From positions 167,855 to 231,854 of the forward strand of contig JABANP010000038.1 of the NCBI GenBank assembly GCA_013115135.1: 64,000 bases of DNA, given 5' to 3'. Position numbers and translations under genes: made by a program. The notes beneath the pieces are model-generated. The model was not told the origin of the DNA. It made no database searches and saw only the letters and a program-made list of their open reading frames with translations. How positions within the stretch are numbered: the stretch's first letter is position 1; every line of letters starts with the position of its first letter. This DNA comes from Perkinsus olseni (Eukaryota; Perkinsozoa; Perkinsida; Perkinsidae). Below, piece after piece: positions 1 through 64,000 of the stretch.

Positions 1-329
1 GATCCTGCTGGTGCTCTGTCTGATGGAGTCCTTATTGCAGGGAGTACTAATGATGCCAGCGCCAGGGTTCGAACCGGGGACCAGTGGGTGTTCAGGTCCA
101 TTTGGTCATATATTCCTACGAGCTTTCTTACCAAGTGATCGCTGAGCAGCTTCATGTGGGGAGCGATGTGCATGATGGAGAAACCCTATTTGAAGAGGAG
201 GCCCCGGATGAGGAGGAGGTCCGCTTCCAACAGACCAGGTCGAAGGTCGCTAAGACCCTCACCAATCTGTTCAGTCGCAGGAAGTGTAATACAGAAGCTA
301 CTGGTGCTCGTATTGGGTCCCCGAGTTGA
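1..329 (+). CDS. 3' part of an unidentified gene cut by the window edge
   Basis: An open frame runs from the left edge to about base 80. A second frame from about base 84 ends at a stop at 327-329 and is acidic then basic, with a run of Glu/Asp at about 190-230 followed by Arg/Lys-rich sequence. A small intron near 80-125 would join them but the exact borders are unclear. No family motif was recognised. It could be the last exons of a gene whose body lies to the left. Confidence 0.3.
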
Positions 330-383
330 CGGCCATCGGTAGTACTGCTGGTATACTCAGCGCATGGAGGTGAGGGCGTAGAG

Positions 384-590
384 ATGGCACGGAGGAACCC
401 GAGTAGAGTGGCGCCGGCACCACTAGGACTGCGGCAGGAGGGTTCTGGTGAGAGCACTGGCAACACGGTCAAAAGGGGGGTCAAGAAGGTGAGCTAGCCG
501 CTCTTGGGCCGCCGAGTATCCCCGCCTCTTCAGAGGACCGCCAAGGGTTCTGCTGTGAAGCCCTTCGGCAGCGGGGGCTCCCTTCACTAG
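384..590 (+). CDS. small basic protein, two exons, function unknown
   Basis: The frame starts with ATG at 384 (MARRNPSRVAPAP...) and reads to a good GT donor (gtgagc) at 489. The acceptor ends at 533 (ctcttcag), and the second exon continues in frame to TAG at 588-590. The product would be about 53 residues, rich in Arg, Lys, Gly and Ser. The basic, Gly/Ser-rich look recalls the N-terminus of Sec61-beta, but I could not find the expected C-terminal membrane helix in frame. It is therefore reported only as a small spliced ORF. Confidence 0.35.
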
Positions 591-866
591 GCTCTCCGTG
601 TCAGCATGTTATTGCCGTCTTTCCTCTCTTCGACTGGTGGTCTACTGCTTGTGTTGATCCAAGAGGGCCTGCTTTTGGTGATGGATGCGTCCTGTCTGTG
701 AGTTATAATGAATCGTTTATTAGCAGTATCAAGTATGGTAACATCAAGTTTGTCTGCGATCACCAGTGCTGCAGTGAAGGGAGCTGTGGCCGCGGCCCCT
801 CCTATGAAGGTCTCTACCTGCGACCAGATGAGGCGCTGTGATAAGAACGCAACTGATAAGTAGCAT

Positions 867-3726
867 GCCCTCTTATCGCCACGCCCGCGTTGAGGTCTTC
901 TGCGTCGCCAAGGCGTGTGTGGTGACGCTTGCAGCGCCATCGTGCGGCTCGTATTAGGTACAGCATCCCCTCGGCGTTGTTGATGGAGAATGCTGGTATC
1001 ACGAGCTATCGCTGTCTCACGGAGCTTCTGCCCAACAGTCGGATGACGCCGCAGACCAAGGTCCTAGTCGTCTGTGGACCAGGTAACCATGGCTAGACCA
1101 GTTTCGGCTCGATAGGTTTTTCCCTGAGTAGGAAATAATGGTGGTGATGGTTTTGTGGTTGCACGGTACGTCCACAGTAACGGAGGCCAAGTGAGGGTGA
1201 TTCTGTTGAACAGCAGAGAGAAGTAAGATTGACAGCTCTTGCAATCTTGCATTTCCTCAGCGCTAGTTCACAGGTACCATGGAGATGCCAGCACTAATCT
1301 TAATATTGTGGACTGCATTCCTGGCATACCTGTCGAAATCGCGACCACTGAGGAGGCCATCAGCGCGGCAGTCGACTGGGCGGATGTTCTCGTTGATGGC
1401 ATCTTTGGCACCGGTCTAGGTCGAGTCGTCGACCCTAGTAGCCCATTCGGTATGGCAATAGCAGCCATCAACAGAGCAAAGAAGCCAGTAGGCGTAGTGG
1501 CGCATGGCGAGACGTCGTTGACCATCTCTTCTTGCAGGTCATGTCGCTGGACATACCCTCGGGTGTCAACGGCGACTCTGGTCGTATTATGGGAGATCAG
1601 GCGGTAAGGCATGCAAGCTGCTGTATTGGGTTGTATTTCGTGGCGCGCGGTAGTTGTGTATTTAAGATCTCCCTGTTCTAAGGTCCACGCTACAGCAACA
1701 GCCACATTCGGTCTGGTGAAGGTCGGCAATCTGGTCTACCCCGGTCGGGAGATGTGCGGAAACTTGACGGTCACTCACATTGGGTATCCTCCTGAACTGT
1801 AGGCTCTCTGGAGGACCATCATTCGGGTGTAGAAAAGGGGGTTTGTTGTAGGTATGCTGATTTGGATACTTATGTCAACTACTTCCCTCCACTACCCGCA
1901 CGGAGCCCAGCTGGTCACAAGGGATCCTTCGGCAAGTGAGCAGGGAGAGGCTAGCACGAGTTAGATAAAAACCCTGATGTCGATACTTATTGTTGGTTCG
2001 CTGCGAATGATGGTGGATTTTCTGTTGTCTCGTAATGAGATAGCCTACCTCGGTCACTCTTGGCCCTTGGTTGATCACCGGGTTGGGACATCACGCGCTC
2101 AGCTACAGGGCCTGAGGCCAACTGCTTGGAATCCGTTCGTCACCGGTCTGGGAAGGCATGGAGAGGTTTAGCCCAGATGTTGTGTGGTTTCAGAGCCCTG
2201 TTCGTGGCCGGTGCAGAAGGATACTATGGAGCGCCCATGCTCAGCAGCTACAGCTTCCTAAAGGCTGGCGGAGGGTACAGCAGACTGGCTACTGTCAAGA
2301 GCATCGTAATAATGCCGGGCGTGACGGTGGGAGCGTATCTTGGACTCGGATCACGTCAGATTCCCGTGATTGCTGCCGAGGCGCCCTCCATAGTCTTCCA
2401 CGAGCTTGAGAGCACCAGTGCCGGTAAGTCCAGTTGCCTTCGGTGATTGCCAGAGTTGGGTGCCCTTCAGGTAGCATCAGCAGCGATAATTACGACCGTG
2501 TCTTCAAGATGGCCCAAGACCTCGCTGACATGGTCGTGGTGGGTCCTGGTGTCTCCACTAACGGGGACACTGCTAGACTGGTGCGAGCTCTCGTCCTCAG
2601 TAAGGCGGGTGCCGGACGTGCAATTTTGTGGCGCGTGACGATTATCTTCGTCAGGTTCGGAGAAGCCTATGGTGATTGACGGTGACGGTCTTACTGCTAT
2701 CTCGACTGCTCCTGTCGATTCGACGGACATCTTCTCAACGGCATCTCAGCTCCTTCAGGAGCGTCATCGGAAACAGCTGGTAAGTCTGAGGTGGGGTACT
2801 CGACGGATGCTCGTCTACTGAGCCTTCGCGAAGATGGAACGCTTTTCGGATTTTGTTGTTGTATCGGGTAACGATGGTATCTCCGAACTCACGCTCAGAA
2901 AGTTCTCAGTGGGGCCTTCCTCCGTGGAGAGCTGATCGCAATGTATGACGGTGGTGGTGGGATGAATCAGCCTGTTTTCTCAGCCACCAGTGGTCCTCAC
3001 GCCACACTTGGCTGAGCTTAGCCGTTTGACCGGCATCTCAATGGGGGAGCTCACGGATGGGTCTCGAAGCCTGCTCGAGGTGGGTGTTCAATCAGCATCA
3101 TCACCGCATCAATGTAGCTGTTATAAGTCTGTTCTTAGGTTGGGCGAGAGCTTGCGCAGAAGACCAATGCTGTCGTCGTTGTTAAGGGAGCGACCTCCAT
3201 GATCTGCGAGCCCTCAGGTGCCGACTATCCTTGTCCCTTGTCCATCCCTTCAAGTGTTTCTGGTCAGGTCGGGTAAGGATGAATCTGTCGGGCAACAGCG
3301 GCATGGGTACAGCCGGCAGCGGCGATGTTCTCAGTGGCCTAATCCCTGCCATGTAAGAACGGCCATCCTAGCTGTGGGGGTCACTCCCCGCCTTGGTAGG
3401 TACGCCGCGTATGGCCATGAAGTTGATAGTCTCGGCGATGCTGTGGCAGCTGCTGTATTCGTTCATGGAGTGGCCGGCGATATTGCAGCCATCAACCTTG
3501 GAGGGGAGGATGGTAAGTTGCTATAGTCTCACTCTCTTCATCCTCTACGCGTGTGACGGGTGCAAGGGAGGAGGGCCCTGCTGGGGCTGATCTGAGTTCT
3601 TCAGGCGTGACGGCGTCGGACATCATGAATGCTGTTCCGGAGGCCGTGTCGTATGTGAGAGGCGAGAGTGCCTTTGGCAAATACAGCTCCGAGTTGGAGT
3701 CGAGATACTCGGTCAGGAATCTTTGA
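867..3726 (+). CDS. bifunctional NAD(P)H-hydrate repair enzyme (epimerase + dehydratase fusion)
   Basis: The protein would repair damaged NAD(P)H: an N-terminal YjeF_N/NAXE-type epimerase interconverts R- and S-NAD(P)HX, and a C-terminal YjeF_C/NAXD-type kinase-fold domain dehydrates S-NAD(P)HX using a nucleotide. About eleven small introns are needed. Joining exons across the intron at 1083-1131 gives [10 protein letters not shown], the epimerase signature, preceded by LLMENAG. Further on come [11 protein letters not shown] and KGSFGK, and near the end [19 protein letters not shown] (3284-3352 area), the dehydratase nucleotide-binding signature. The last exon ends with TGA at 3724-3726. Introns are 45-270 bp. 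The start is uncertain: the first clearly conserved residues are at about 932, and ATG 867 with an intron to 930 is one possibility. The fused arrangement is like bacterial Nnr, whereas animals use two separate proteins. Identification is firm; the 5' end is not. Confidence 0.9.
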
Positions 3727-3833
3727 GAACAGTTATTGCTCGGCGAGAATGATTTCACCAGATTTTTCTAGCGAAGAGGAGGTTAGTGTTGTCAATGGGC
3801 GGGTCAGCCTCTCCGTGCTCCTCGTGCCTATCG

Positions 3834-4934
3834 ATGTCGTCGTCATCATCAGCGTCCTCACGGCCAACAGAGACTCCGCTGCAGATGCCCTTCCCCGACA
3901 TACGGGACTCGGTGGAGGGGGTGGAGCAGCCTCGGGATCAGGTGCCACAGCTGCTGCTCTTGGGGTGTGGCTTCCTTTAATATAGTGAGAGGGTTGTTAT
4001 CACTCAAATCCGGCGTGAGCGATATTGATAGGAGCCCATTTGACAGGAGAATCAGATACTACTAGTGCTAGGAGACAGGTGGATTGTGTGGTGGGCAAAA
4101 TCATAAGAGTCAACAGTATGATATACTTTAGGTTGATAAATTATCAAATGCAACGCATATGAACGCTGATATAAAATTATCTACTGAATACCACTGAATA
4201 TATATTTTCCGGTGTCAGCCGCCGCCGCTCGCTGCTATCGTGCCGGTGGCGGAGGAGGCACTCCCAGTTCTGACGGAACCTCCTCCGTCACTGGTTGCTG
4301 TCGAAAAGCGCATCAAGGAAGTAACAGAGGAGATTGCTCGCCTGGAGAAGGAAGGGAGTCTGAGCTCCGAGATCCCGGAGGAGTACTTGGCGATGACCAA
4401 AGTCGAGTAGGACCCGGCCGGCCGAAGCTGTGATGTGGATGGGAGGGAACGACTGTCTCAGGATAACGAAGCCGCCGAAGATGAAGTCCCTGAGCGAATC
4501 GGACTTGCAGATCCCTCGGGCGAAGAAAGCTCAGCCGGATGAGAAGGTCCTGGCCCGCAAGGCCCTGCTGTCACGCATAGAGAAGGAGGTTGGGGAGGAA
4601 ATTGAGAGGTGAGCGAGGTCATAGTCACGAAGCTGCCACGGTGATTGAGCGCTGCATCGTGCGTTATCGACTGTTGGCCGCTATTTCTAGTCAGCTGGTT
4701 GAAAGCCTCCGGTGTATGGCGGGATGCTGTCCCTCCATCAGGCAGCGTGAAGAGGAGATTAAACGTGGCATTGACCTCCGAGCTCGGTTCGTGTCACGGT
4801 CGAGAGTGTGGGACATCCAAGTGCCGAGGGCTGTTAGAGACGAGCATTGGATCGAGCCTGGGCCGGTGAGGCAGCGCATGGAGGAGCAATTAGTGCAGGA
4901 ACATATACTGCGATATGACGGACACTTATACTGA
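3834..4934 (+). CDS. hypothetical coiled-coil protein
   Basis: I do not recognise this gene. A Ser-rich start (MSSSSSASSRP) leads into MPFPDIRDSVEGVEQPRD, then an intron of about 270 bp ending at a gtgtcag acceptor near 4217. The next exon is Pro/Val-rich and then helical (VEKRIKEVTEEIARLEKEG). Further introns at about 4409-4461 and 4611-4740 join a Lys/Arg-rich stretch to QREEEIKRGIDLRARF and a tail ending HILRYDGHLY at the stop 4932-4934. The frame stays consistent over these joins. The helical heptad-like segments suggest a structural or scaffold protein. The first exon is the least certain part and may begin upstream at ATG 3749. Confidence 0.55.
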
Positions 4935-4997
4935 GTCAATGCCGTGTCTTGGAGTTCCTCAATTTGAGTACACTCGGGCGGGGACAGCCTCTCACCA

Positions 4998-6328
4998 ATG
5001 GCCAGCATCAGTACGTCGGAGCCGGCTGCCGCTGCTGCCCCACCTCGGAGCTCCTCCACGAAGGCCAGGCCCGATCGTAGTGAGCCGCACACAGCCATCC
5101 TGTTGTTGATGGGCAAGCCCCACAACAGTAAGCCGGCTGAAAGGAGATGGCGTCACTGGCCGCAGATTGTCGGTCTCCTTCTTACTGTCAGACCAACCGT
5201 ATCAGGAAGTCTGTCGCCACGCTTTGCTCGGAGTCCTCTCTGGCGTCATCTCCGTTACGACCGCGGCCCTTCCAGGTGACACTACTGGATGAACCGGTCC
5301 GGGTCGTTCGCTCGGTTTTGAATTGTGTTGTGCTGCAAGGTCGTGATGGTGATTCGAGCGGTGGGGCTGTCTACGCCACCGTCGTCACCAAACGGGATCT
5401 CACAGAAGGCTACAAGAAGAGCCTCGTCAGGGCCCTCAGCCCCTACGGAATCCAAGTGACGTCGCTGCGTATCTTGCTGTTCGTTTCTAGTCAGCTTGAA
5501 CCTATCAGGCGATCGTTCTATCAGTGGAGTCATTGAGGAGTCTGCTTCTGTCACAAGGAGCCGCTATGGAGGTGGACCAAGCCAGTCAGGGCCGTGGTGT
5601 GGCGAAGCACAGGAAGAAGGGGAAGCGGGGCAAGAGGGGCAGGAAGGGGGTGAGACACAGTGCGTGACAAAGCATTGCTGTTACAGTGCGTCTCAGGGGT
5701 CTTCGAAGCCTTCACGAAGTGTGCCCATGCCTAAAATAGAAGCCGGCCCTACAACCTCGCCAAGGGCAGCAGCTTCAGAGGTATTGAGGAAGCCCCAGGA
5801 AGGGGCTTCTGAGGAGGAAAACACGCGGAGAGAATATCCCTGCTGCGGCCAATGCGGCGGAGGCCCCCACCGAGCAGGTTGCGAGCGGCGAGCTCGAGAT
5901 GAAAGAGAATGCTGAGTCGCCGAGGGTCGAGCGCCCCTCCCCATCGAAGGAGGCATCATCACGATGCGATCATTTCTGTATCTCTACGCCCAACGACAGC
6001 GAGGCCACAGGGCCGGGGATGGAGCACGGCCTCGACGAGGAGGAGCATGATGATGACATAGAGAACGAGGATGATTACATAGCCGATGCGGTCGGTACAT
6101 GGTTGGGGGTGGATGATCTTGACGAAGACCACAACCGCGTGAGCCTTCGCCTCTGTGACATGGCGATGATTACTGCGTCTTCAGGGTGATAGCGAGTACT
6201 TGGACCAGCACGGCTCGCCCAGGGCTCGTAATGCAGCGGCTACGATGACCTTCTTCAACTCGGCGGCCACAGCCTTTGGGTTCAGCAAGGCCGATGGGCA
6301 TGCATCAGAAGTTTGCCGGAGTAGTTGA
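4998..6328 (+). CDS. hypothetical low-complexity Ser/Pro-rich and acidic protein
   Basis: Not recognised. The ATG at 4998 opens MASISTSEPAAAAAPP, then MGKPHN before a gtaagc donor. Later exons are Ser/Pro/Thr-rich (LSTPPSSPNGISQ), then basic (a KHRKKGKRGKRGRKG stretch near 5600-5650), and finally strongly acidic (EEEHDDDIENEDD near 6045). After an intron at about 6140-6183 the last exon ends CRSS at the stop 6326-6328. Frames change between exons, and the join near 5780-5830 is not resolved, so the gene model is approximate. Charge segregation like this is typical of disordered nuclear proteins, but nothing ties it to a function. Confidence 0.4.
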
Positions 6329-6836
6329 TATAGTTGAGGACAGCGGCCTGCTGTGATGGTACACTAAATGGAGCTCACAAGACCTATGAAGACCATCATC
6401 ATCATCACTCTATCATTTTATCCAGTAATTTGATACTCATGGTAATGCTAAGTAGCACTGCAGAAAAGCTCTATGGAGCTAGAGTTTACTGGGAAATCGG
6501 GGTGGTGGCAAAGGGAGCTCGAGCGCTTGCTCATCGTGTGGGAAAGCCGAGTCCCGGCGGAGCTCCTCTTTACTGCATCGAGGGCTTCTCCACCGCTAGA
6601 AGGCCCCTCTGGGAGGGATCGCTCATCGAGAGAAGCAGACTTGAAATCATCAGAATTATGATCGTAGAGAATCATCGTCTCTGGGAGAGACCATCGATCT
6701 TCACACAAGAATGAGCGATGCCTCCCCTTTTGGCCGCGCTGGGCATCTGTCGTTCTTCCAGCGTCATTTCAGTGGTCTATTGGTGGTGAACTGTCATCCA
6801 GTAGCCTGAGATTCTCATCGTGCTCTTCTCTTACTA
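6329..6836. other. 508 bp between genes, no clear gene
   Basis: Contains a short CAT-repeat tract near 6388-6405 and small overlapping ORFs on both strands (for example 6473-6661 +, Glu/Arg/Ser-rich). None has family motifs or convincing splice partners. It probably holds the 3' flank of one gene and the 5' flank of the next. Confidence 0.4.
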
Positions 6837-8854
6837 ATGTCGAGTATCCGTCCAGCAACGCAACGTCATGCATGTGGCCCAGCAGGGGCAAGGAGTGCCC
6901 CGAAAGCGCCACGACAGAGACCGAAAGAGCCTGCAGCACTGGCGAGGGATGAGGGAGGTATCGCGGGCGTTCGAGTGTGGCGTTCTCTTGTTGCCGCTTC
7001 TCACGAGTTTTGCGTCACGATGCGTGGTAATGAAGTCACACGTAATCTTTTTAAGGAAGGCGTCATCGCAGAGTGTCGAATCGGAAGGTGGTTCGTGAGG
7101 GCTCGCCGGTCAGGGTGTAAACTATCGAATCTGCGAGATTCCGACAAGGACAGGGTAGCACGGCTGGTCACCACTCTGGCGCAGCAGAAGAAGCGAGCTG
7201 AGACCGAACAGAGAGCGCGGGAGAAGGCGGAGTCGAGCGCTGAACGAGTGAGTTTTTCGGGAGTCTTAGTGTGCACTGAGAAGGCAGTTTTCCATGATAG
7301 GGTCTCAGGCGGTAGCGGAGGCCGAGCGAGCGAAGGAAACCCTCCGAAGGTCCCTGGAGCTGCTCAATAGATATCATCAGCGGGCCAAAGCTGACCTGGC
7401 TGAGCGGGCTCGCCTGAAAGCCTGCGTAGCAGTGTCAGCTCCACACCCCGTCGAGGAGGTAGCACGAGAGGCTACTAGTAACAGCAGCAGTCCGGCACGT
7501 GGGGGCCATGAGAGGCCGCTACCTTCGAGGAGCGACGCGACTTGTGGTCATCCTCCGTATGATGACACGCCACCGTCGAGTAGAAGAACGTCCGATTCCC
7601 CGGCAAACTCTCACACAGTGAAGAGGAGGTTCAGCGATATGCGCGCGCCCAGGACTCTGTCCACGGAATCATCGGAAGAGTCCTCGGAGGACGAAGTGGT
7701 TCCCGAAAGAAGTTCCCCTGTTTGGTGGAGGCCATCAGCGAAACAGAGACGGGCCGTTGAACAGGTGGTTGCAGGCTCGCGGGTCCGCTTCCCTCGCCAA
7801 CTGGGATGTTCCAGGCACCAGCGATCCCTGCTGAGACGCTACCTACAGATGAGCCGCGACAGTGAAGCTGTTGCTATCAAGAGTCGAGAGGAGCGAGAAT
7901 CGGACAAGGTGAGCGGCGAGGGCCAACTCAGCAGCTGGTTGATAGCCCATGGCCCCAGGTGTTGCGCGACTTCCTTAGCAAGTCTGTTGAAGAGCGGCAT
8001 CCGAAGCTCGAGCGTCCAACAGCAGGCTCGGAGGCATCCAAGCGAGCAGGCCCTCGGCCCAGCACAGCGGCGCCGAGGTCTGAAGAGCTCGAAAACAGCG
8101 CTGTCCTGCGCTCTTCCATCAGCATCACGGCTAGTGGGGACGGCAAGCGAGTACTACGCCTTCAGCCACCGAGGAGTCCCCGCTCCTCCCCAAGGAGCCC
8201 CGTAGGCCTCGCAGACGCGCCCAAGTCGCCTGGACGGTGTCGTCGCCCGCGGTCGCCTCACGCATCGTCATCGGTAACTCCGAAGAAGACTACGATCTCA
8301 CCGGGTCTTGGCCATGATGCTGAGCGACACTCTTTAGAAGTTTTCTTGAAGCTCAACGAACCTGCTGGTGACCGCTTGCCTGAAGCGCCAATACCTCGGC
8401 CTGCCCTCTGGCAGCAGCCTAGGTCACCGCTCGGGAGGGAGCAGCCCGCGGAGGTCACCGCTCATCTTGCTGAGGTGGACGATGTTCTCTCAGCGCTCTC
8501 TTTTACTGAATCGCATAGCACGATCCATTCGAAGATACCATTGGCCACTGAACGTATCGGACATGGACAGATCTTCAGATAGCTCCATGGTGTTGTGTTG
8601 ACGAGTTAAGGAGCTTCCGACGAAAACAAAATGAAATCAGCGCGTATGAGCGAAAGATAGCGCTGTGTGCCACTGGGGAAGTTGAATTGGAAGGACAAGC
8701 GAGCAGCATGAGTCACTCAGAAGACCCCGTGGCACAAGAGCATCACGCTAGTCCATGGTATAGGGGAAGAGAATCCAGCATTGCGTACGAGACACGAAAG
8801 GCCCGAAAAGTTTTCCTAGACTTACAACTGTATGAAATGGAAGGAGCGTCTTAA
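6837..8854 (+). CDS. hypothetical coiled-coil protein with Ser/Pro-rich tail
   Basis: Not recognised. ATG 6837 begins a basic Arg/Pro/Ala-rich segment. From about 7140 the reading becomes helical: DKDRVARLVTTLAQQKKR, then across an intron (about 7249-7309) AVAEAERAKETLRRSLELL. A Ser/Thr/Pro-rich linker follows, then two more introns (about 7765-7825 and 7909-7961), then a Ser/Arg/Pro-rich region (PPRSPRSSPRSP near 8170). Later exons include SFRRKQNEISAYERKIAL and finish at TAA 8852-8854. The coiled coil plus long disordered tail suggests a scaffold or cytoskeletal protein. Exon borders after about 8450 are uncertain. Confidence 0.5.
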
Positions 8855-9368
8855 ACGCAGAAGATCGAACGAGGTAGCCAAGCGATGGGGTCGATACCCC
8901 CATGAGGAGCATTTAATCCTTTGTCGGTCAGTTCTCCTCTCACGATGCATATAAAGTAGAACTGAGCAGTGTGGGAGGGAAACCGTCACATGGCGTAGGA
9001 CATAGGCGAGAAACGGGACGTCAGCATTCCCCACGATGGGCATTGTTAGCCGCGGCCAAGGAGGCTATGCGGTGGCTGCAGGCTGGGAGCAGAGGGAGAC
9101 GAGCCAGGAGTCCGTGAGGGTGGCTGCCGAATAATGGATACACTTAGCTCAGCGATGAGCTCATCTCGTAGTATAGCTCAGAGGGAGTACGTCCCAGCTT
9201 GACCTCTCATCTTCCAGAAAGCGCGCTACCTTGTAACAATCATGAGTTTAAATCTGCTTCTTGGGATATGTTGTATATTCAATATATACTATTAATGGCA
9301 AACTCGGTAGTTCTCTCCACTCAGCACTGGTGGCGACTCGGAACGCAACTACCTGCGAGGGACTGATA
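8855..9368. other. 514 bp intergenic, A+T-richer, no clear gene
   Basis: Only a 32-codon ORF at about 9036-9134 is present, with no recognisable motif. This region separates convergent genes, so it should hold their 3' ends. Confidence 0.4.
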
Positions 9369-10433
9369 CTATTGATCAGAATCAGTGTCGATAAGGAACG
9401 CTCGAATACGAAATAAATCACCAAGGAACTCGGGATGCTTCATCCGCTCGTCCAATTGGGTAAGTCGTAACCCTCGTGACTCGAGTAGGTCTTTGAAGAG
9501 CTCGTCGCACTTTACGCTCCGTGTTTGATGGACCATAAGGAACGGAGTGAGGCCCTTGTCAGCTATGAGTTTGGCAAGAGATGGTACCAGGCTTTCCAGC
9601 CAGATAATGTCAGAGGCTATAACCAAGTCGAACCTATCGAAATCGCCATACGCTGTAGGGAATGGGGAATCGTGCTGACCCAAGATGACCCACTGGCGGG
9701 TTAGCCCAGTCGAGCACTTCCGCCTTCACTCTGTCGGCTACACCATTAAGCTCGATGCTCTTCCGAAGCAGCGGCATGGCGTATGGCAAGTCCGTGAGGA
9801 CTACTTCCTGGGCGCCGCACAAAGCAGCGGAGATCCCTCCCAGACCAGTACCTTTCGGTAGGATATATACTAGAAGCGACAACAGAACACGCTTACCACT
9901 GCCGAGCTCAAGCACTCGTTTACCCCGCACTAAGTCGGGGTTATTCTCAAGCAATTTGGCGAGAACCTGCGGGTGCACCAGCGACCTTCGAGCGGAGGAA
10001 CTTTGTCGATGATGGAATGGCCGTACAACTGAACTATCCCACACTGAGTCTGCCGTGTCTGCATCCTGCTGATCTTGGGGATCTCGTCGGGATGCCGCGC
10101 CGTTTGGTAGCCGAACGAATTTGCCGTTGATATGGAAGTCACTGCCGTCGAATTTTAGTGGATACTGTTTACCGGGCAGAGCTAGTAGGGGCGCATCAGA
10201 TTTACCTGATGAACTCCTCGTTTGGCGGAATATTTTCGCCGGGGCGCTCCAAAACGGCGTGTAGGTGAGCCCAAACGAATTGGAATAGCGCTGCGCGAGA
10301 TTACACCTTTCGAGATACTACCTGGAGTATTCTCGGAGTTTTCGACTACCACTTCCCATTGCATTAATTTCATGTTGAACCGTCGCAACGTACCGTCAGC
10401 GGAGCGATGCTCCCTTGGCCCAGGAGAAGTCAT
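9369..10433 (-). CDS. SAM-dependent methyltransferase, Methyltransf_16 (METTL21/FAM86-like) family
   Basis: Members methylate lysines on chaperones or translation factors using S-adenosylmethionine; the substrate here cannot be told. Reading leftward from about 10433, the first exon ends at a donor near 10320 and joins after about 115 bp to LPGKQYPLKFDGSDF. VWDSSVV and HPQVLAKLLE follow, then motif I as VLELGSG|TGLGG split by a small intron, then QEVVLTDLP and EVLDWAN. The frame must then move by +1 before FDRFDLVIASDIIW (the post-II motif). A GT...AG stretch of only 19 bp (9675-9693) or 25 bp (9693-9717) would do this; otherwise it is a frameshift. The frame ends at 9369. The N-terminus is longer than in METTL21 proteins. 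Confidence 0.75.
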
Positions 10434-10942
10434 GAACGTTCAGACAAACTCTGCAGAGAACCGACTACAGATGGGTCAGCCCCATGCCGGCCTTCATTAC
10501 CCCTCTCAACGTGTAAGGCGCAGTGCGCTACTGGTCGTCCACGGTGCTGAGATGCTGAGCTCAACAAATTTTCTGAGGTTTGCTGATCAGTTCTATTCAC
10601 TAATTAACGCTTGATGCGGTACACATCGCATTCCCATTCATTCGGTTGATATTGGAGGTGCGTGAAGCTACCGTATCTAACGAAGATACTCCGGGCGAGC
10701 GCGATCTTCCGGTGCACGCGTTCATTCTCGCGTCACATCCTTAGTAGCTGTTCACTACAACATGGGCCGTGTCAAGGTCTGTTGTGTCCTCAATGATTGT
10801 GTTGGAATGCTACTAGCGCTATGGGACGACTCCCCCCGTGGAGACCTTTACGGTCGAGTGTACTTGGCATTAGTTTAGAGCATATTTCCGGGCGGGTATG
10901 TATAAATGTTGCGTCTTTTAGGACTACTTTTTATCGTCTCTA
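10434..10942. promoter_or_regulatory. divergent intergenic region between methyltransferase and PDI genes
   Basis: About 509 bp separate two divergently transcribed genes, so both 5' regions must lie here. The + strand ORF at 10222-10614 is an antisense shadow of the methyltransferase start. I see no TATA box or other defined element that I can support. Confidence 0.3.
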
Positions 10943-12525
10943 ATGGTAAAATTCATCAGCTTTTTCGCAGCAATCGCTGCCGTGGCGTTCGCCGCCGAGA
11001 AGGAGTCGAAGGTCCATCAGTTGACTGATGACAACATGGAGGACTTCGTGAAAGACGCACAAGTAGGGAAGGGCTGTTGCGCAAAGATCACTGATTTTGA
11101 GATTCTGAACACTGATCACTGACTGATCGTATTTTATCTTTATTCAGGGTAGTAGTGTTTCCCCCTCAGATACGCCTTGGTGAAGTTCTATGCTCCGTGG
11201 TGCGGCCACTGCAAGAAGATTGCCCCCGAGTTCGAGCAGGCCGCTACTGAGCTTGCCGAGGAGGTTGGAGAGGAGAAGGTTGCTCTCGGTGAGATCGATG
11301 CCACTGAGCACAAGAAGATGGCCGAGAAGTACAACATCCGAGGCTACCCTACTCTCTTCTGGTTCGTTGACGGTGAGGAGTCTGAGTACGGTGGTGGGCG
11401 TACTGCTGCTGAGATCAAGAGCTGGTGCGTCGATATGACTGGCCCTGCTGTGAAGGAGATCAGCAGCCGCAAGTTGGCCGAGGAGGAAGCCGGTGTCAAG
11501 CCTGTCTGTGTTTACGAGGGACGGGAGGCTTCGCCCTGACTTTGAGGATATCGCCTCGAGGAAAGAGAAGTGACTTCACCTTCTACCATGTTGCCACGGA
11601 CGCTGAAAAGCCTACCGTCACCGTCCAGCACAAGGGTGAGGAAGCTGTTGTTTGCGATGACCTGACCTCGGACGGCCTCAAGAAGTGCCTTGATAACAAC
11701 GAGCTCCCCTTGTTCGGTGCCCTTGATGGCGAGTCGTACGGTAAGTACATGTCTTCCGGTAAGGGTCTGGTCTGGGGCTGCTTCGAGCAGGAGTCCAGCG
11801 ATGATCTCGAGAAGGTTGCCGATGAGCATCGCCCTCTGATGAACGAGCTCGCCAAGGAATTTAAGGACCAGTTCGCCTTCACCTATATTGATACTGTCCA
11901 GTTCAAGAGTGCTATTGAGGGTATGCTTGGTGTTACCGAGTTCCCTACTCTTGCCGTCAACAAGAAGGCTGGTGACAAGATGAAGTATCTTTACACTGGT
12001 GAGATGACTGTCCCTAAGGTCTCTGAGTTCCTCAAGGGTGTTCTTGATGGCACCATCGAGCCTACTTTGAAATCTGAGCCAGTTCCCGAGTCTCAGGATG
12101 AGCCCGTCCATGTCGTCGTGGGTTCCACTCTTGAGGGTGACGTCTTCCAGGCTGATAAGGATGTGCTTTTCGAGATCTATGCTCCTTGGTGTGGTCACTG
12201 CAAGAAGCTCGCTCCCGAGTACGAGAAGGTTGCTAAGAAGATCGTCAAGGAAGGTGTTGAGGATATGGTTGTCCTCGCCAAGATGGATGGTACCGCCAAC
12301 GATTCTCCTGTTGAGAGCATCTCTTGGGATGGTTTCCCGACTCTCTACTACGTGAAGGCTGGTGAGAGCGAGCCTGTGAAGTACGATGGCCCTCGCGATG
12401 CTAAGGGTATCTGGAAGTGGATCAAGAAGCATCACTCTAACTCTGATGGTTTGAAGGAACGTCTTGCTGCTTCTAAGGCTGCCGAGAAGGAGGAGCCTGA
12501 AGCTGAGAAGGGCGAGGAGTTGTAA
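10943..12525 (+). CDS. protein disulfide isomerase (a-b-b'-a' type)
   Basis: An ER thiol-disulfide oxidoreductase that forms and rearranges disulfides in secreted proteins. ATG 10943 opens a signal peptide (MVKFISFFAAIAAVAFA). An intron follows the CAA codon near 11059. The first catalytic domain has KFYAPWCGHCKK (about 11178), the middle is the b/b' pair, and the second catalytic domain has EIYAPWCGHCKKLAPEYEK (about 12172). The tail is Glu/Lys-rich and ends GEEL, a weak KDEL-like ER-retention signal, at TAA 12523-12525. Odd points: the intron 1 phase does not fit the nearest acceptor, and between 11505 and 11575 the reading moves +1 twice, passing TGA at 11537 and TGA at 11571, although both flanks are clearly b-domain coding. 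Indels, programmed shifts or a poor-consensus intron are possible. Confidence 0.92.
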
Positions 12526-13576
12526 GAAGTATCAAGCCCAAATGTTTATCTCATGAGATCTCATTGTTATACAGCAGCACCAGCATCAGTAGGAGCGTTG
12601 TGATACTTTTTTACTGTCCTAAAAGGGAACGTATTCGTGTGGATGGTAACAGTGCTGCCGTATGCGGGACGCTAGTGGTCAGGAAACACTTTTCAATTTG
12701 AGTTGGTAGTGTTGTGTTATTAGTGAGTGCGGTTAATACTGACGTGTATCAGGATTAGTATGGAACCAAAGCCTTTACGACCGAGTAGTCTTAGTGTATC
12801 GTCCACGGCAACTGGCAGTCCTTGTGAAGGGCTGTTCAAGGAACAGCTCAGTGATGAGAGGAGTGGTAAGGCGGTGGTTTGGAGGGGGTGGTGTGTTGTA
12901 GTATGTTGGTCAGGTGTTGGCGAAGAGCAGCAGCAGCAGGCTGGTGAAGGGGAGCAGCCGTCGTTTTATATCCTTCCATCTCGTCAACGCTTTGATATGA
13001 ACTTCCCCTTCGAGGGTGCTGATTGTGGTGGTGTGTGGTGCCCAGGAGAAAAGTGGTGATGCTGTAAAGAATGGAATAGAGTTTATGCTAAGGTCGAAGC
13101 GACGATGTACTGGGGGAGTCGGTTTGCGATTTTTGTATCAGTTTGGGTGGGCTTCCTCAGGTGTTGTCGAAGGTTCTCCTACATTCACGATCGGTCTCTT
13201 GCATTTGTGTGAACTCTCTTCCGTTGAGACTAATGCCGCTGGGGATACTCTTCACGAAGAGGTCAGCTTTGGTGGTGAAATAAGGAAATCTGTACGGACA
13301 AGGTGTGGATGCATCCGCTCGTTATCTGAGAGAGAGGACGGTAACGTCACTTGGCTGCCGCCGCAACTGCGGGGATCGCCGGTTGAAAGCTTGGTAAGTC
13401 TTTTCTCATGGGAGTAGGTGAGCAGCATGAGTTACTTTCGGTGTTTTTCCAGTCCCTCTGTCCTAACCGAACGTCACTTAGTGATTTACTTGCTAGGGAG
13501 AATCAGGTAGGTATTGGAACGCCGTCGTGGTGGCAGCATTTTCATGGGTTAGATAATATCACTCCCCTTCGGTCTG
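12526..13576. other. about 1 kb with no supportable gene
   Basis: Holds the PDI 3' flank and small ORFs on the + strand (12727-13059, 13016-13417) without motifs or clear splice signals. Some of it may be 5' UTR or early exons of the stress-protein-like gene that follows. Confidence 0.35.
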
Positions 13577-15559
13577 TTGCGACTGAATAATAGAGCCTCT
13601 ACTGCGAAGGCTCCTACCACTCCATCCAAAGGATGCGATATACTCCTGAACTCTGTGGAACGCCTGCTGGAGATGCTTAGACGGGTGCCCCGCCGAGCAG
13701 GCTTCTTCGAGGCTAGCACTGGCGGCGGTGGTGGGCTGGACAAAAGCGTTGTCAGCATATGCGCTGAACGTAGTAGCGGAATAGGGACGCTGGTTTGCAT
13801 TCTGTGGTCTGCTCAGGTAACTGTACTACTGACAGTGGACGAGAGCGGTTACCGCTCCTTGGGGTGCGGTCCATTCTTCGGGACCCCACTCCACCGAATT
13901 TATCTGATTATCACGCGGTAGGCCGACCCAGGTTTGTTGCTGTTGGGCGTGCTGGATGGCGCTATCTCAGATTTTATTATTAAGTTCTGAGAACTGGAAG
14001 ATAGTCGTAGATTGGGGGCTCAGACTGGTTGGTAGAGGAAAGAACGTATTGGCGATTCATTTTAATAAAGGGAGTGAAGCACAGGCAGCTGAAGTGTACA
14101 TGTCCGCAAGGAGACGGGTAGTAACAATCGGAGTTCATCATCTCGGGTCCACGTTAGCAGGGTAGGATGTATGTGGCCGTGTGAGTATGGGGAAAGATGG
14201 TATTAGCCTAGTGAAGCCGTGATATCGCAGAACACTAGAGTCCAATAGAAGGTTGCTGTTGTAGTAGAAAGCTAGCGTCTCTTCAGTCGCTTGGACGTAG
14301 GACGTATTGTCCCGAAGGGGGCGATTCTCTGGGCGAGATAGCATGTTCCGTAACGTTGTAGCAGCTCATTTCGTCGTTATCAGGCAAGAGACGTGAACCC
14401 TTCCGTGAATTTTGAGATGACAATTCGCCCACCGTGCCCGTCGATAGTACCGATAGCTGTGGATCTATCCAAGCATTGTTCGATACTGGTCATGGGAGAT
14501 TCTGGAAGGAAGGATACACGATACAAAGAGATGGTGATAGTCCTACTACTATTAGGCAACTACTATTAGTCCTACTTACGATATTATGCTCTGATCTTCC
14601 AGGTAGAACGGTGCTCGGGTAACGTAGTCATCGCTCGTTGTGAGCTTCCCGCCGAGGCACCACCTATAAGAGATGTAGGTGACATGGAGATGATGTATTC
14701 CTTGGACACTTTCTGGACTATTTTATAATTTCCTCAACTGACGTGTAGTTGTCCTCAGTTCGTCGTTGGAGTTGGTGCTAGAGACCAGGAAGGTGCACGT
14801 CGAGCCCTATCGATGGCCTTTGCTCTAGCCGCTAGTACTACTGGTGAAGCTAGAGGAGCTAGAGTGTATATCATATATGTACGGACATGATAGGTTAGCC
14901 AGCTGTAGTGAGGTGAGTGCAGATACCAGTCCAGCCGTGGCAGTTTGGTCAGGAGGAGGACATACTGTCCATCGGATATAAGAGTAGTAGTTGGATGGCT
15001 TAGAGTCAACTACTGAGACTCGACGCTCAGGTACGCAGTTATTAAGCTCGGTCCAAGATGAGATAGCTAGGCTTCAATCACAGTATCCTGGGGTTAAGGT
15101 TACGCTTAAAATGGGCAACCCAACCGACAGGATGCACGTGCAGCATGAACTTGTATCCACTGCTGAGAGGAATGGCAGTAGGGAGCAGGTGTCCAGGAAG
15201 CTTCATCGGAAGTTTCGTTTTGCCAGTTCTATTGAGACTGCCAAGTATCACTGATTCTCAAGAGGGTCGTGGTATCAGTTGTCTGTATCGGTCCCCCCCT
15301 CTCCTTGTTTTGGGAGGTGGTCATAATATTGATAGTGGAGAGCTCGGATCAGTGGCAAGCCATATGGTTGACAAAGGTAGTAGTACTAGCGGTGGGTATG
15401 CTGACGACTCAAGCTGACCTTGTCAGGTCGGAGTAGAACATTAATACTGTTAGCGTAGCCGTCGCCAAGCTAGGCCTGGATCGGGTATCCCCAGCGGACC
15501 ATCCCGTTGCTCCCTATTGTCAGGACCTTCAACAGGAAGCTCATCAAGGTGAGCAGTAG
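13577..15559 (+). CDS. universal-stress-protein-like protein, tandem copy 1
   Basis: Two alpha/beta sandwich domains of the UspA type are suggested. Domain 1: VVDWGLRLVGRGKNVLAIHF (about 14010), then VNPSVNFEMTIRP and a SILVMGDSG segment after an intron. Domain 2: VVGVGARDQEGARRALSMAF (about 14767), resembling the opening beta strand and helix of Usp domains. Next come GVKVTLKMGNPTDRMHVQ (about 15090), matching the central GDP/GNP region, and LLVLGGGHNIDSGELGSVAS (about 15305), resembling the nucleotide-binding G-x2-G-x9-G motif. The last exon ends at TAG 15557-15559. Usp proteins bind ATP or sense stress, but the exact role is unknown. The start is uncertain. Every exon has a counterpart in the next gene. 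Confidence 0.5.
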
Positions 15560-15718
15560 GGGTACTCTTCGGTTCGATCTTTCCGAAGTTAATTTGTGCA
15601 TTGTGAGACTTACTATAATTTTTGGAAGGGGGGAGAGGAAAGGATGTCTATGCGACAGAGTTGATCATAGCTGCATCGATCGATACCCGTACTGATGAGC
15701 GCATATCGTTCATGTTTC

Positions 15719-17867
15719 ATGGCGAGATATACTGAAGCTTGCCGCAAGATACCGAACGGCCAGTGGTATCACCAGAGGAGGCGAACGGATACGAGGAGTC
15801 GCCCGCTGGTCTAGTATTGGCAGAGAGGTCGCTCCTTCAGCGACCAATCCCGAGCGCTGTTGTGACAGTGCCTGATGTCTACACGGGCGGGAACAGTAAT
15901 AGTAGGGGGTGTTGTGGTACGATGGGGCCATCAAGGCAATCGCTAACAGGTTTTGCGTCGAGTGGGTCGGATCAGGAGCAGCAGCAGCAGGGGTACCCTC
16001 TGCTGGGTGTCCGGGCAGTTCTAGGCGAACCCAACCCTCCTAGATCCTCCGACTACTATAGTGTGAGTCGGTGGTGGGGCGCCTCTCATCCCTAGGGGCG
16101 TGATGGACGTGAAAAAAATTGGGGTATTTCAAGTCTCCTGATCTCGTAGTGCTGCATCCGTCTCTTCTATTGCGTCCTCGGCGCATGGCGACTGCAGATG
16201 CATTGATTACTCGAGAGCGTTAGGCTTGGTGATGGAACTCGAATGGGTATGAGTCCATTTTGGTATAAATGGATCCCTGACTATGCGATTGGGGATATGA
16301 TATCTTCCGGGGCGGTCTACCCCAGTTTCCCGAGACATGATGATTCGTAGATTCTCTTGCTGAGCTCGGAGAACTTGGAATGTGTAATTGATTGGGGTCT
16401 GAGGCTTACTCGCAGCGGCCGCACTGTATTGGGTGTCCATTTTAATAAGGGGACCCCTCAGCAGGCAGCGGACTTCTCAATACGAGCTATAAGACGGGTA
16501 GGCCGGTCTGGAGCCCTTCAGTGAGTGCGCCGTGGCCATGGGACGCGATCTCAGGCACAGGAGGTTAATCCTGGCGTGGAGTTCGAGATAACAGTCCGTC
16601 CCTTCGTGTGCCTCCATCATCCCCATAGCGGCGGAGTTGTCAAGGCATTGCCGCTTTCTGGTCATAGGGGACTCGGGCAAGACCAACACCAGGCACCGAG
16701 AGATGGTCAGGGGCCGCAGCTTTCATCATCCGGTCTACGATCCATCTGTGCAGGTGTCCCGATGTGCCGGTAATGTTATCATCGCTCGATCGGAGTTGGC
16801 ACTCAAGGCCTCGGCTGTCCGTGACGTAGTACAAGAATAGGGTGAGGTAGTCTGGGATACGTCCTTGCTGCTGTCAGTTCGTAGTGGGAGTGGGAGCTCG
16901 AGATCAGGAAGGAGCGCTCCGAGCTTTATCCATGGCGTTCGCCCTGGCTAGGGCGGCTGGTGACGGTAGAGGGGCCCAACGTATCAATAATTTATGTATT
17001 GATGGGAGGATGCACACAGAGGATACTAAAGATGGTCACTGCAGATACCAGTCCAGCCGTGGCAGTTCGGTCAGCAGGAGGATATCCTGTCCATCGGATA
17101 TAAGAGTAGCTTTTCATACGGGATCGTTGTTGGACAGGAGGGGTCCCACGTGTTCTCGACAGGTTCACAGTTATTGCAGTCCGTACAGGACACGGTGAAG
17201 AGGTTAGAGGCGCAGCATCCAGGAGTGAAGGTTGCGCTAAAAATGGGCAACCCGACCGATAGGATGCATGTGCAAGATGAACTATTATCTACGGCTGAGA
17301 GGAACGGCGGTAAGCTATGGGAAGGGGTACAGGTCTGCATGACTAGCGCTAGTGAGAGACAGCAAGCGGGCTGGCACGATTTGGACGATAACGCACGACC
17401 AGTCATAACTCATTACCATTCTTCATTCATCAGGCGTCTACTTGTTAGATCCGAACACATTATCAAACCTCACCCTTTCCGTGGGGCAACTAGGTTCGAA
17501 ACTGTAGTGAGATCTTCCTACCACTCAGTACTGCTGAAGCCGTCGAGTCCCTCCCTCCTCCTCATCGTCGTCGTCGTCCGCTCGCTACGATAGAGCCCCA
17601 CCACGACCCCCACCGATCCTAGTAGTTGGAGGAGGCCATAACTCAGATTGTGGGGAGCTTGGCTCGGTTACCAGTCAGTTCGTTGACAAAGGTAGCTCCT
17701 CCTTGGCAGCCTTGTCGGCCGCTGATTGATCGTTATCAGGTCGGAAGAGGTCCCTCCAGGGTGTCACGGTGGCTGTAGCAAAATTAGGGTTAGACGCCGG
17801 TGGATCAGTCCCCACTTTGCTGCATCCGGTGGCCCCTGCCTTTACTCATCAAGCCCCCAACCATTAG
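15719..17867 (+). CDS. universal-stress-protein-like protein, tandem copy 2
   Basis: This gene repeats the exon order and motifs of the gene before it. PLLGVRAVLGEPNPP (about 16003) matches the earlier PLLGVRSILRDPTPP. VIDWGLRLTRSGRTVLGVHF (about 16386) and VNPGVEFEITVRP with CRFLVIGDSG (about 16565-16678) make up domain 1. VVGVGARDQEGALRALSMAF (about 16880), KVALKMGNPTDRMHVQ (about 17228) and ILVVGGGHNSDCGELGSV (about 17622) make up domain 2. The final exon ends at TAG 17865-17867 with a Pro/His-rich tail. Most differences from copy 1 are conservative, so both copies look functional. The 5' exon is not certain: ATG 15719 or a Gln/Ser-rich exon near 15930. Confidence 0.5.
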
Positions 17868-18304
17868 TAGTCCTGTTACTTGATTTTTATCACTACCATT
17901 CGAGGGAGTAAACATCTTTCAGATTTTCTATCAGCAGGTTAGCACTGAGCCGGGCGACATTGTTTTTCCCTTCGATCTTGCACCAGTCCCTCGGTCGTCC
18001 TCGATTCTGTAGTCGTCATCGTCGTCGTCGTAGTATTAGTCGATGTTAACTTTCTGCTACATCTCCTTATGGAGACTGTCAACAACCTCTTTTCGTACAC
18101 AGTACCATTGCTGTAGGGATAATAGGTCTTCCAAGTCTTGTGACTAAAACAGTAGTCCGTCCTGCAGCTGGGACTTAGGGGTAGTTTTCTTGGCACGAGC
18201 GACTGTTGCGTGTCGTGAAGCTAGCGAGATGGGCGCGTCTCCCTGTATGATAGTGTTTGAATTAACGAGCCTCTTATCCCTCTTCACACCTTGGCTGCCT
18301 TGTC
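17868..18304. other. 437 bp intergenic, no gene seen
   Basis: Contains a short CGT/CTT-type microsatellite (about 18010-18030) and pyrimidine-rich stretches. It should include the promoter of the SAP-domain gene. Confidence 0.35.
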
Positions 18305-20150
18305 ATGGATAACGGTGTGCGGCCCCCCACCACCAGAGAGGCCTTGACTCGGCTCAAGGTAGTGGATCTGAAGGAACGGATGAAGGCGATCGGTCTGAGC
18401 AGCAGTGGCCTACGCAAACACGAGCTCATCGATCGGTTGCTGCAGCATTATGAGGAGTCAACCTCGGGTAGTGCGTCCAGCGGCAGTTCCTACCCAGCAA
18501 GGCGGAGAAGAGGGGGCTGCAGTAGAGGCAGCGGTCGGGGGTGACTGGGATGAGGAGGAGATGAGGGAGGCTATGCGGAAGTCATTGGTAGAGCAGCGCC
18601 ACCAGCCTTCCCTGGGGGGCGACGTCTGCTCCTTGTCGTCTACGATTGACGTGGTGGAGCTGCAGGACTCCTCGCAAGGCTCTCCGGTCAGTTGTCAAGT
18701 AGAGGTATCGCCAGACGTAGAGGAACCTGCACCCAAGAAGGTGAGTAGAGATCGCCCGAGGCTGTTGAATCGGTAGGGGCCGTTTTTGGGTTAGGCCAAG
18801 ACAGAGGTGAAGATATGCCCTATTTTCATTCAAGCCTTGGGGGTGCGGCAACAACAACATTCCGCGGGGAGTAGTGGTATGGGAGATGAGGACTCGTCGC
18901 AGTGCCCCCTATGCGAGGATAAGGGGATCTACGTTGTACATGGTACAGGGCAAGAGCAGACCTGTCGAATGTGCAAGAAGGAGGTGCGCTGGATGGGGGG
19001 ATTGGGGTTTGCTGATGGCCTTGGACCTGTAGGGAACGGTTGAGGAGTCGCGGCCGTCGTCCGAGATGTTGCCTAATATTAAACTGGAGGAGGGTGTAGC
19101 CCCACCTGAGAGGCCACCGGTTCGCCTTGACCTGAAGGACTTCTCACGAGACCATTTAGGAGAGCTGGCATGTCTTGTACGCGATAAGGGGTGAGGAGGG
19201 TGGTGTGATGGCGCGGGTTCGATCCCCGGCGGAGGCATTTTTCTCGGCTTCCTGGTAGGTTTGATATTGTCAAGGCTGCCGAGGCTATGAGAAACCACAA
19301 CTATGAACTGTACAGCGCAACGCTCGAACTAAACGAGGCAAAGCAGCTCGCGGAAGAGAATCTTGCTAGGAACCAGGTGACGGAAGATTCTTCGCAGTGC
19401 GTGAAGATACATAATGGATCCGCTTGAGTGGATGGTGCTCTTGCCAGGCAGCGGAGGAATCATTAGCGACAAGAGCTTTGGAGAAGAGGAGGGCGTCCAC
19501 GTCCGAAAAGGAGGCCTTCCTGGAGGGAGGTATCGAGTTCCTCGAGAAGTCGGAGCAACTAGCAGGTGGGGACGGGGGTACCTGCTCGGCAAGAGGCCTA
19601 CAGACTAGCTACCCGGCCGAATGCGGCGTCATCATCGATTAAGGTTTTAAGTTTCGAATTATTTATCGAGTACCACTCCTCTGCCGAATCATGATCTCAT
19701 AGGGCATCGAGGTTGTTCATCAGGTCCTGATCTTTGGGAGCATCTTGAAGCGGTTCTAGACGCGCTCCTTGACAGCCAGGAAGCTCGAGTTGCACTCCTC
19801 GCGTATCTGCAAGAGAGGAAAAGAGCAGTTCACTGGTGATACCGCGCCTGACTGGGCGAACAGCTTGACGTGCCCTCTCAGGTATAAGGTCCCTGCAGAG
19901 ACCTACTTCGTAGCGAACATGCCCAGAGTATCTTCGATTGATGATTTCCTAACCTCTATCGCTGAGGAGACCGATAAGGTGAAAGGAGGCTATGTATGAT
20001 TTACCAAAATGTGGCGGAGCGACGCCTTCAATTTTTCGCCAATTTGAGGATGCCCGTTCAACGATGCCGATCGACGACGTCGCTGTAGTGGAGATGGAGG
20101 CCCCCTGTAATATGATGCTAGTTGAATTAGATGTTGATGATGATGACTAG
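18305..20150 (+). CDS. SAP-domain protein with ubiquitin-interacting motif and CxxC zinc ribbon
   Basis: ATG 18305 starts a SAP motif, LKVVDLKERMKAIGLSS plus LRKHELIDRLLQHYEE (residues about 16-56), a DNA-binding helix-turn-helix. A UIM follows: DEEEMREAMRKSLVEQ near 18550, with the conserved Ala and Ser. After an intron at about 18741-18834 there is CPLCEDKGIYVV...CRMCKK (C-x2-C-x17-C-x2-C, about 18905). Coiled-coil exons follow (ELYSATLELNEAKQLAEENL; about 19454-19565), then DLWEHLEAVLDALL and SIDDFLTSIAEE, and an acidic end VELDVDDDD at TAG 20148-20150. SAP, UIM and a ribbon together suggest a chromatin or DNA-repair ubiquitin reader; this is inference. Between SAP and UIM, and again near 19999, the reading moves +1. 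Confidence 0.65.
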
Positions 20151-20242
20151 TAGGGATAGCAAGTCTCAGCAACGGAACTCTTTCGTTGTGTTTGCCCCTC
20201 GGCCGAGGCTCTCGGGACCCGTCTTTGTTATTGCTAGCGTTC

Positions 20243-22961
20243 ATGCCTCCCACTACGAGAGGCGGCAGTTCGACGACCTCTTTAAGGGGCGTCTCTAAGG
20301 CAGGAAGTGGTAGTAGTAGTATTCAAGTCGGGGAATTCTTACACATCCTCATAGAGCGGGGCCAGATGCCAGAGGCAGCTGAGGTGGTGAACCCCTCTGA
20401 GAGGGACCCTCTCGCCGCCTCCTCTGTGATGTTATTTGTCCTACCATTTAGTGGTTGGAAGGCTTTGATTTGCCCTCTGGGGTTTGTTGCACGACGCCTG
20501 CCGCACATCTATACCGGTTTGGAGGTAGGATGGCTCCTCGGTGGCTTTGTCGCAGTATCGTGGGTAGATGTTAAAGGATCGGAGTCCTTGGTCGGGGCAT
20601 GGGCACTAGTGGCCAAGGGCGACTACAGCCGAGCACTACAGTCCCTTAGCAAGATAGTGAGGATACACAAGCCCCTTCAGAGCGGTAGGGATGCACAGTG
20701 GTCCTCGCTGTTGTCTTGGGTACTGCCCTCGAAGCCTTGGCCATCCTCGCAGGTAATGATGGTATGGTCAGCCTTTTCGCCAGCCTTACATGCTTGGCTA
20801 TCCAGGGGTAAGTTGCCCTCCGTCCTCTGAGATCGGTCAGCTGTGTGCCTAGGAGGGAGGCCCGTCTCAACCAAGAGGAGTCCAAGCCACTCAATAGGGA
20901 CTTGGTGTCCTTCCTGGAAGCTGTCACAACGCCTAAGCATCTAGATCGGCTAGACCCCATTGCCGCCTACCATGTCGGGCAGCTATTGATGTCCTGGTGG
21001 ATGGACCGCAGGAGAGTACCATGGCCGGGGGAGGCAGGTGATGATAGAAGTCAAAGCGGACTTCACGTGTGGCGGCTGCACAGCAGCATAGACCATCTCT
21101 AGAATGCTATACGCGTAGGGAAAGTATTGGTATTGTCCACTTCTCCACAGACGACTGGCCGAGCCTGGCGATGCATTTGTTCACGCGAGCTCTGACGAAG
21201 GCACCACTGCTATGGCCAGCATGGGAGGCATTGATACAGTGTAGAGTGAAGATATCTGCCTTAGAGCTACGAGAGGGTCACTACCGCAGTGACTACCGCG
21301 CGCCCCGAAATTCCTATGCTAGGTGGAAATATCGGAGGGGAATCTCCTACGACTGCGTGGTACACAGGAAGAATTCCTAACGTCTCTGGTGGGGTCATCG
21401 GAGTTGCACATCGCCAATGATGATGCTTGGAAGGCCACTGTGGCGGAGGTGGCCTGGGCAACAGCCTGCAAGACGTCGGCCGAGGTGCGCTACGATAACA
21501 CTAGTCCTTGCGAGAATGCTTGGTCAGGCTGGTCTCAATGCTGCAGTGGCGGGAGAGGTCCCTCTGTTCAGGCTGGCGGCTCGGAAGTACGCTCCCTGTT
21601 TAGGGGCTGCGGTAATGATCCCTATCAGATTCCGCAAGCTCCATGAGAAGCATCCTCGGCATTTCGGCATAACCTTAAACCTGGCGATATGCCTTTACGA
21701 GAGCGGGGAGCTGGAGGCTGCCAGAGAGGCCTTCGTGGAGTTGCAGGAGTGGGACACCGTGCAGGGATCTGATATCTACGCGGGCTTGCTGTAGCACTCT
21801 CGCATCATCAACCACGTCTGATGGTGTATTCGGCCATTAGGAAGCTCCTCGATCGACCGAAGGAATTAGCAGCCCTGGCCCATCGGTGCCTAACCATAGA
21901 CCAGTATGCAGCTGAGACCATGTTCGTGATGGGAGTGTATCATAGGTCGGCCCTGTGTCCGGATGGAAACCTGCGTGTGAGTGGTATCTTGTCAGCTCTT
22001 GTGAGGATACTACCAGCGCTAGCACGTATTATCGTAAGGCGATGCGGCTGTACACAACGCCAGCAGAGAAAGTGAATGCATTGGTGTGTATAGCCAACGA
22101 GTAGCAGCACGGGCCCCTGTCCTAGGGTAGAATTATTACCAGGTTCATGCAGGAAGGCGTCGCTGCTGCCGCTATTCAATCACTCAGGAGGCTACGGAAT
22201 TGGACCCCACCTCTATGGGGTACTGCTCGTTATTCTCTCCGTGTACTCAGTAGTTTCCTCCTCAGAGCGTGGTGTGCATTGGGAAGGGTCTATGAGGCAC
22301 AAGGGCATATGAACTATGCCGCGTACTACTACAGGAAGGCCGTAGAGCTCAGGTGGTTTCGCCCATATTGCTCGTGTATCCTTCTACCAGCTTTGCCCGT
22401 GCAGGCCAGAGTTGTTGGTCGGGTGGAGGTCGTTGGGTAATTGCTGTCTGAGTATGTGTTTTGACGATGAGGCTATCACTTGTTTTGAGGCTGTGAGCTG
22501 GGCGGTCTGCCTCGTCTGTGCTATCTGCGTTCTATGCAGGCGTGGCGGATCTTCAGGAAGGGCCCAATAGTAGAACCCGAATGCTACAAGGAGATTCTGC
22601 CCAAGCTGGCTGGCCTCTACCAAATGCGTGGAGAGGATGATAAAGTGGCTGAGGTCTACACTGAGGTGGGCTGCTTCATAGGCTCGCCGATCGTAATCAT
22701 AGTATTGATCCTTCAGTTGCTGCGCCGCTTCATAGAGGACAATGCTCGATCGGAGGACCTGGGCAAGGCCACGGCGTTCCTGGTACAGTACTACTCCACA
22801 CGCGTGAGACGTTAGAGGGCTAGCCTACTGGTAGAGAGATTGTCTGTGTTCAGGAGTGCCCTGGCAAGGTTATCGCGGCTTTGTCTCATTTCGGTATTGA
22901 GATCGAGGCAACAGCACGGTGTGATGATCGTGCTGCTGTCGGTAATTCAACCCATGTATGA
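20243..22961 (+). CDS. CDC23: anaphase-promoting complex subunit 8 (CDC23-like TPR protein)
   Basis: A TPR scaffold of the APC/C ubiquitin ligase, which drives mitotic exit. The start, ATG 20243, has a Ser/Thr-rich leader. Recognisable pieces: LAALAHRCLTIDQYAAETMF (about 21867), matching the conserved 'LA..IDKYR.ETC..' stretch of CDC23, and ALGRVYEAQGHMNYAAYYYR followed by KAVELR (about 22277-22350), matching the 'YGLGQTYE...YALYYFRKAVELRP' block. LRRFIEDNARSEDLGKATAF (about 22721) matches the family's late helix. The last exon follows an intron at about 22803-22853 and ends at TGA 22959-22961. About a dozen short introns break the frame. The order of blocks and their spacing fit APC8 better than APC6 or APC3. 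Confidence 0.8.
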
Positions 22962-23042
22962 TAGTTTCGCCTACAGTTGTGGCATCGTGTTGAAGGATGG
23001 GTAAAGCTAGAGGTGTCAGATATTGACTTTGATTGTACTTGT

Positions 23043-24527
23043 ATGCGCCCTCCTCCTCCCTTATCGTACTTGCGTCGCTCCGCCTTACCAGGGCTCACCC
23101 TGCTGGCCATGGGATGTTATTTGTTATACTCATCAGTGGCCTTTACGACTGGTCTATTCGTTACCCCGTTGTCGCCTCCACTCGACCGAAGCACAGTGCA
23201 AGCCGCTGGGCTTCCTTCTACTGCGGCTTCCTACTCCTTTGGTGGTACGCCCCTAGATGGAGGCACTGCGACGTCGTCCCTCAGCCACAGGTTTCTGCAG
23301 CTACTCGCCATTGGTGGTGCATTGGGGGCGGCCACGCGTGTAATAGATCGAATAAGAAAGAGAGCAGCCGAAGGCGTTAGTGCGGGGGCAGCAGCATCCA
23401 ATGGTAATGGTCTGCATGTATCCAACCTGCATGCCGTGCTGGCTGAGAATCCTGAGGTGTCCATCCTCAACGGAGTTACCTTGGACCTCGAGCCTGGTGA
23501 AGTTGTAGCACTGCTTGGTCCCAATGGCTGCGGAAAAAGCAGCTTCGCTCGAGTCATGATGGGCGATTCACAATACGAAGTCACCCATGGTAGAGTTGAG
23601 ATGGACGGTGAGGATGTCCTAGCGCTAGATGTCGACGAGCGCGCCTCGAAGCTTGGCCTGTTCATGTCGTGGCAGGCGCCCGTGGAGGTGCCGGGCATAA
23701 CCAATTTCACTTTGCTGCACGCTGCCTTGAATGCATCGAGGCAGGCCCAAGGGCTGCCGGAGCTGTCGCCCTTCGAGTTTTACGATTTTGCCAAATCTCG
23801 GCTGATGGAGGTTGAGCGAGGAGTTGAACTGCTAGAGTATCTTGACAGGCCTGTTAACACAGGGATGTCGGGTGGTGAACGAAAGCGTGTTGAGCTTCTC
23901 CATGCGGTGGTCCTCCGACCCAAACTCTGCGTGTTTGACGAGATTGACAGCGGTCTGGATGTGGATGCCTTGAAACAGGTAATAGATGGCAAATCGTTTG
24001 GTAGTGTAACCACACGCGTGCATCATCCGCAGAGTGCCGCCTCGGCATAGGGACCGCTGAGTACTCCATCAGTGGCGACCAGGTGGTCTCTAGGGTCAAG
24101 TATGAATTTATGTCTTAGAATTGTATACCATAACGGCGCGTGTTTTCTTGCGCCGGCTGGCAGTAGAACCGGTATCAAGGCGCATGTCGTGCTGCATGGA
24201 GCACGTCTTCCCACGAGGGTGGAACATTCTGACTCGTTCGCTCCACGATTCCACCTAGCGTGCTTCCTGCGTAGTCTATTGTCCGTATTCAGGTTGCTAC
24301 AACTCTTCGGTCCCTCTGCGAGGTTGATAAATCCAATGACGATGCTGATAGTATCCCATTACAAGCGTATGCTTGATGAGCTCCATCCGAGTAGGGTGAT
24401 GGTTATGCAGGATGGTGTAATAGTCCATCAAGGTGGTCCGGAGCTCATTAACGAAGTGGATAGGGGAGGGTTCAAGAGGGAATGGCTTACAACGAGTGAT
24501 GATGATGATTATCCTCAAAGTATCTAG
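23043..24527 (+). CDS. sufC: SufC, Fe-S cluster assembly ATPase with plastid-type leader
   Basis: ABC-type ATPase of the SUF system, which builds Fe-S clusters in plastids together with SufB and SufD. ATG 23043 opens a hydrophobic signal-anchor (LTLLAMGCYLLYSSVAFTTG, about residues 18-37), then a Ser/Thr/Ala-rich stretch of about 90 residues, as in bipartite leaders for secondary plastids. The ATPase has Walker A LLGPNGCGKSSF (about 23510), signature MSGGERKRVEL (about 23865), Walker B LCVFDEIDSGLDVDALK (about 23929) and the switch-region LIVSHYKRML (about 24347). After Walker B comes an intron of about 315 bp. The next short exon (VATTLRSLCE) and the LIVSHY exon are out of phase by +1, so this region is not fully solved. 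The stop is at 24525-24527. Bacterial SufC lacks the leader. Confidence 0.9.
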
Positions 24528-24685
24528 CCCTTCCATAGTGAATATTTTCTGTCCTCGTTCTTTCCCTTGCGTTTACTATTGGCTGCTTGCTCCGTACAGG
24601 AGAAGGTGAGAAGTGGATTATGTAGGTTGGTGCATCTCTGTTGGCAGCCGCCATCGCGTCGTAGCTCTTCCTATTTCTTGAACAC

Positions 24686-25788
24686 ATGCTGCCGAAACAG
24701 CTGACAGCAAAAGGCGCCAAGAGGCGTAAGATGGATATCCCGAAGAAGATTGGATTTCGAGGTCGATGGTTCCACGGCAAGGAGCTCGATGATCCCGTCT
24801 TTAAGACGCATAAGATACCACATATATTGATACCGAGTACTAGGGAGGGCACCTATACAGTGCACAGATTGGCGTTGTTAACTTAACGATGTTAAGTAGT
24901 CCTGAGATTCCCTCTAAGCCGTTGAGTCGGCGGTCCTGTTATTGGGATGGGGAATGCCATTATCCACTAGTGCTCGAAGATTACCCTCTCAGAGACTATC
25001 ACTGACTGGCGTAATGGTGGTAGGGCATTGCTCTGTATAGCGATGGCTCAGTTAGAGGATATAAAGATAAGAACAAGAGGGGCTGCCATACGATGGTAGT
25101 AGTTACATGTTCGACCTACCTAATTTTCCTCCGACACCTATTCATCGCTTCGGTGGTCGCGTTGTTGTAGGCAGCACGACCCCAAGAAGGGCTGCCAAGA
25201 CGGTCGTTGTGGTAGTGGATGCTCACAGGACTTCAATAGGTGTATGTGTGCATGGAGGGTTGAAGGGACCAAGCACCAGCACTTCTCTCGGATGGATGGG
25301 GTAAGCTTATCGCCTACTGTCGATGGGATTGGCCCTCACCAGCTCCCCTTTCCTGATGTCAGGTATTGATGAAGTATAAGGGGGATGTGCCAGTACACCA
25401 CCTAGTTCCCATTTGGGGCCCTATGAACGCTGTGGGACTGAGGAATCGAAGGAACAGTCTGCCCTACAGGTAATAGACACCCTGCCTCGCGTGTCAGCTC
25501 TGGCAACCTAGGTGAGGTCCGAGGCGACCGCCGCAATGCAATACCCCGCCTTCCTCCGTGACATCTTCGCAAGATTGGACCTGTCGTTCATGCTTCTCGC
25601 TGTGCTCTCAATTTCAGAGTACAGCCGGATGGATCGCTCATACCATGTCCGATCGAGGCGTCACTAGCCCCCACCCTGCCTTCAACGAATCGAAGGACTT
25701 CCGATACGAAGAGTACTTCAAAGGGAAGGGAGTGAATGCCAAGCAGGATGAGCATCCGAGGCGAGGGAAGAAAGAGTGGACTGGGTAG
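24686..25788 (+). CDS. hypothetical spliced gene, possibly organelle ribosomal protein-like
   Basis: Coding-like exons on one strand: ATG 24686 with a very basic start (MLPKQLTAKGAKRRKMDIPK); about 25156 GRVVVGSTTPRRAAKTVVVV; about 25364 VLMKYKGDVPVHHLVPIWGP; and a C-terminal exon with ESKDFRYEEYFKGKGVNAKQ ending at TAG 25786-25788. The central KTVVVVVD with basic flanks recalls ribosomal protein uS17, but that is a weak similarity. The exons may belong to more than one gene, and the joins were not proven. Confidence 0.3.
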
Positions 25789-26401
25789 CTAGGGGGGGCC
25801 TGCTAGTGCGATGGTGAATCATGCCAATGTTATGCGTTATGAGCTCGCCCTTGAGAAGAAGTCAGCTTCGAGGTGCACGAGCAAGACATCCTTATCATCA
25901 TGACGAAGAACGCCAATGCCGAAACCAACTCTAACGGCCCTGGGGGACTTACGTTCCCGTGGGCCCACTATCATTTAGTTTACTGTGATACCTAAACATG
26001 ATGAACTGCATTTAATAAATGCTGTCTCTCAAATCAGTGCGCGAGGGACGTTATAACACTACCGCCACTGGGGCCCACACGTCAGGTTCGACAGTGACTC
26101 CGATGCTGAACACGATCCCGATCAGGATGTCGGCAGAGGACAGTGACGAGGAGGATGAGCTGCCCGTAGCCGATGCAAGCCGCGGTGAGCCTTCTTTCGT
26201 GGAGCAAGAGTTATTGGTGGTACCTCAGAGGTCATCGAAGAACGTCGTCTATATTTATCAGTGCATAACCTTTGAAGCATGTGGTGTGTGTTTCCGTTAC
26301 CCCGGACGAGTTGGGTTCTATCCTCCTCCTCCTCTCTCCTCTGAGCCTGCTGTCCTCTCATCATCGCTAGTAGACCTATCTCAAGTGCTACTCGGGAGGT
26401 A
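25789..26401. other. 613 bp upstream of gamma-tubulin, no firm gene
   Basis: Contains a short ORF near 25811 (MVNHANVMRYELALEKK) and an acidic stretch at about 26140-26170 (EDSDEEDELPV). These could be exons of a small gene, but no start, stop and splice set could be supported. Confidence 0.3.
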
Positions 26402-28770
26402 ATGATGTCTTCCCCGGCCAATCGCGAGATTATCACTTTACAACTGGGCCGATGTGGCAACAACATGGCCCATGAGTTCTGGCGAGATCTCTGCGAAGAG
26501 CATCTCATCGAGTATCGAGATGGTTCAGGTGAGTCACGCCCCCCCCCTCGCTACCCCTCCTCCATCATCGTGTTAGGTACCTATACGGGAGATATCGATG
26601 GCATTAGGATGGATCATATATCGGTATTCTTCAATGAAGGATCCAAAGGCCGTTACGTAGGCCCCGCCGCGCAGGGCTCCCTCCTCTCAACTGCTGGCAC
26701 CTGGAAGACTTAGCGCATACTCTATTGCAGCATTCATCGTCGGGGTTGTCAAGGCTCTGCTGTCATCGAAGGCCTCGGCAGGTCCCTCGGACTTTACTGG
26801 TGGATTTGAATTTGTCTGACCTTCATCAAGTTACAGCAAGCTCGGACGGCTTGGGCTCTCTCTACCGCCCAGAGGCGATCATTGCCAACGATGAGGTGCT
26901 CGACGGAACGTCCACATGTCGTCGTACCCGATCTTGTAGGGCTCGGGTAACTGCTACGCTAGGGCATTCCACACGGAGGGACCGGACCTGGCTGAGCACG
27001 TCCTCGAGACTATCCGGAAGGAGGTACTGTTCCCCTGCTCCTCCCCAGTTGATGAAGGCCTCGTTGTTGTTCTTAACATAGTAGGCGGAGAGCTGCGACT
27101 GTCTCCAAGGTGTTCAGTTTATTCAATCCCTCTGCGGAGGGACTGGCAGCGGTGAGGGCACCTCTACTCCTCCTCCCCGACAGCCTCTTCCAGGACTCGG
27201 AGGCCTGTGTATGAAGACCATCTCGGACTACCTCGACAGTGGGGTTGGCATGAAGTGCATTATGCAGAGCTTCGCCACTCTCCCTTCGCCTGAGTAGCCC
27301 CTCCTTTTCTTCCGAGGATGGACATGCTATCGTAGGGTGGTCTTCGTCTCAGTGTCGGCGACAGAGTCCTGGAATACTATAACGCAGCCTTGGGTGTGCA
27401 AGATCTCATGGACTACTGCCATCAGGTTGAGGACTCACCACGCTACTGTGTGGATCCCCTGCTGCTACAGGCGTTCCTCTTCGACAATATGGCCCTGTCG
27501 GCTATCTGTCAGAAGACTCTCAATATGGAGGTCCCAAGATTCTCCAACATGAACAATATAGTAGCCCTCGCAATGAGCGGGATAACGGTATGCTTGGTTA
27601 TTGAGCGTCTACTGCGTCTCTCACGCATCATGTTTCTCGGGCGTATCACGTCGAAGGGCTGGGTTATGGCAAGACTCTGGTTCGAGGAAGGGAGGGAGTG
27701 GTCAGCGAGCGCTACTCCTGAGGGGTGGCCGTCTACTCGCCCCTGGCAAGGAAGCAAGGGGTGTTGACATTTCAACCTCAGAGTTCCCTTCGGTTTCCTG
27801 GTACCTTGGATGCAGACCTTCGTAAGATGCACACCAACTTGGTGCCCTTCAAGAACGCCCATTTCCTAATGACCGGTAGACCGCCGAAACAGCCGTCTAC
27901 GTAGTCATACGTCCTTGTAGGCTTCGCCCCGTTGACCGCCCTCTCCAGTAACAAGTACAGGAAGGTGTCGATACTCGACCTAGTCCAGCAGATGATGAGC
28001 AAGGACAACGCCACCCTCTCCTGCGATCCCCTCAACCCTGGTCAGCAGCTTCATCTTGTAGGCCGCTGCCGGTATTCTCACACCATAGGTGATCCTCGCA
28101 ATGGGATACCTCGAGCACGGTTCCTGGCCTCCTTCGCCGCCTTCCGTGGGGAGTGCCCCTCGGGAGAGGTCGACGAGATCTGCCATGCCCTACAACGAGA
28201 TGGATCGCGGTATGCTCTGGCGTGCGAAGGGAGGATGCCAGAGCAGCCCGTTGCAGATGGGACATGTTCTTCCCCGATTGGATCCCCAATTCTATATCGG
28301 CCTCTATCTGTACGGTGGGCCACTGTGAGGCTGGCGACTCAGCGACGATGGTATCGAACAACACCTCCATGTACGAGGTCATGGATCGGCTGGGGGCCTG
28401 CTGGGACAGCATGTACAAGGTGCGACACAAAGAAGATGCACACCATTTGTGTTCGTGACAGCGTGCCATCTCAGGCGAAGTCTCATTTGTATGTCTATCA
28501 ACAGGATGGTATGTCGACGGAAGACATGCTCGAGTCGAGGAATGTTCTGCAGTACATATCGGACCAGTACGACGACGCCCGATGCTCCTCAGTCTAGGAA
28601 GGCAGTGGGATAGATACCGCGAGTTCGCGACCTACGAAGACAAGTTCTTCGGAGAGCGCGGGGACCATACCATCAACCAGCAAGCGATCAAGTCAGATGA
28701 GCATCAGCAGATTATGGAGGAGCTCGTCTCGCTCACCGAGACCTACATCCGAACGGAGACGCGCGCATGA
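26402..28770 (+). CDS. TUBG: gamma-tubulin
   Basis: Nucleates microtubules at basal bodies and spindle poles. ATG 26402 opens [20 protein letters not shown], the gamma-tubulin N-terminus. Small introns join VPRTLLVDL (about 26780), [19 protein letters not shown] (about 26880-26970), the GTPase loop [13 protein letters not shown] (about 27130-27190), [46 protein letters not shown], and [13 protein letters not shown] (about 28265). The C-terminus is best read through to [19 protein letters not shown] and a tail ending at TGA 28768-28770. That needs a 26-bp intron at 28567-28592; without it the frame would stop at 28595-28597. No frame errors were found. Two helix-11-like segments are present (see findings). 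Confidence 0.93.
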
Positions 28771-28865
28771 ACGCTCTTCGTGTTGAGACGAGATCATTGC
28801 CGTGGTTGTGTTTTTGGTGTGCTGTTCTCGAGTCTATCGCAGTAATCGCTTTTGTGTGCTTGATA

Positions 28866-29345
28866 ATGGCTGAATCTAGTGCTCTTGCTACTACTGGATC
28901 GAGCGGTTCTACGGAAGAGAAGAGGTTCGAAATTAAGAAGTGAGCGGCTCGCGAATCATTCTCTTTATTCTCGGCATTTCCGGCCCTCAGGTGGAATGCT
29001 GTATCTCTGTGGGCATGGGATATCGTTGTCGACAATTGTGCCATCTGTCGTAATCACATCATGGATCTCTGCATCGAGTGTCAGGCTAACCAAGGTTCTC
29101 ACAGCAGTGAGGTGAGGATGGTGCAGCGGCTTCGGGTAACTGTTTCACGCTTATCCTTTTCAGGACTGCACAGTCGCGTGGGGTGTCTGTAATCACGCTT
29201 TCCACTTCCATTGCATCTCTAGGTGGCTGAAGACCAGGCAGGTTTGCCCTCTGGGTAGGAAGACATTAGCTCTTCATCAGATTGGGATCTGTTCATATTC
29301 CTCTCAGACAATGGTGAATGGGAGTTCCAGAAGTACGGCCGATAA
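28866..29345 (+). CDS. RBX1: RBX1, RING-H2 subunit of cullin-RING ubiquitin ligases
   Basis: Recruits E2 enzymes to cullins and promotes neddylation. ATG 28866 starts a Ser/Thr-rich tail, then [21 protein letters not shown] across the first intron (28940-28990). The RING-H2 ligands are seen as [20 protein letters not shown], then after a second intron [20 protein letters not shown], and [15 protein letters not shown] after a third intron. The stop is TAA 29343-29345. The length of about 107 residues equals that of other eukaryotes, and the sequence is near-identical to animal RBX1 apart from the tail. All three introns are GT-AG. Confidence 0.97.
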
Positions 29346-29513
29346 AGCCGGACACCGATTGCCTCCAGGCGATGATTGGGAAGATTATCATAAAACACTT
29401 TTTCGTCGCGTTGAAGCCTTAGTGTTGGGTTGATTGAGTCAATTGGGTGTCGACAGTGAGACTTGAATCGGTTAGTCAAGTTACGAGGCGTTACGAATTT
29501 GCACAAGGAAAAT

Positions 29514-29585
29514 GGAGAACCCGGGCATCGATCCCGGTGCCTCTCGCTTGCTAAGCGAGCGCTCTACCATTTGAGCTAGTCCCCC
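29514..29585 (-). tRNA. tRNA-Ala (anticodon AGC)
   Basis: The reverse strand folds as a perfect 72-nt cloverleaf: a 7-bp acceptor with G-U pairs, a 4-bp D stem, a 5-bp anticodon stem around loop TTAGCAA (anticodon AGC), a 5-nt variable loop and a 5-bp T stem with loop ATCGATG. The A and B boxes are intact. No intron. Confidence 0.95.
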
Positions 29586-29866
29586 ACACAAAAATATAGA
29601 GCAAGTCCAACGCAAAAGAGATGTTCTTCATATGGCCGATCAAGCAATGCCGCAATCCACAAGAGTCTGCCATTATTCCGTTCGTTCGCAATTTCCGATT
29701 CTCTTTGCGTACAACTGCCACGGTGTGATTTCAGTTCCAACACAACTCGAAAGGGAGAAAACAGAAACTCTTTATAGCGGAAACGATGTGGCATGCTGTG
29801 TGCTAAAGTTTTAGCACCTCGTCCTCATTCCGTCTGAACTCATTGATAAGTGTCGTTTGTTTGAAT

Positions 29867-32757
29867 TTATCGCGTCGTCGTTGCCGTCCTGCTCGGCCTG
29901 ACTGGGACTCGACTCCTATTACCTGGCCGATTGGAGAAATATGAGATTGCGGCCGACAGCGCCCCGTAAATCTCATCCACGATGACTACCTCTCGGCGAG
30001 GGCTCACTGTTTCACCAGCAGCGGCAGCTATTGAGCCTCTCCGAACACGAGCCCAGGTGTAGCTATCAGGCTCGTCGTCGGAATCGCTGTCCGCTGGAGT
30101 CTCAGGGAACGCTCGGCGAGTTCCAACACGCCAGGCGGGGACGTTGGTCCCAGCGGCCGGGGCAGCGGCCGCTGACCTCCCTCGTATCTATGAAGCAATT
30201 CCAAAGCTCTACACGCACAGGGAGATGAGAATAACGAACCGAAGCTGTTTACATCAAACCCCACATCCTGCTCCTTTCGGCCATCATCTTCCGCGTCATC
30301 ATCGCTGTCGGAGTCGTAAACACTGACATACCCAACCAAGGTGCCCTTATCCTCCGTCTCCTGTGGTTCCTCTACAGGCTCGACGCCCTCTCCTTCAAGC
30401 TCACCACTGGGGGATTCCACGGGCGCCGGCACCTACATGGCCGAGGTCCTGAGTGAACTCGGCTCTTTTCTTACCTGTTGAATGCCTTCCTGGAGTTCAG
30501 CCCGTCGCCGCCGCTTCCGCGGTAGAGACTGCTTGCGACTGAATACCTTCTCCAAGCTCCTCCCTTTATCAACTGACAAGACCTGCGCTGCAGCCTCATA
30601 GTGATGGTCGACGGCTAACTCTGCTGCTGTATCTCCGTCGCTAGTGTCTCATCCTTCTGCCCGACGAGGGTGATTATCCGACAAGGGCGTCCCAGGCGGC
30701 CCCCTCTGCCGCTCCTGTGCAGGAACTTCACCTAGAAAGCAGAGCAGTAGAGTTCGGTCTTCATAGACGCTGATAGCTCACAGCATCCAGAGGCATCTGG
30801 AAGTGGATAACGGCATCCACCTGAGGCCAGTCGAATCCCCTCGCCGCGTGATCAGTGCAGACCATCACGCGCAATGGTGACTGCATCAACGCTGAGACCA
30901 AGAATGGCAGGGGCGGAGTGGCGTGAATGCTGTTGTACCCGCATAGTGTTTCCTCTTCTTGGCCAATGCATCTGCCTCTACTGCTGTCAGCTCCTTCTCA
31001 TTATCAACCTTACCATCCCACTTTACTGAGGCTGGATCGTGGTATGCCGAGGCCGAGCAGAACTGGTCGGCATCTCTCGCCAGACGCAGCATCAGCTTGG
31101 CGCCTCGGCTAGCGCTAAACCTCACTACCGGCCACCCCAGGTCCTACACGAGAGCTGATGCAGCTGAAGGGGCTGTGAGCACAACTCACCCGAAGGTAAT
31201 GATACAGAGCGTTACAGTTGAGGGAGGAGTTGACGAAGACGAGGATTCGTGCCGGCTGGGATGCTGGGAAATAGGCCTGATGAGCTCGATATTGCCGGGA
31301 CATCCCGCCGCACGTCGGACCTTGAGGATCTCAGCGAGCTCAGCACAGCGCTGGTCCCAGACAGGAGAGGCCTTGAACCATTCCACTTTGATGGAAGGGG
31401 GTATCGAGTGGGCGAAGGACGTCGTAACCATCTCAGCCGTACAGAAGCGTTGGCTTATCATCGCCGCCACGCTAACAGGATCCAGTCACGCCTCTGAATC
31501 CGCCCTCCCAGCCCCACCTGTTGGGCCCTCCTGTGGGCATCGATGCACTAGCGAACACGAATTGACACGGCAAGAGCTTCTTCCTCTTCTTCATCGCGGC
31601 TGCCTCTCCCCTGCTGTGGAATTTCGAGCCTTGGCCGAAGGTGATGTACTATATCGTAAACCTGTGACCTGCCACAGCAGAACGTGGACGGCTCCCGCCT
31701 CCACCCATAAAGGCACCTCATCTCATGGAATATCATATCCGCCTCGTCGAAGATGACCGCCGCCGGATGGAGCTGAGCGGACCCTCCAGTCTCAGCGCAC
31801 CGGTCTAGGTCAGCAGCGAAGTGATGGGGAGTCGTCACTACGATGTCGACAGCACCCCACCTGAGGCCCCAACTACTACGCATCTACGGTGGAAAGGGCG
31901 TTACCGTATGCGAGGCGACCAGTAGTGTTCATGCAAGCCAGCAGTAGCCTGAGGCAGATGCTCAGGCCTCTCCTCGTGAATTGCCGAGTCACCCCCAAGA
32001 TGAGTGTCATCGAAGGGCTGAGCTCCCGACCCTGGCGAGGGGGTCTGTGGTACACCTAGACAGAGTATCCATGGCTTACGCCAGTAAAGGAATGCTTACT
32101 CCGTCTACGGGAGGTGTTAGTGAATGCTATCGGATAGAACTGAGGGACCTTGACCAGGCTCTGCAGTTGAACGCGTCGGCCAACAGAGTCCAGTGTCTTT
32201 GCACATACTAAGGACCTGCTATGGTCGTAAAGCACATCGGGGACGGAATAAACAGTACCTGTGCGCAGAGGTCGTACGTGGGGCACACGATGACGGTTGG
32301 CGGAGGCAAGACTGCCTTCTGCGCCCGACCACCGACTTTCCCTTCAGCAGGGGCGTCTGTCAGGAAGTATCTGTTATGCTACTCTGAGTGAGGCTCTATC
32401 GTGCGAGGCTTATCACATCCGATTGAATATCGGCAGGAGGTAGCTGAGAGTCTTCCCACTGCCAGTCTCGGCGTTGATGATAAGATCCCTACCCATCGAT
32501 AAAGGCACGAAGGCCCGTGCTTGGACCTACACTAAGGATCCACACTGACCAGCGGGGGAGGGGTGACCCACCTCGGTGGCTGTATCGATGCCCATGACCT
32601 TCAGTGCTGATAGTAGCTTGGGATGTATGTCTAGCTGCTCGAAGCGGTAACGAGAGAAGAGGCCTTCGTAGCCTATGGCCGTCTGCAGCCGCCAGTTCGA
32701 CCGATGCATGAACCCACGCAGGGGCGCCATCACAAACAATCCTCCACTGCTCATCAT
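29867..32757 (-). CDS. DEAD-box ATP-dependent RNA helicase
   Basis: Read leftward from M at about 32757. The Q-motif FEQLDIHPKLLSALKVMGID joins across an intron to TEVQARAF, then comes motif I AETGSGKT (about 32455). Next are motif Ia VIVCPTYDLCAQ (about 32290), Ib VTTPHHF, II VIFDEADMIFHE (about 31755), IV PARILVFVNSSLN (about 31245), V DHAARGFDWPQVDAVI (about 30830) and VI HRSGRGGRLGR (about 30700). A basic segment (RKQSLPRKRRRRAELQEG) and an acidic Asp/Ser-rich region (YDSDSDDDAEDDGRKE) follow. The last exon, ending at 29867, has IVDEIYGALSAAISY. Motif Ia (PTYDLC for PTRELA) and Ib (TPHHF for TPGRL) deviate from the family. The substrate is unknown; ribosome assembly is plausible. Some inner joins are approximate. 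Confidence 0.85.
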
Positions 32758-32874
32758 CAGAAATGCCCCCCACGGCCACTACGATCGAGCACTCGTCTGT
32801 CCGATATTTAAGAACTACACACCGGCAGCATCGAGAATGTTGAAACAATCCTAACTGTACAGTATCCCCTTTGT

Positions 32875-33532
32875 TCAACCGAGGATGAGCTCGTATAGGA
32901 TAACAAGGATATTCATTATCACTATCGGATCTGAGAAGATTGAGGATTCCCAGCATCACCCACAGTGCGCTGTTCCCACTATTACACCTGCCGAAAGTCC
33001 GCACACTGTAGAGGAGGGTGGACAGCTGTCCCTTGACGCCATTGTCGAAGCCAGGCTTGTCCAGGTTATCTGTTGAATACAGGACGAGTCTAGCGAGCAC
33101 CACGACAACACAGCAGGGGGTGACAGGAGTATCCACAGTGGGTCGACATTAACCTTGTCGACGGCTGAGTTCCTCTCCCTGACCATGCTACTGAATGGAC
33201 TAAGCACTAACGTACCGCAAGCATATGATTATCATGACGCAGAGAATTCACGCGTACTATTCTGTGTTCGGCGTTTATAACTTTGCCAAGCAGCCCCAGT
33301 CGTACTTGAGCCAAAGCTACCCTCTCGTAAACATCAAACATGTTCAGAAATCCCCAGGCGCACTCTCGCCAACGCGGAGTATTAGTTCGTTGATATGCCG
33401 AAAGTCGCCACGCTGCTCCCCGGCAGTTGATAGATTATTACATTTACGCAGAACCCTCCGTTCGTTGAGTACAGCCCCGGCGTTGGCCACCAGCAGCCCA
33501 GACTCTATTAGATGCATAAGAGAGAACGCCAT
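32875..33532 (-). CDS. YOS1/IER3IP1-like small membrane protein
   Basis: Family members help ER-to-Golgi vesicle traffic with Yip1 and Yif1. Three exons: 33442-33532, 32986-33069 and 32875-32930, total 76 codons plus stop. Exon 1 reads MAFSLMHLIESGLLVANAGA then VLNERRVLRK, the family's first membrane segment and conserved Asn-Glu/Arg. Both introns have a gtaata donor, giving KY|NLDKPGF and RY|PIVIMNILVILYELILG, the second membrane segment. The conserved SVRTFGR-P-I-I/V-x-x-N block is intact. Length and layout match yeast and animal homologues. The first intron is unusually long (372 bp) and holds a spliced-leader-like sequence. Confidence 0.85.
33301..33324 (-). other. sequence resembling the dinoflagellate spliced leader, inside an intron
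   Basis: On the reverse strand GGTAGC is followed by TTTGGCTCAAG and then TACG. The established dinoflagellate/Perkinsus spliced leader has GTAGCCAT then TTTGGCTCAAG. Here about four bases (CCAT) are missing. It lies in the first intron of the YOS1-like gene, so it could be a degenerate leader copy or chance. Confidence 0.3.
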
Positions 33533-33693
33533 GCACCACTTGGAAGAAAACACGAATTCAAAACTAAGGGGAACGAGATGCTTCTTTCCGGGCTCGAGAT
33601 GTACGCCGAAGAGTCAATGTAAGCAAAGGAAATGCTGTGAAAAATTCAGTGAGCTTCTCACAAGAGATTGATCACCTTTTGATAAATTACTAG

Positions 33694-33768
33694 TGCGGGA
33701 ATCGAACCCGGGACAATTGGTGCACAGACGCGCGCAATACCGCTCGACCAAAACGCCGAGCGCGACGT
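33694..33768 (-). tRNA. degenerate tRNA-like sequence
   Basis: On the reverse strand an A-box-like TGGTCGAGCGG is followed about 40 nt later by a B-box GGTTCGATTCC, with a nearly complete T stem. The acceptor ends do not pair and the anticodon stem has a 6-nt loop. It is likely a tRNA relic or tRNA-derived repeat rather than a working gene. Confidence 0.4.
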
Positions 33769-33849
33769 GGCGGTGGACCGCCATCAACTCTGCGAAGTTG
33801 CGTTTTAAGCTTCTTTTGTGTGATACAAGCACATGCCCGTATTTTGTGC

Positions 33850-34220
33850 CCTGGGACAGAGACCCGGCGCTCACGAAACTATGCATGCAAAGCAGTCCTA
33901 GTGTCGGATCTTCCGCATTTTCTTACCGATAAGATTTCGGACAACTCTCGAATAGACGATCCTGTGGTATCGATTTTCTTGCTTGGGGAACCCGAGTTCG
34001 ACGAAGGACGTTCATCACCGTTGTACTGCTGCTTCCTCGCAACCGTTAGACTCCTGCTGCTCTTGTTGTTGTTGGGAGAGCGAGTGGGTCTCGGGGAGGC
34101 GGTGCTACCGTGGCTGGACCGGGAAGTAATGCTGTTGGCAGGGGACGTTGTAGTAGGGGAAGAGTCGCGAGGACTGTTGCCGCTGCTGCTGTGAGACTTA
34201 TTAGAGGTAGGGGAAGTCAT
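33850..34220 (-). CDS. hypothetical Ser/Asn/Pro-rich protein
   Basis: The reverse-strand frame starts at 34220 (MTSPTSNKSHSSSGNSPRDS) and is mostly Ser, Thr, Asn and Pro up to SIRELSEILS. There a gtaaga donor and a ctag acceptor (about 33898) suggest a small intron and a short last exon. No domain was recognised. It lies head-to-head with the CCCH zinc-finger gene, about 340 bp apart. The low complexity limits confidence that it is translated. Confidence 0.4.
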
Positions 34221-34558
34221 ATTTGATGATGATTATGATGATGTTGGTCTTAGAAGAATGACAATATTTTGTCAGAAGAGTAGAGAGAGTGTTGCAAAGG
34301 GAACTATAAGCAACTAACAGAAGACCAATGATGAATCACATACGGTGAAAGACCAATTCTGGTGACGACGATGCCAGCAGCTGCGGGACACAAACGCGAA
34401 CACAAGGTCGGAAGACCCTAGACGATATCCCAGCCATTTGTATCAAAACTCCCGTAACGTGTCTAGAGTATCACCATTGCACCGAGTAAGAGCCGCAGTT
34501 GCCCTACTTCATCATCGCATTAGAGTTGAGTAACAGCAGTGGTGGTGAAATCAACAAC

Positions 34559-35791
34559 ATGAAGGTGCAGCTTTACAAGACCAAAGTTTGCCGGCATTAT
34601 ATGCGTGGAAGCTGCAGGTAGTAGTAGTCCCGTCCAAGAGTATTCCGCAAGGGTCGTCTCCTCAGGTATGGTAGCCGCTGTACGTTTGCCCATCAGCTTA
34701 GTGAACTCGGTGCTCGACCCGACTTCTACAAAACTAAGATGTGCGCTCGTCGCAATTGTAAGGATGCCAACTGCCAGTATGCTCATTCCCCTGAAGAGCT
34801 GAGGTCACCGTTCGGCAACAGTAGTCCTCAAGTGTGCCTCGGTGCCCTTGATGGCAGCTGTAACGATCCCAACTGTAAGCTGTCTCACAACAAGACTCAA
34901 GCTCAAGAGTCGATCTTGGCTGGTGCCCTCGAGCTCTCACGTCAAGGTCGGTTTGGCCAGCAGCAGCAGCAATCACATCAACAGCAGGTGAGTATCCAGT
35001 AGTCGGGGCAGTTGGGCTTCCTTCTTACTCAGTGCTTTCTTCAGGTCGGTAGTGCACCAATGCCACCACGTAACAACAACAGCAGTACTACGAGCTTGGA
35101 CAGACAAGTGTCATCTCCTTCCGCCCCTGCTGCTGCTGCCATGAACTTACCAACGTGGACTCCACCGACTGTGCAATCTGTGCCGAGTAACCTCTCTGCT
35201 CAAGGCGCTATGGGTGAGGAACCCTTGCTGAGCTCCTCGACCAACGATCTGCTACCTAACATGCCACCTACTGTGTCCCCGACGTCTTCCTTACTATCTA
35301 TGGTCTCATCGCCCTACTCGGAGACTCGGTCGGTCCATGGCCAACAGCAGCAGCAGCAGCAAGGCAGGGTTCCCCCCACCATATCCCTGGAGCAGGAGGT
35401 TCCTTTGGCTAATGGAAACGGCCAAGTCGATCAGGAACCAGATTTGACCGATCCTAACTTATTGCAGGCTTTGGAGGTAAGCCATTGAGGGGATGTTTTT
35501 TGATCGTATCACTGATTTTTCACCGTCAGACCCTTACTCGCGGCGAATGAGCAGCAGCCCACCATGGCTCCGGCCTCCGACTTATCAATCGGCGGAGGCT
35601 TACCCAGTGGCTTCCCTTCTAACGAAACGAGTGCCGCGGCTGCAACCAGTCTACCCAACGGTTTCAGGGACTTCTCCCTTAGCAACTCCGCGAGTGTTCC
35701 TTACTACCCCTCTGCGCCGGTGTACGGTGCTGCTTCCAGTAACAGCGGCAGTAGCTTGCTGGGCAGTGCCAGCAACCTGGGGACGATGTAG
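34559..35791 (+). CDS. triple CCCH zinc-finger protein, probable RNA-binding
   Basis: CCCH fingers bind RNA, commonly AU-rich 3' UTRs. ATG 34559 opens YKTKVCRHYMRGSCR, joined across an intron (34619-34666) to YGSRCTFAH, giving C-x7-C-x5-C-x3-H. Finger 2 is CARRNCKDANCQYAH (C-x4-C-x4-C-x3-H). Finger 3 is CLGALDGSCNDPNCKLSH (C-x7-C-x4-C-x3-H). A Gln-rich linker (about 34960-34985) and a long Ser/Pro/Asn-rich region follow, including another poly-Gln run near 35345. After an intron starting at about 35477, the last exon is Ala/Ser/Gly-rich and ends at TAG 35789-35791. If the acceptor is the one at 35529, the frame must move +1; a later AG near 35551-35557 keeps frame. Tandem YKTK-C fingers recall alveolate CCCH regulators. 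Confidence 0.8.
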
Positions 35792-37657
35792 TTGCCTACT
35801 GCTAATCTCACTAATATGCAGCACCTGATGAGCATTTGCGAGGGCTGCTTCATCTTTCTAGTGACCATATGTTCTCTTTGGACGTATGAGTAACAAATGC
35901 TGTCTTTCGCTGTATCTTCTGCTACTGGTCGCTTGTCGCCTACTATCGGCATCCTTGTTGTTCTTCCTGCATCAGCCCTTGTCATCAGCGTATTACAGTT
36001 GCTCGGCTGTTGTGGGCTCGAGCACTTAGTAAGATTGATCAGTGCAGTAGAGCTGCTGCAGCATTTCTGTCGGTGCTGCATTTTCATCATTTCTCATTGT
36101 CTCGAACGAGTGTACTGTTGCCTACCACCAGCCAGTCAGTGCTAGTGCAGCGTCGACTGACTGTGGTGGTGGTCTCAGTATGCTCGCTTGCTTGATTATC
36201 TACTTGAGTATTCAGCGGTATCACCGCCTATCTTGTAGAGGCTATTGTTGCTGAGGAGTAGCCAGCCTTAGTCTCTACCACTCTGTAGTCAACGTCATGA
36301 AGCCATCGGTGTCGCGTGTAACGTGACATCCCACGGCTGATAGACTACTATTATATGAAGGCGCTCAGGTCACAGCTGTGGTATCGGAATAGCCTCTTCG
36401 TGCCTTTGCCGTTACCATCTGTATCCCCATGCGCCTTCTCAGCACTCTATTGAACGAGTGTTGTTTGCTAACCTCCATCTCCTCCTTCTCCCTGGCTTGA
36501 TTGTACTACTGATAGTGCTGTCACTATCATGTTATCCTTTATGACGGTGTGCTTGCTCGATCGTATCTAGTATTTTAAGCTTCTTACAATAGAGTCGGTT
36601 CAATAACACCTAAACACTCCGACTGTTGGTTCTGCTGTCTCTTCACACCTCTCGTGACTATTGCCTTCACGATCGGTGTTTCTGAGTCTAACTTCAACAG
36701 CCTCCTACAGTAGCTATACAAGCATGTAAGAGCTCCAAACCAAGCAGTGGGATCCGCCGGTTGTTCGGGTCCCTTTATTGGTCTGGTCTCGGAGTGCTTG
36801 AGTGTTCTTTAGTAATAATCTCACGTTCAGTCTTTAGTCGTGTCTGCTCTGTACTACTGTTAATACTATTTGTCGCTGTTCTTGCCATTGGGGAGGAAGA
36901 TGATGATAATAAGTGTCCTTAATTACTATATAATACTAAGTAAATGGAGGGTCTCACCAATAACATCAACAACAGCCTTTACTATCGTTCTTGCCGAGCA
37001 ATGTTCCCGAGTCTTCTGTTGCTGTGGCTCAATATGCAACAACTCGTTTGTATGCATGAAGAGATGCCGTGCTGGTAAGGCCAGCAGCTGCTGCTGCTTC
37101 AGTTGGGACATTCCCGATGTTGATGTGTGATTCTTATTTTACAGTGATAATTCCGTTCTCGGATGTGTCGGAGGTTGCCTGCGGGCGACTACCCAGTCGG
37201 GTGCTCGTACTCCCCCTTCGATTTAACGTCCATCTCTGCTGCCTCATTCTGCGGCTATCATCAGCTAATCGCTGTACCACTCTATTCCGACCATCACATC
37301 AGGACTGTGCTGTTTCGGAGTCCACTCGTTGCCATCAAGTCAGCGGCGTGGATTGCTTCCACGCTCTGACGCTGAGGTGAGAGTGCCTTCTGCTACGGCA
37401 TTGTGCTTCGGTTGGCTGCTGTTGAAGTTGTTGAGATCCTCTAGCTGTCCTTGCGACATATAAACTCGTTCCTAACCTCAAGAGCAGATTCACCTTGTCT
37501 AAACTGATTTCGTATCCTTCTGCTTCTATTCTCTCCCATGTTGCGTTCTACCAGTCGAAGCACGGGCGTCAATCTTCGCTGTGAGGACTGGAAGCTTTTC
37601 GGTAGAAAACCAGGCAGTGAGAACCAACCCTCTCCGTAGTCGAACTTGGCCTTGATT
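35792..37657. other. 1.9 kb without a recognisable gene
   Basis: Pyrimidine-rich, A+T-richer sequence with frequent stops in all frames. Short ORFs at 35897-36145, 36870-37130 and 37069-37380 lack motifs. It must contain the 3' UTR of the CCCH gene, which could be long, and the promoter of the next gene. No RNA gene fold was recognised. Confidence 0.5.
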
Positions 37658-39095
37658 ATGCTACTGCGGAGTATCACCATCTTGGCGCGATACCTCCTGC
37701 TGCATCCTCAACATTCGGTCAGGGCTCTCACACCGCACTTCCTACCTCCGACTGTGTCGTCGTGCTCCTGCCGAGCTGATCCAAACTCCCAACAGTTATA
37801 TGCTTTCCGGAGCGCTCTTGAAGAGCTAAGGCTCGTTGACCCACAGTTGCGGTCTGCTGAGGTCCATGAGTTGTGCAAAATTGGGTACCCCATCATATTC
37901 CAGGGGCTCTACCTCCCACCTGACGACTCAGAGGATAGAATGTTACTCCTCAATGAAGCCACTTGCTACGAGGGCCTCATGAACATGGCAGTGGTCTGCT
38001 CTCAAAGCGAGGCCTTGAGGTTGCAACGACATCGTAGAGGCATTGAGGAGCTGGACTTGGAGGAGCTCAATCGGACTAGCAACAGCGCCACGACGCTGAT
38101 GGATATCGCCATACGCTTCGGGGACTACCATCTGTCGTGCTGTCACGCTGGTGCCTACCAGGACCCTGTTGATAGAGAGGACTGGCCCTTCTCTCTGGAG
38201 GAAGTGCTTGAGAACATGCTCAGTATTCTCGAGAGCAAGGATCAGTGGCTACTCTTGCCGCCGCTGACAGAGCGACCGGGTGACTCTTGCGGAGTGGGTC
38301 GCAATGTGTCCGAGGCCTGGGTTAGTAGGATGAGATTCTGGCTCCATTGGGCTCGGGGAGTCGAGTCTGAGGCTTACTTCTGGCGTGAGAAGCTCAACTC
38401 AACGGATGTTGAGATCGCTGAGTGGATACGTACGGGGAGTATCCGTTGGAACCACGACGGGCAGGGCATCTGTGACTACGTACAGAGGTGGCGAGATGGG
38501 GACACCGAGCACAACAAGTTGGAGAGCATGCGCATCCTCAATGCCGGCAGTGGTCCTCTCACTCCGACATATCAGGACTGTGAGATCGAGTTCTCCGGCG
38601 ACCGAAGGATCATGGTCAGGGTTCCGGTGGACTCGGCGGACGCCCTTGGCAGGTGGGGTGGTTTCTCCTCTGGGATGCTCCTCTTCCTAGTGTTTCAGGT
38701 ATTATGCCAGCATAATCGACTCCTTGCAGTTAACCCCGCTATCGAGGCCTCCGATGCCTTGTCCGGTTGAGGAATTATGGCGATGTTACCCAGCCAACTA
38801 CTTCGCTGTTACTCACATGGTCAACGCCTTGGATCACTCCTATGACCCCATGGCTGGTTTGAGACATCTACTGCACGTCACAGCTCCTGGTGGCTACGTC
38901 CTGCTTCGGCATGCAGAGAACGAAGGTGTCCCGGGAGGCTTCCGATTCGGTTTACATCAGTGGGCCTTCACTGTGGACAGCCAGGGTCACTTCATTATTT
39001 GGAACCCTTCTGGGAGGATAGACGCGACAGATGCCTTTGAAGGAGGTTGCCTTTGTCGGAAGCCGAGCTCAGAACGCACCCCAGTGGGAATGTGA
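37658..39095 (+). CDS. bacterial-type SAM-dependent methyltransferase with N-terminal hydrophobic leader
   Basis: ATG 37658 gives a leader MLLRSITILARYLLLHP, possibly a signal peptide or anchor. An N-terminal domain of unknown type follows to about residue 280. The methyltransferase core has motif I as MRILNAGSGPLTPTYQD (about 38528). One intron (about 38653-38697) leads to YYASIIDSLQL, and then NALDHSYDPMAGLRHLLHVT, APGGYVLLRHAENEG and GLHQWAFTVD (about 38826-38980). The HAENEG...GLHQW block is typical of bacterial methyltransferases linked to polysaccharide or lipid modification. Stop TGA 39093-39095. With one intron in 1.4 kb it is intron-poor compared with its neighbours, which may indicate transfer. 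The substrate is unknown. Confidence 0.75.
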
Positions 39096-39302
39096 GCGAT
39101 ACCAAGTATGTGTGGGTTGACATGAAAAAACTATGAGAAGATTATCCATTGTTATAGTTGAGATTTGAGTTTGCTCAGTCGAGGCTCCGAGTTGATGTAC
39201 CGAAGCCCGTATCGCTGCTGATGAGACACGGAGCTGGCTCCGAAAACTGAGGCCCCTCAGCTCGATTTTTGAACCGTCCTGTCTATAATTTGGATTCAAC
39301 CC

Positions 39303-40494
39303 ATGGCAGAGGTTTCCGCCAAAGGTGAACTCTTCGTCTACAACCAGGACGACAACCTCACACTGTTCGAGTTCGATGGAGAAGGCCATGATGAGCCGTC
39401 ATCCACAGGGCTGCTCTTCATGGCAGGCCTCACTGATGGCTTCTTGCGACCCTTCTACCCAGCTATGCTCGCTGAGAGAGGTCTTAGAGTTTTCCAGGTG
39501 AGCTCTTGAAATTGTAGCACTGGAGAGGGTCGCGCAGTTCGGTTTCAGGTATTGATGCATTCCTCGTACAGCGGTTATGGCTATTCATCTCTGGACTCAG
39601 ACGTGGAGGACATGACCCAGGCCTTAGCCTTCCTCAAGGAGCATCGTGAGCCCTCTCTGCAGTGTCTACCCTGACGCTAGGTTGTCGCTCTCTTCAGGTG
39701 GTGTCGAGCATGTCTTCCTGCTTGGCCACAGTACAGGGTGTCAGGATGTCGTACATTTCATCAAAACGAGAAAACACCGGAGGTCGGTGGATGGGGACTC
39801 GCTCGGAATGCTCAAGTGACTTGGTCAAGTCTGTCGGCTATCAGGAACCTAGCCTGCCGACTGTTGAGGGTTGCATCCTCCAGGGCGCTGTCTCGGACAG
39901 GGATGCGGTAGACTTCGCCGTAAAGGACTGCCAGCAGGACCAGGAGAGGCTGCATGAGATGCGAGAACTTGCGGCGGTAGGTGGCGCCACATCACGGCAT
40001 TGTCGTCAGCAGCACGAGCTTTCAGTCCCTCCTCGAAAGGGAGCCTCTCCGCTTCATGCCGCCTGAGGCTTCGGCGTTCACCTCTGGCCACCCAATAAAC
40101 GCATCACGATTCGCTTCTTTGTTCTGCCGGATGTCGGGCCCAGATGATATGTTCAGCCGTGACTTGAGCGATTCCGAACTCCAGGAAGCTGTGGGCCACA
40201 TGACGGAAGTACCCCGCGTACTGCTGGTGCAAGGCTTGAATGATGAGTAGGTCTAGGAACTTTAGACAGTGCCTTCCCGCCCCAACGGCTTCTTGCTGTT
40301 ATTCGGTTCACCTACCTTATCTTCAGGTACGTTGACCACTCCCTTCCGAACAACAACAGTCGGCTAGCCCATGCTATGAATGCGAGGCTGCTGGAGATTG
40401 GTGGAAACCATTCTCTAGACGAGTGTGCACCAGGCGAGTTGGAACGTCTGCTCGATGCTATCGTCGAGTTCGTCACGAACGGAGCCGCACAGTG
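39303..40494 (+). CDS. DUF1749-family alpha/beta hydrolase
   Basis: ATG 39303 begins a beta strand-rich domain with LLFMAGLTDGFLRPFYPAML (about 39410). After an intron (39499-39549) comes VLMHSSYSGYGYSSLDSD, and after a second FLLGHSTGCQDVVHF (nucleophile elbow G-H-S-T-G; about 39712). Then ILQGAVSDRDAVDF (about 39873), FSRDLSDSELQEAVG (about 40151), a late LLVQGLNDEYVDHSLP with the acid residue, and EIGGNHSLDECAP with the catalytic His. The stop is TGA 40492-40494. These blocks match the DUF1749 family, which includes the fungal siderophore esterase SidJ. The native substrate is unknown. Five introns, all short. Confidence 0.85.
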
Positions 40495-40672
40495 ATTTAC
40501 AAGCTACCAGCAGAATGGAAAGTTGAAGGGACGCACAGATGTTTAGCCACCCTAATGACACCGTGTTTACACCGTGTTTCCCTCCATCACCCGCACTGTG
40601 TTCGTCAATTTCACGTGTTGTCTTGGGCAGCCCTTGACCGTTCTGAACGAGGCCCTCCCATGCTGGGCTTAG

Positions 40673-42157
40673 ATGATCCCCCTCATCGTCCATGTTGGCC
40701 AGTGTGGAATACAACTCGGGTCGGCGATGTGGAGGCAACTCGCCGGCCTGGATGATATGCTCTATAACAACGAAGTGCCTCCAACACCCAGTATGTCGTT
40801 CGATAGGGTCTGTAGCGCCGATGCTCCATCGTAGGAGCTATACTCATTGACACCGAGCCGAAGCCAATGACAGCGATGCGACGCGATGCCAGGGTCAAAC
40901 AGGGCCTGTTATTCAGAGATCAGCTCTGCATCACGGACAGGACGGCAAGGGGAAGGGGAGGGAGCTGGGCTATGGGTAATCATCATGACGATTCGCCTGG
41001 GTCACCTCCCACAGTCCAGAAGCGTTATGCGGCTGTGACCACACGACTCATACGTAGCGGTCTATGACCAGTCAGTGAGGCATCCTGCAGGATATGCCGA
41101 TAACAGTCAGGAGTTCCTGGAGCAGATTGAGAATACACTGCGGCGGGAGATCGAGTGCGATCCTATATGGGAGCTCGGCAGGCATGCGTTACACAGGTAC
41201 AGCGATCACAGCGTGGACGTCATAATCGTGCACTCCCTAGCTGGCGGTACGGGAAGTGGCCTTGGCAGCAGAGTCATGGAAATGACGAGGGGCCAGCTCG
41301 GACGCCAAGGCCTACTAGCTGCTGTATCAGTCGTGGCCGATCCGGTCGGAGGAAGTCCAATGCGGGTTAGGAAGAGACATGATTCCTAAGGACGGCGCAT
41401 CGGACCCCTTCTCAGTCGATCAATGAGATTCTCGCTCTGCAACGGATAGAGCAGACCTGTGACTTGGGCATTCTCGTCGAGAACGGCTGCTTCCAAGGTC
41501 CCTCTGTGAAGGCACTCAACACCGAAATCGCCGCGGCATTAATTGACGTGATGCAAACCAAGAGCGGCCTGAGCCTGGATGATTTCCAGTGCGTGGTTTG
41601 CCCAATGCCGACCCTCAAGTTCGCACACATCTACGCCGCCAACGCCCTGGAGGACTTGCGCATGCACATCCCGCCAACGCGCTCGCAGAACTCTCTAATA
41701 GCAGCGAGAGCCGTAGTCGGCTCAGCCGTAGAAGCCAGCATAACCGAGAAGGTAACTTCATGCCTGGGCGGGAGGGTGCCTTGGAATGGCCCTTACAACG
41801 TAGACCTAAGGTAAGGAAGATTCCTGTGGAGTGTTCGTAGTCGATCATCAGCCTTGTGGCAGGCGACGCCTTCCTTCATCAACACTCGGGGATAACAGCC
41901 GTAGAGTGAGCTTGGCTGTGAATTGGACGTATACAGCGAGTATGGTGAGCGAGCTCCAGAGGGACGCTACCGAGAAGATTCGGCATGGGTGGGTACTGCA
42001 ATTTCGTCTTGCCAACCCTACTATTCTTCTCTTCGACAGGGCATTCATGCATCATTACAATGTGTACGGTGTGGATGAAGAGACCCTCCTCGAGGCAGCC
42101 CAGGACGTTCAAGACACAATTGTGACTCCGTATGAGGTGGCGTCGTCTCCAGATTGA
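40673..42157 (+). CDS. TUBD: delta-tubulin (divergent)
   Basis: Delta-tubulin is needed for triplet microtubules of basal bodies. ATG 40673 opens MIPLIVHVGQCGIQLGSAMW. The intron with a gtatgt donor near 40791 gives VPPTP|RAILIDTEPKP, matching 'VPIARAVLVDMEPKV'. After an intron at about 40974-41059 come VYDQSVRHPAGYADNS and the GTPase loop HSLAGGTGSGLGSRV (about 41233). Then SINEILALQRIEQTCDLGI (about 41420), FQCVVCPMPTLKFAHIYAAN, SIISLVAGDAFLHQ, and the C-terminal AFMHHYNVYGVDEETLLEAA (about 42041) before TGA 42155-42157. The early and C-terminal blocks fit delta better than epsilon. All frame changes are explained by introns. Confidence 0.8.
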
Positions 42158-42288
42158 GTTTCTTCCTTCATTATTCCGCGTTAGAGTGTTGACACTTTAC
42201 CAACTCAAAATATCTTTGCTCCAGAGAAAACACGCGGTGTGAATGGTAAACTCAGCCGAAAAAGAATTGTCCGAGTATAATGGAGGAA

Positions 42289-45200
42289 TTATGCCGAGTT
42301 CAAGAGATCCCAGAAATCATCATCTAACTCTTTGCTGCCCGCCGCCCCTTTGGCGCCACTTTGCTGCTTCTCATCGCTCACAGGCTTCGGCACTCCTTCG
42401 TGATGCGCAGCAGAGTGGATGGCGGTGGTGGGCAGGTGATTCATCTCCTGCTTTGGCCTCTCCTCGTCTGCGGACTTCGCCCGTGGACTTTCCTGGTCGA
42501 AACTCCAGCCGCCGGAAGGTTGTTGCAAGTCTGGCTCTGTGTGGGCGTTGACCGAATGGCTCCAGAGGGGCTCCGAGTTACCCAGCTGAGCTGCAGCAGC
42601 CGTGGGGGACGCTGGGTGCCTGTGAGGGCTCTCAACATGGTCATCCCAACCGTCCAGTGCCAAACTATCAACTTCTGTCTCATCCCAGAGATTAGTCGGT
42701 TCCTCCGCTTCATGCAGAGGCTTCGACTCCACGACCGCCTTCGAATCTTCCGAGAGTGCAGCCTCCTGTGCCGGATGGGCAATCTCGTGCGGAACAGGAG
42801 CGGGGCTGCTCTGCGCAACCGGTGACGCCTTCGCTTCTTGACAGCGCTCAGTAGTAGTATCCACTAGCTCGTGAGACTCAGCATCATTCTTCTCAGCACC
42901 CGTCGCTGTCACGCTTGTCTGTGCCTGTTGCTCTGTGTGTGGGTGAGCATCTTCCCACGCGCCCCAGAAATCATCGATGTCGTCATGGCTGTCGTCCCAC
43001 GGCGTCGCTTGACCTTGCTGGGCATCTTCCGTGAGAGCACCGAGATCTAACGGCTTCTCAGGTATCGGCGCGGCCGGCTGCTGCTGCTGCTGGGCATGCT
43101 TGGGGGAATCCCAGGGTGTCGGAGAGCGCTCCTGCTCACTATCTGCTGCCGCCTTGCTGGTGTCCAGAACGTCGAAGTCGAAATCCGCCGCAGCTGCTGA
43201 ACTCGCGGGCTCAGGCAGTGGCACCGCCTCGTCGTTGCCATCAGACTCAAAACCATCACTTCCTACTCCTACTGGCGAGTCGTGATGGACCTCGCCTGCG
43301 GGAACTACGCCGCTGGGTTCGTCGCTCGGGGCGGCTCCATCGCCATCATGGCCGTCGTCCGCGGGGGCTACAACACCGTGGCCGTCGTCCGCGGGGGCTA
43401 CAACACCGTGGCCGTCGTCCGCGGAGGCTACAACACCGTGGGCGTCGTCCGCGGGGGCTACAACACCGTGGCCGTCGTCCGCGGGGGCTACAACACCGTG
43501 GGCGTCGTCCGCGGGGGCTACAACACCGTGGCCGTCGTCCGCGGGGGCTACAACACCGTGGGCGTCGTCCGCGGGGGCTACAACACCGTGGGCGTGGGTC
43601 GGGGACTGGGTAGACCCAACTGGACTCTCATCCACGGGGGCTCTCTGTTCTGTGGCGACAGAAGGGGACGCAGGAGGCTCCAGAGAAGGGCTCCCGCTTT
43701 GGCTATCAGCTGCTTCTTGTAGAGCCGCTTCATGATCGTCAGGCGTATCTTCTGCATCCATCATCTCCTCCTCGGGCACTGCTGCTACGATCTCCGGTGT
43801 CTTGCTGGGAGCCTCGTGTGCTGATGGGTCAGTAGCCCCTCCAGGGCGACGCTCCTCGGGAGGTGCTGCAGCATCTTCCTCATCCTGCTGCTGCTGGTGA
43901 AGCCGCAATGACCCCGAGCTCACATCCTCGGTACTCTCTGGCTGCCGGGCTGCTGCTGCTGCTGGTGACGATGTGTCTTCTTCTATCGGCCACTCGTCCC
44001 ATGAGCCACTATGATGAGTATCCTCCCCTGAGGTGGTGTCGGCTACATCAGCATCCCTCTGAGTGGCCTCTGGCCGGTTGTCTTGCTCGGGACTAGACTC
44101 GACAGCCTGCAGCCTCTCCGGCTCCACCGACTCCTCGGCTGACGAGCCAGCGAAGTCCAAGCCCTCAGAGCCGGTAGAACCCATCGGCCGCGCCCGCTCT
44201 GGTCGTGCTCCACCAGTGCCGCCATCAGCCCCTTCCATGTCCCTGGTGGCCTCTGGTTGGCTGGAGGCTGCAGCAACCTCTGTCGTTGTGGCTATAGAAC
44301 CCTGACGCTCCGTGGACCAAGCCTCACCAGGACCGCTACTCGCCGACGAGGACGAGGGCGGCGGGGCCTGGCTGGTCTCGGCCGTATTGGCGGCGAAGTT
44401 GTCCCAGCCATCAGATGAGGAGGTCTCGTCCACTCTGTTAGGCGGAGGCACGTCTCCTATCGTCGATTCGGGATGACCCCCCACCACGCTTGGCGCCACT
44501 TGGGTGCTCCAGCCATCAGTCTCGCTACGGAGAACATCGGCTCTGGCGAGAGAAAGAGTCGGGATAGCCGGCAAGTCGCTCTCGTTCTGTGCCCCTGCTG
44601 CCTTGCTGGTGTGCTCGAGGTCCACGTCCTCGAACCGAGGAGAGTCGGGGATCGACGACTCCACCAGGTCTTGGAAGTACTGGATGGCAGCGCTGCAGTC
44701 AGGTGGTACTTCAGACGACTTGCTGGTGTCAGCGAGAAGGCCCGCAAGCGTGTCCTCCTCGTCACTAGCCGGGCTGGAAGGCAGGGGCTCGACAGCGTGG
44801 GAGGGAGACAAGTCGCTCTCCTCATCCTCATCACGATGGGACGTCTCCTCGGCATCCGCCTGAGATGAGGACTGAGCTTATCGATATCCAAGCTCCGAGG
44901 TGCAGGAGCCTACTGGTGTGGTGACGATCTGAGCCATCAAGGCGGACAACGAGGCCATGCGCTTGGGGAGGGCTTCGGATGCACGCTCTGGCCTTGACCG
45001 ACGGAGCCGTGAAGATTCCCTCTGCAACGACTCCAACGACTCTGAGAATGACCGTAGCCTGCATGCCCCTCGCGAGTGACCTGACTTACCAGTACTCTCG
45101 TCGCTCTTCTCAATAGACGGACTGGAGGACTTCTCCTCGCCCTGCTTCTCCTTCAGCTCCTTTATGGTCTGAAGATAGGAAAGGAAGCTGCTTTTGGCGA

Positions 45201-48200
45201 TGACACCTGGTACTGCCCTACAGCAGTGAGGTCCTGTACATGACGAGCTAGATGGACGGCGAGTCTACGACTAGCGGCAGCGGATGGCTCCTGCCCTGCC
45301 GACTCAGCTGAGACCTGCCAAGACCAACCCATCACACTCTGCCGTACCCAACCTCCCTGACCTTCTCCAATGCCTCCTCAGCGCTGCGCCTCTTCCTTCG
45401 CTCTGTCTGCAGCATAGCGAGTATCTTTGCGGTCTCTCCCTAGACGTGACACGATCCTCTACACAGCAGCGATCGGACTCCCTCACCTCAGACTGCTTGG
45501 AGGAGCTCTTCAACGTAGCCATCAGACGATCGTTCAAACCCCAAAATCGAGGTTATGTACGCCTAAAGCTTCGAATGATGACGGCGACGGGGCAGCAGCA
45601 GCAGCAAGGGAGGCTGACCTCAGTGCGACTGGTCGCCTCGGCATCATCATCCTCCGCTGACTTCACCATCCTCTGCGCCCTGTCGACCACTGACGACAGC
45701 TTTGTTCTACTGGCCTCAGCAGCACTCTCCTTCCGAGCCTGCAATTAGTGAACTCACACACAAGGCGAGCCAGCATATCCTCCTCCCCACCCTTTCCTCG
45801 TTGACGTCCCTCTGTCGCCTCTCAGCCAGGTCGGCGTATTTATCGGCCAGCCTCTGGTACTGCTCCTTCAACTCGACGATCATCTCATCCTACAGGTTGC
45901 GAGTACGCTGTGCCGCCACGTTGCCGACCCGAACCCCACCTTCGCCTTGAGGGAGGCTGCTGCCTTGGACGCAATCTCCCGGACCTCGCTAATCTTGTCG
46001 GCCCCCGACTGCTGCCATGCCTTCGCCAGAGTAGCGCCCTTCTTATGCGCCTCCACCAGCTGCTCGTGCTGAAGGACACGGCATCACCTTCAGCATGCGC
46101 CGCCCGCGTACCATCGCCTTGAGCTGGTTATGGTAGTCGGTTGCCAGCGCTGCACGGCTCTCGGCCTCCCCACCCTGAAGCGTCCACAGACCACCACTAC
46201 AGCGAAAGCGGCGGCGAAGGGCCCTACCAAGACCGCCACATCCTTCACTAGGAGGTCCCTGTAGTCCGTGACTTGACTGATGAAGTCATCCCTAGCCTCC
46301 AATGCCTCGGTCAACTTGCCAATGTGCTCACCCTGAGCTCGGTGGTGCCAGCAGTGGCTGCATGCCGCTGGACGCCTACCTTCGCCCTGTTGTCCTGGTC
46401 GTACTCCTCTATCATAGACTCAGCACTGCAGAGGTCGTCTTGGGCTTTCTGCCACACAACCACCGATGAGTCACTGAACGGCATTGACAACAGCCCTTCC
46501 TACTGCGAACTCCTCATGCATCTCCTCGAGCCGTGCTCTAAGGCCCTCCATGTCCTTGTCCTTCGCGGCATCACCAGCCTTCAGCTCAGCCAACTGCTTC
46601 TTCTGAAGAAAGAGCCGGTGGTCGCACCTACCCTCCGCCCAGGGACCCTTACGGTTTCCTCCAGTTCACTTCGCGAAGTATCTGCCCGCTGCCTCTCTGC
46701 CTCCCTTCTGCTCCTCGGCCTTTGGACAGCTTGATCCTTCAGAGCATTGACGCTGGCTTGCAGGTCCGCAGCCGACTTCTCATACTCCTCAACCTGTCAA
46801 GCATTGACTACTAATGGCTTCCACAGGGCCCCGAGGGAAGACACCGAGTGGGACTTGCTATCGAGCACTGAATGATTGGCCCGCAGCCGAAGGGATGAGG
46901 AAATGGTCATTAATAGTGAGGAGCACGCATCTGCTATAACATCACGACTCGTGTTACAGGGAGTCATCATGACAACCATGCCGACAAGAAGGGGATGATG
47001 GAAAGTGTTCGAGCCCCTACCTGATGATTGGAGGTTGCTAGACTGGACTGTAGAGCGTTGATCTTCTCGTTCAGCTCCGTACATTCCGCTGTGGCTTTGG
47101 TCAATCTGAGCAGCAGCCCCGGACATAATTCAACCTCCTCCACCTTTACCACCTACTCAGCCTTGGCCTTCTCAGCTGCCTCTTGCAGCGTAGCCTCCCG
47201 GTCTTGGGCCTCGGTCAGGGCCATTTGAGCGTCCGAAAGCTCCTCTTCCTAAAACCAAGGGGGAAATGTCCTCCAACTTCGTGGAAGGCCGGGACGTACC
47301 AGGCCGTCGGCGAGGTTGGAGCGACCGATGGCTTGCTGTAACTGGTCCTTGAGATCAGCCATCTCCTCCTTGTACTTCACGTCCTCCGCGGCCTTATCGG
47401 TGGTCATTACTGAAGCAAAAGCCCTTACCCATGCGTGGCTATTAGCGATGACTGCCTACACACAAGCTCCTTAGCCTGTCCTTCTATCTGTGCCCTCAGC
47501 GCCTCTACTCTCTGTAGCAGGTCGTTATAGGTGGCCTCCTTAGCCTGGAGCTCTCGTCGAAGAGACTCCTGAAGATCGTGGGTCGTGCTACCGCCACCCT
47601 CGCCCGCCTAGTACCGCTTCCTCGCCGGCCCTAGCCTCCCCCTCTTCGGCATTCTTCTGTTGGTCCCTCAAGGTGAGTGCTGCTTCTGAGAGCTCCTGGA
47701 GAGTCCTCTCTCGACCAGCTTCCGATTCTGACACCTCTAGCGTCCATCTCCAAGCCACAACAAAGCCCGCCGCTACCTTTCAGCTGTGCCGTGATGTCCC
47801 CAACTCGCTGTTGAAGTTGTTCCACACTATTCTGCAGCTCCTCCACCTTCTCCGTTCGTTCGGCCAACTCTGCCCTCAAGGCAGCCTAACAACCGAATGA
47901 TCGTCCTCATCAAAAATCAAGACCCCTGATCAGATTTGATGCGACCTGAGCTCACAGCGTAGAGGGCGCATCAATCACGCCGAGGATAGCGCAGGACACC
48001 CCAGTAGTAGTTGTGCCGACCTTATCCTCCTCAGCCATCCTCGATGCCTCGGTAGTAGGCTCCTGTAGAGGGGTATTATCGCTATGCTGCCCCGCGGATG
48101 GCTCCAAGTCGACGACCTCGTAACTCGATGCCATCGACGATCCCTAAGACCAACCGAAATGGCGGCCCTACAGGCACTGCGCCGTCCTATACTACATCTT

Positions 48201-49299
48201 CCCGCTTGGGGGAATTGGCCCTCTCCAACTCTTCGATACGTGCCTCGTACTTCTCAGCAGCAGCCGCCTAATAGCCGCGTTGCACACCCTACCGCTCCAT
48301 TCCCAACTCACTTGAGCTCGGTGGGCCTCCTGCAGCTCCTGTCGCAGCTCTTCCACGGTCTTCTCCGCTGCACTTACTTGCCCGGCCAAGTCCTTATCTA
48401 ACAGTACCAACCATTTGATCTGCCGAGAGACGATGGTACTGTCATGAAGCTTACGTTGGTCCTCCTCAGCCCGCTGAGCCTCCGCCAGCCGGTCACGCAA
48501 CTCTGAGTTCTCCCCCTGAGTCACCGTGGCTGAAACACTCCTGAAGCCGCCCTTTCCACTACCTCTCTCCTCTGCAACTCAGCTTGGTACTTGTCCACGG
48601 TATCTTTTAATTGGCCCAGCTCCTCCCGAAGGCCCTGATCTTCCTCCTTATTCTGCTGGGCCTGGGAAGGCTGCGGCTCCTTAACAGTATGAGCCTCCTC
48701 CAAGGCTGATTGCAGGGCTGTGATCTGACAAGACGTCGCCTTTGCTCCCTCAGTAGGGAGCGCTGTTTTCGATACTGGCCCTCTTGCCATGTCTTAATAA
48801 CAGCAATAAAACAGCAGCGGAACGAGCACTGTTCTAGAGCGGCCAACACAACGTGGAGCCGTGGCTGTGCTAGCCTCCCTTCTCCCTATCACCTTCGCCT
48901 CCTGCTCCTCTACCCTATTCCTCAACTTCTTAACATCACCGTCGTCTACGGGATTAGTACTCAGTCGGTTGTTTTCCTACATCGCGAGTAACTCAATCAC
49001 GCTGCCACCTTCCCTGCCTTGGCGCCTACCGTCTGCAGCATCTGGACAGTCTGCTGTAATTGCTCAGCTTCCCCTTCCTTATTGGACAGGGCAGCCCTCA
49101 GCTGATCCGCCAGGGTCGATTCTGACAGACCGTCCTCCCAACAGACAGCGCCCCCATGGCAGGAAGTCCTACCTCTATTCAGCCGCTCCATCGCCGAGTC
49201 CAACTTCATCTGCATATCCTGAAGCTCCTCGCTGCGCCAGTCCCCTGCTGACTCGATCGACTCTGACATGAACTCAGCAGTGGACGCCAGACGGACCAT
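42289..49299 (-). CDS. large coiled-coil protein with acidic, repeat-containing C-terminal half
   Basis: Read leftward from M at about 49299 (EELQDMQMKLDSAMERLNR), many small exons give long heptad coiled coil, for example LREELGQLKDTVDKYQAEL (about 48620), LRDRLAEAQRAEED (about 48490), VEELRQELQEAHRAQ and LQNSVEQLQQRVGDITAQL (about 47830). The final 2.5-kb exon (about 44866 to 42289) is acidic and Ser/Pro/Ala-rich. It carries a decapeptide tandem array, several Trp-acidic motifs (GWDNF, WDEW, DDFWGAWED, GWDDHVE) and ends DDDFWDLLNSA. No known family was recognised. Trp-acidic peptides often bind adaptor or trafficking proteins, so a tethering role is possible but is inference. The start and several exon joins are approximate; more than one gene cannot be excluded between 44.9 and 49.3 kb. 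Confidence 0.55.
43345..43594. repeat. 30-bp minisatellite, about 8 copies, coding
   Basis: A 30-bp unit (on + starting gccgtcgtccgcgg) repeats head to tail with few changes. The variable base at the unit start is c or g, and the copies alternate between them. On the reverse strand it encodes ten residues, HGVVAPADDG or HGVVAPADDA, inside the acidic half of the coiled-coil protein. Because 30 is a multiple of three, copy-number change keeps the frame. Confidence 0.95.
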
Positions 49300-49573
49300 C
49301 GCCTCTCCCCACCTGCAGATCGCTGCAAGCCTCCGTCCCTCCCCTCCTGGGAATCTGCTGGATGATGCGGCTGCTGCTGATGCTGGGGATGTTGGTGACC
49401 CTCACCCTGTGAGTCCTCCCCGAAAAACCGGGATAACATTGAGCAGAAAAAACTACAACAGCGGTAACGCGATCGAGCCCTGGGTTCAACACCGCGGGTG
49501 AGGATGCATTCGTGAAACCAAGACTTGAAAAATACCATCAGCCGGATGAGGTGAAGGAGTGGTATCGGGCGAG

Positions 49574-51477
49574 CTATACCTTGTAATAATTGGCCTCAAC
49601 AAATGGCATCTTAGTGACCTGATGATGATGATGACGACTGGCTGGTCATCACGACCATCACAGACTTACTGTCGCTTCGTTGATCTTCTTCCTAACCTCG
49701 GTCTGCACTACTGTATCACTCTTACTGTAAGCAGTGCTGACATACCCCATGGCAACTGGACGATTGAGGGTTGGGCTGAAGGTCCCCGAGGTGACCTCTC
49801 CAATCTGATGATACGATGGTGAAGATAACCTCTCTCGAAGCATGCAATAGACGACGTACCTTATTCCCTTCAGTATCGAGTATCAGGCTGCCCTCTCTAG
49901 CTGGCGGGCCCGTTACCAACAGTCCCACCCGCTTGCGATCAACTCCACCTACAAGAGACGCTGACCAGAGACAGACCGATAAGATCTATCAGTGGCCTAC
50001 CTTTCTTGACTTGCCTCAAGAAGATGTCAGCTCCCGGGAAGTTAGCCTCAGTGCGACGGCGCTTCGACACCGTCCAAGCCAGTGCTGCCTCGGCGACTAA
50101 CAGAAGACCTAGATTCCCAGGGAGCTCCACCCGAATGCATCCTCACCAGTAGTCGTCTCAGAGATGTCATGACCGTAGAGACACAGGCCCGCCTCAATAC
50201 GGAGTGTGTCCCTCGCCCCCAATCCTGCCGGGAGGACCGCCTGACTGGACCGACCATCGTCACTGTGCTACACGCCAGGGTCCAATGACCTCATTCTCTA
50301 GCATTTTATCCGCTATAGCGTTGACGCCTTGTGAGGTTGGGATGGACAGCTCAAAGCCGTCCTCCCCAGTATATCCACACCGCGTGACCGTAACATTAGG
50401 TACACCATTGACCGTAGTAGCGAAGGACACCATAAACGGCACCTACGGTACGTCGGCTGCACCGGGTCTGCACTACTGCGAGTAGAGTAGTACCTTGGTG
50501 AGGTCCTCAGACAGCATAGGTTGAAGTACCTCCATCGCCTTAGGGCCTTGCAGGGCTATCAGCGAGGCCTCAGGATGCGGCTCTAGGCTCACATCACCGT
50601 CAAAGTCCTCCAGAGCTCTCTCCTGAATGAAGGAAGGGTGGCAGTAGCCAGAGTGTGACAGGCCGCTGCTATTACTATATGTTTCATGTCCTTATCAGTG
50701 TTGCTGGCGTTGAGGACGACATAGAGATGATCGCCTTCATTGCATATTACTGTATCGTCTACGATGGTTGACTGAGGTGTTGTGAGGAGGGTGAGTCTAC
50801 CTGACACGGCCACACTATCGCACCGAGTAGTACATAGAGTGCCCCGCGAGAAATCCGCTCGAGCGGTCTATCATGCCGCGATCAACCGAGAAAGAATGGC
50901 GTCGATATAATCACATGAGCCATTCGGACATACCGACCTGAGTCTGTCAAATGGTCATTCGGAATGACCAGTTGGGCCTATGTTCTGGCAGTCTCATTCA
51001 AGCTACAAGTCACTAGGCCGGCTCGTGTGCATCACCACCACTATTAGGATAAGAAGACTCCCCCACCCACCTTCCCCTGGTTTTAGTATCTGCAAGTCCC
51101 CCACTGTGAGGGACTCCATGAAGCGCACCCTATCCTTGCCGTATACCCGTAGCTGTCCCATATGAGAGACATCAAACAGAGAAGCGTCGGCCCTGATGAA
51201 CATAATACCGTGTGAAAAGCTGCCATCGCAAGACTACCGTGTATGAAGGCAGCTAGTGATGATGCCGGTATCCTTGTACTGGACAGGCATACTCCAGCCG
51301 GCAAAGTCCACCATCTTCCCTCCATGCGCTAGGTGGAAGTCGTACCTAGTTTAACACTCCCTTATAAGTATCGGGGAGAAGCTCTTACAAAGCAGTCCTC
51401 TTCAGGGATGTTGCAGCTGCAGTAGTAGCAGCAGCTGACAGCCGTATAGCCCCCTTAGAAAATGCATGGCGCAGCAT
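49574..51477 (-). CDS. GCVT: aminomethyltransferase (glycine cleavage T protein), mitochondrial
   Basis: Transfers the methylene group from the H-protein-bound intermediate to tetrahydrofolate, releasing ammonia, in mitochondria. ATG at 51477 opens a basic, Ala/Ser/Thr-rich transit peptide ([19 protein letters not shown]). After an intron comes [20 protein letters not shown], then [20 protein letters not shown] (about 51175), [19 protein letters not shown] (about 50570) and [17 protein letters not shown] (about 50385). [20 protein letters not shown] (about 50200), [13 protein letters not shown], and [11 protein letters not shown] with VAMGYV (about 49790) follow. The last exon, [12 protein letters not shown], ends at 49574. 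These cover the folate-binding and C-terminal barrel regions. The frame is intact across about nine introns. Confidence 0.93.
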
Positions 51478-52170
51478 AGCGGACAAGCTCTGAGGTCGGG
51501 GTCAGAAGATATGCTCCGACTGAATGAAGACACTTCAACGCAACCCATTGACAACGGTGAAATGAACAACCACCCTAGCAACATGCAGCTGAGGCTCCAC
51601 TGGCCAGTAGTGTCAACTTCATCGTGGAGGAAGTGGTCGGCGTCCACCCAGATCTCGAAGTCGATCGCTGGCGGCTCGAGAGTAACTAACGTGTCCTATC
51701 GTCAGTAGAGTGGCTTCGACAGAGGATACTTGAGGAAGTCCCGAAGTATAGGGTCTTCGATATCCTCCCAACGCCTCTCTCCCGAGGCAGATTCAATGCA
51801 GCAGCCTATCAATGATGCATCATCCAGAGGAGCCCTACTTGGGGGACCCTCGGTTCCACTCCCTAGAGCAGCGGAGCCTCCACGGACCCTAGAACGGCCG
51901 AGACGGGCTGTACGCAAGTACAGAGGCATCCGCCCTACCTGGGCGAGTCAGTGGCGGAAAGCGATTGACGACTAGTATTCACAACAGCAGTTGGCTTCAT
52001 GCTCGACGTCTCTGTTCTCTCTAGGCCTCCCTGACTAAGACGCCTGTCGGGGTGGGCTCTGCTAACCTCTTGCTGTAACCGAGCCGAGGAGCAAGATATT
52101 GACGTCGTGACCCTCGGCGGCGCAGAGCTGCGGCTACATCCCTGAACATTGCCTGGGAACAACTCCGAGG
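51478..52170. other. 693 bp with uncertain coding content
   Basis: Overlapping ORFs lie on both strands (51702-51929 -, 51730-51975 +, 51935-52162 -). The + ORF ends with KYRGIRPTWASQWRKAI, loosely like the start of an AP2 domain, but no continuation was found. The true gene, if any, could not be decided. Confidence 0.3.
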
Positions 52171-52834
52171 TCAGCTCGCCGCTAGCACCTTATCGGCATT
52201 ATAACTGCACGGGCTTCGTTCGTGGCCTGCCTTTGAGGCTGTGACGGGATTCAGTGCATCCCCTGCAAGCTCTTCATGCTCTTCATTGCCCATGCCCCCA
52301 TCATGTTGGGTAGCACCTTCATTCTCTTCTGAGTCGTCCCTTCCAGACGATACACCCCTCCCGCTCGTGTGCTGATCGTCCTTCCTCCCCAGACTCTCGC
52401 CTGAGCCCTCCATCACAGCAGCCCCAGGAGGACCAGCTGCACCAATGGCGACACCGAAGAGAGCATCCACATCGGAGTAGTTGGTATCTACACGACTGAG
52501 GCCTGCTACGAGGTCGTCACGAATAGTTCTCTCTCACAGAGCACGCCTGATCGTCTCCTGCCCTTCCCTTTCTGCCGCCCCACCAGCGTTAGAAACATCG
52601 CCGAGGCCTCAGCTCGCGACGCGAAGTAATGCAGCTCATGGCAGCAGTAGTCTATGAACTCGATACAGGATACGGTACTGTCCACGATGATGATGATAGC
52701 AAACCGCCTTCCCCACCACCTCTGTATTACCCTGTACTGGTAGTGTCCATCGCCTCCAAAATCTCCCTCAGGCTCCCCAACTGGCCCTTCAAGTAGCTGC
52801 CGAACGCCTCCACTTGCGACACCTCTATCACCAT
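52171..52834 (-). CDS. unidentified protein, acidic C-terminus
   Basis: Reverse-strand coding-like exons: VSQVEAFGSYLKGQLGSLRE from M at about 52834, then CIEFIDYCCHELHYFASRA (about 52660), then LVAGLSRVDTNYSDVDALFG (about 52490). A long acidic Ser/Gly/Glu-rich tail ends at 52171. The helical first exons look like part of an alpha-helical domain, but I do not recognise it. It may extend in either direction. Confidence 0.4.
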
Positions 52835-53049
52835 GAAGAGCTCTCAGGAAGCCTCAACAGGCAGCATGGGAAACCCACTAGCACCATTGATGATATCCTC
52901 CCCTATTTTAGAGCACAACAGCGGAAAGATTCTCGAATAGGAAACTGGAAGGACGTGGTAAAGTGTGGATGATCGTAGGTGTTCAATAATGATGATGTCA
53001 TCATCCAGTCGGCATCAGCCTGTTGTTGTTATGTACGTGAAAGGTGGCG

Positions 53050-56000
53050 CTACGAGGCGAAGTTCCTGCGGTGACCACCACTGCCAACTCCTGCTCGGGA
53101 GACCTCGAATATCCGGTCCAGGAGATCTGGGAGGAGCTTGGAGGGCATGGGGCAGACGTGAGAGGGTGCAGTCGGCTCGACAAGGCTGTTCAATGCGCTC
53201 ATCTGAGCAAGTGAACGGTAACCTAAAGACCTCCCGCGCGCCCGGAAATTACCACATTGACGTTCTTGAGCTTGTCATCAGCAAGGTTCCACTGATCCAT
53301 AGCTTCGATGAGGTCCTCAATCCCCTCTCTTCCTCCTCGTCATCCATCTTCTCATCTACTATCATCCTGTTGTCCTCGGCCGCCTCCTCCATACTGGGCA
53401 CATAATCAACATGCATCGCTGCATTGATCTTAGTAAGACCCTCTACTGGGGAGTCGGGATCAAGCTTCAGGACCTACCACTGCCACGATGCTGCCGCTAA
53501 GAGAACGGTTGGTTAGACTACCTTGCCCGATTGCTCCCATACTATAACGAGACCAGTAGAGAGAACACAGGAGCTGACTGCTGGTGCGGGAAGAGGGACA
53601 CTTGAAATGAGCTTCAAGGATGGTGCAGAGAAGCAGAGGACCTGATGGTGAAGGCCGTGGGAACAGCGCGGGCCTCCTCATCACCCCACCTTGCGAGGGC
53701 ACGTGACGAACATCTTCTCCTGGCCTATCTGTGCTGAGAGGGCGGATGCCTTCCCGTGGAAGGTGATGGTCTTGGTGGTCTTCAGAGTGAGGAGATCCAC
53801 CGACGACAGTAGGGAAGCTGAAGCGATAGATTGACGGCGACAGAGAGATCAACAACCCTTCGACTACTACCATGTTTGGATGTTGTTAGACAATACAACC
53901 GAGTGCCATGAAGGTGCACTCCCTTCACTTCCATGGACAGATGCTGAAGACGGCATCGAATATGATCGTCAGGGCGGACGGAACCCCATCACTTACGATT
54001 CGGCCAGCGGTCAACTCAGTAAAGTTATCAAGTGACCATATCGGTTACATAGTTCCCAAATGCTGCTACCAAAACCTACAGTACATGCAAAGTGGCAGGC
54101 AGGGAGAAGGCAGCGGCAATCCTACCGAGCCCTCCTCATCACAGGTCATAGCTTGAGGGGTGGTATGGCCTCTCCAGGCGAGGGAGGCCCTGAGCTCCCA
54201 TCTACTACCGCTATTGCCGGCCTTCTCGTCTACTGTCGTCAAGCCCCACACAGAGACGGTTCCTGACATCACAGTGAGCGAGGGAGGTGGAAGGCGACGA
54301 ACTCACCGTCCCTAGAAGCTGAGGCGAAGAGTTGTTCAGATTCGGATCCATCAGCAGCAGTATGAGGTAACTTCCGCTTTATAGGTAATAAGGCGGTGAT
54401 ACGATCGTTATGCGGTGACACGCAGACCTAAGCGTGATAGCGGTCCGCTTGGCAGGCTTCCCTCGCAGCTTCACTACAGTGTGGAGCCTGTTGGCTTTCC
54501 TATCCCAGAATTTCAACAGAGTCTCGTCCCCTTCCCCGTCGACGGCACTAGGGCGATGGAGAGCGCCCACCAGCCAGGACCCGTCAGAGCTTCCACTACT
54601 AGTTGAGACCACCTGATGAGGGACAACACAATGGCCGTACTGAGGCGGTCGGTGAGAGTACCCAGGGAACAGCCGGTATCGCAGACTTGCTGCCAGTTTG
54701 CCAGGCTGTGGTAACGAAGTTACGGGCAACCAAAGGGACGATCTCGTCAGCCAAGCGGAGCTCCACTGCATCGAATACCTTGCAAGAGCGTCGTCAATGT
54801 AGATATCCCAAAACGTCAGCCGTGGGAATAGAACCCACCATCTTCTCAAGTAGAGCCATAGGACATGCCCGCTACACTACCTGTACATCCGTGAAAGCTG
54901 GTGAGCTAACAAGGACGGTGTTGTCCTCCAACGGTGTAAGATAGCAACCAGAGCTGGATGATGCTGTCGACGCCCCTTCTGTCGCAAGGGAATCGATCTT
55001 CTTAGTCTTCCTATTCCCTTCGTCCACAGCAGCAGACTCAGTAGTGGCCATACCGTAAAGCGTACATTTCCTACAGAACCCTGTCTTTATCAACCTGCAG
55101 CTCCACACAGTACTACAGTTGATTGTTATTAACATCGACGATCGACACGGAGTTGCCCTTGCCAATGACAGCCACGAGGCCCTGTTTGGCGGGACCAACT
55201 GCCATCTGAGCAGCCCCACTGCGGGCTATACGGGGCAGCACTCCCGGGTGCCTCTGAGATGGTGATGTCCACTGGCACAGAACCTAGACGAGAAGGACTG
55301 TGGAAGCTGATAGGGAGCCTCTATAGACTACCGCTTCCCCAGCGACCGATATAAGGACTTCGCTGGCTCCGGCGAAGACCAGGCCTTTAACGGACGTACA
55401 GTGCCAGTGTTGTTCGCTCTTCACAGCTTCCCGCTCTCCGGGGCCCACAAGAGACCTATTGCCTTCACCCGAGAAGACATACCTATACTGATCATGAGGC
55501 CAAGCAATGAAGTCACACCATTACTACCATCTCCTGATTCGGCCGTTCTGATCACCTGTGGCGACGTGGTCATCCGAAGGGTGGAAGGCCAAAGCCTACA
55601 AACCAGTAATCGTCACCAGCACAATGTGTCTTATCCTTACAGTGAGCCTGTTGTGAGTAGATCCTCGCAGCGGCTGTCGCCATTCCCTGGTGACCTTCTC
55701 GCTACGGCAGTTAACCAACAAGCGTCCAGCATGACCCCCGACCTAAAAGGCCGCTACAAGGGAGCCATTGACAGCTCGTTCGCTTACAATAGCGGCGGCG
55801 AAGCGACCAGAAGGGGACACTTGCATAGCGTGAATGCAACCCGCATAAACGTGAGCGTATCTGCCGAAGATCCTCATCGTAGCATCCAGCCCATGACCCC
55901 ACTGTACTACACTTTGCCGGTGGATATGTCAAATTCACAGAGGGTACCCTTAGGGTAGGCTGGAGTGGCTCCTTCAGCCTCCAGTACTACATACCTAGTT

Positions 56001-56508
56001 CGGAGAGGCCTGGCGGGCGGCTGATGGCGCTTCTGTTAGTACCAGACATTCCCCGCCTTATCAGTGTCCATGAAGCGGAATTGGCTTGTTTAGTTGGTGG
56101 ACCTTCGAGCACACGTCCCCCTTCCAATCCCGAATAGTACCATCCAAACTGCAACCTAGTTCAAATGTCAATAAGGGGCTTCCTAGGGGGGGAATAGACT
56201 TACTGACTAAGTCGCCATCGGAATTGAGGCAGAGGCCAGTGACGGCATCCTCGTGGCCACACAATACCGATACCAATCGTTCAGCACTGATGCTGTATTT
56301 AAGGATCTCCTTCCCACTACCGCAGTAGAGGAACCTAGGGGGAACGGTAGTCACCGACTGACCTCAAGTCTGCTGTTTACTTGCTGTCCCGAGAGAACAC
56401 TGGCTTCACTTTAGAAAGGTCCCCCGATATGATCTCCGCCCGTAGGGATGGGACGTCGGCGAAATCCACCTTCTGGGGCTTCATTGAGACGCCCGTCGCA
56501 GGACTCAT
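53050..56508 (-). CDS. WDR75: WDR75/UTP17-like WD40 protein (small-subunit processome)
   Basis: UTP17 acts in the t-UTP subcomplex in early pre-rRNA transcription and processing in the nucleolus. ATG at 56508 opens MSPATGVSMKPQKVDFADVP. An intron of 43 bp joins KP to SVTTVPPRFLYCGSGKEILK, then HEDAVTGLCLNSDGDLV and SCSLDGTIRDWKGDV (about 56130-56290), closely matching the WDR75 'YSCSLDGTIKLW' repeat. Later come AVIGKGNSVSIVDVNNNQ (about 55150), ETLLKFWDRKANRLHTVVKL (about 54520), LLTLKTTKTITFHGK (about 53780), the acidic EEAAEDNRMIVDEKMDDEEE and IEDLIEAMDQWNLADDKL. The C-terminal APSHVCPMPSKLLPDLLDRI matches the family's end, with the stop at 53050-53052. The middle exons (54.9-56.0 kb) are incompletely resolved. 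Confidence 0.75.
54811..54895 (-). tRNA. tRNA-like fragment (B-box and T arm)
   Basis: On the reverse strand a perfect 5-bp T stem (GTGGG/CCCAC) encloses loop TTCTATT, with an A-box-like TAGTGTAGCGG about 45 nt before it. The acceptor halves do not pair. Probably a tRNA relic inside an intron or exon border of the WD40 gene. Confidence 0.35.
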
Positions 56509-56545
56509 ACAATAACAACAAACAGATACGCCTAATGCGATGAAC

Positions 56546-56641
56546 AAGGTGGACCCGTCTGTGATGGTTAATGGATTGCTGGCTGGCCGCCGTCACGCGC
56601 CACGAAATTATCAGGTCTCGGGTTCGAACCCCGCACCAGAC
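56546..56641 (+). tRNA. tRNA-like element, class II-like, probably non-functional
   Basis: CCGTCTG near 56549 pairs perfectly with CAGACGG at 56636-56642. An A-box TGGTTAATGG and a B-box GGTTCGAACC lie between them at tRNA-like spacing. The anticodon arm is poorly paired and two extra bases sit between the T arm and the acceptor. A degenerate Ser/Leu-type tRNA or tRNA-derived repeat fits best. Confidence 0.4.
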
Positions 56642-56645
56642 GGAC

Positions 56646-56813
56646 TTATAAAGTTCGCTTATAAGCCGTCACCATGCCTTGAATAGCCAGCGTCTCTGCC
56701 TGCCGCGAGAGCAGGGGAATTCCTGAAGCACTCAGCCCATCTCTACCAGTCGTAGAAGTAACCCAAACGGCCATCACCGGTGCGAGGAAGAGAATCGAGC
56801 GAGTAAATTCCAT
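56646..56813 (-). CDS. small secreted-looking ORF
   Basis: The reverse-strand frame from ATG 56813 gives about 55 residues: a signal-peptide-like start MEFTRSILFLAPVMAVWVTS, then a polar stretch ending at 56646. No family was recognised. It could be the first exon of a larger secreted protein or a chance ORF. It is adjacent to the giant secreted repeat gene but divergent from it. Confidence 0.3.
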   Translation of the reverse strand: MEFTRSILFLAPVMAVWVTSTTGRDGLSASGIPLLSRQAETLAIQGMVTAYKRTL

Positions 56814-57611
56814 TGCGAGACTGCTGCTACTGCAGTTGTCAAGCACACGTATTGGGAGCTTCTAACGAGACATCCTGTCTCTGCTGTCAGTCTTTGGACG
56901 TGATTGAGACTGCCCCTCAATCACCTTCACAGTGGTGGCCCTCGCGATCGAGCGAAGCCCTGGAGGTTCAGCATAAATGATCATACACACACATGAACCA
57001 TTTACGTCGCTTAATGTAAGACTGCGCTATCCGAAGTGACGAATCAGAATCTGAGGCTGACTACATTGTCGAAGAATCAGAGGCAAGCGTGGTGGTTCGA
57101 TAGGTGTATGTTAGCTGTTGAATCTCTCCAGTAACAATCGGGCGTCCAGCACCGTGCTCACCCCGTGCACGCCTGGTTCTAATCAAAACAATGGGACTAA
57201 ACCCTGATTGTCACCACCGAATGCACGTACCGCAGAGTGGCTGTGAGGACCGTACGTATCTCATAACTGCTTCTCCACCGGCGGAGTAAATTGAGAGACC
57301 ACCCACCCGTCAGTAATGGTGATAGCTCGGTTCTTTGTACGGACGTTGTAATGCGTACGAGGCTCAGTTATGTGGATCGCTACAAGATTTCTTCGCCTAC
57401 CACTACGTCTGTGTAGATGCGTCAGTCAAAGAAGAGCTGCTATGCGGACGGTGTAGCTCTTGCTTCGCTCAGTGAACTTATCAGGTATTCCAGATATTCG
57501 CTTTCGTTGAGATCGATGAGGTTATGGGTGCGCTCAAGACCTTCTTGCCGTTGAGTTTGTCACATATCGGGAAGGAGCTACCCTGGCCGAGTGCAGTTTA
57601 TCAAACTCATC
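56814..57611. promoter_or_regulatory. upstream region of the repeat-protein gene
   Basis: About 800 bp with stops in all frames, the only stretch available for the promoter and 5' UTR of the gene starting at 57612. No defined promoter element was recognised. Confidence 0.3.
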
Positions 57612-60600
57612 ATGTCATGCTTTTTTCCTATCGTATTAGCTTGGTTAAGCCTCGTATCAGCTGAGGACCGGGATAAGGAGAACCTCAGTAAACCACTCAC
57701 TGCGGGAATCAACACGATCTGGAGCACAAAGCGGGTGCCAGAAACTGCTGGCTCGAAGGGGGTATGGGATAAATCAACAACGGCGAGCTCGTTCACTGGT
57801 CTCCAAGGCTGGGCGGCGAGTTCCCATGTGCCTCAAGTCGGAAGATCCAGTGCCTTTTCCGGGCATACGGCAGAACCCGACGCAGGCATATCTGGAGTTT
57901 GGAATGGTGGCTCGGTGGTTCGAGATCTTGGCCAGTCTAGCGGCTGGGTCAAAGGCGAATCCACAGAGATCAAGGACTCAATCAAAGATCCCGCGTCTGT
58001 GACTAGAAGCGATATCTGGTGGAAAACTCCTGTACAAGCAGTGGGTGGAGCCTCGGAACTCTGGCAACGCGAAGATTCTGATGCGTCTGCTGGCGGTTCC
58101 TCTGTATATCGAACTGTAGATGGATCTTCGACATCAGGAATCAACACGATGTGGAGCACAGAGGGGCCGCCGGAAATTTCTGGCTCGGAGGGGGTGTGGG
58201 ATAAATCAACAACGGCGAGCTCATCCACTGGTCTCCAAGGCTGGGCAGCGAGTTCCCATGTGCCTCAAGTCGGAAGATCCAGTGCCTTTTCCGGGCATAC
58301 GGCAGAACCCGACGCAGGCATATCTGGAGTTTGGAATGGTGGCTCAGTGGTTCGAGATATTGGCCAGTCTAGCGGCTGGGTCAAAGGCGAATCCACAGAG
58401 ATCAAGGACTCAATCAAAGATCCCGCGTCTGTGACTAGAAGCGATATCTGGTGGAAAACTCCTGTACAAGCAGTGGGTGGAGCCTCGGAACTCTGGCAAC
58501 GCGAAGATTCTGATGCGTCTGTTGGCGGTTCCTCTGTGTATCGAACTGTAGATGGATCTTCTACAGCAGGAATCAACACGATGTGGAGCACAGAGGGGCC
58601 GCCGGAAACTTCTGGCTCGAAGGGGGTATGGGATAAATCAACAGCAGCGAGCTCAACCACTGGTCTTCAAGGCAGGGCGGCAAGTTCGGCGAGTTCCCAT
58701 GTGCCTCAAGTCGGAAGATCCAGTGCCTTTTCCGGGCATACGGCAGAACCCGACGCAGGCATATCTGGAGTTTGGAATGGTGGCTCAGTGGTTCGAGATA
58801 TTGGCCAGTCTAGCGGCTGGGTCAAAGGCGAATCCACAGAGATCAAGGACTCAATCAAAGATCCCGCGTCTGTGACTAGAAGCGATATCTGGTGGAAAAC
58901 TCCTGTACAAGCAGTGGGTGGAGCCTCGGAACTCTGGCAACGCGAAGATTCTGATGCGTCTGTTGGCGGTTCCTCTGTGTATCAAACTGTAGATGGATCT
59001 TCTACAGCAGGAATCAACACGATGTGGAGCACAGAGGGGCCGCCGGAAACTTCTGGCTCGAAGGGGGTATGGGATAAATCAACAGCAGCGAGCTCAACCA
59101 CTGGTCTTCAAGGCTGGGCGGCGAGTTCCCATGTGCCTCAAGTCGGAAGATCCAGTGCCTTTTCCGGGCATACGGCAGAACCCGACGCAGGCATATCTGG
59201 AGTTTGGAATGGTGGCTCAGTGGTTCGAGATATTGGCCAGTCTAGCGGCTGGGTCAAAGGCGAATCCACAGAGATCAAGGACTCAATCAAAGATCCCGCG
59301 TCTGTGACTAGAAGCGATATCTGGTGGAAAACTCCTGTACAAGCAGTGGGTGGAGCCTCGGAACTCTGGCAACGCGAAGATTCTGATGCGTCTGTTGGCG
59401 GTTCCTCTGTGTATCAAACTGTAGATGGATCTTCTACAGCAGGAATCAACACGATGTGGAGCACAGAGGGGCCGCCGGAAACTTCTGGCTCGAAGGGGGT
59501 ATGGGATAAATCAACAGCAGCGAGCTCATCCACTGGTCTTCAAGGCTGGGCGGCGAGTTCCCATGTGCCTCAAGTCGGAAGATCCAGTGCCTTTTCCGGG
59601 CATACGGCAGAACCCGACGCAGGCATATCTGGAGTTTGGAATGGTGGCTCAGTGGTTCGAGATATTGGCCAGTCTAGCGGCTGGGTCAAAGGCGAATCCA
59701 CAGAGATCATGGACTCAATCAAAGATCCCGCGTCTGTGACTAGAAGCGATATCTGGTGGAAAACTCCTGCACAAGCAGTGGGTGGAGCCTCGGAACTCTG
59801 GCAACGCGAAGATTCTGATGCGTCTGTTGGCGGTTCCTCTGTGTATCAAACTGTAGATGGATCTTCTACAGCAGGAATCAACACGATGTGGAGCACAGAG
59901 GGGCCGCCGGAAATTTCTGGCTCGGAGGGGGTGTGGGATAAATCAACAACGGCGAGCTCATCCACTGGTCTTCAAGGCTGGGCGGCGAGTTCCCATGTGC
60001 CTCAAGTCGGAAGATCCAGTGCCTTTTCCGGGCATACGGCAGAACCCGACGCAGGCATATCTGGAGTTTGGAATGGTGGCTCGGTGGTTCGAGATCTTGG
60101 CCAGTCTAGCGGCTGGGTCAAAGGCGAATCCACAGAGATCAAGGACTCAATCAAAGATCCCGCGTCTGTGACTAGAAGCGATATCTGGTGGAAAACTCCT
60201 GCACAAGCAGTGGGTGGAGCCTCGGAACTCTGGCAACGCGAAGATTCTGATGCGTCTGCTGGCGGTTCCTCTGTGTATCAAACTGTAGATGGATCTTCAA
60301 CAGCAGGAATCAACACGATGTGGACCACAGAGGGGCCGCCGGAAATTTCTGGCTCGGAGGGGGTGTGGGATAAATCAACAACGGCGAGCTCGTCCACTGG
60401 TCTCCAAGGCTGGGCAGCGAGTTCCCATGTGCCTCAAGTCGGAAGATCCAGTGCCTTTTCCGGGCATACGGCAGAACCCGACGCAGGCATATCTGGAGTT
60501 TGGAATGGTGGCTCAGTGGTTCGAGATATTGGCCAGTCTAGCGGCTGGGTCAAAGGCGAATCCACAGAGATCAAGGACTCAATCAAAGATCCCGCGTCTG

Positions 60601-63600
60601 TGACTAGAAGCGATATCTGGTGGAAAACTCCTGTACAAGCAGTGGGTGGAGCCTCGGAACTCTGGCAACGCGAAGATTCTGATGCGTCTGTTGGCGGTTC
60701 CTCTGTGTATCAAACTGTAGATGGATCTTCTACAGCAGGAATCAACACGATGTGGAGCACAGAGGGGCCGCCGGAAACTTCTGGCTCGAAGGGGGTATGG
60801 GATAAATCAACAGCAGCGAGCTCAACCACTGGTCTTCAAGGCTGGGCGGCGAGTTCCCATGTGCCTCAAGTCGGAAGATCCAGTGCCTTTTCCGGGCATA
60901 CGGCAGAACCCGACGCAGGCATATCTGGAGTTTGGAATGGTGGCTCAGTGGTTCGAGATATTGGCCAGTCTAGCGGCTGGGTCAAAGGCGAATCCACAGA
61001 GAGCAAGGACTCAATCAAAGATCCCGCGTCTGTGACTAGAAGCGATATCTGGTGGAAAACTCCTGCACAAGCAGTGGGTGGAGCCTCGGAACTCTGGCAA
61101 CGCGAAGATTCTGATGCGTCTGTTGGCGGTTCCTCTGTGTATCAAACTGTAGATGGATCTTCTACAGCAGGAATCAACACGATGTGGAGCACAGAGGGGC
61201 CGCCGGAAACTTCTGGCTCGAAGGGGGTATGGGATAAATCAACAGCAGCGAGCTCATCCACTGGTCTTCAAGGCTGGGCGGCGAGTTCCCATGTGCCTCA
61301 AGTCGGAAGATCCAGTGCCTTTTCCGGGCATACGGCAGAACCCGACGCAGGCATATCTGGAGTTTGGAATGGTGGCTCGGTGGTTCGAGATCTTGGCCAG
61401 TCTAGCGGATGGGTCAAAGGTGAATCCACAGAGATCAAGGACTCAATCAAAGATCCCGCGTCTGTGACTAGAAACGATATCTGGTGGAAAACTCCGGCAC
61501 AAGTACTGGGTGGAGCCTCGGAACTCTGGCAACGAGAAGGTTCTGATGCGTCTGCTGGCGGTTCCTCTGTATATCGAACTGTAGATGGATCTTCGACATC
61601 AGGAATCAACACGATGTGGAGCACAGAGGGGCCGCCGGAAATTTCTGGCTCGGAGGGGGTGTGGGATAAATCAACAACGGCGAGCTCATCCACTGGTCTC
61701 CAAGGCTGGGCAGCGAGTTCCCATGTGCCTCAAGTCGGAAGATCCAGTGCCTTTTCCGGGCATACGGCAGAACCCGACGCAGGCATATCTGGAGTTTGGA
61801 ATGGTGGCTCAGTGGTTCGAGATATTGGCCAGTCTAGCGGCTGGGTCAAAGGCGAATCCACAGAGATCAAGGACTCAATCAAAGATCCCGCGTCTGTGAC
61901 TAGAAGCGATATCTGGTGGAAAACTCCTGCACAAGCAGTGGGTGGAGCCTCGGAACTCTGGCAACGCGAAGATTCTGATGCGTCTGCTGGCGGTTCCTCT
62001 GTGTATCAAACTGTAGATGGATCTTCAACAGCAGGAATCAACACGATGTGGACCACAGAGGGGCCGCCGGAAATTTCTGGCTCGGAGGGGGTGTGGGATA
62101 AATCAACAGCAGCGAGCTCGTCCACTGGTCTCCAAGGCTGGGCGGCGAGTTCCCATGTGCCTCAAGTCGGAAGATCCAGTGCCTTTTCCGGGCATACGGC
62201 AGAACCCGACGCAGGCATATCTGGAGTTTGGAATGGTGGCTCGGTGGTTCGAGATCTTGGCCAGTCTAGCGGATGGGTCAAAGGTGAATCCACAGAGATC
62301 AAGGACTCAATCAAAGATCTCGCGTCTGTGACTAGAAACGATATCTGGTGGAAAACTCCTGTACAAGCAGTGGGTGGAGCCTCGGAACTCTGGCAACGCG
62401 AAGGTTCTGATGCGTCTGCTGGCGGTTCCTCTGTATATCGAACTGTAGATGGATCTTCGACATCAGGAATCAACACGATGTGGAGCACAGAGGGGCCGCC
62501 GGAAATTTCTGGCTCGGAGGGGGTGTGGGATAAATCAACAACGGCGAGCTCATCCACTGGTCTCCAAGGCTGGGCAGCGAGTTCCCATGTGCCTCAAGTC
62601 GGAAGATCCAGTGCCTTTTCCGGGCATACGGCAGAACCCGACGCAGGCATATCTGGAGTTTGGAATGGTGGCTCGGTGGTTCGAGATGTTGGCCAGTCTA
62701 GCGGCTGGGTCAAAGGCGAATCCACAGAGATCAAGGACTCAATCAAAGATCCCGCGTCTGTGACTAGAAGCGATATCTGGTGGAAAACTCCTGCACAAGC
62801 AGTGGGTGGAGCCTCGGAACTCTGGCAACGAGAAGATTCTGATGCGTCTGTTGGCGGTTCCTCTGTGTATCAAACTGTAGATGGATCTTCAACAGCAGGA
62901 ATCAACACGATGTGGAGCACAGAGGGGCCGCCGGAAACTTCTGGCTCGAAGGGGGTATGGGATAAATCAACAACAGCGAGCTCATCCACTGGTCTTCAAG
63001 GCTGGGCGGCGAGTTCCCATGTGCCTCAAGTCGGAAGATCCAGTGCCTTTTCCGGGCATACGGCAGAACCCGACGCAGGCATATCTGGAGTTTGGAATGG
63101 TGGCTCGGTGGTTCGAGATGTTGGCCAGTCTAGCGGATGGGTCAAAGGCGAATCCACAGAGATCAAGGACTCAATCAAAGATCCCGCGTCTGTGACTAGA
63201 AACGATATCTGGTGGAAAACTCCTGCACAAGCAGTGGGTGGAGCCTCGGAACTCTGGCAACGAGAAGATTCTGATGCGTCTGCTGGCGGTTCCTCTGTGT
63301 ATCGAACTGTAGATGGATCTTCGACATCAGGAATCAACACGATGTGGAGCACAGAGGGGCCGCCGGAAATTTCTGGCTCGGAGGGGGTGTGGGATAAATC
63401 AACAACGGCGAGCTCATCCACTGGTCTCCAAGGCTGGGCAGCGAGTTCCCATGTGCCTCAAGTCGGAAGATCCAGTGCCTTTTCCGGGCATACGGCAGAA
63501 CCCGACGCAGGCATATCTGGAGTTTGGAATGGTGGCTCGGTGGTTCGAGATCTTGGCCAGTCTAGCGGCTGGGTCAAAGGCGAATCCACCGAGATCCAGG

Positions 63601-64000
63601 ACTCAATCAAAGATCCCGCGTCTGTGACTAGAAGCGATATCTGGTGGAAAACTCCTGCACAAGCAGTGGGTGGAGCCTCGGAACTCTGGCAACGCGAAGA
63701 TTCTGATGCGTCTGCTGGCGGTTCCTCTGTGTGTCAAACTGTAGATGGATCTTCAACAGCAGGAATCAACACGATGTGGACCACAGAGGGGCCGCCGGAA
63801 ACTTCTGGCTCGGAGGGGTGTGGGATAAATCAACAGCAGCGAGCTCGTCCACTGGTCTCCAAGGCTGGGCGGCGAGTTCCCATGTGCCTCAAGTCGGAAG
63901 ATCCAGTGCCTTTTTCCGGGCATACGGCAGAACCCGACGCAGGCATATCTGGAGTTTGGAATGGTGGCTCGGTGGTTCGAGATCTTGGCCAGTCTAGCGG
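57612..64000 (+). CDS. giant secreted protein built of 144-residue tandem repeats (3' end outside window)
   Basis: ATG 57612 gives a classic signal peptide, MSCFFPIVLAWLSLVSA, then EDRDKENLSKPL and a partial repeat (GINTIWS...GVWDKST). From 57795 the same frame reads 432-bp repeats with no stop codon to the window edge: 14 complete units and part of a fifteenth, over 2100 residues. Each unit has no Cys, eight Trp, and much Ser, Gly and Thr. Aromatic residues recur about every 15 positions (see findings). There is no intron in 6.4 kb, although neighbouring genes have one every 100-300 bp. One unit has 9 extra bases, which keeps the frame. Near the right end a lost G (63815-63818) is compensated by an extra T (63911-63915). 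Secretion follows from the signal peptide; surface coat, adhesin or wall function is inference. No known family was recognised. Confidence 0.8.
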   Translation, partial: MSCFFPIVLAWLSLVSAEDRDKENLSKPLTAGINTIWSTKRVPETAGSKGVWDKSTTASSFTGLQGWAASSHVPQVGRSSAFSGHTAEPDAGISGVWNGGSVVRDLGQSSGWVKGESTEIKDSIKDPASVTRSDIWWKTPVQAVGGASELWQREDSDASAGGSSVYRTVDGSSTSGINTMWSTEGPPEISGSEGVWDKSTTASSSTGLQGWAASSHVPQVGRSSAFSGHTAEPDAGISGVWNGGSVVRDIGQSSGWVKGESTEIKDSIKDPASVTRSDIWWKTPVQAVGGASELWQREDSDASVGGSSVYRTVDGSSTAGINTMWSTEGPPETSGSKGVWDKSTAASSTTGLQGRAASSASSHVPQVGRSSAFSGHTAEPDAGISGVWNGGSVVRDIGQSSGWVKGESTEIKDSIKDPASVTRSDIWWKTPVQAVGGASELWQREDSDASVGGSSVYQTVDGSSTAGINTMWSTEGPPETSGSKGVWDKSTAASSTTGLQGWAASSHVPQVGRSSAFSGHTAEPDAGISGVWNGGSVVRDIGQSSGWVKGESTEIKDSIKDPASVTRSDIWWKTPVQAVGGASELWQREDSDASVGGSSVYQTVDGSSTAGINTMWSTEGPPETSGSKGVWDKSTAASSSTGLQGWAASSHVPQVGRSSAFSGHTAEPDAGISGVWNGGSVVRDIGQSSGWVKGESTEIMDSIKDPASVTRSDIWWKTPAQAVGGASELWQREDSDASVGGSSVYQTVDGSSTAGINTMWSTEGPPEISGSEGVWDKSTTASSSTGLQGWAASSHVPQVGRSSAFSGHTAEPDAGISGVWNGGSVVRDLGQSSGWVKGESTEIKDSIKDPASVTRSDIWWKTPAQAVGGASELWQREDSDASAGGSSVYQTVDGSSTAGINTMWTTEGPPEISGSEGVWDKSTTASSSTGLQGWAASSHVPQVGRSSAFSGHTAEPDAGISGVWNGGSVVRDIGQSSGWVKGESTEIKDSIKDPASVTRSDIWWKTPVQAVGGASELWQREDSDASVGGSSVYQTVDGSSTAGINTMWSTEGPPETSGSKGVWDKSTAASSTTGLQGWAASSHVPQVGRSSAFSGHTAEPDAGISGVWNGGSVVRDIGQSSGWVKGESTESKDSIKDPASVTRSDIWWKTPAQAVGGASELWQREDSDASVGGSSVYQTVDGSSTAGINTMWSTEGPPETSGSKGVWDKSTAASSSTGLQGWAASSHVPQVGRSSAFSGHTAEPDAGISGVWNGGSVVRDLGQSSGWVKGESTEIKDSIKDPASVTRNDIWWKTPAQVLGGASELWQREGSDASAGGSSVYRTVDGSSTSGINTMWSTEGPPEISGSEGVWDKSTTASSSTGLQGWAASSHVPQVGRSSAFSGHTAEPDAGISGVWNGGSVVRDIGQSSGWVKGESTEIKDSIKDPASVTRSDIWWKTPAQAVGGASELWQREDSDASAGGSSVYQTVDGSSTAGINTMWTTEGPPEISGSEGVWDKSTAASSSTGLQGWAASSHVPQVGRSSAFSGHTAEPDAGISGVWNGGSVVRDLGQSSGWVKGESTEIKDSIKDLASVTRNDIWWKTPVQAVGGASELWQREGSDASAGGSSVYRTVDGSSTSGINTMWSTEGPPEISGSEGVWDKSTTASSSTGLQGWAASSHVPQVGRSSAFSGHTAEPDAGISGVWNGGSVVRDVGQSSGWVKGESTEIKDSIKDPASVTRSDIWWKTPAQAVGGASELWQREDSDASVGGSSVYQTVDGSSTAGINTMWSTEGPPETSGSKGVWDKSTTASSSTGLQGWAASSHVPQVGRSSAFSGHTAEPDAGISGVWNGGSVVRDVGQSSGWVKGESTEIKDSIKDPASVTRNDIWWKTPAQAVGGASELWQREDSDASAGGSSVYRTVDGSSTSGINTMWSTEGPPEISGSEGVWDKSTTASSSTGLQGWAASSHVPQVGRSSAFSGHTAEPDAGISGVWNGGSVVRDLGQSSGWVKGESTEIQDSIKDPASVTRSDIWWKTPAQAVGGASELWQREDSDASAGGSSVCQTVDGSSTAGINTMWTTEGPPETSGSEGCGINQQQRARPLVSKAGRRVPMCLKSEDPVPFSGHTAEPDAGISGVWNGGSVVRDLGQSS
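57795..64000 (+). repeat. 432-bp direct tandem array, 14 full units plus a partial unit
   Basis: Unit starts are at 57795, 58227, 58659, 59100, 59532, 59964, 60396, 60828, 61260, 61692, 62124, 62556, 62988, 63420 and 63851. All are 432 bp except the third (441 bp) and the fourteenth (431 bp). Units differ by scattered substitutions, many shared between units, so several subtypes exist. The array continues beyond the window. Confidence 0.97.

What the first reader, a model, noticed from the sequence alone, without database searches (positions are those of the whole stretch)
57612..64000. Intronless giant secreted protein made of near-identical 144-residue repeats
A signal peptide at 57612 leads directly into 14 complete 432-bp units that stay open in one frame for 6.4 kb. 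The repeat is Cys-free, rich in Trp, Ser, Gly and Thr, and matches no domain I know. The neighbouring genes are intron-rich and this one has none. Together this suggests a lineage-specific extracellular or wall/surface protein with copy-number evolution.
Basis: partly seen in the sequence, partly recalled or inferred. Interest (0 to 1): 0.88.

Follow-up and report, generated by a model that had tools for sequence, protein, structure and literature searches.

The report
Secreted parasite protein of tryptophan repeats
A species of Perkinsus, a genus of shellfish parasites, appears to encode a very long secreted protein made of 14 or more near-identical blocks, each built from nine 15-residue pieces that carry an aromatic residue at the same place, which would suit a sticky wall or matrix protein and matched nothing in the libraries searched.

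Summary
ATG 57612 opens a signal-peptide-like leader, then 14 complete units (13 of 432 bp, one of 441) and a 239-bp partial copy, with no stop up to base 64000. That is also the contig's end, so the 3' end and copy number are unknown. The host is a Perkinsus species.

New: each 144-residue unit is nine 15-residue sub-repeats (one with 9 extra residues), with Trp, Phe or Tyr at position 6 of every one. Codon positions 1 and 2 keep this 45-base register, position 3 does not, which supports translation in this frame. The open frame alone is weak evidence (3% by chance for one unit), and substitutions between units show no significant purifying selection.

No relative was found in the protein database, Pfam, NCBIfam or PDB; a control gene found P. 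chesapeaki and P. marinus. Most likely it is a secreted, multivalent aromatic 'sticker-and-spacer' protein of wall, surface or matrix. Secretion is inferred from the leader; function is not shown. Lack of introns is ordinary in this genus.

The parts
57612..57662 (+). Signal-peptide-like leader, residues 1-17, putative cleavage V-S-A/E-D
   Evidence: Sequence; 15-residue Kyte-Doolittle maximum 2.13 in the leader against 0.41 anywhere after residue 31 in the 14 units; first ATG after the in-frame TGA at 57552. No signal-peptide predictor was available.
57663..57704 (+). 14-residue charged spacer between leader and first unit
   Evidence: Translation; leader plus spacer (31 residues) found at one place only in the genome
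57705..63761 (+). 14 complete tandem units of 144 residues (unit 3 has 147)
   Evidence: pairwise DNA identity 94.2-99.8%, unit 3's extra 9 bp left out
58569..59009 (+). Unit 3, 441 bp, with an in-frame 9-bp addition and one Trp position changed to Arg
59010..59441 (+). Unit 4 as type unit; nine sub-repeats starting at 59010, 59055, 59100, 59145, 59190, 59235, 59307, 59352 and 59397, each 45 bp except the sixth (72 bp)
   Evidence: Aromatic residues at unit positions 6, 21, 36, 51, 66, 81, 105 (and 106), 120, 135
63762..64000 (+). Partial 15th copy at the contig end, open but out of register for about 30 residues

Best explanation
A protein-coding gene, found at one locus, of a Perkinsus species; it encodes a secreted, almost Cys-free, acidic, very long protein (at least 2,050 residues, 211 kDa, from the complete units alone). 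It is a two-level repeat: a 15-residue piece, roughly G-x-S-x-x-[W/F/Y] followed by a Ser/Thr/Gly/acidic stretch, was multiplied to nine copies that diverged and make a 144-residue unit, and that unit was later multiplied at least 14-fold and kept alike by unequal crossing-over or gene conversion. Proposed mechanism: after signal-peptide cleavage the chain acts as a multivalent 'sticker-and-spacer' polymer; evenly spaced aromatic side chains (139 in 14 units) stack on one another or on wall or host glycans, and the hydrophilic spacers keep the chain soluble and extended, so that the protein forms a cohesive wall, surface coat or secreted matrix whose strength scales with copy number. Shown: array, open frame, two-level register, no relative in the searches made. 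Inferred: translation, secretion, extended state. Speculative: wall or matrix location and aromatic cohesion.
For: Open frame and leader. 15-residue aromatic spacing: self-similarity of the unit at shift 15 has z 6.3, 0 of 2,000 shuffles reach it, and shifts 30, 45, 60 are the next three best; of 138 successive aromatic gaps in 14 units 93 are exactly 15. Protein-level register: identity at a 45-base shift is 0.42, 0.33, 0.22 for codon positions 1, 2, 3 against a background of 0.29, 0.26, 0.25 (z 3.9, 2.0, -0.9). Composition: Ser 18.6%, Gly 13.9%, Trp 5.5%, no N-glycosylation sequon in any unit; pI 4.7. AlphaFold2 gives no confident fold (mean pLDDT 36.7 and 31.7). Perkinsus is reported to have a high-molecular-weight wall protein (passage in PMC8062965).
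Against: No transcript or peptide was examined. Substitutions between units are only weakly biased: dN/dS 0.45, but 15 of 43 changes synonymous against 11.8 (SD 2.9) expected, P 0.17. Codon usage does not decide: with window ORFs the frame scores best of six, with HSP70 loci the reverse frame scores slightly better. At shifts of 90, 135 and 180 bases the codon-position signal is weak (largest z 1.6). A gapped self-alignment of the unit (score 98) is matched by at least one of 100 shuffles (maximum 102). The charge-hydropathy rule puts the repeats marginally on the folded side (H 0.444, boundary 0.429), and AlphaFold2 without diverse relatives often fails on folded proteins too. The C-terminus, which might carry an anchor, is unseen.
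Confidence: 0.5

Rival explanations
1. Non-coding 432-bp satellite or minisatellite whose unit happens to be open in one frame and whose start happens to lie behind a hydrophobic leader.
For: One unit has a 3.0% chance of an open frame in any of six; between-unit substitutions and codon usage do not prove coding; the array breaks the contig.
Against: The internal 45-base register is kept at codon positions 1 and 2 but not 3; the only length change among the 14 complete units is 9 bp; a leader lies in frame directly before the first unit.
Confidence: 0.12
2. A folded, not disordered, repeat protein: for example a solenoid with one 15-residue turn per sub-repeat and a stacked aromatic ladder, acting as a binding surface.
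For: 15-residue period with one aromatic each; charge-hydropathy marginally on the folded side; two three-residue strands at unit residues 105-107 and 120-122 in one model, at pLDDT under 50.
Against: AlphaFold2 shows no strand ladder in three units without an alignment or in one unit with the 14 units aligned, though neither had diverse relatives; the sub-repeats share little besides Gly, Ser and the aromatic.
Confidence: 0.2
3. A coding gene whose product is a secreted decoy or variable antigen with near-identical repeats, as known from apicomplexan parasites (recalled), and whose repeats have little structural role.
For: Near-identical, recombining repeats in a parasite genus with weak constraint between units.
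Against: Molluscan hosts make no antibodies (general knowledge); an aromatic register kept over nine diverged sub-repeats suggests a physical role.
Confidence: 0.12
4. An intracellular Trp-motif scaffold of the GW/WG (Argonaute-hook) type, with the N-terminus not used as a signal peptide.
For: Trp in a Gly/Ser/Thr/acidic setting; two GW pairs in the type unit.
Against: A hydrophobic leader with a cleavage-like site; no Pfam match over its cut-off.
Confidence: 0.04

Closest known systems
[quoted passage not shown] 2002, P. atlanticus)
   Same: Genus, large size and a wall location if our inference is right. Seen only as a passage and a reference title in PMC8062965; its name PWP-1 and a mass near 230 kDa are recalled, from no call.
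   Different: No sequence was available to compare (paper not held; nothing); the identity is untested.
Choline-binding / cell-wall-binding repeats (PF01473 kind; recalled)
   Same: Short aromatic and Gly repeats in long secreted proteins that bind wall polymers.
   Different: No Pfam match; about 20 residues with paired aromatics (recalled), here 15 with one.
Spruce-budworm-type 15-residue solenoids (recalled)
   Same: A 15-residue period.
   Different: No strand ladder predicted; those use Thr motifs and disulphides (recalled), 13 of 14 units here have no Cys.
GW/WG Argonaute-hook proteins (recalled)
   Same: Spaced Trp in a hydrophilic chain.
   Different: Intracellular; here a signal-peptide-like leader precedes the repeats.
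Secreted tandem-repeat antigens and wall proteins of apicomplexans (recalled)
   Same: Leader plus long near-identical repeats homogenised by recombination.
   Different: None was compared by sequence one to one; no such relative came up in the searches; here the repeats are Trp-based.

Membership tests
Secreted tandem-repeat protein (broad class) | N-terminal signal peptide | tested here: inconclusive
   Read by eye and by hydropathy; no predictor and no proteomics
Secreted tandem-repeat protein (broad class) | Long in-frame tandem repeats | tested here: met
Perkinsus wall protein 1 | Sequence or peptide identity | not testable with these tools
   Paper not held; no sequence at hand
Cell-wall-binding repeats (PF01473) or any Pfam repeat | Profile match over the curated cut-off | tested here: not met
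   Only DUF5457 at 21.2 bits (E 0.00031), under its cut-off of 25.2, no stretch passing on its own
NadS (NF041265) | Profile match over the curated cut-off | tested here: not met
   37.2 bits (E 2.7e-9), cut-off 60, no stretch passing on its own; best stretch 20 residues, so I read the score as a sum over copies
15-residue solenoid | Regular strand per repeat | tested here: inconclusive
   No ladder, but models of very low confidence
Argonaute-hook GW/WG protein | Cytoplasmic or nuclear location | tested here: inconclusive
   Leader argues against; location not measured
Non-coding satellite | No codon-position bias | tested here: not met
   Old register biased to positions 1 and 2; the recent substitutions between units are not significantly biased

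The most novel reading that the evidence does not exclude
The founding gene of a new class of extracellular material protein: a two-level Trp-15 repeat polymer that builds the Perkinsus wall or secreted matrix by aromatic stickers, possibly the large wall protein known from the genus, for which I saw no sequence.
Probability: 0.12. Interest if true: 0.65.

Novelty: new variant of a known kind. Interest (0 to 1): 0.45.

Why it matters
If translated and secreted, this is a protein with no match in the libraries searched and with an unusually regular aromatic register at two scales. It offers specific peptides that could link a gene to the large wall protein reported from Perkinsus, a genus of serious shellfish parasites, and a natural example of copy-number tuning of an aromatic sticker-and-spacer chain. 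The contig breaks inside the array, so such genes are likely to be missing or truncated in gene sets of this genus.

Tried and rejected
Homology: two protein searches of about 5.8 billion sequences found nothing at E <= 10 (residues 1-700 scored, candidates of about 1,175-3,738 residues; first 424 residues, candidates of about 233-742); only the 7,987 and 7,992 candidates sharing most words were scored, and proteins under 233, between 742 and 1,175 or over 3,738 residues were not covered. The control with a SufC-type ORF found P. chesapeaki (71%) first and P. marinus (86% over 64% of the query) third, an unnamed protein standing between, so the genus is in the database. PDB sequence search with one unit: 0 matches at E <= 10. 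Viral contigs: 24 stretches matched a pattern, 1 passed tblastn (37% over 42 residues, E 2e-5 relative to the candidate stretches only), which I take as chance without further test. Own genome: with one unit 17 matches at E <= 1, 16 of them in the array and one weak (E 0.09, 32% over 47 residues, one stop) on contig C602, in a stretch that I read by eye as retroelement-like, taken as chance; with 75 residues 15 of 15 matches at E <= 10 lie in the array; the tool scores only its best candidates. DUF5457 in the own genome: none, and no control genome rang, so uninformative. NadS and DUF5457 matches to the whole protein rejected as sums over copies. Fold search was not run because both models have mean pLDDT under 40.

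Considered and rejected: lack of introns as remarkable; a fixed higher-order repeat of units (mean identity by lag is highest at 4, 0.976, but lags 1-5 all lie between 0.968 and 0.976); an N-glycosylated coat (no sequon). The sub-repeat cuts were chosen after seeing the aromatic positions, so its score against shuffles (239 against -348, SD 48; with the aromatic column fixed 45, SD 43; 0 of 5,000 in both) is biased upward; better are and the codon-position test. Literature: searches (45 papers, 20 listed; 0; 2; 1; 13, 12 listed; 1; 1; 161, 10 listed) showed no title or abstract start describing this protein; passages were seen in PMC8062965, PMC9399869, PMC3101222 and PMC2868825, no paper was read whole.
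Full report
What was checked. That is right in substance. The frame from ATG 57612 has no stop up to base 64000, TRF calls a 432-bp period with 14.6 copies and 96% matches, and the units begin at 57705 and every 432 bp thereafter, except that the third is 441 bp through an in-frame 9-bp addition. Thirteen of 14 complete units lack Cys; unit 14 has one. The window end is the end of a 231,854-bp contig, so the gene's 3' end, any anchor and the real copy number are unseen. The partial 15th copy is open but out of the unit's register for about 30 residues because of two opposite one-base length differences in homopolymer runs; so close to a contig end I take this as probable consensus error, but cannot show it.

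How surprising is the open frame? Less than it looks. A random sequence with the dinucleotide make-up of a unit has one given frame open in 0.59% and at least one of six open in 3.0% of 20,000 trials; the remaining copies are duplicates. Evidence for coding has to come from elsewhere.

The second level of repetition. In the type unit (59010-59441) the aromatic residues stand at 6, 21, 36, 51, 66, 81, 105, 106, 120 and 135, and the next unit's first is at 150. Counted on 105, all steps are 15 except one of 24. Self-similarity of the unit at a shift of 15 residues has z 6.3 against shuffles (0 of 2,000 reach it), and shifts of 30, 45 and 60 follow. For the aromatic positions alone the largest spectral peak (period about 5, a harmonic of 15) was reached in 0 of 20,000 random placements for W, F and Y together and 25 of 20,000 for W alone. 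A gapped local self-alignment was less clear (98; 100 shuffles with mean 65, SD 13, maximum 102). Cut in this register, the unit is nine pieces with an aromatic at position 6 in nine of nine, Gly at position 1 in seven and Ser at position 3 in six. Across the 14 complete units 93 of 138 successive aromatic gaps are exactly 15. At the DNA level a shift of 45 bases is the best of 216 (identity 0.324; mean 0.253, SD 0.023).

Coding evidence. At a shift of 45 bases the identity is 0.42, 0.33 and 0.22 at codon positions 1, 2 and 3, against 0.29, 0.26 and 0.25 for other codon shifts (z 3.9, 2.0, -0.9); in the nine-piece register without the aromatic column it is 0.32, 0.31 and 0.22; at shifts of 90, 135 and 180 the signal is weak, largest z 1.6. 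So the old sub-repeats keep their amino-acid pattern while silent positions have drifted to background, which is what translation in this frame predicts. The recent evidence is weaker: dN/dS between units is 0.45, the lowest of the six frames (the next 0.60 and 0.64), but 15 of 43 inferred changes are synonymous against 11.8 (SD 2.9) expected, P 0.17. Codon usage favours the frame narrowly with four window ORFs as training; with the longest open frames of eight HSP70 loci the reverse frame scores slightly better (-0.294 against -0.309).

Recombination. Of 210 pairs of the 21 informative biallelic sites among the 14 units, 126 show all four combinations, so units probably exchange sequence by unequal crossing-over or conversion. 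No clear higher-order period of units was seen.

The organism. The genome (61.5 Mb, 968 contigs) holds 164 matches within two mismatches to the dinoflagellate spliced leader and none to the reversed pattern; most of the listed matches read CCGTAGCCATCTTGGCTCAAG, which is the P. marinus 22-base leader without its first base (PMC9399869 and PMC3101222, passages seen). A SufC-type ORF in the window has its best named relatives in P. chesapeaki (71%) and P. marinus (86% over 64% of the query). The species is therefore most likely a Perkinsus; which one I could not tell, and the ribosomal RNA search did not complete. Of eight neighbouring frames scanned, three pass Pfam cut-offs (a thioredoxin-domain protein, the ABC ATPase, a lysine-methyltransferase-like protein), one has a WD-repeat match below them and four have none. 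In Perkinsus 72 of 104 examined genes have introns (PMC3101222), so an intronless gene is ordinary.

Relatives. None was found: two protein searches, Pfam, NCBIfam, PDB sequences, viral contigs and the own genome gave only the array itself or weak matches that I reject. The positive control shows that the protein database holds P. marinus and P. chesapeaki proteins, but repeat genes are often truncated or left out of gene sets and not all lengths were covered, so absence from these species is not shown.

Structure. AlphaFold2 gives mean pLDDT 36.7 for three units without an alignment and 31.7 for one unit with the 14 units aligned. This fits a disordered chain, but the alignment carries little diversity, and the charge-hydropathy rule puts the repeats marginally on the folded side (0.444 against 0.429). 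Disorder is therefore likely from composition (Ser 18.6%, Gly 13.9%), not demonstrated.

How it most likely works. I commit to a secreted multivalent polymer: aromatic stickers every 15 residues in a hydrophilic acidic chain, at least 139 of them, cohering with each other or with glycans in the wall, coat or secreted matrix, with copy number setting length and valency. The leader makes secretion likely; the location and the cohesive role are inference from composition and from the report of a large wall protein in the genus (passage in PMC8062965). The main alternatives are a folded 15-residue solenoid, a repeat antigen or decoy, a chance-open satellite, and an intracellular Trp scaffold, with the tests that would separate them given above.

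Verdict. New variant of a known kind; interest 0.45.

Noticed in passing
window 43349-43595, inside the reverse-strand ORF 42289-44877: A second in-frame tandem repeat: 8.2 copies of 30 bp (HGVVAPADD-type decapeptides) in an 862-residue acidic ORF without Pfam match.
   Followed up: partly
window 22965-24050: SufC-type ABC ATPase ORF with a long N-terminal extension that includes a hydrophobic stretch, compatible with import into a relict plastid (read by eye).
   Followed up: partly
G000:C268:207896-235713, C41:105064-118486, C596, C238: Clusters of spliced-leader-like sequences; those listed on C596 and C238 read CCGTAGCCATTCTGGCTCAAG instead of the common form.
   Followed up: no
L026 (G000:C602), about 140-200: Retroelement-like frames that begin about 30 bases after a spliced-leader-like sequence (TCGTAGCCATCTTGGCTCAAG), read by eye only.
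   Followed up: no
G000:C112:31710-38357: Three HSP70-type genes in tandem on one strand; two match in one open frame each, the middle one has its first 34 profile positions in a separate match.
   Followed up: no
window 56061-56354, reverse strand: A WDR75-like WD-repeat piece upstream of the array on the opposite strand, below the Pfam cut-offs.
   Followed up: partly
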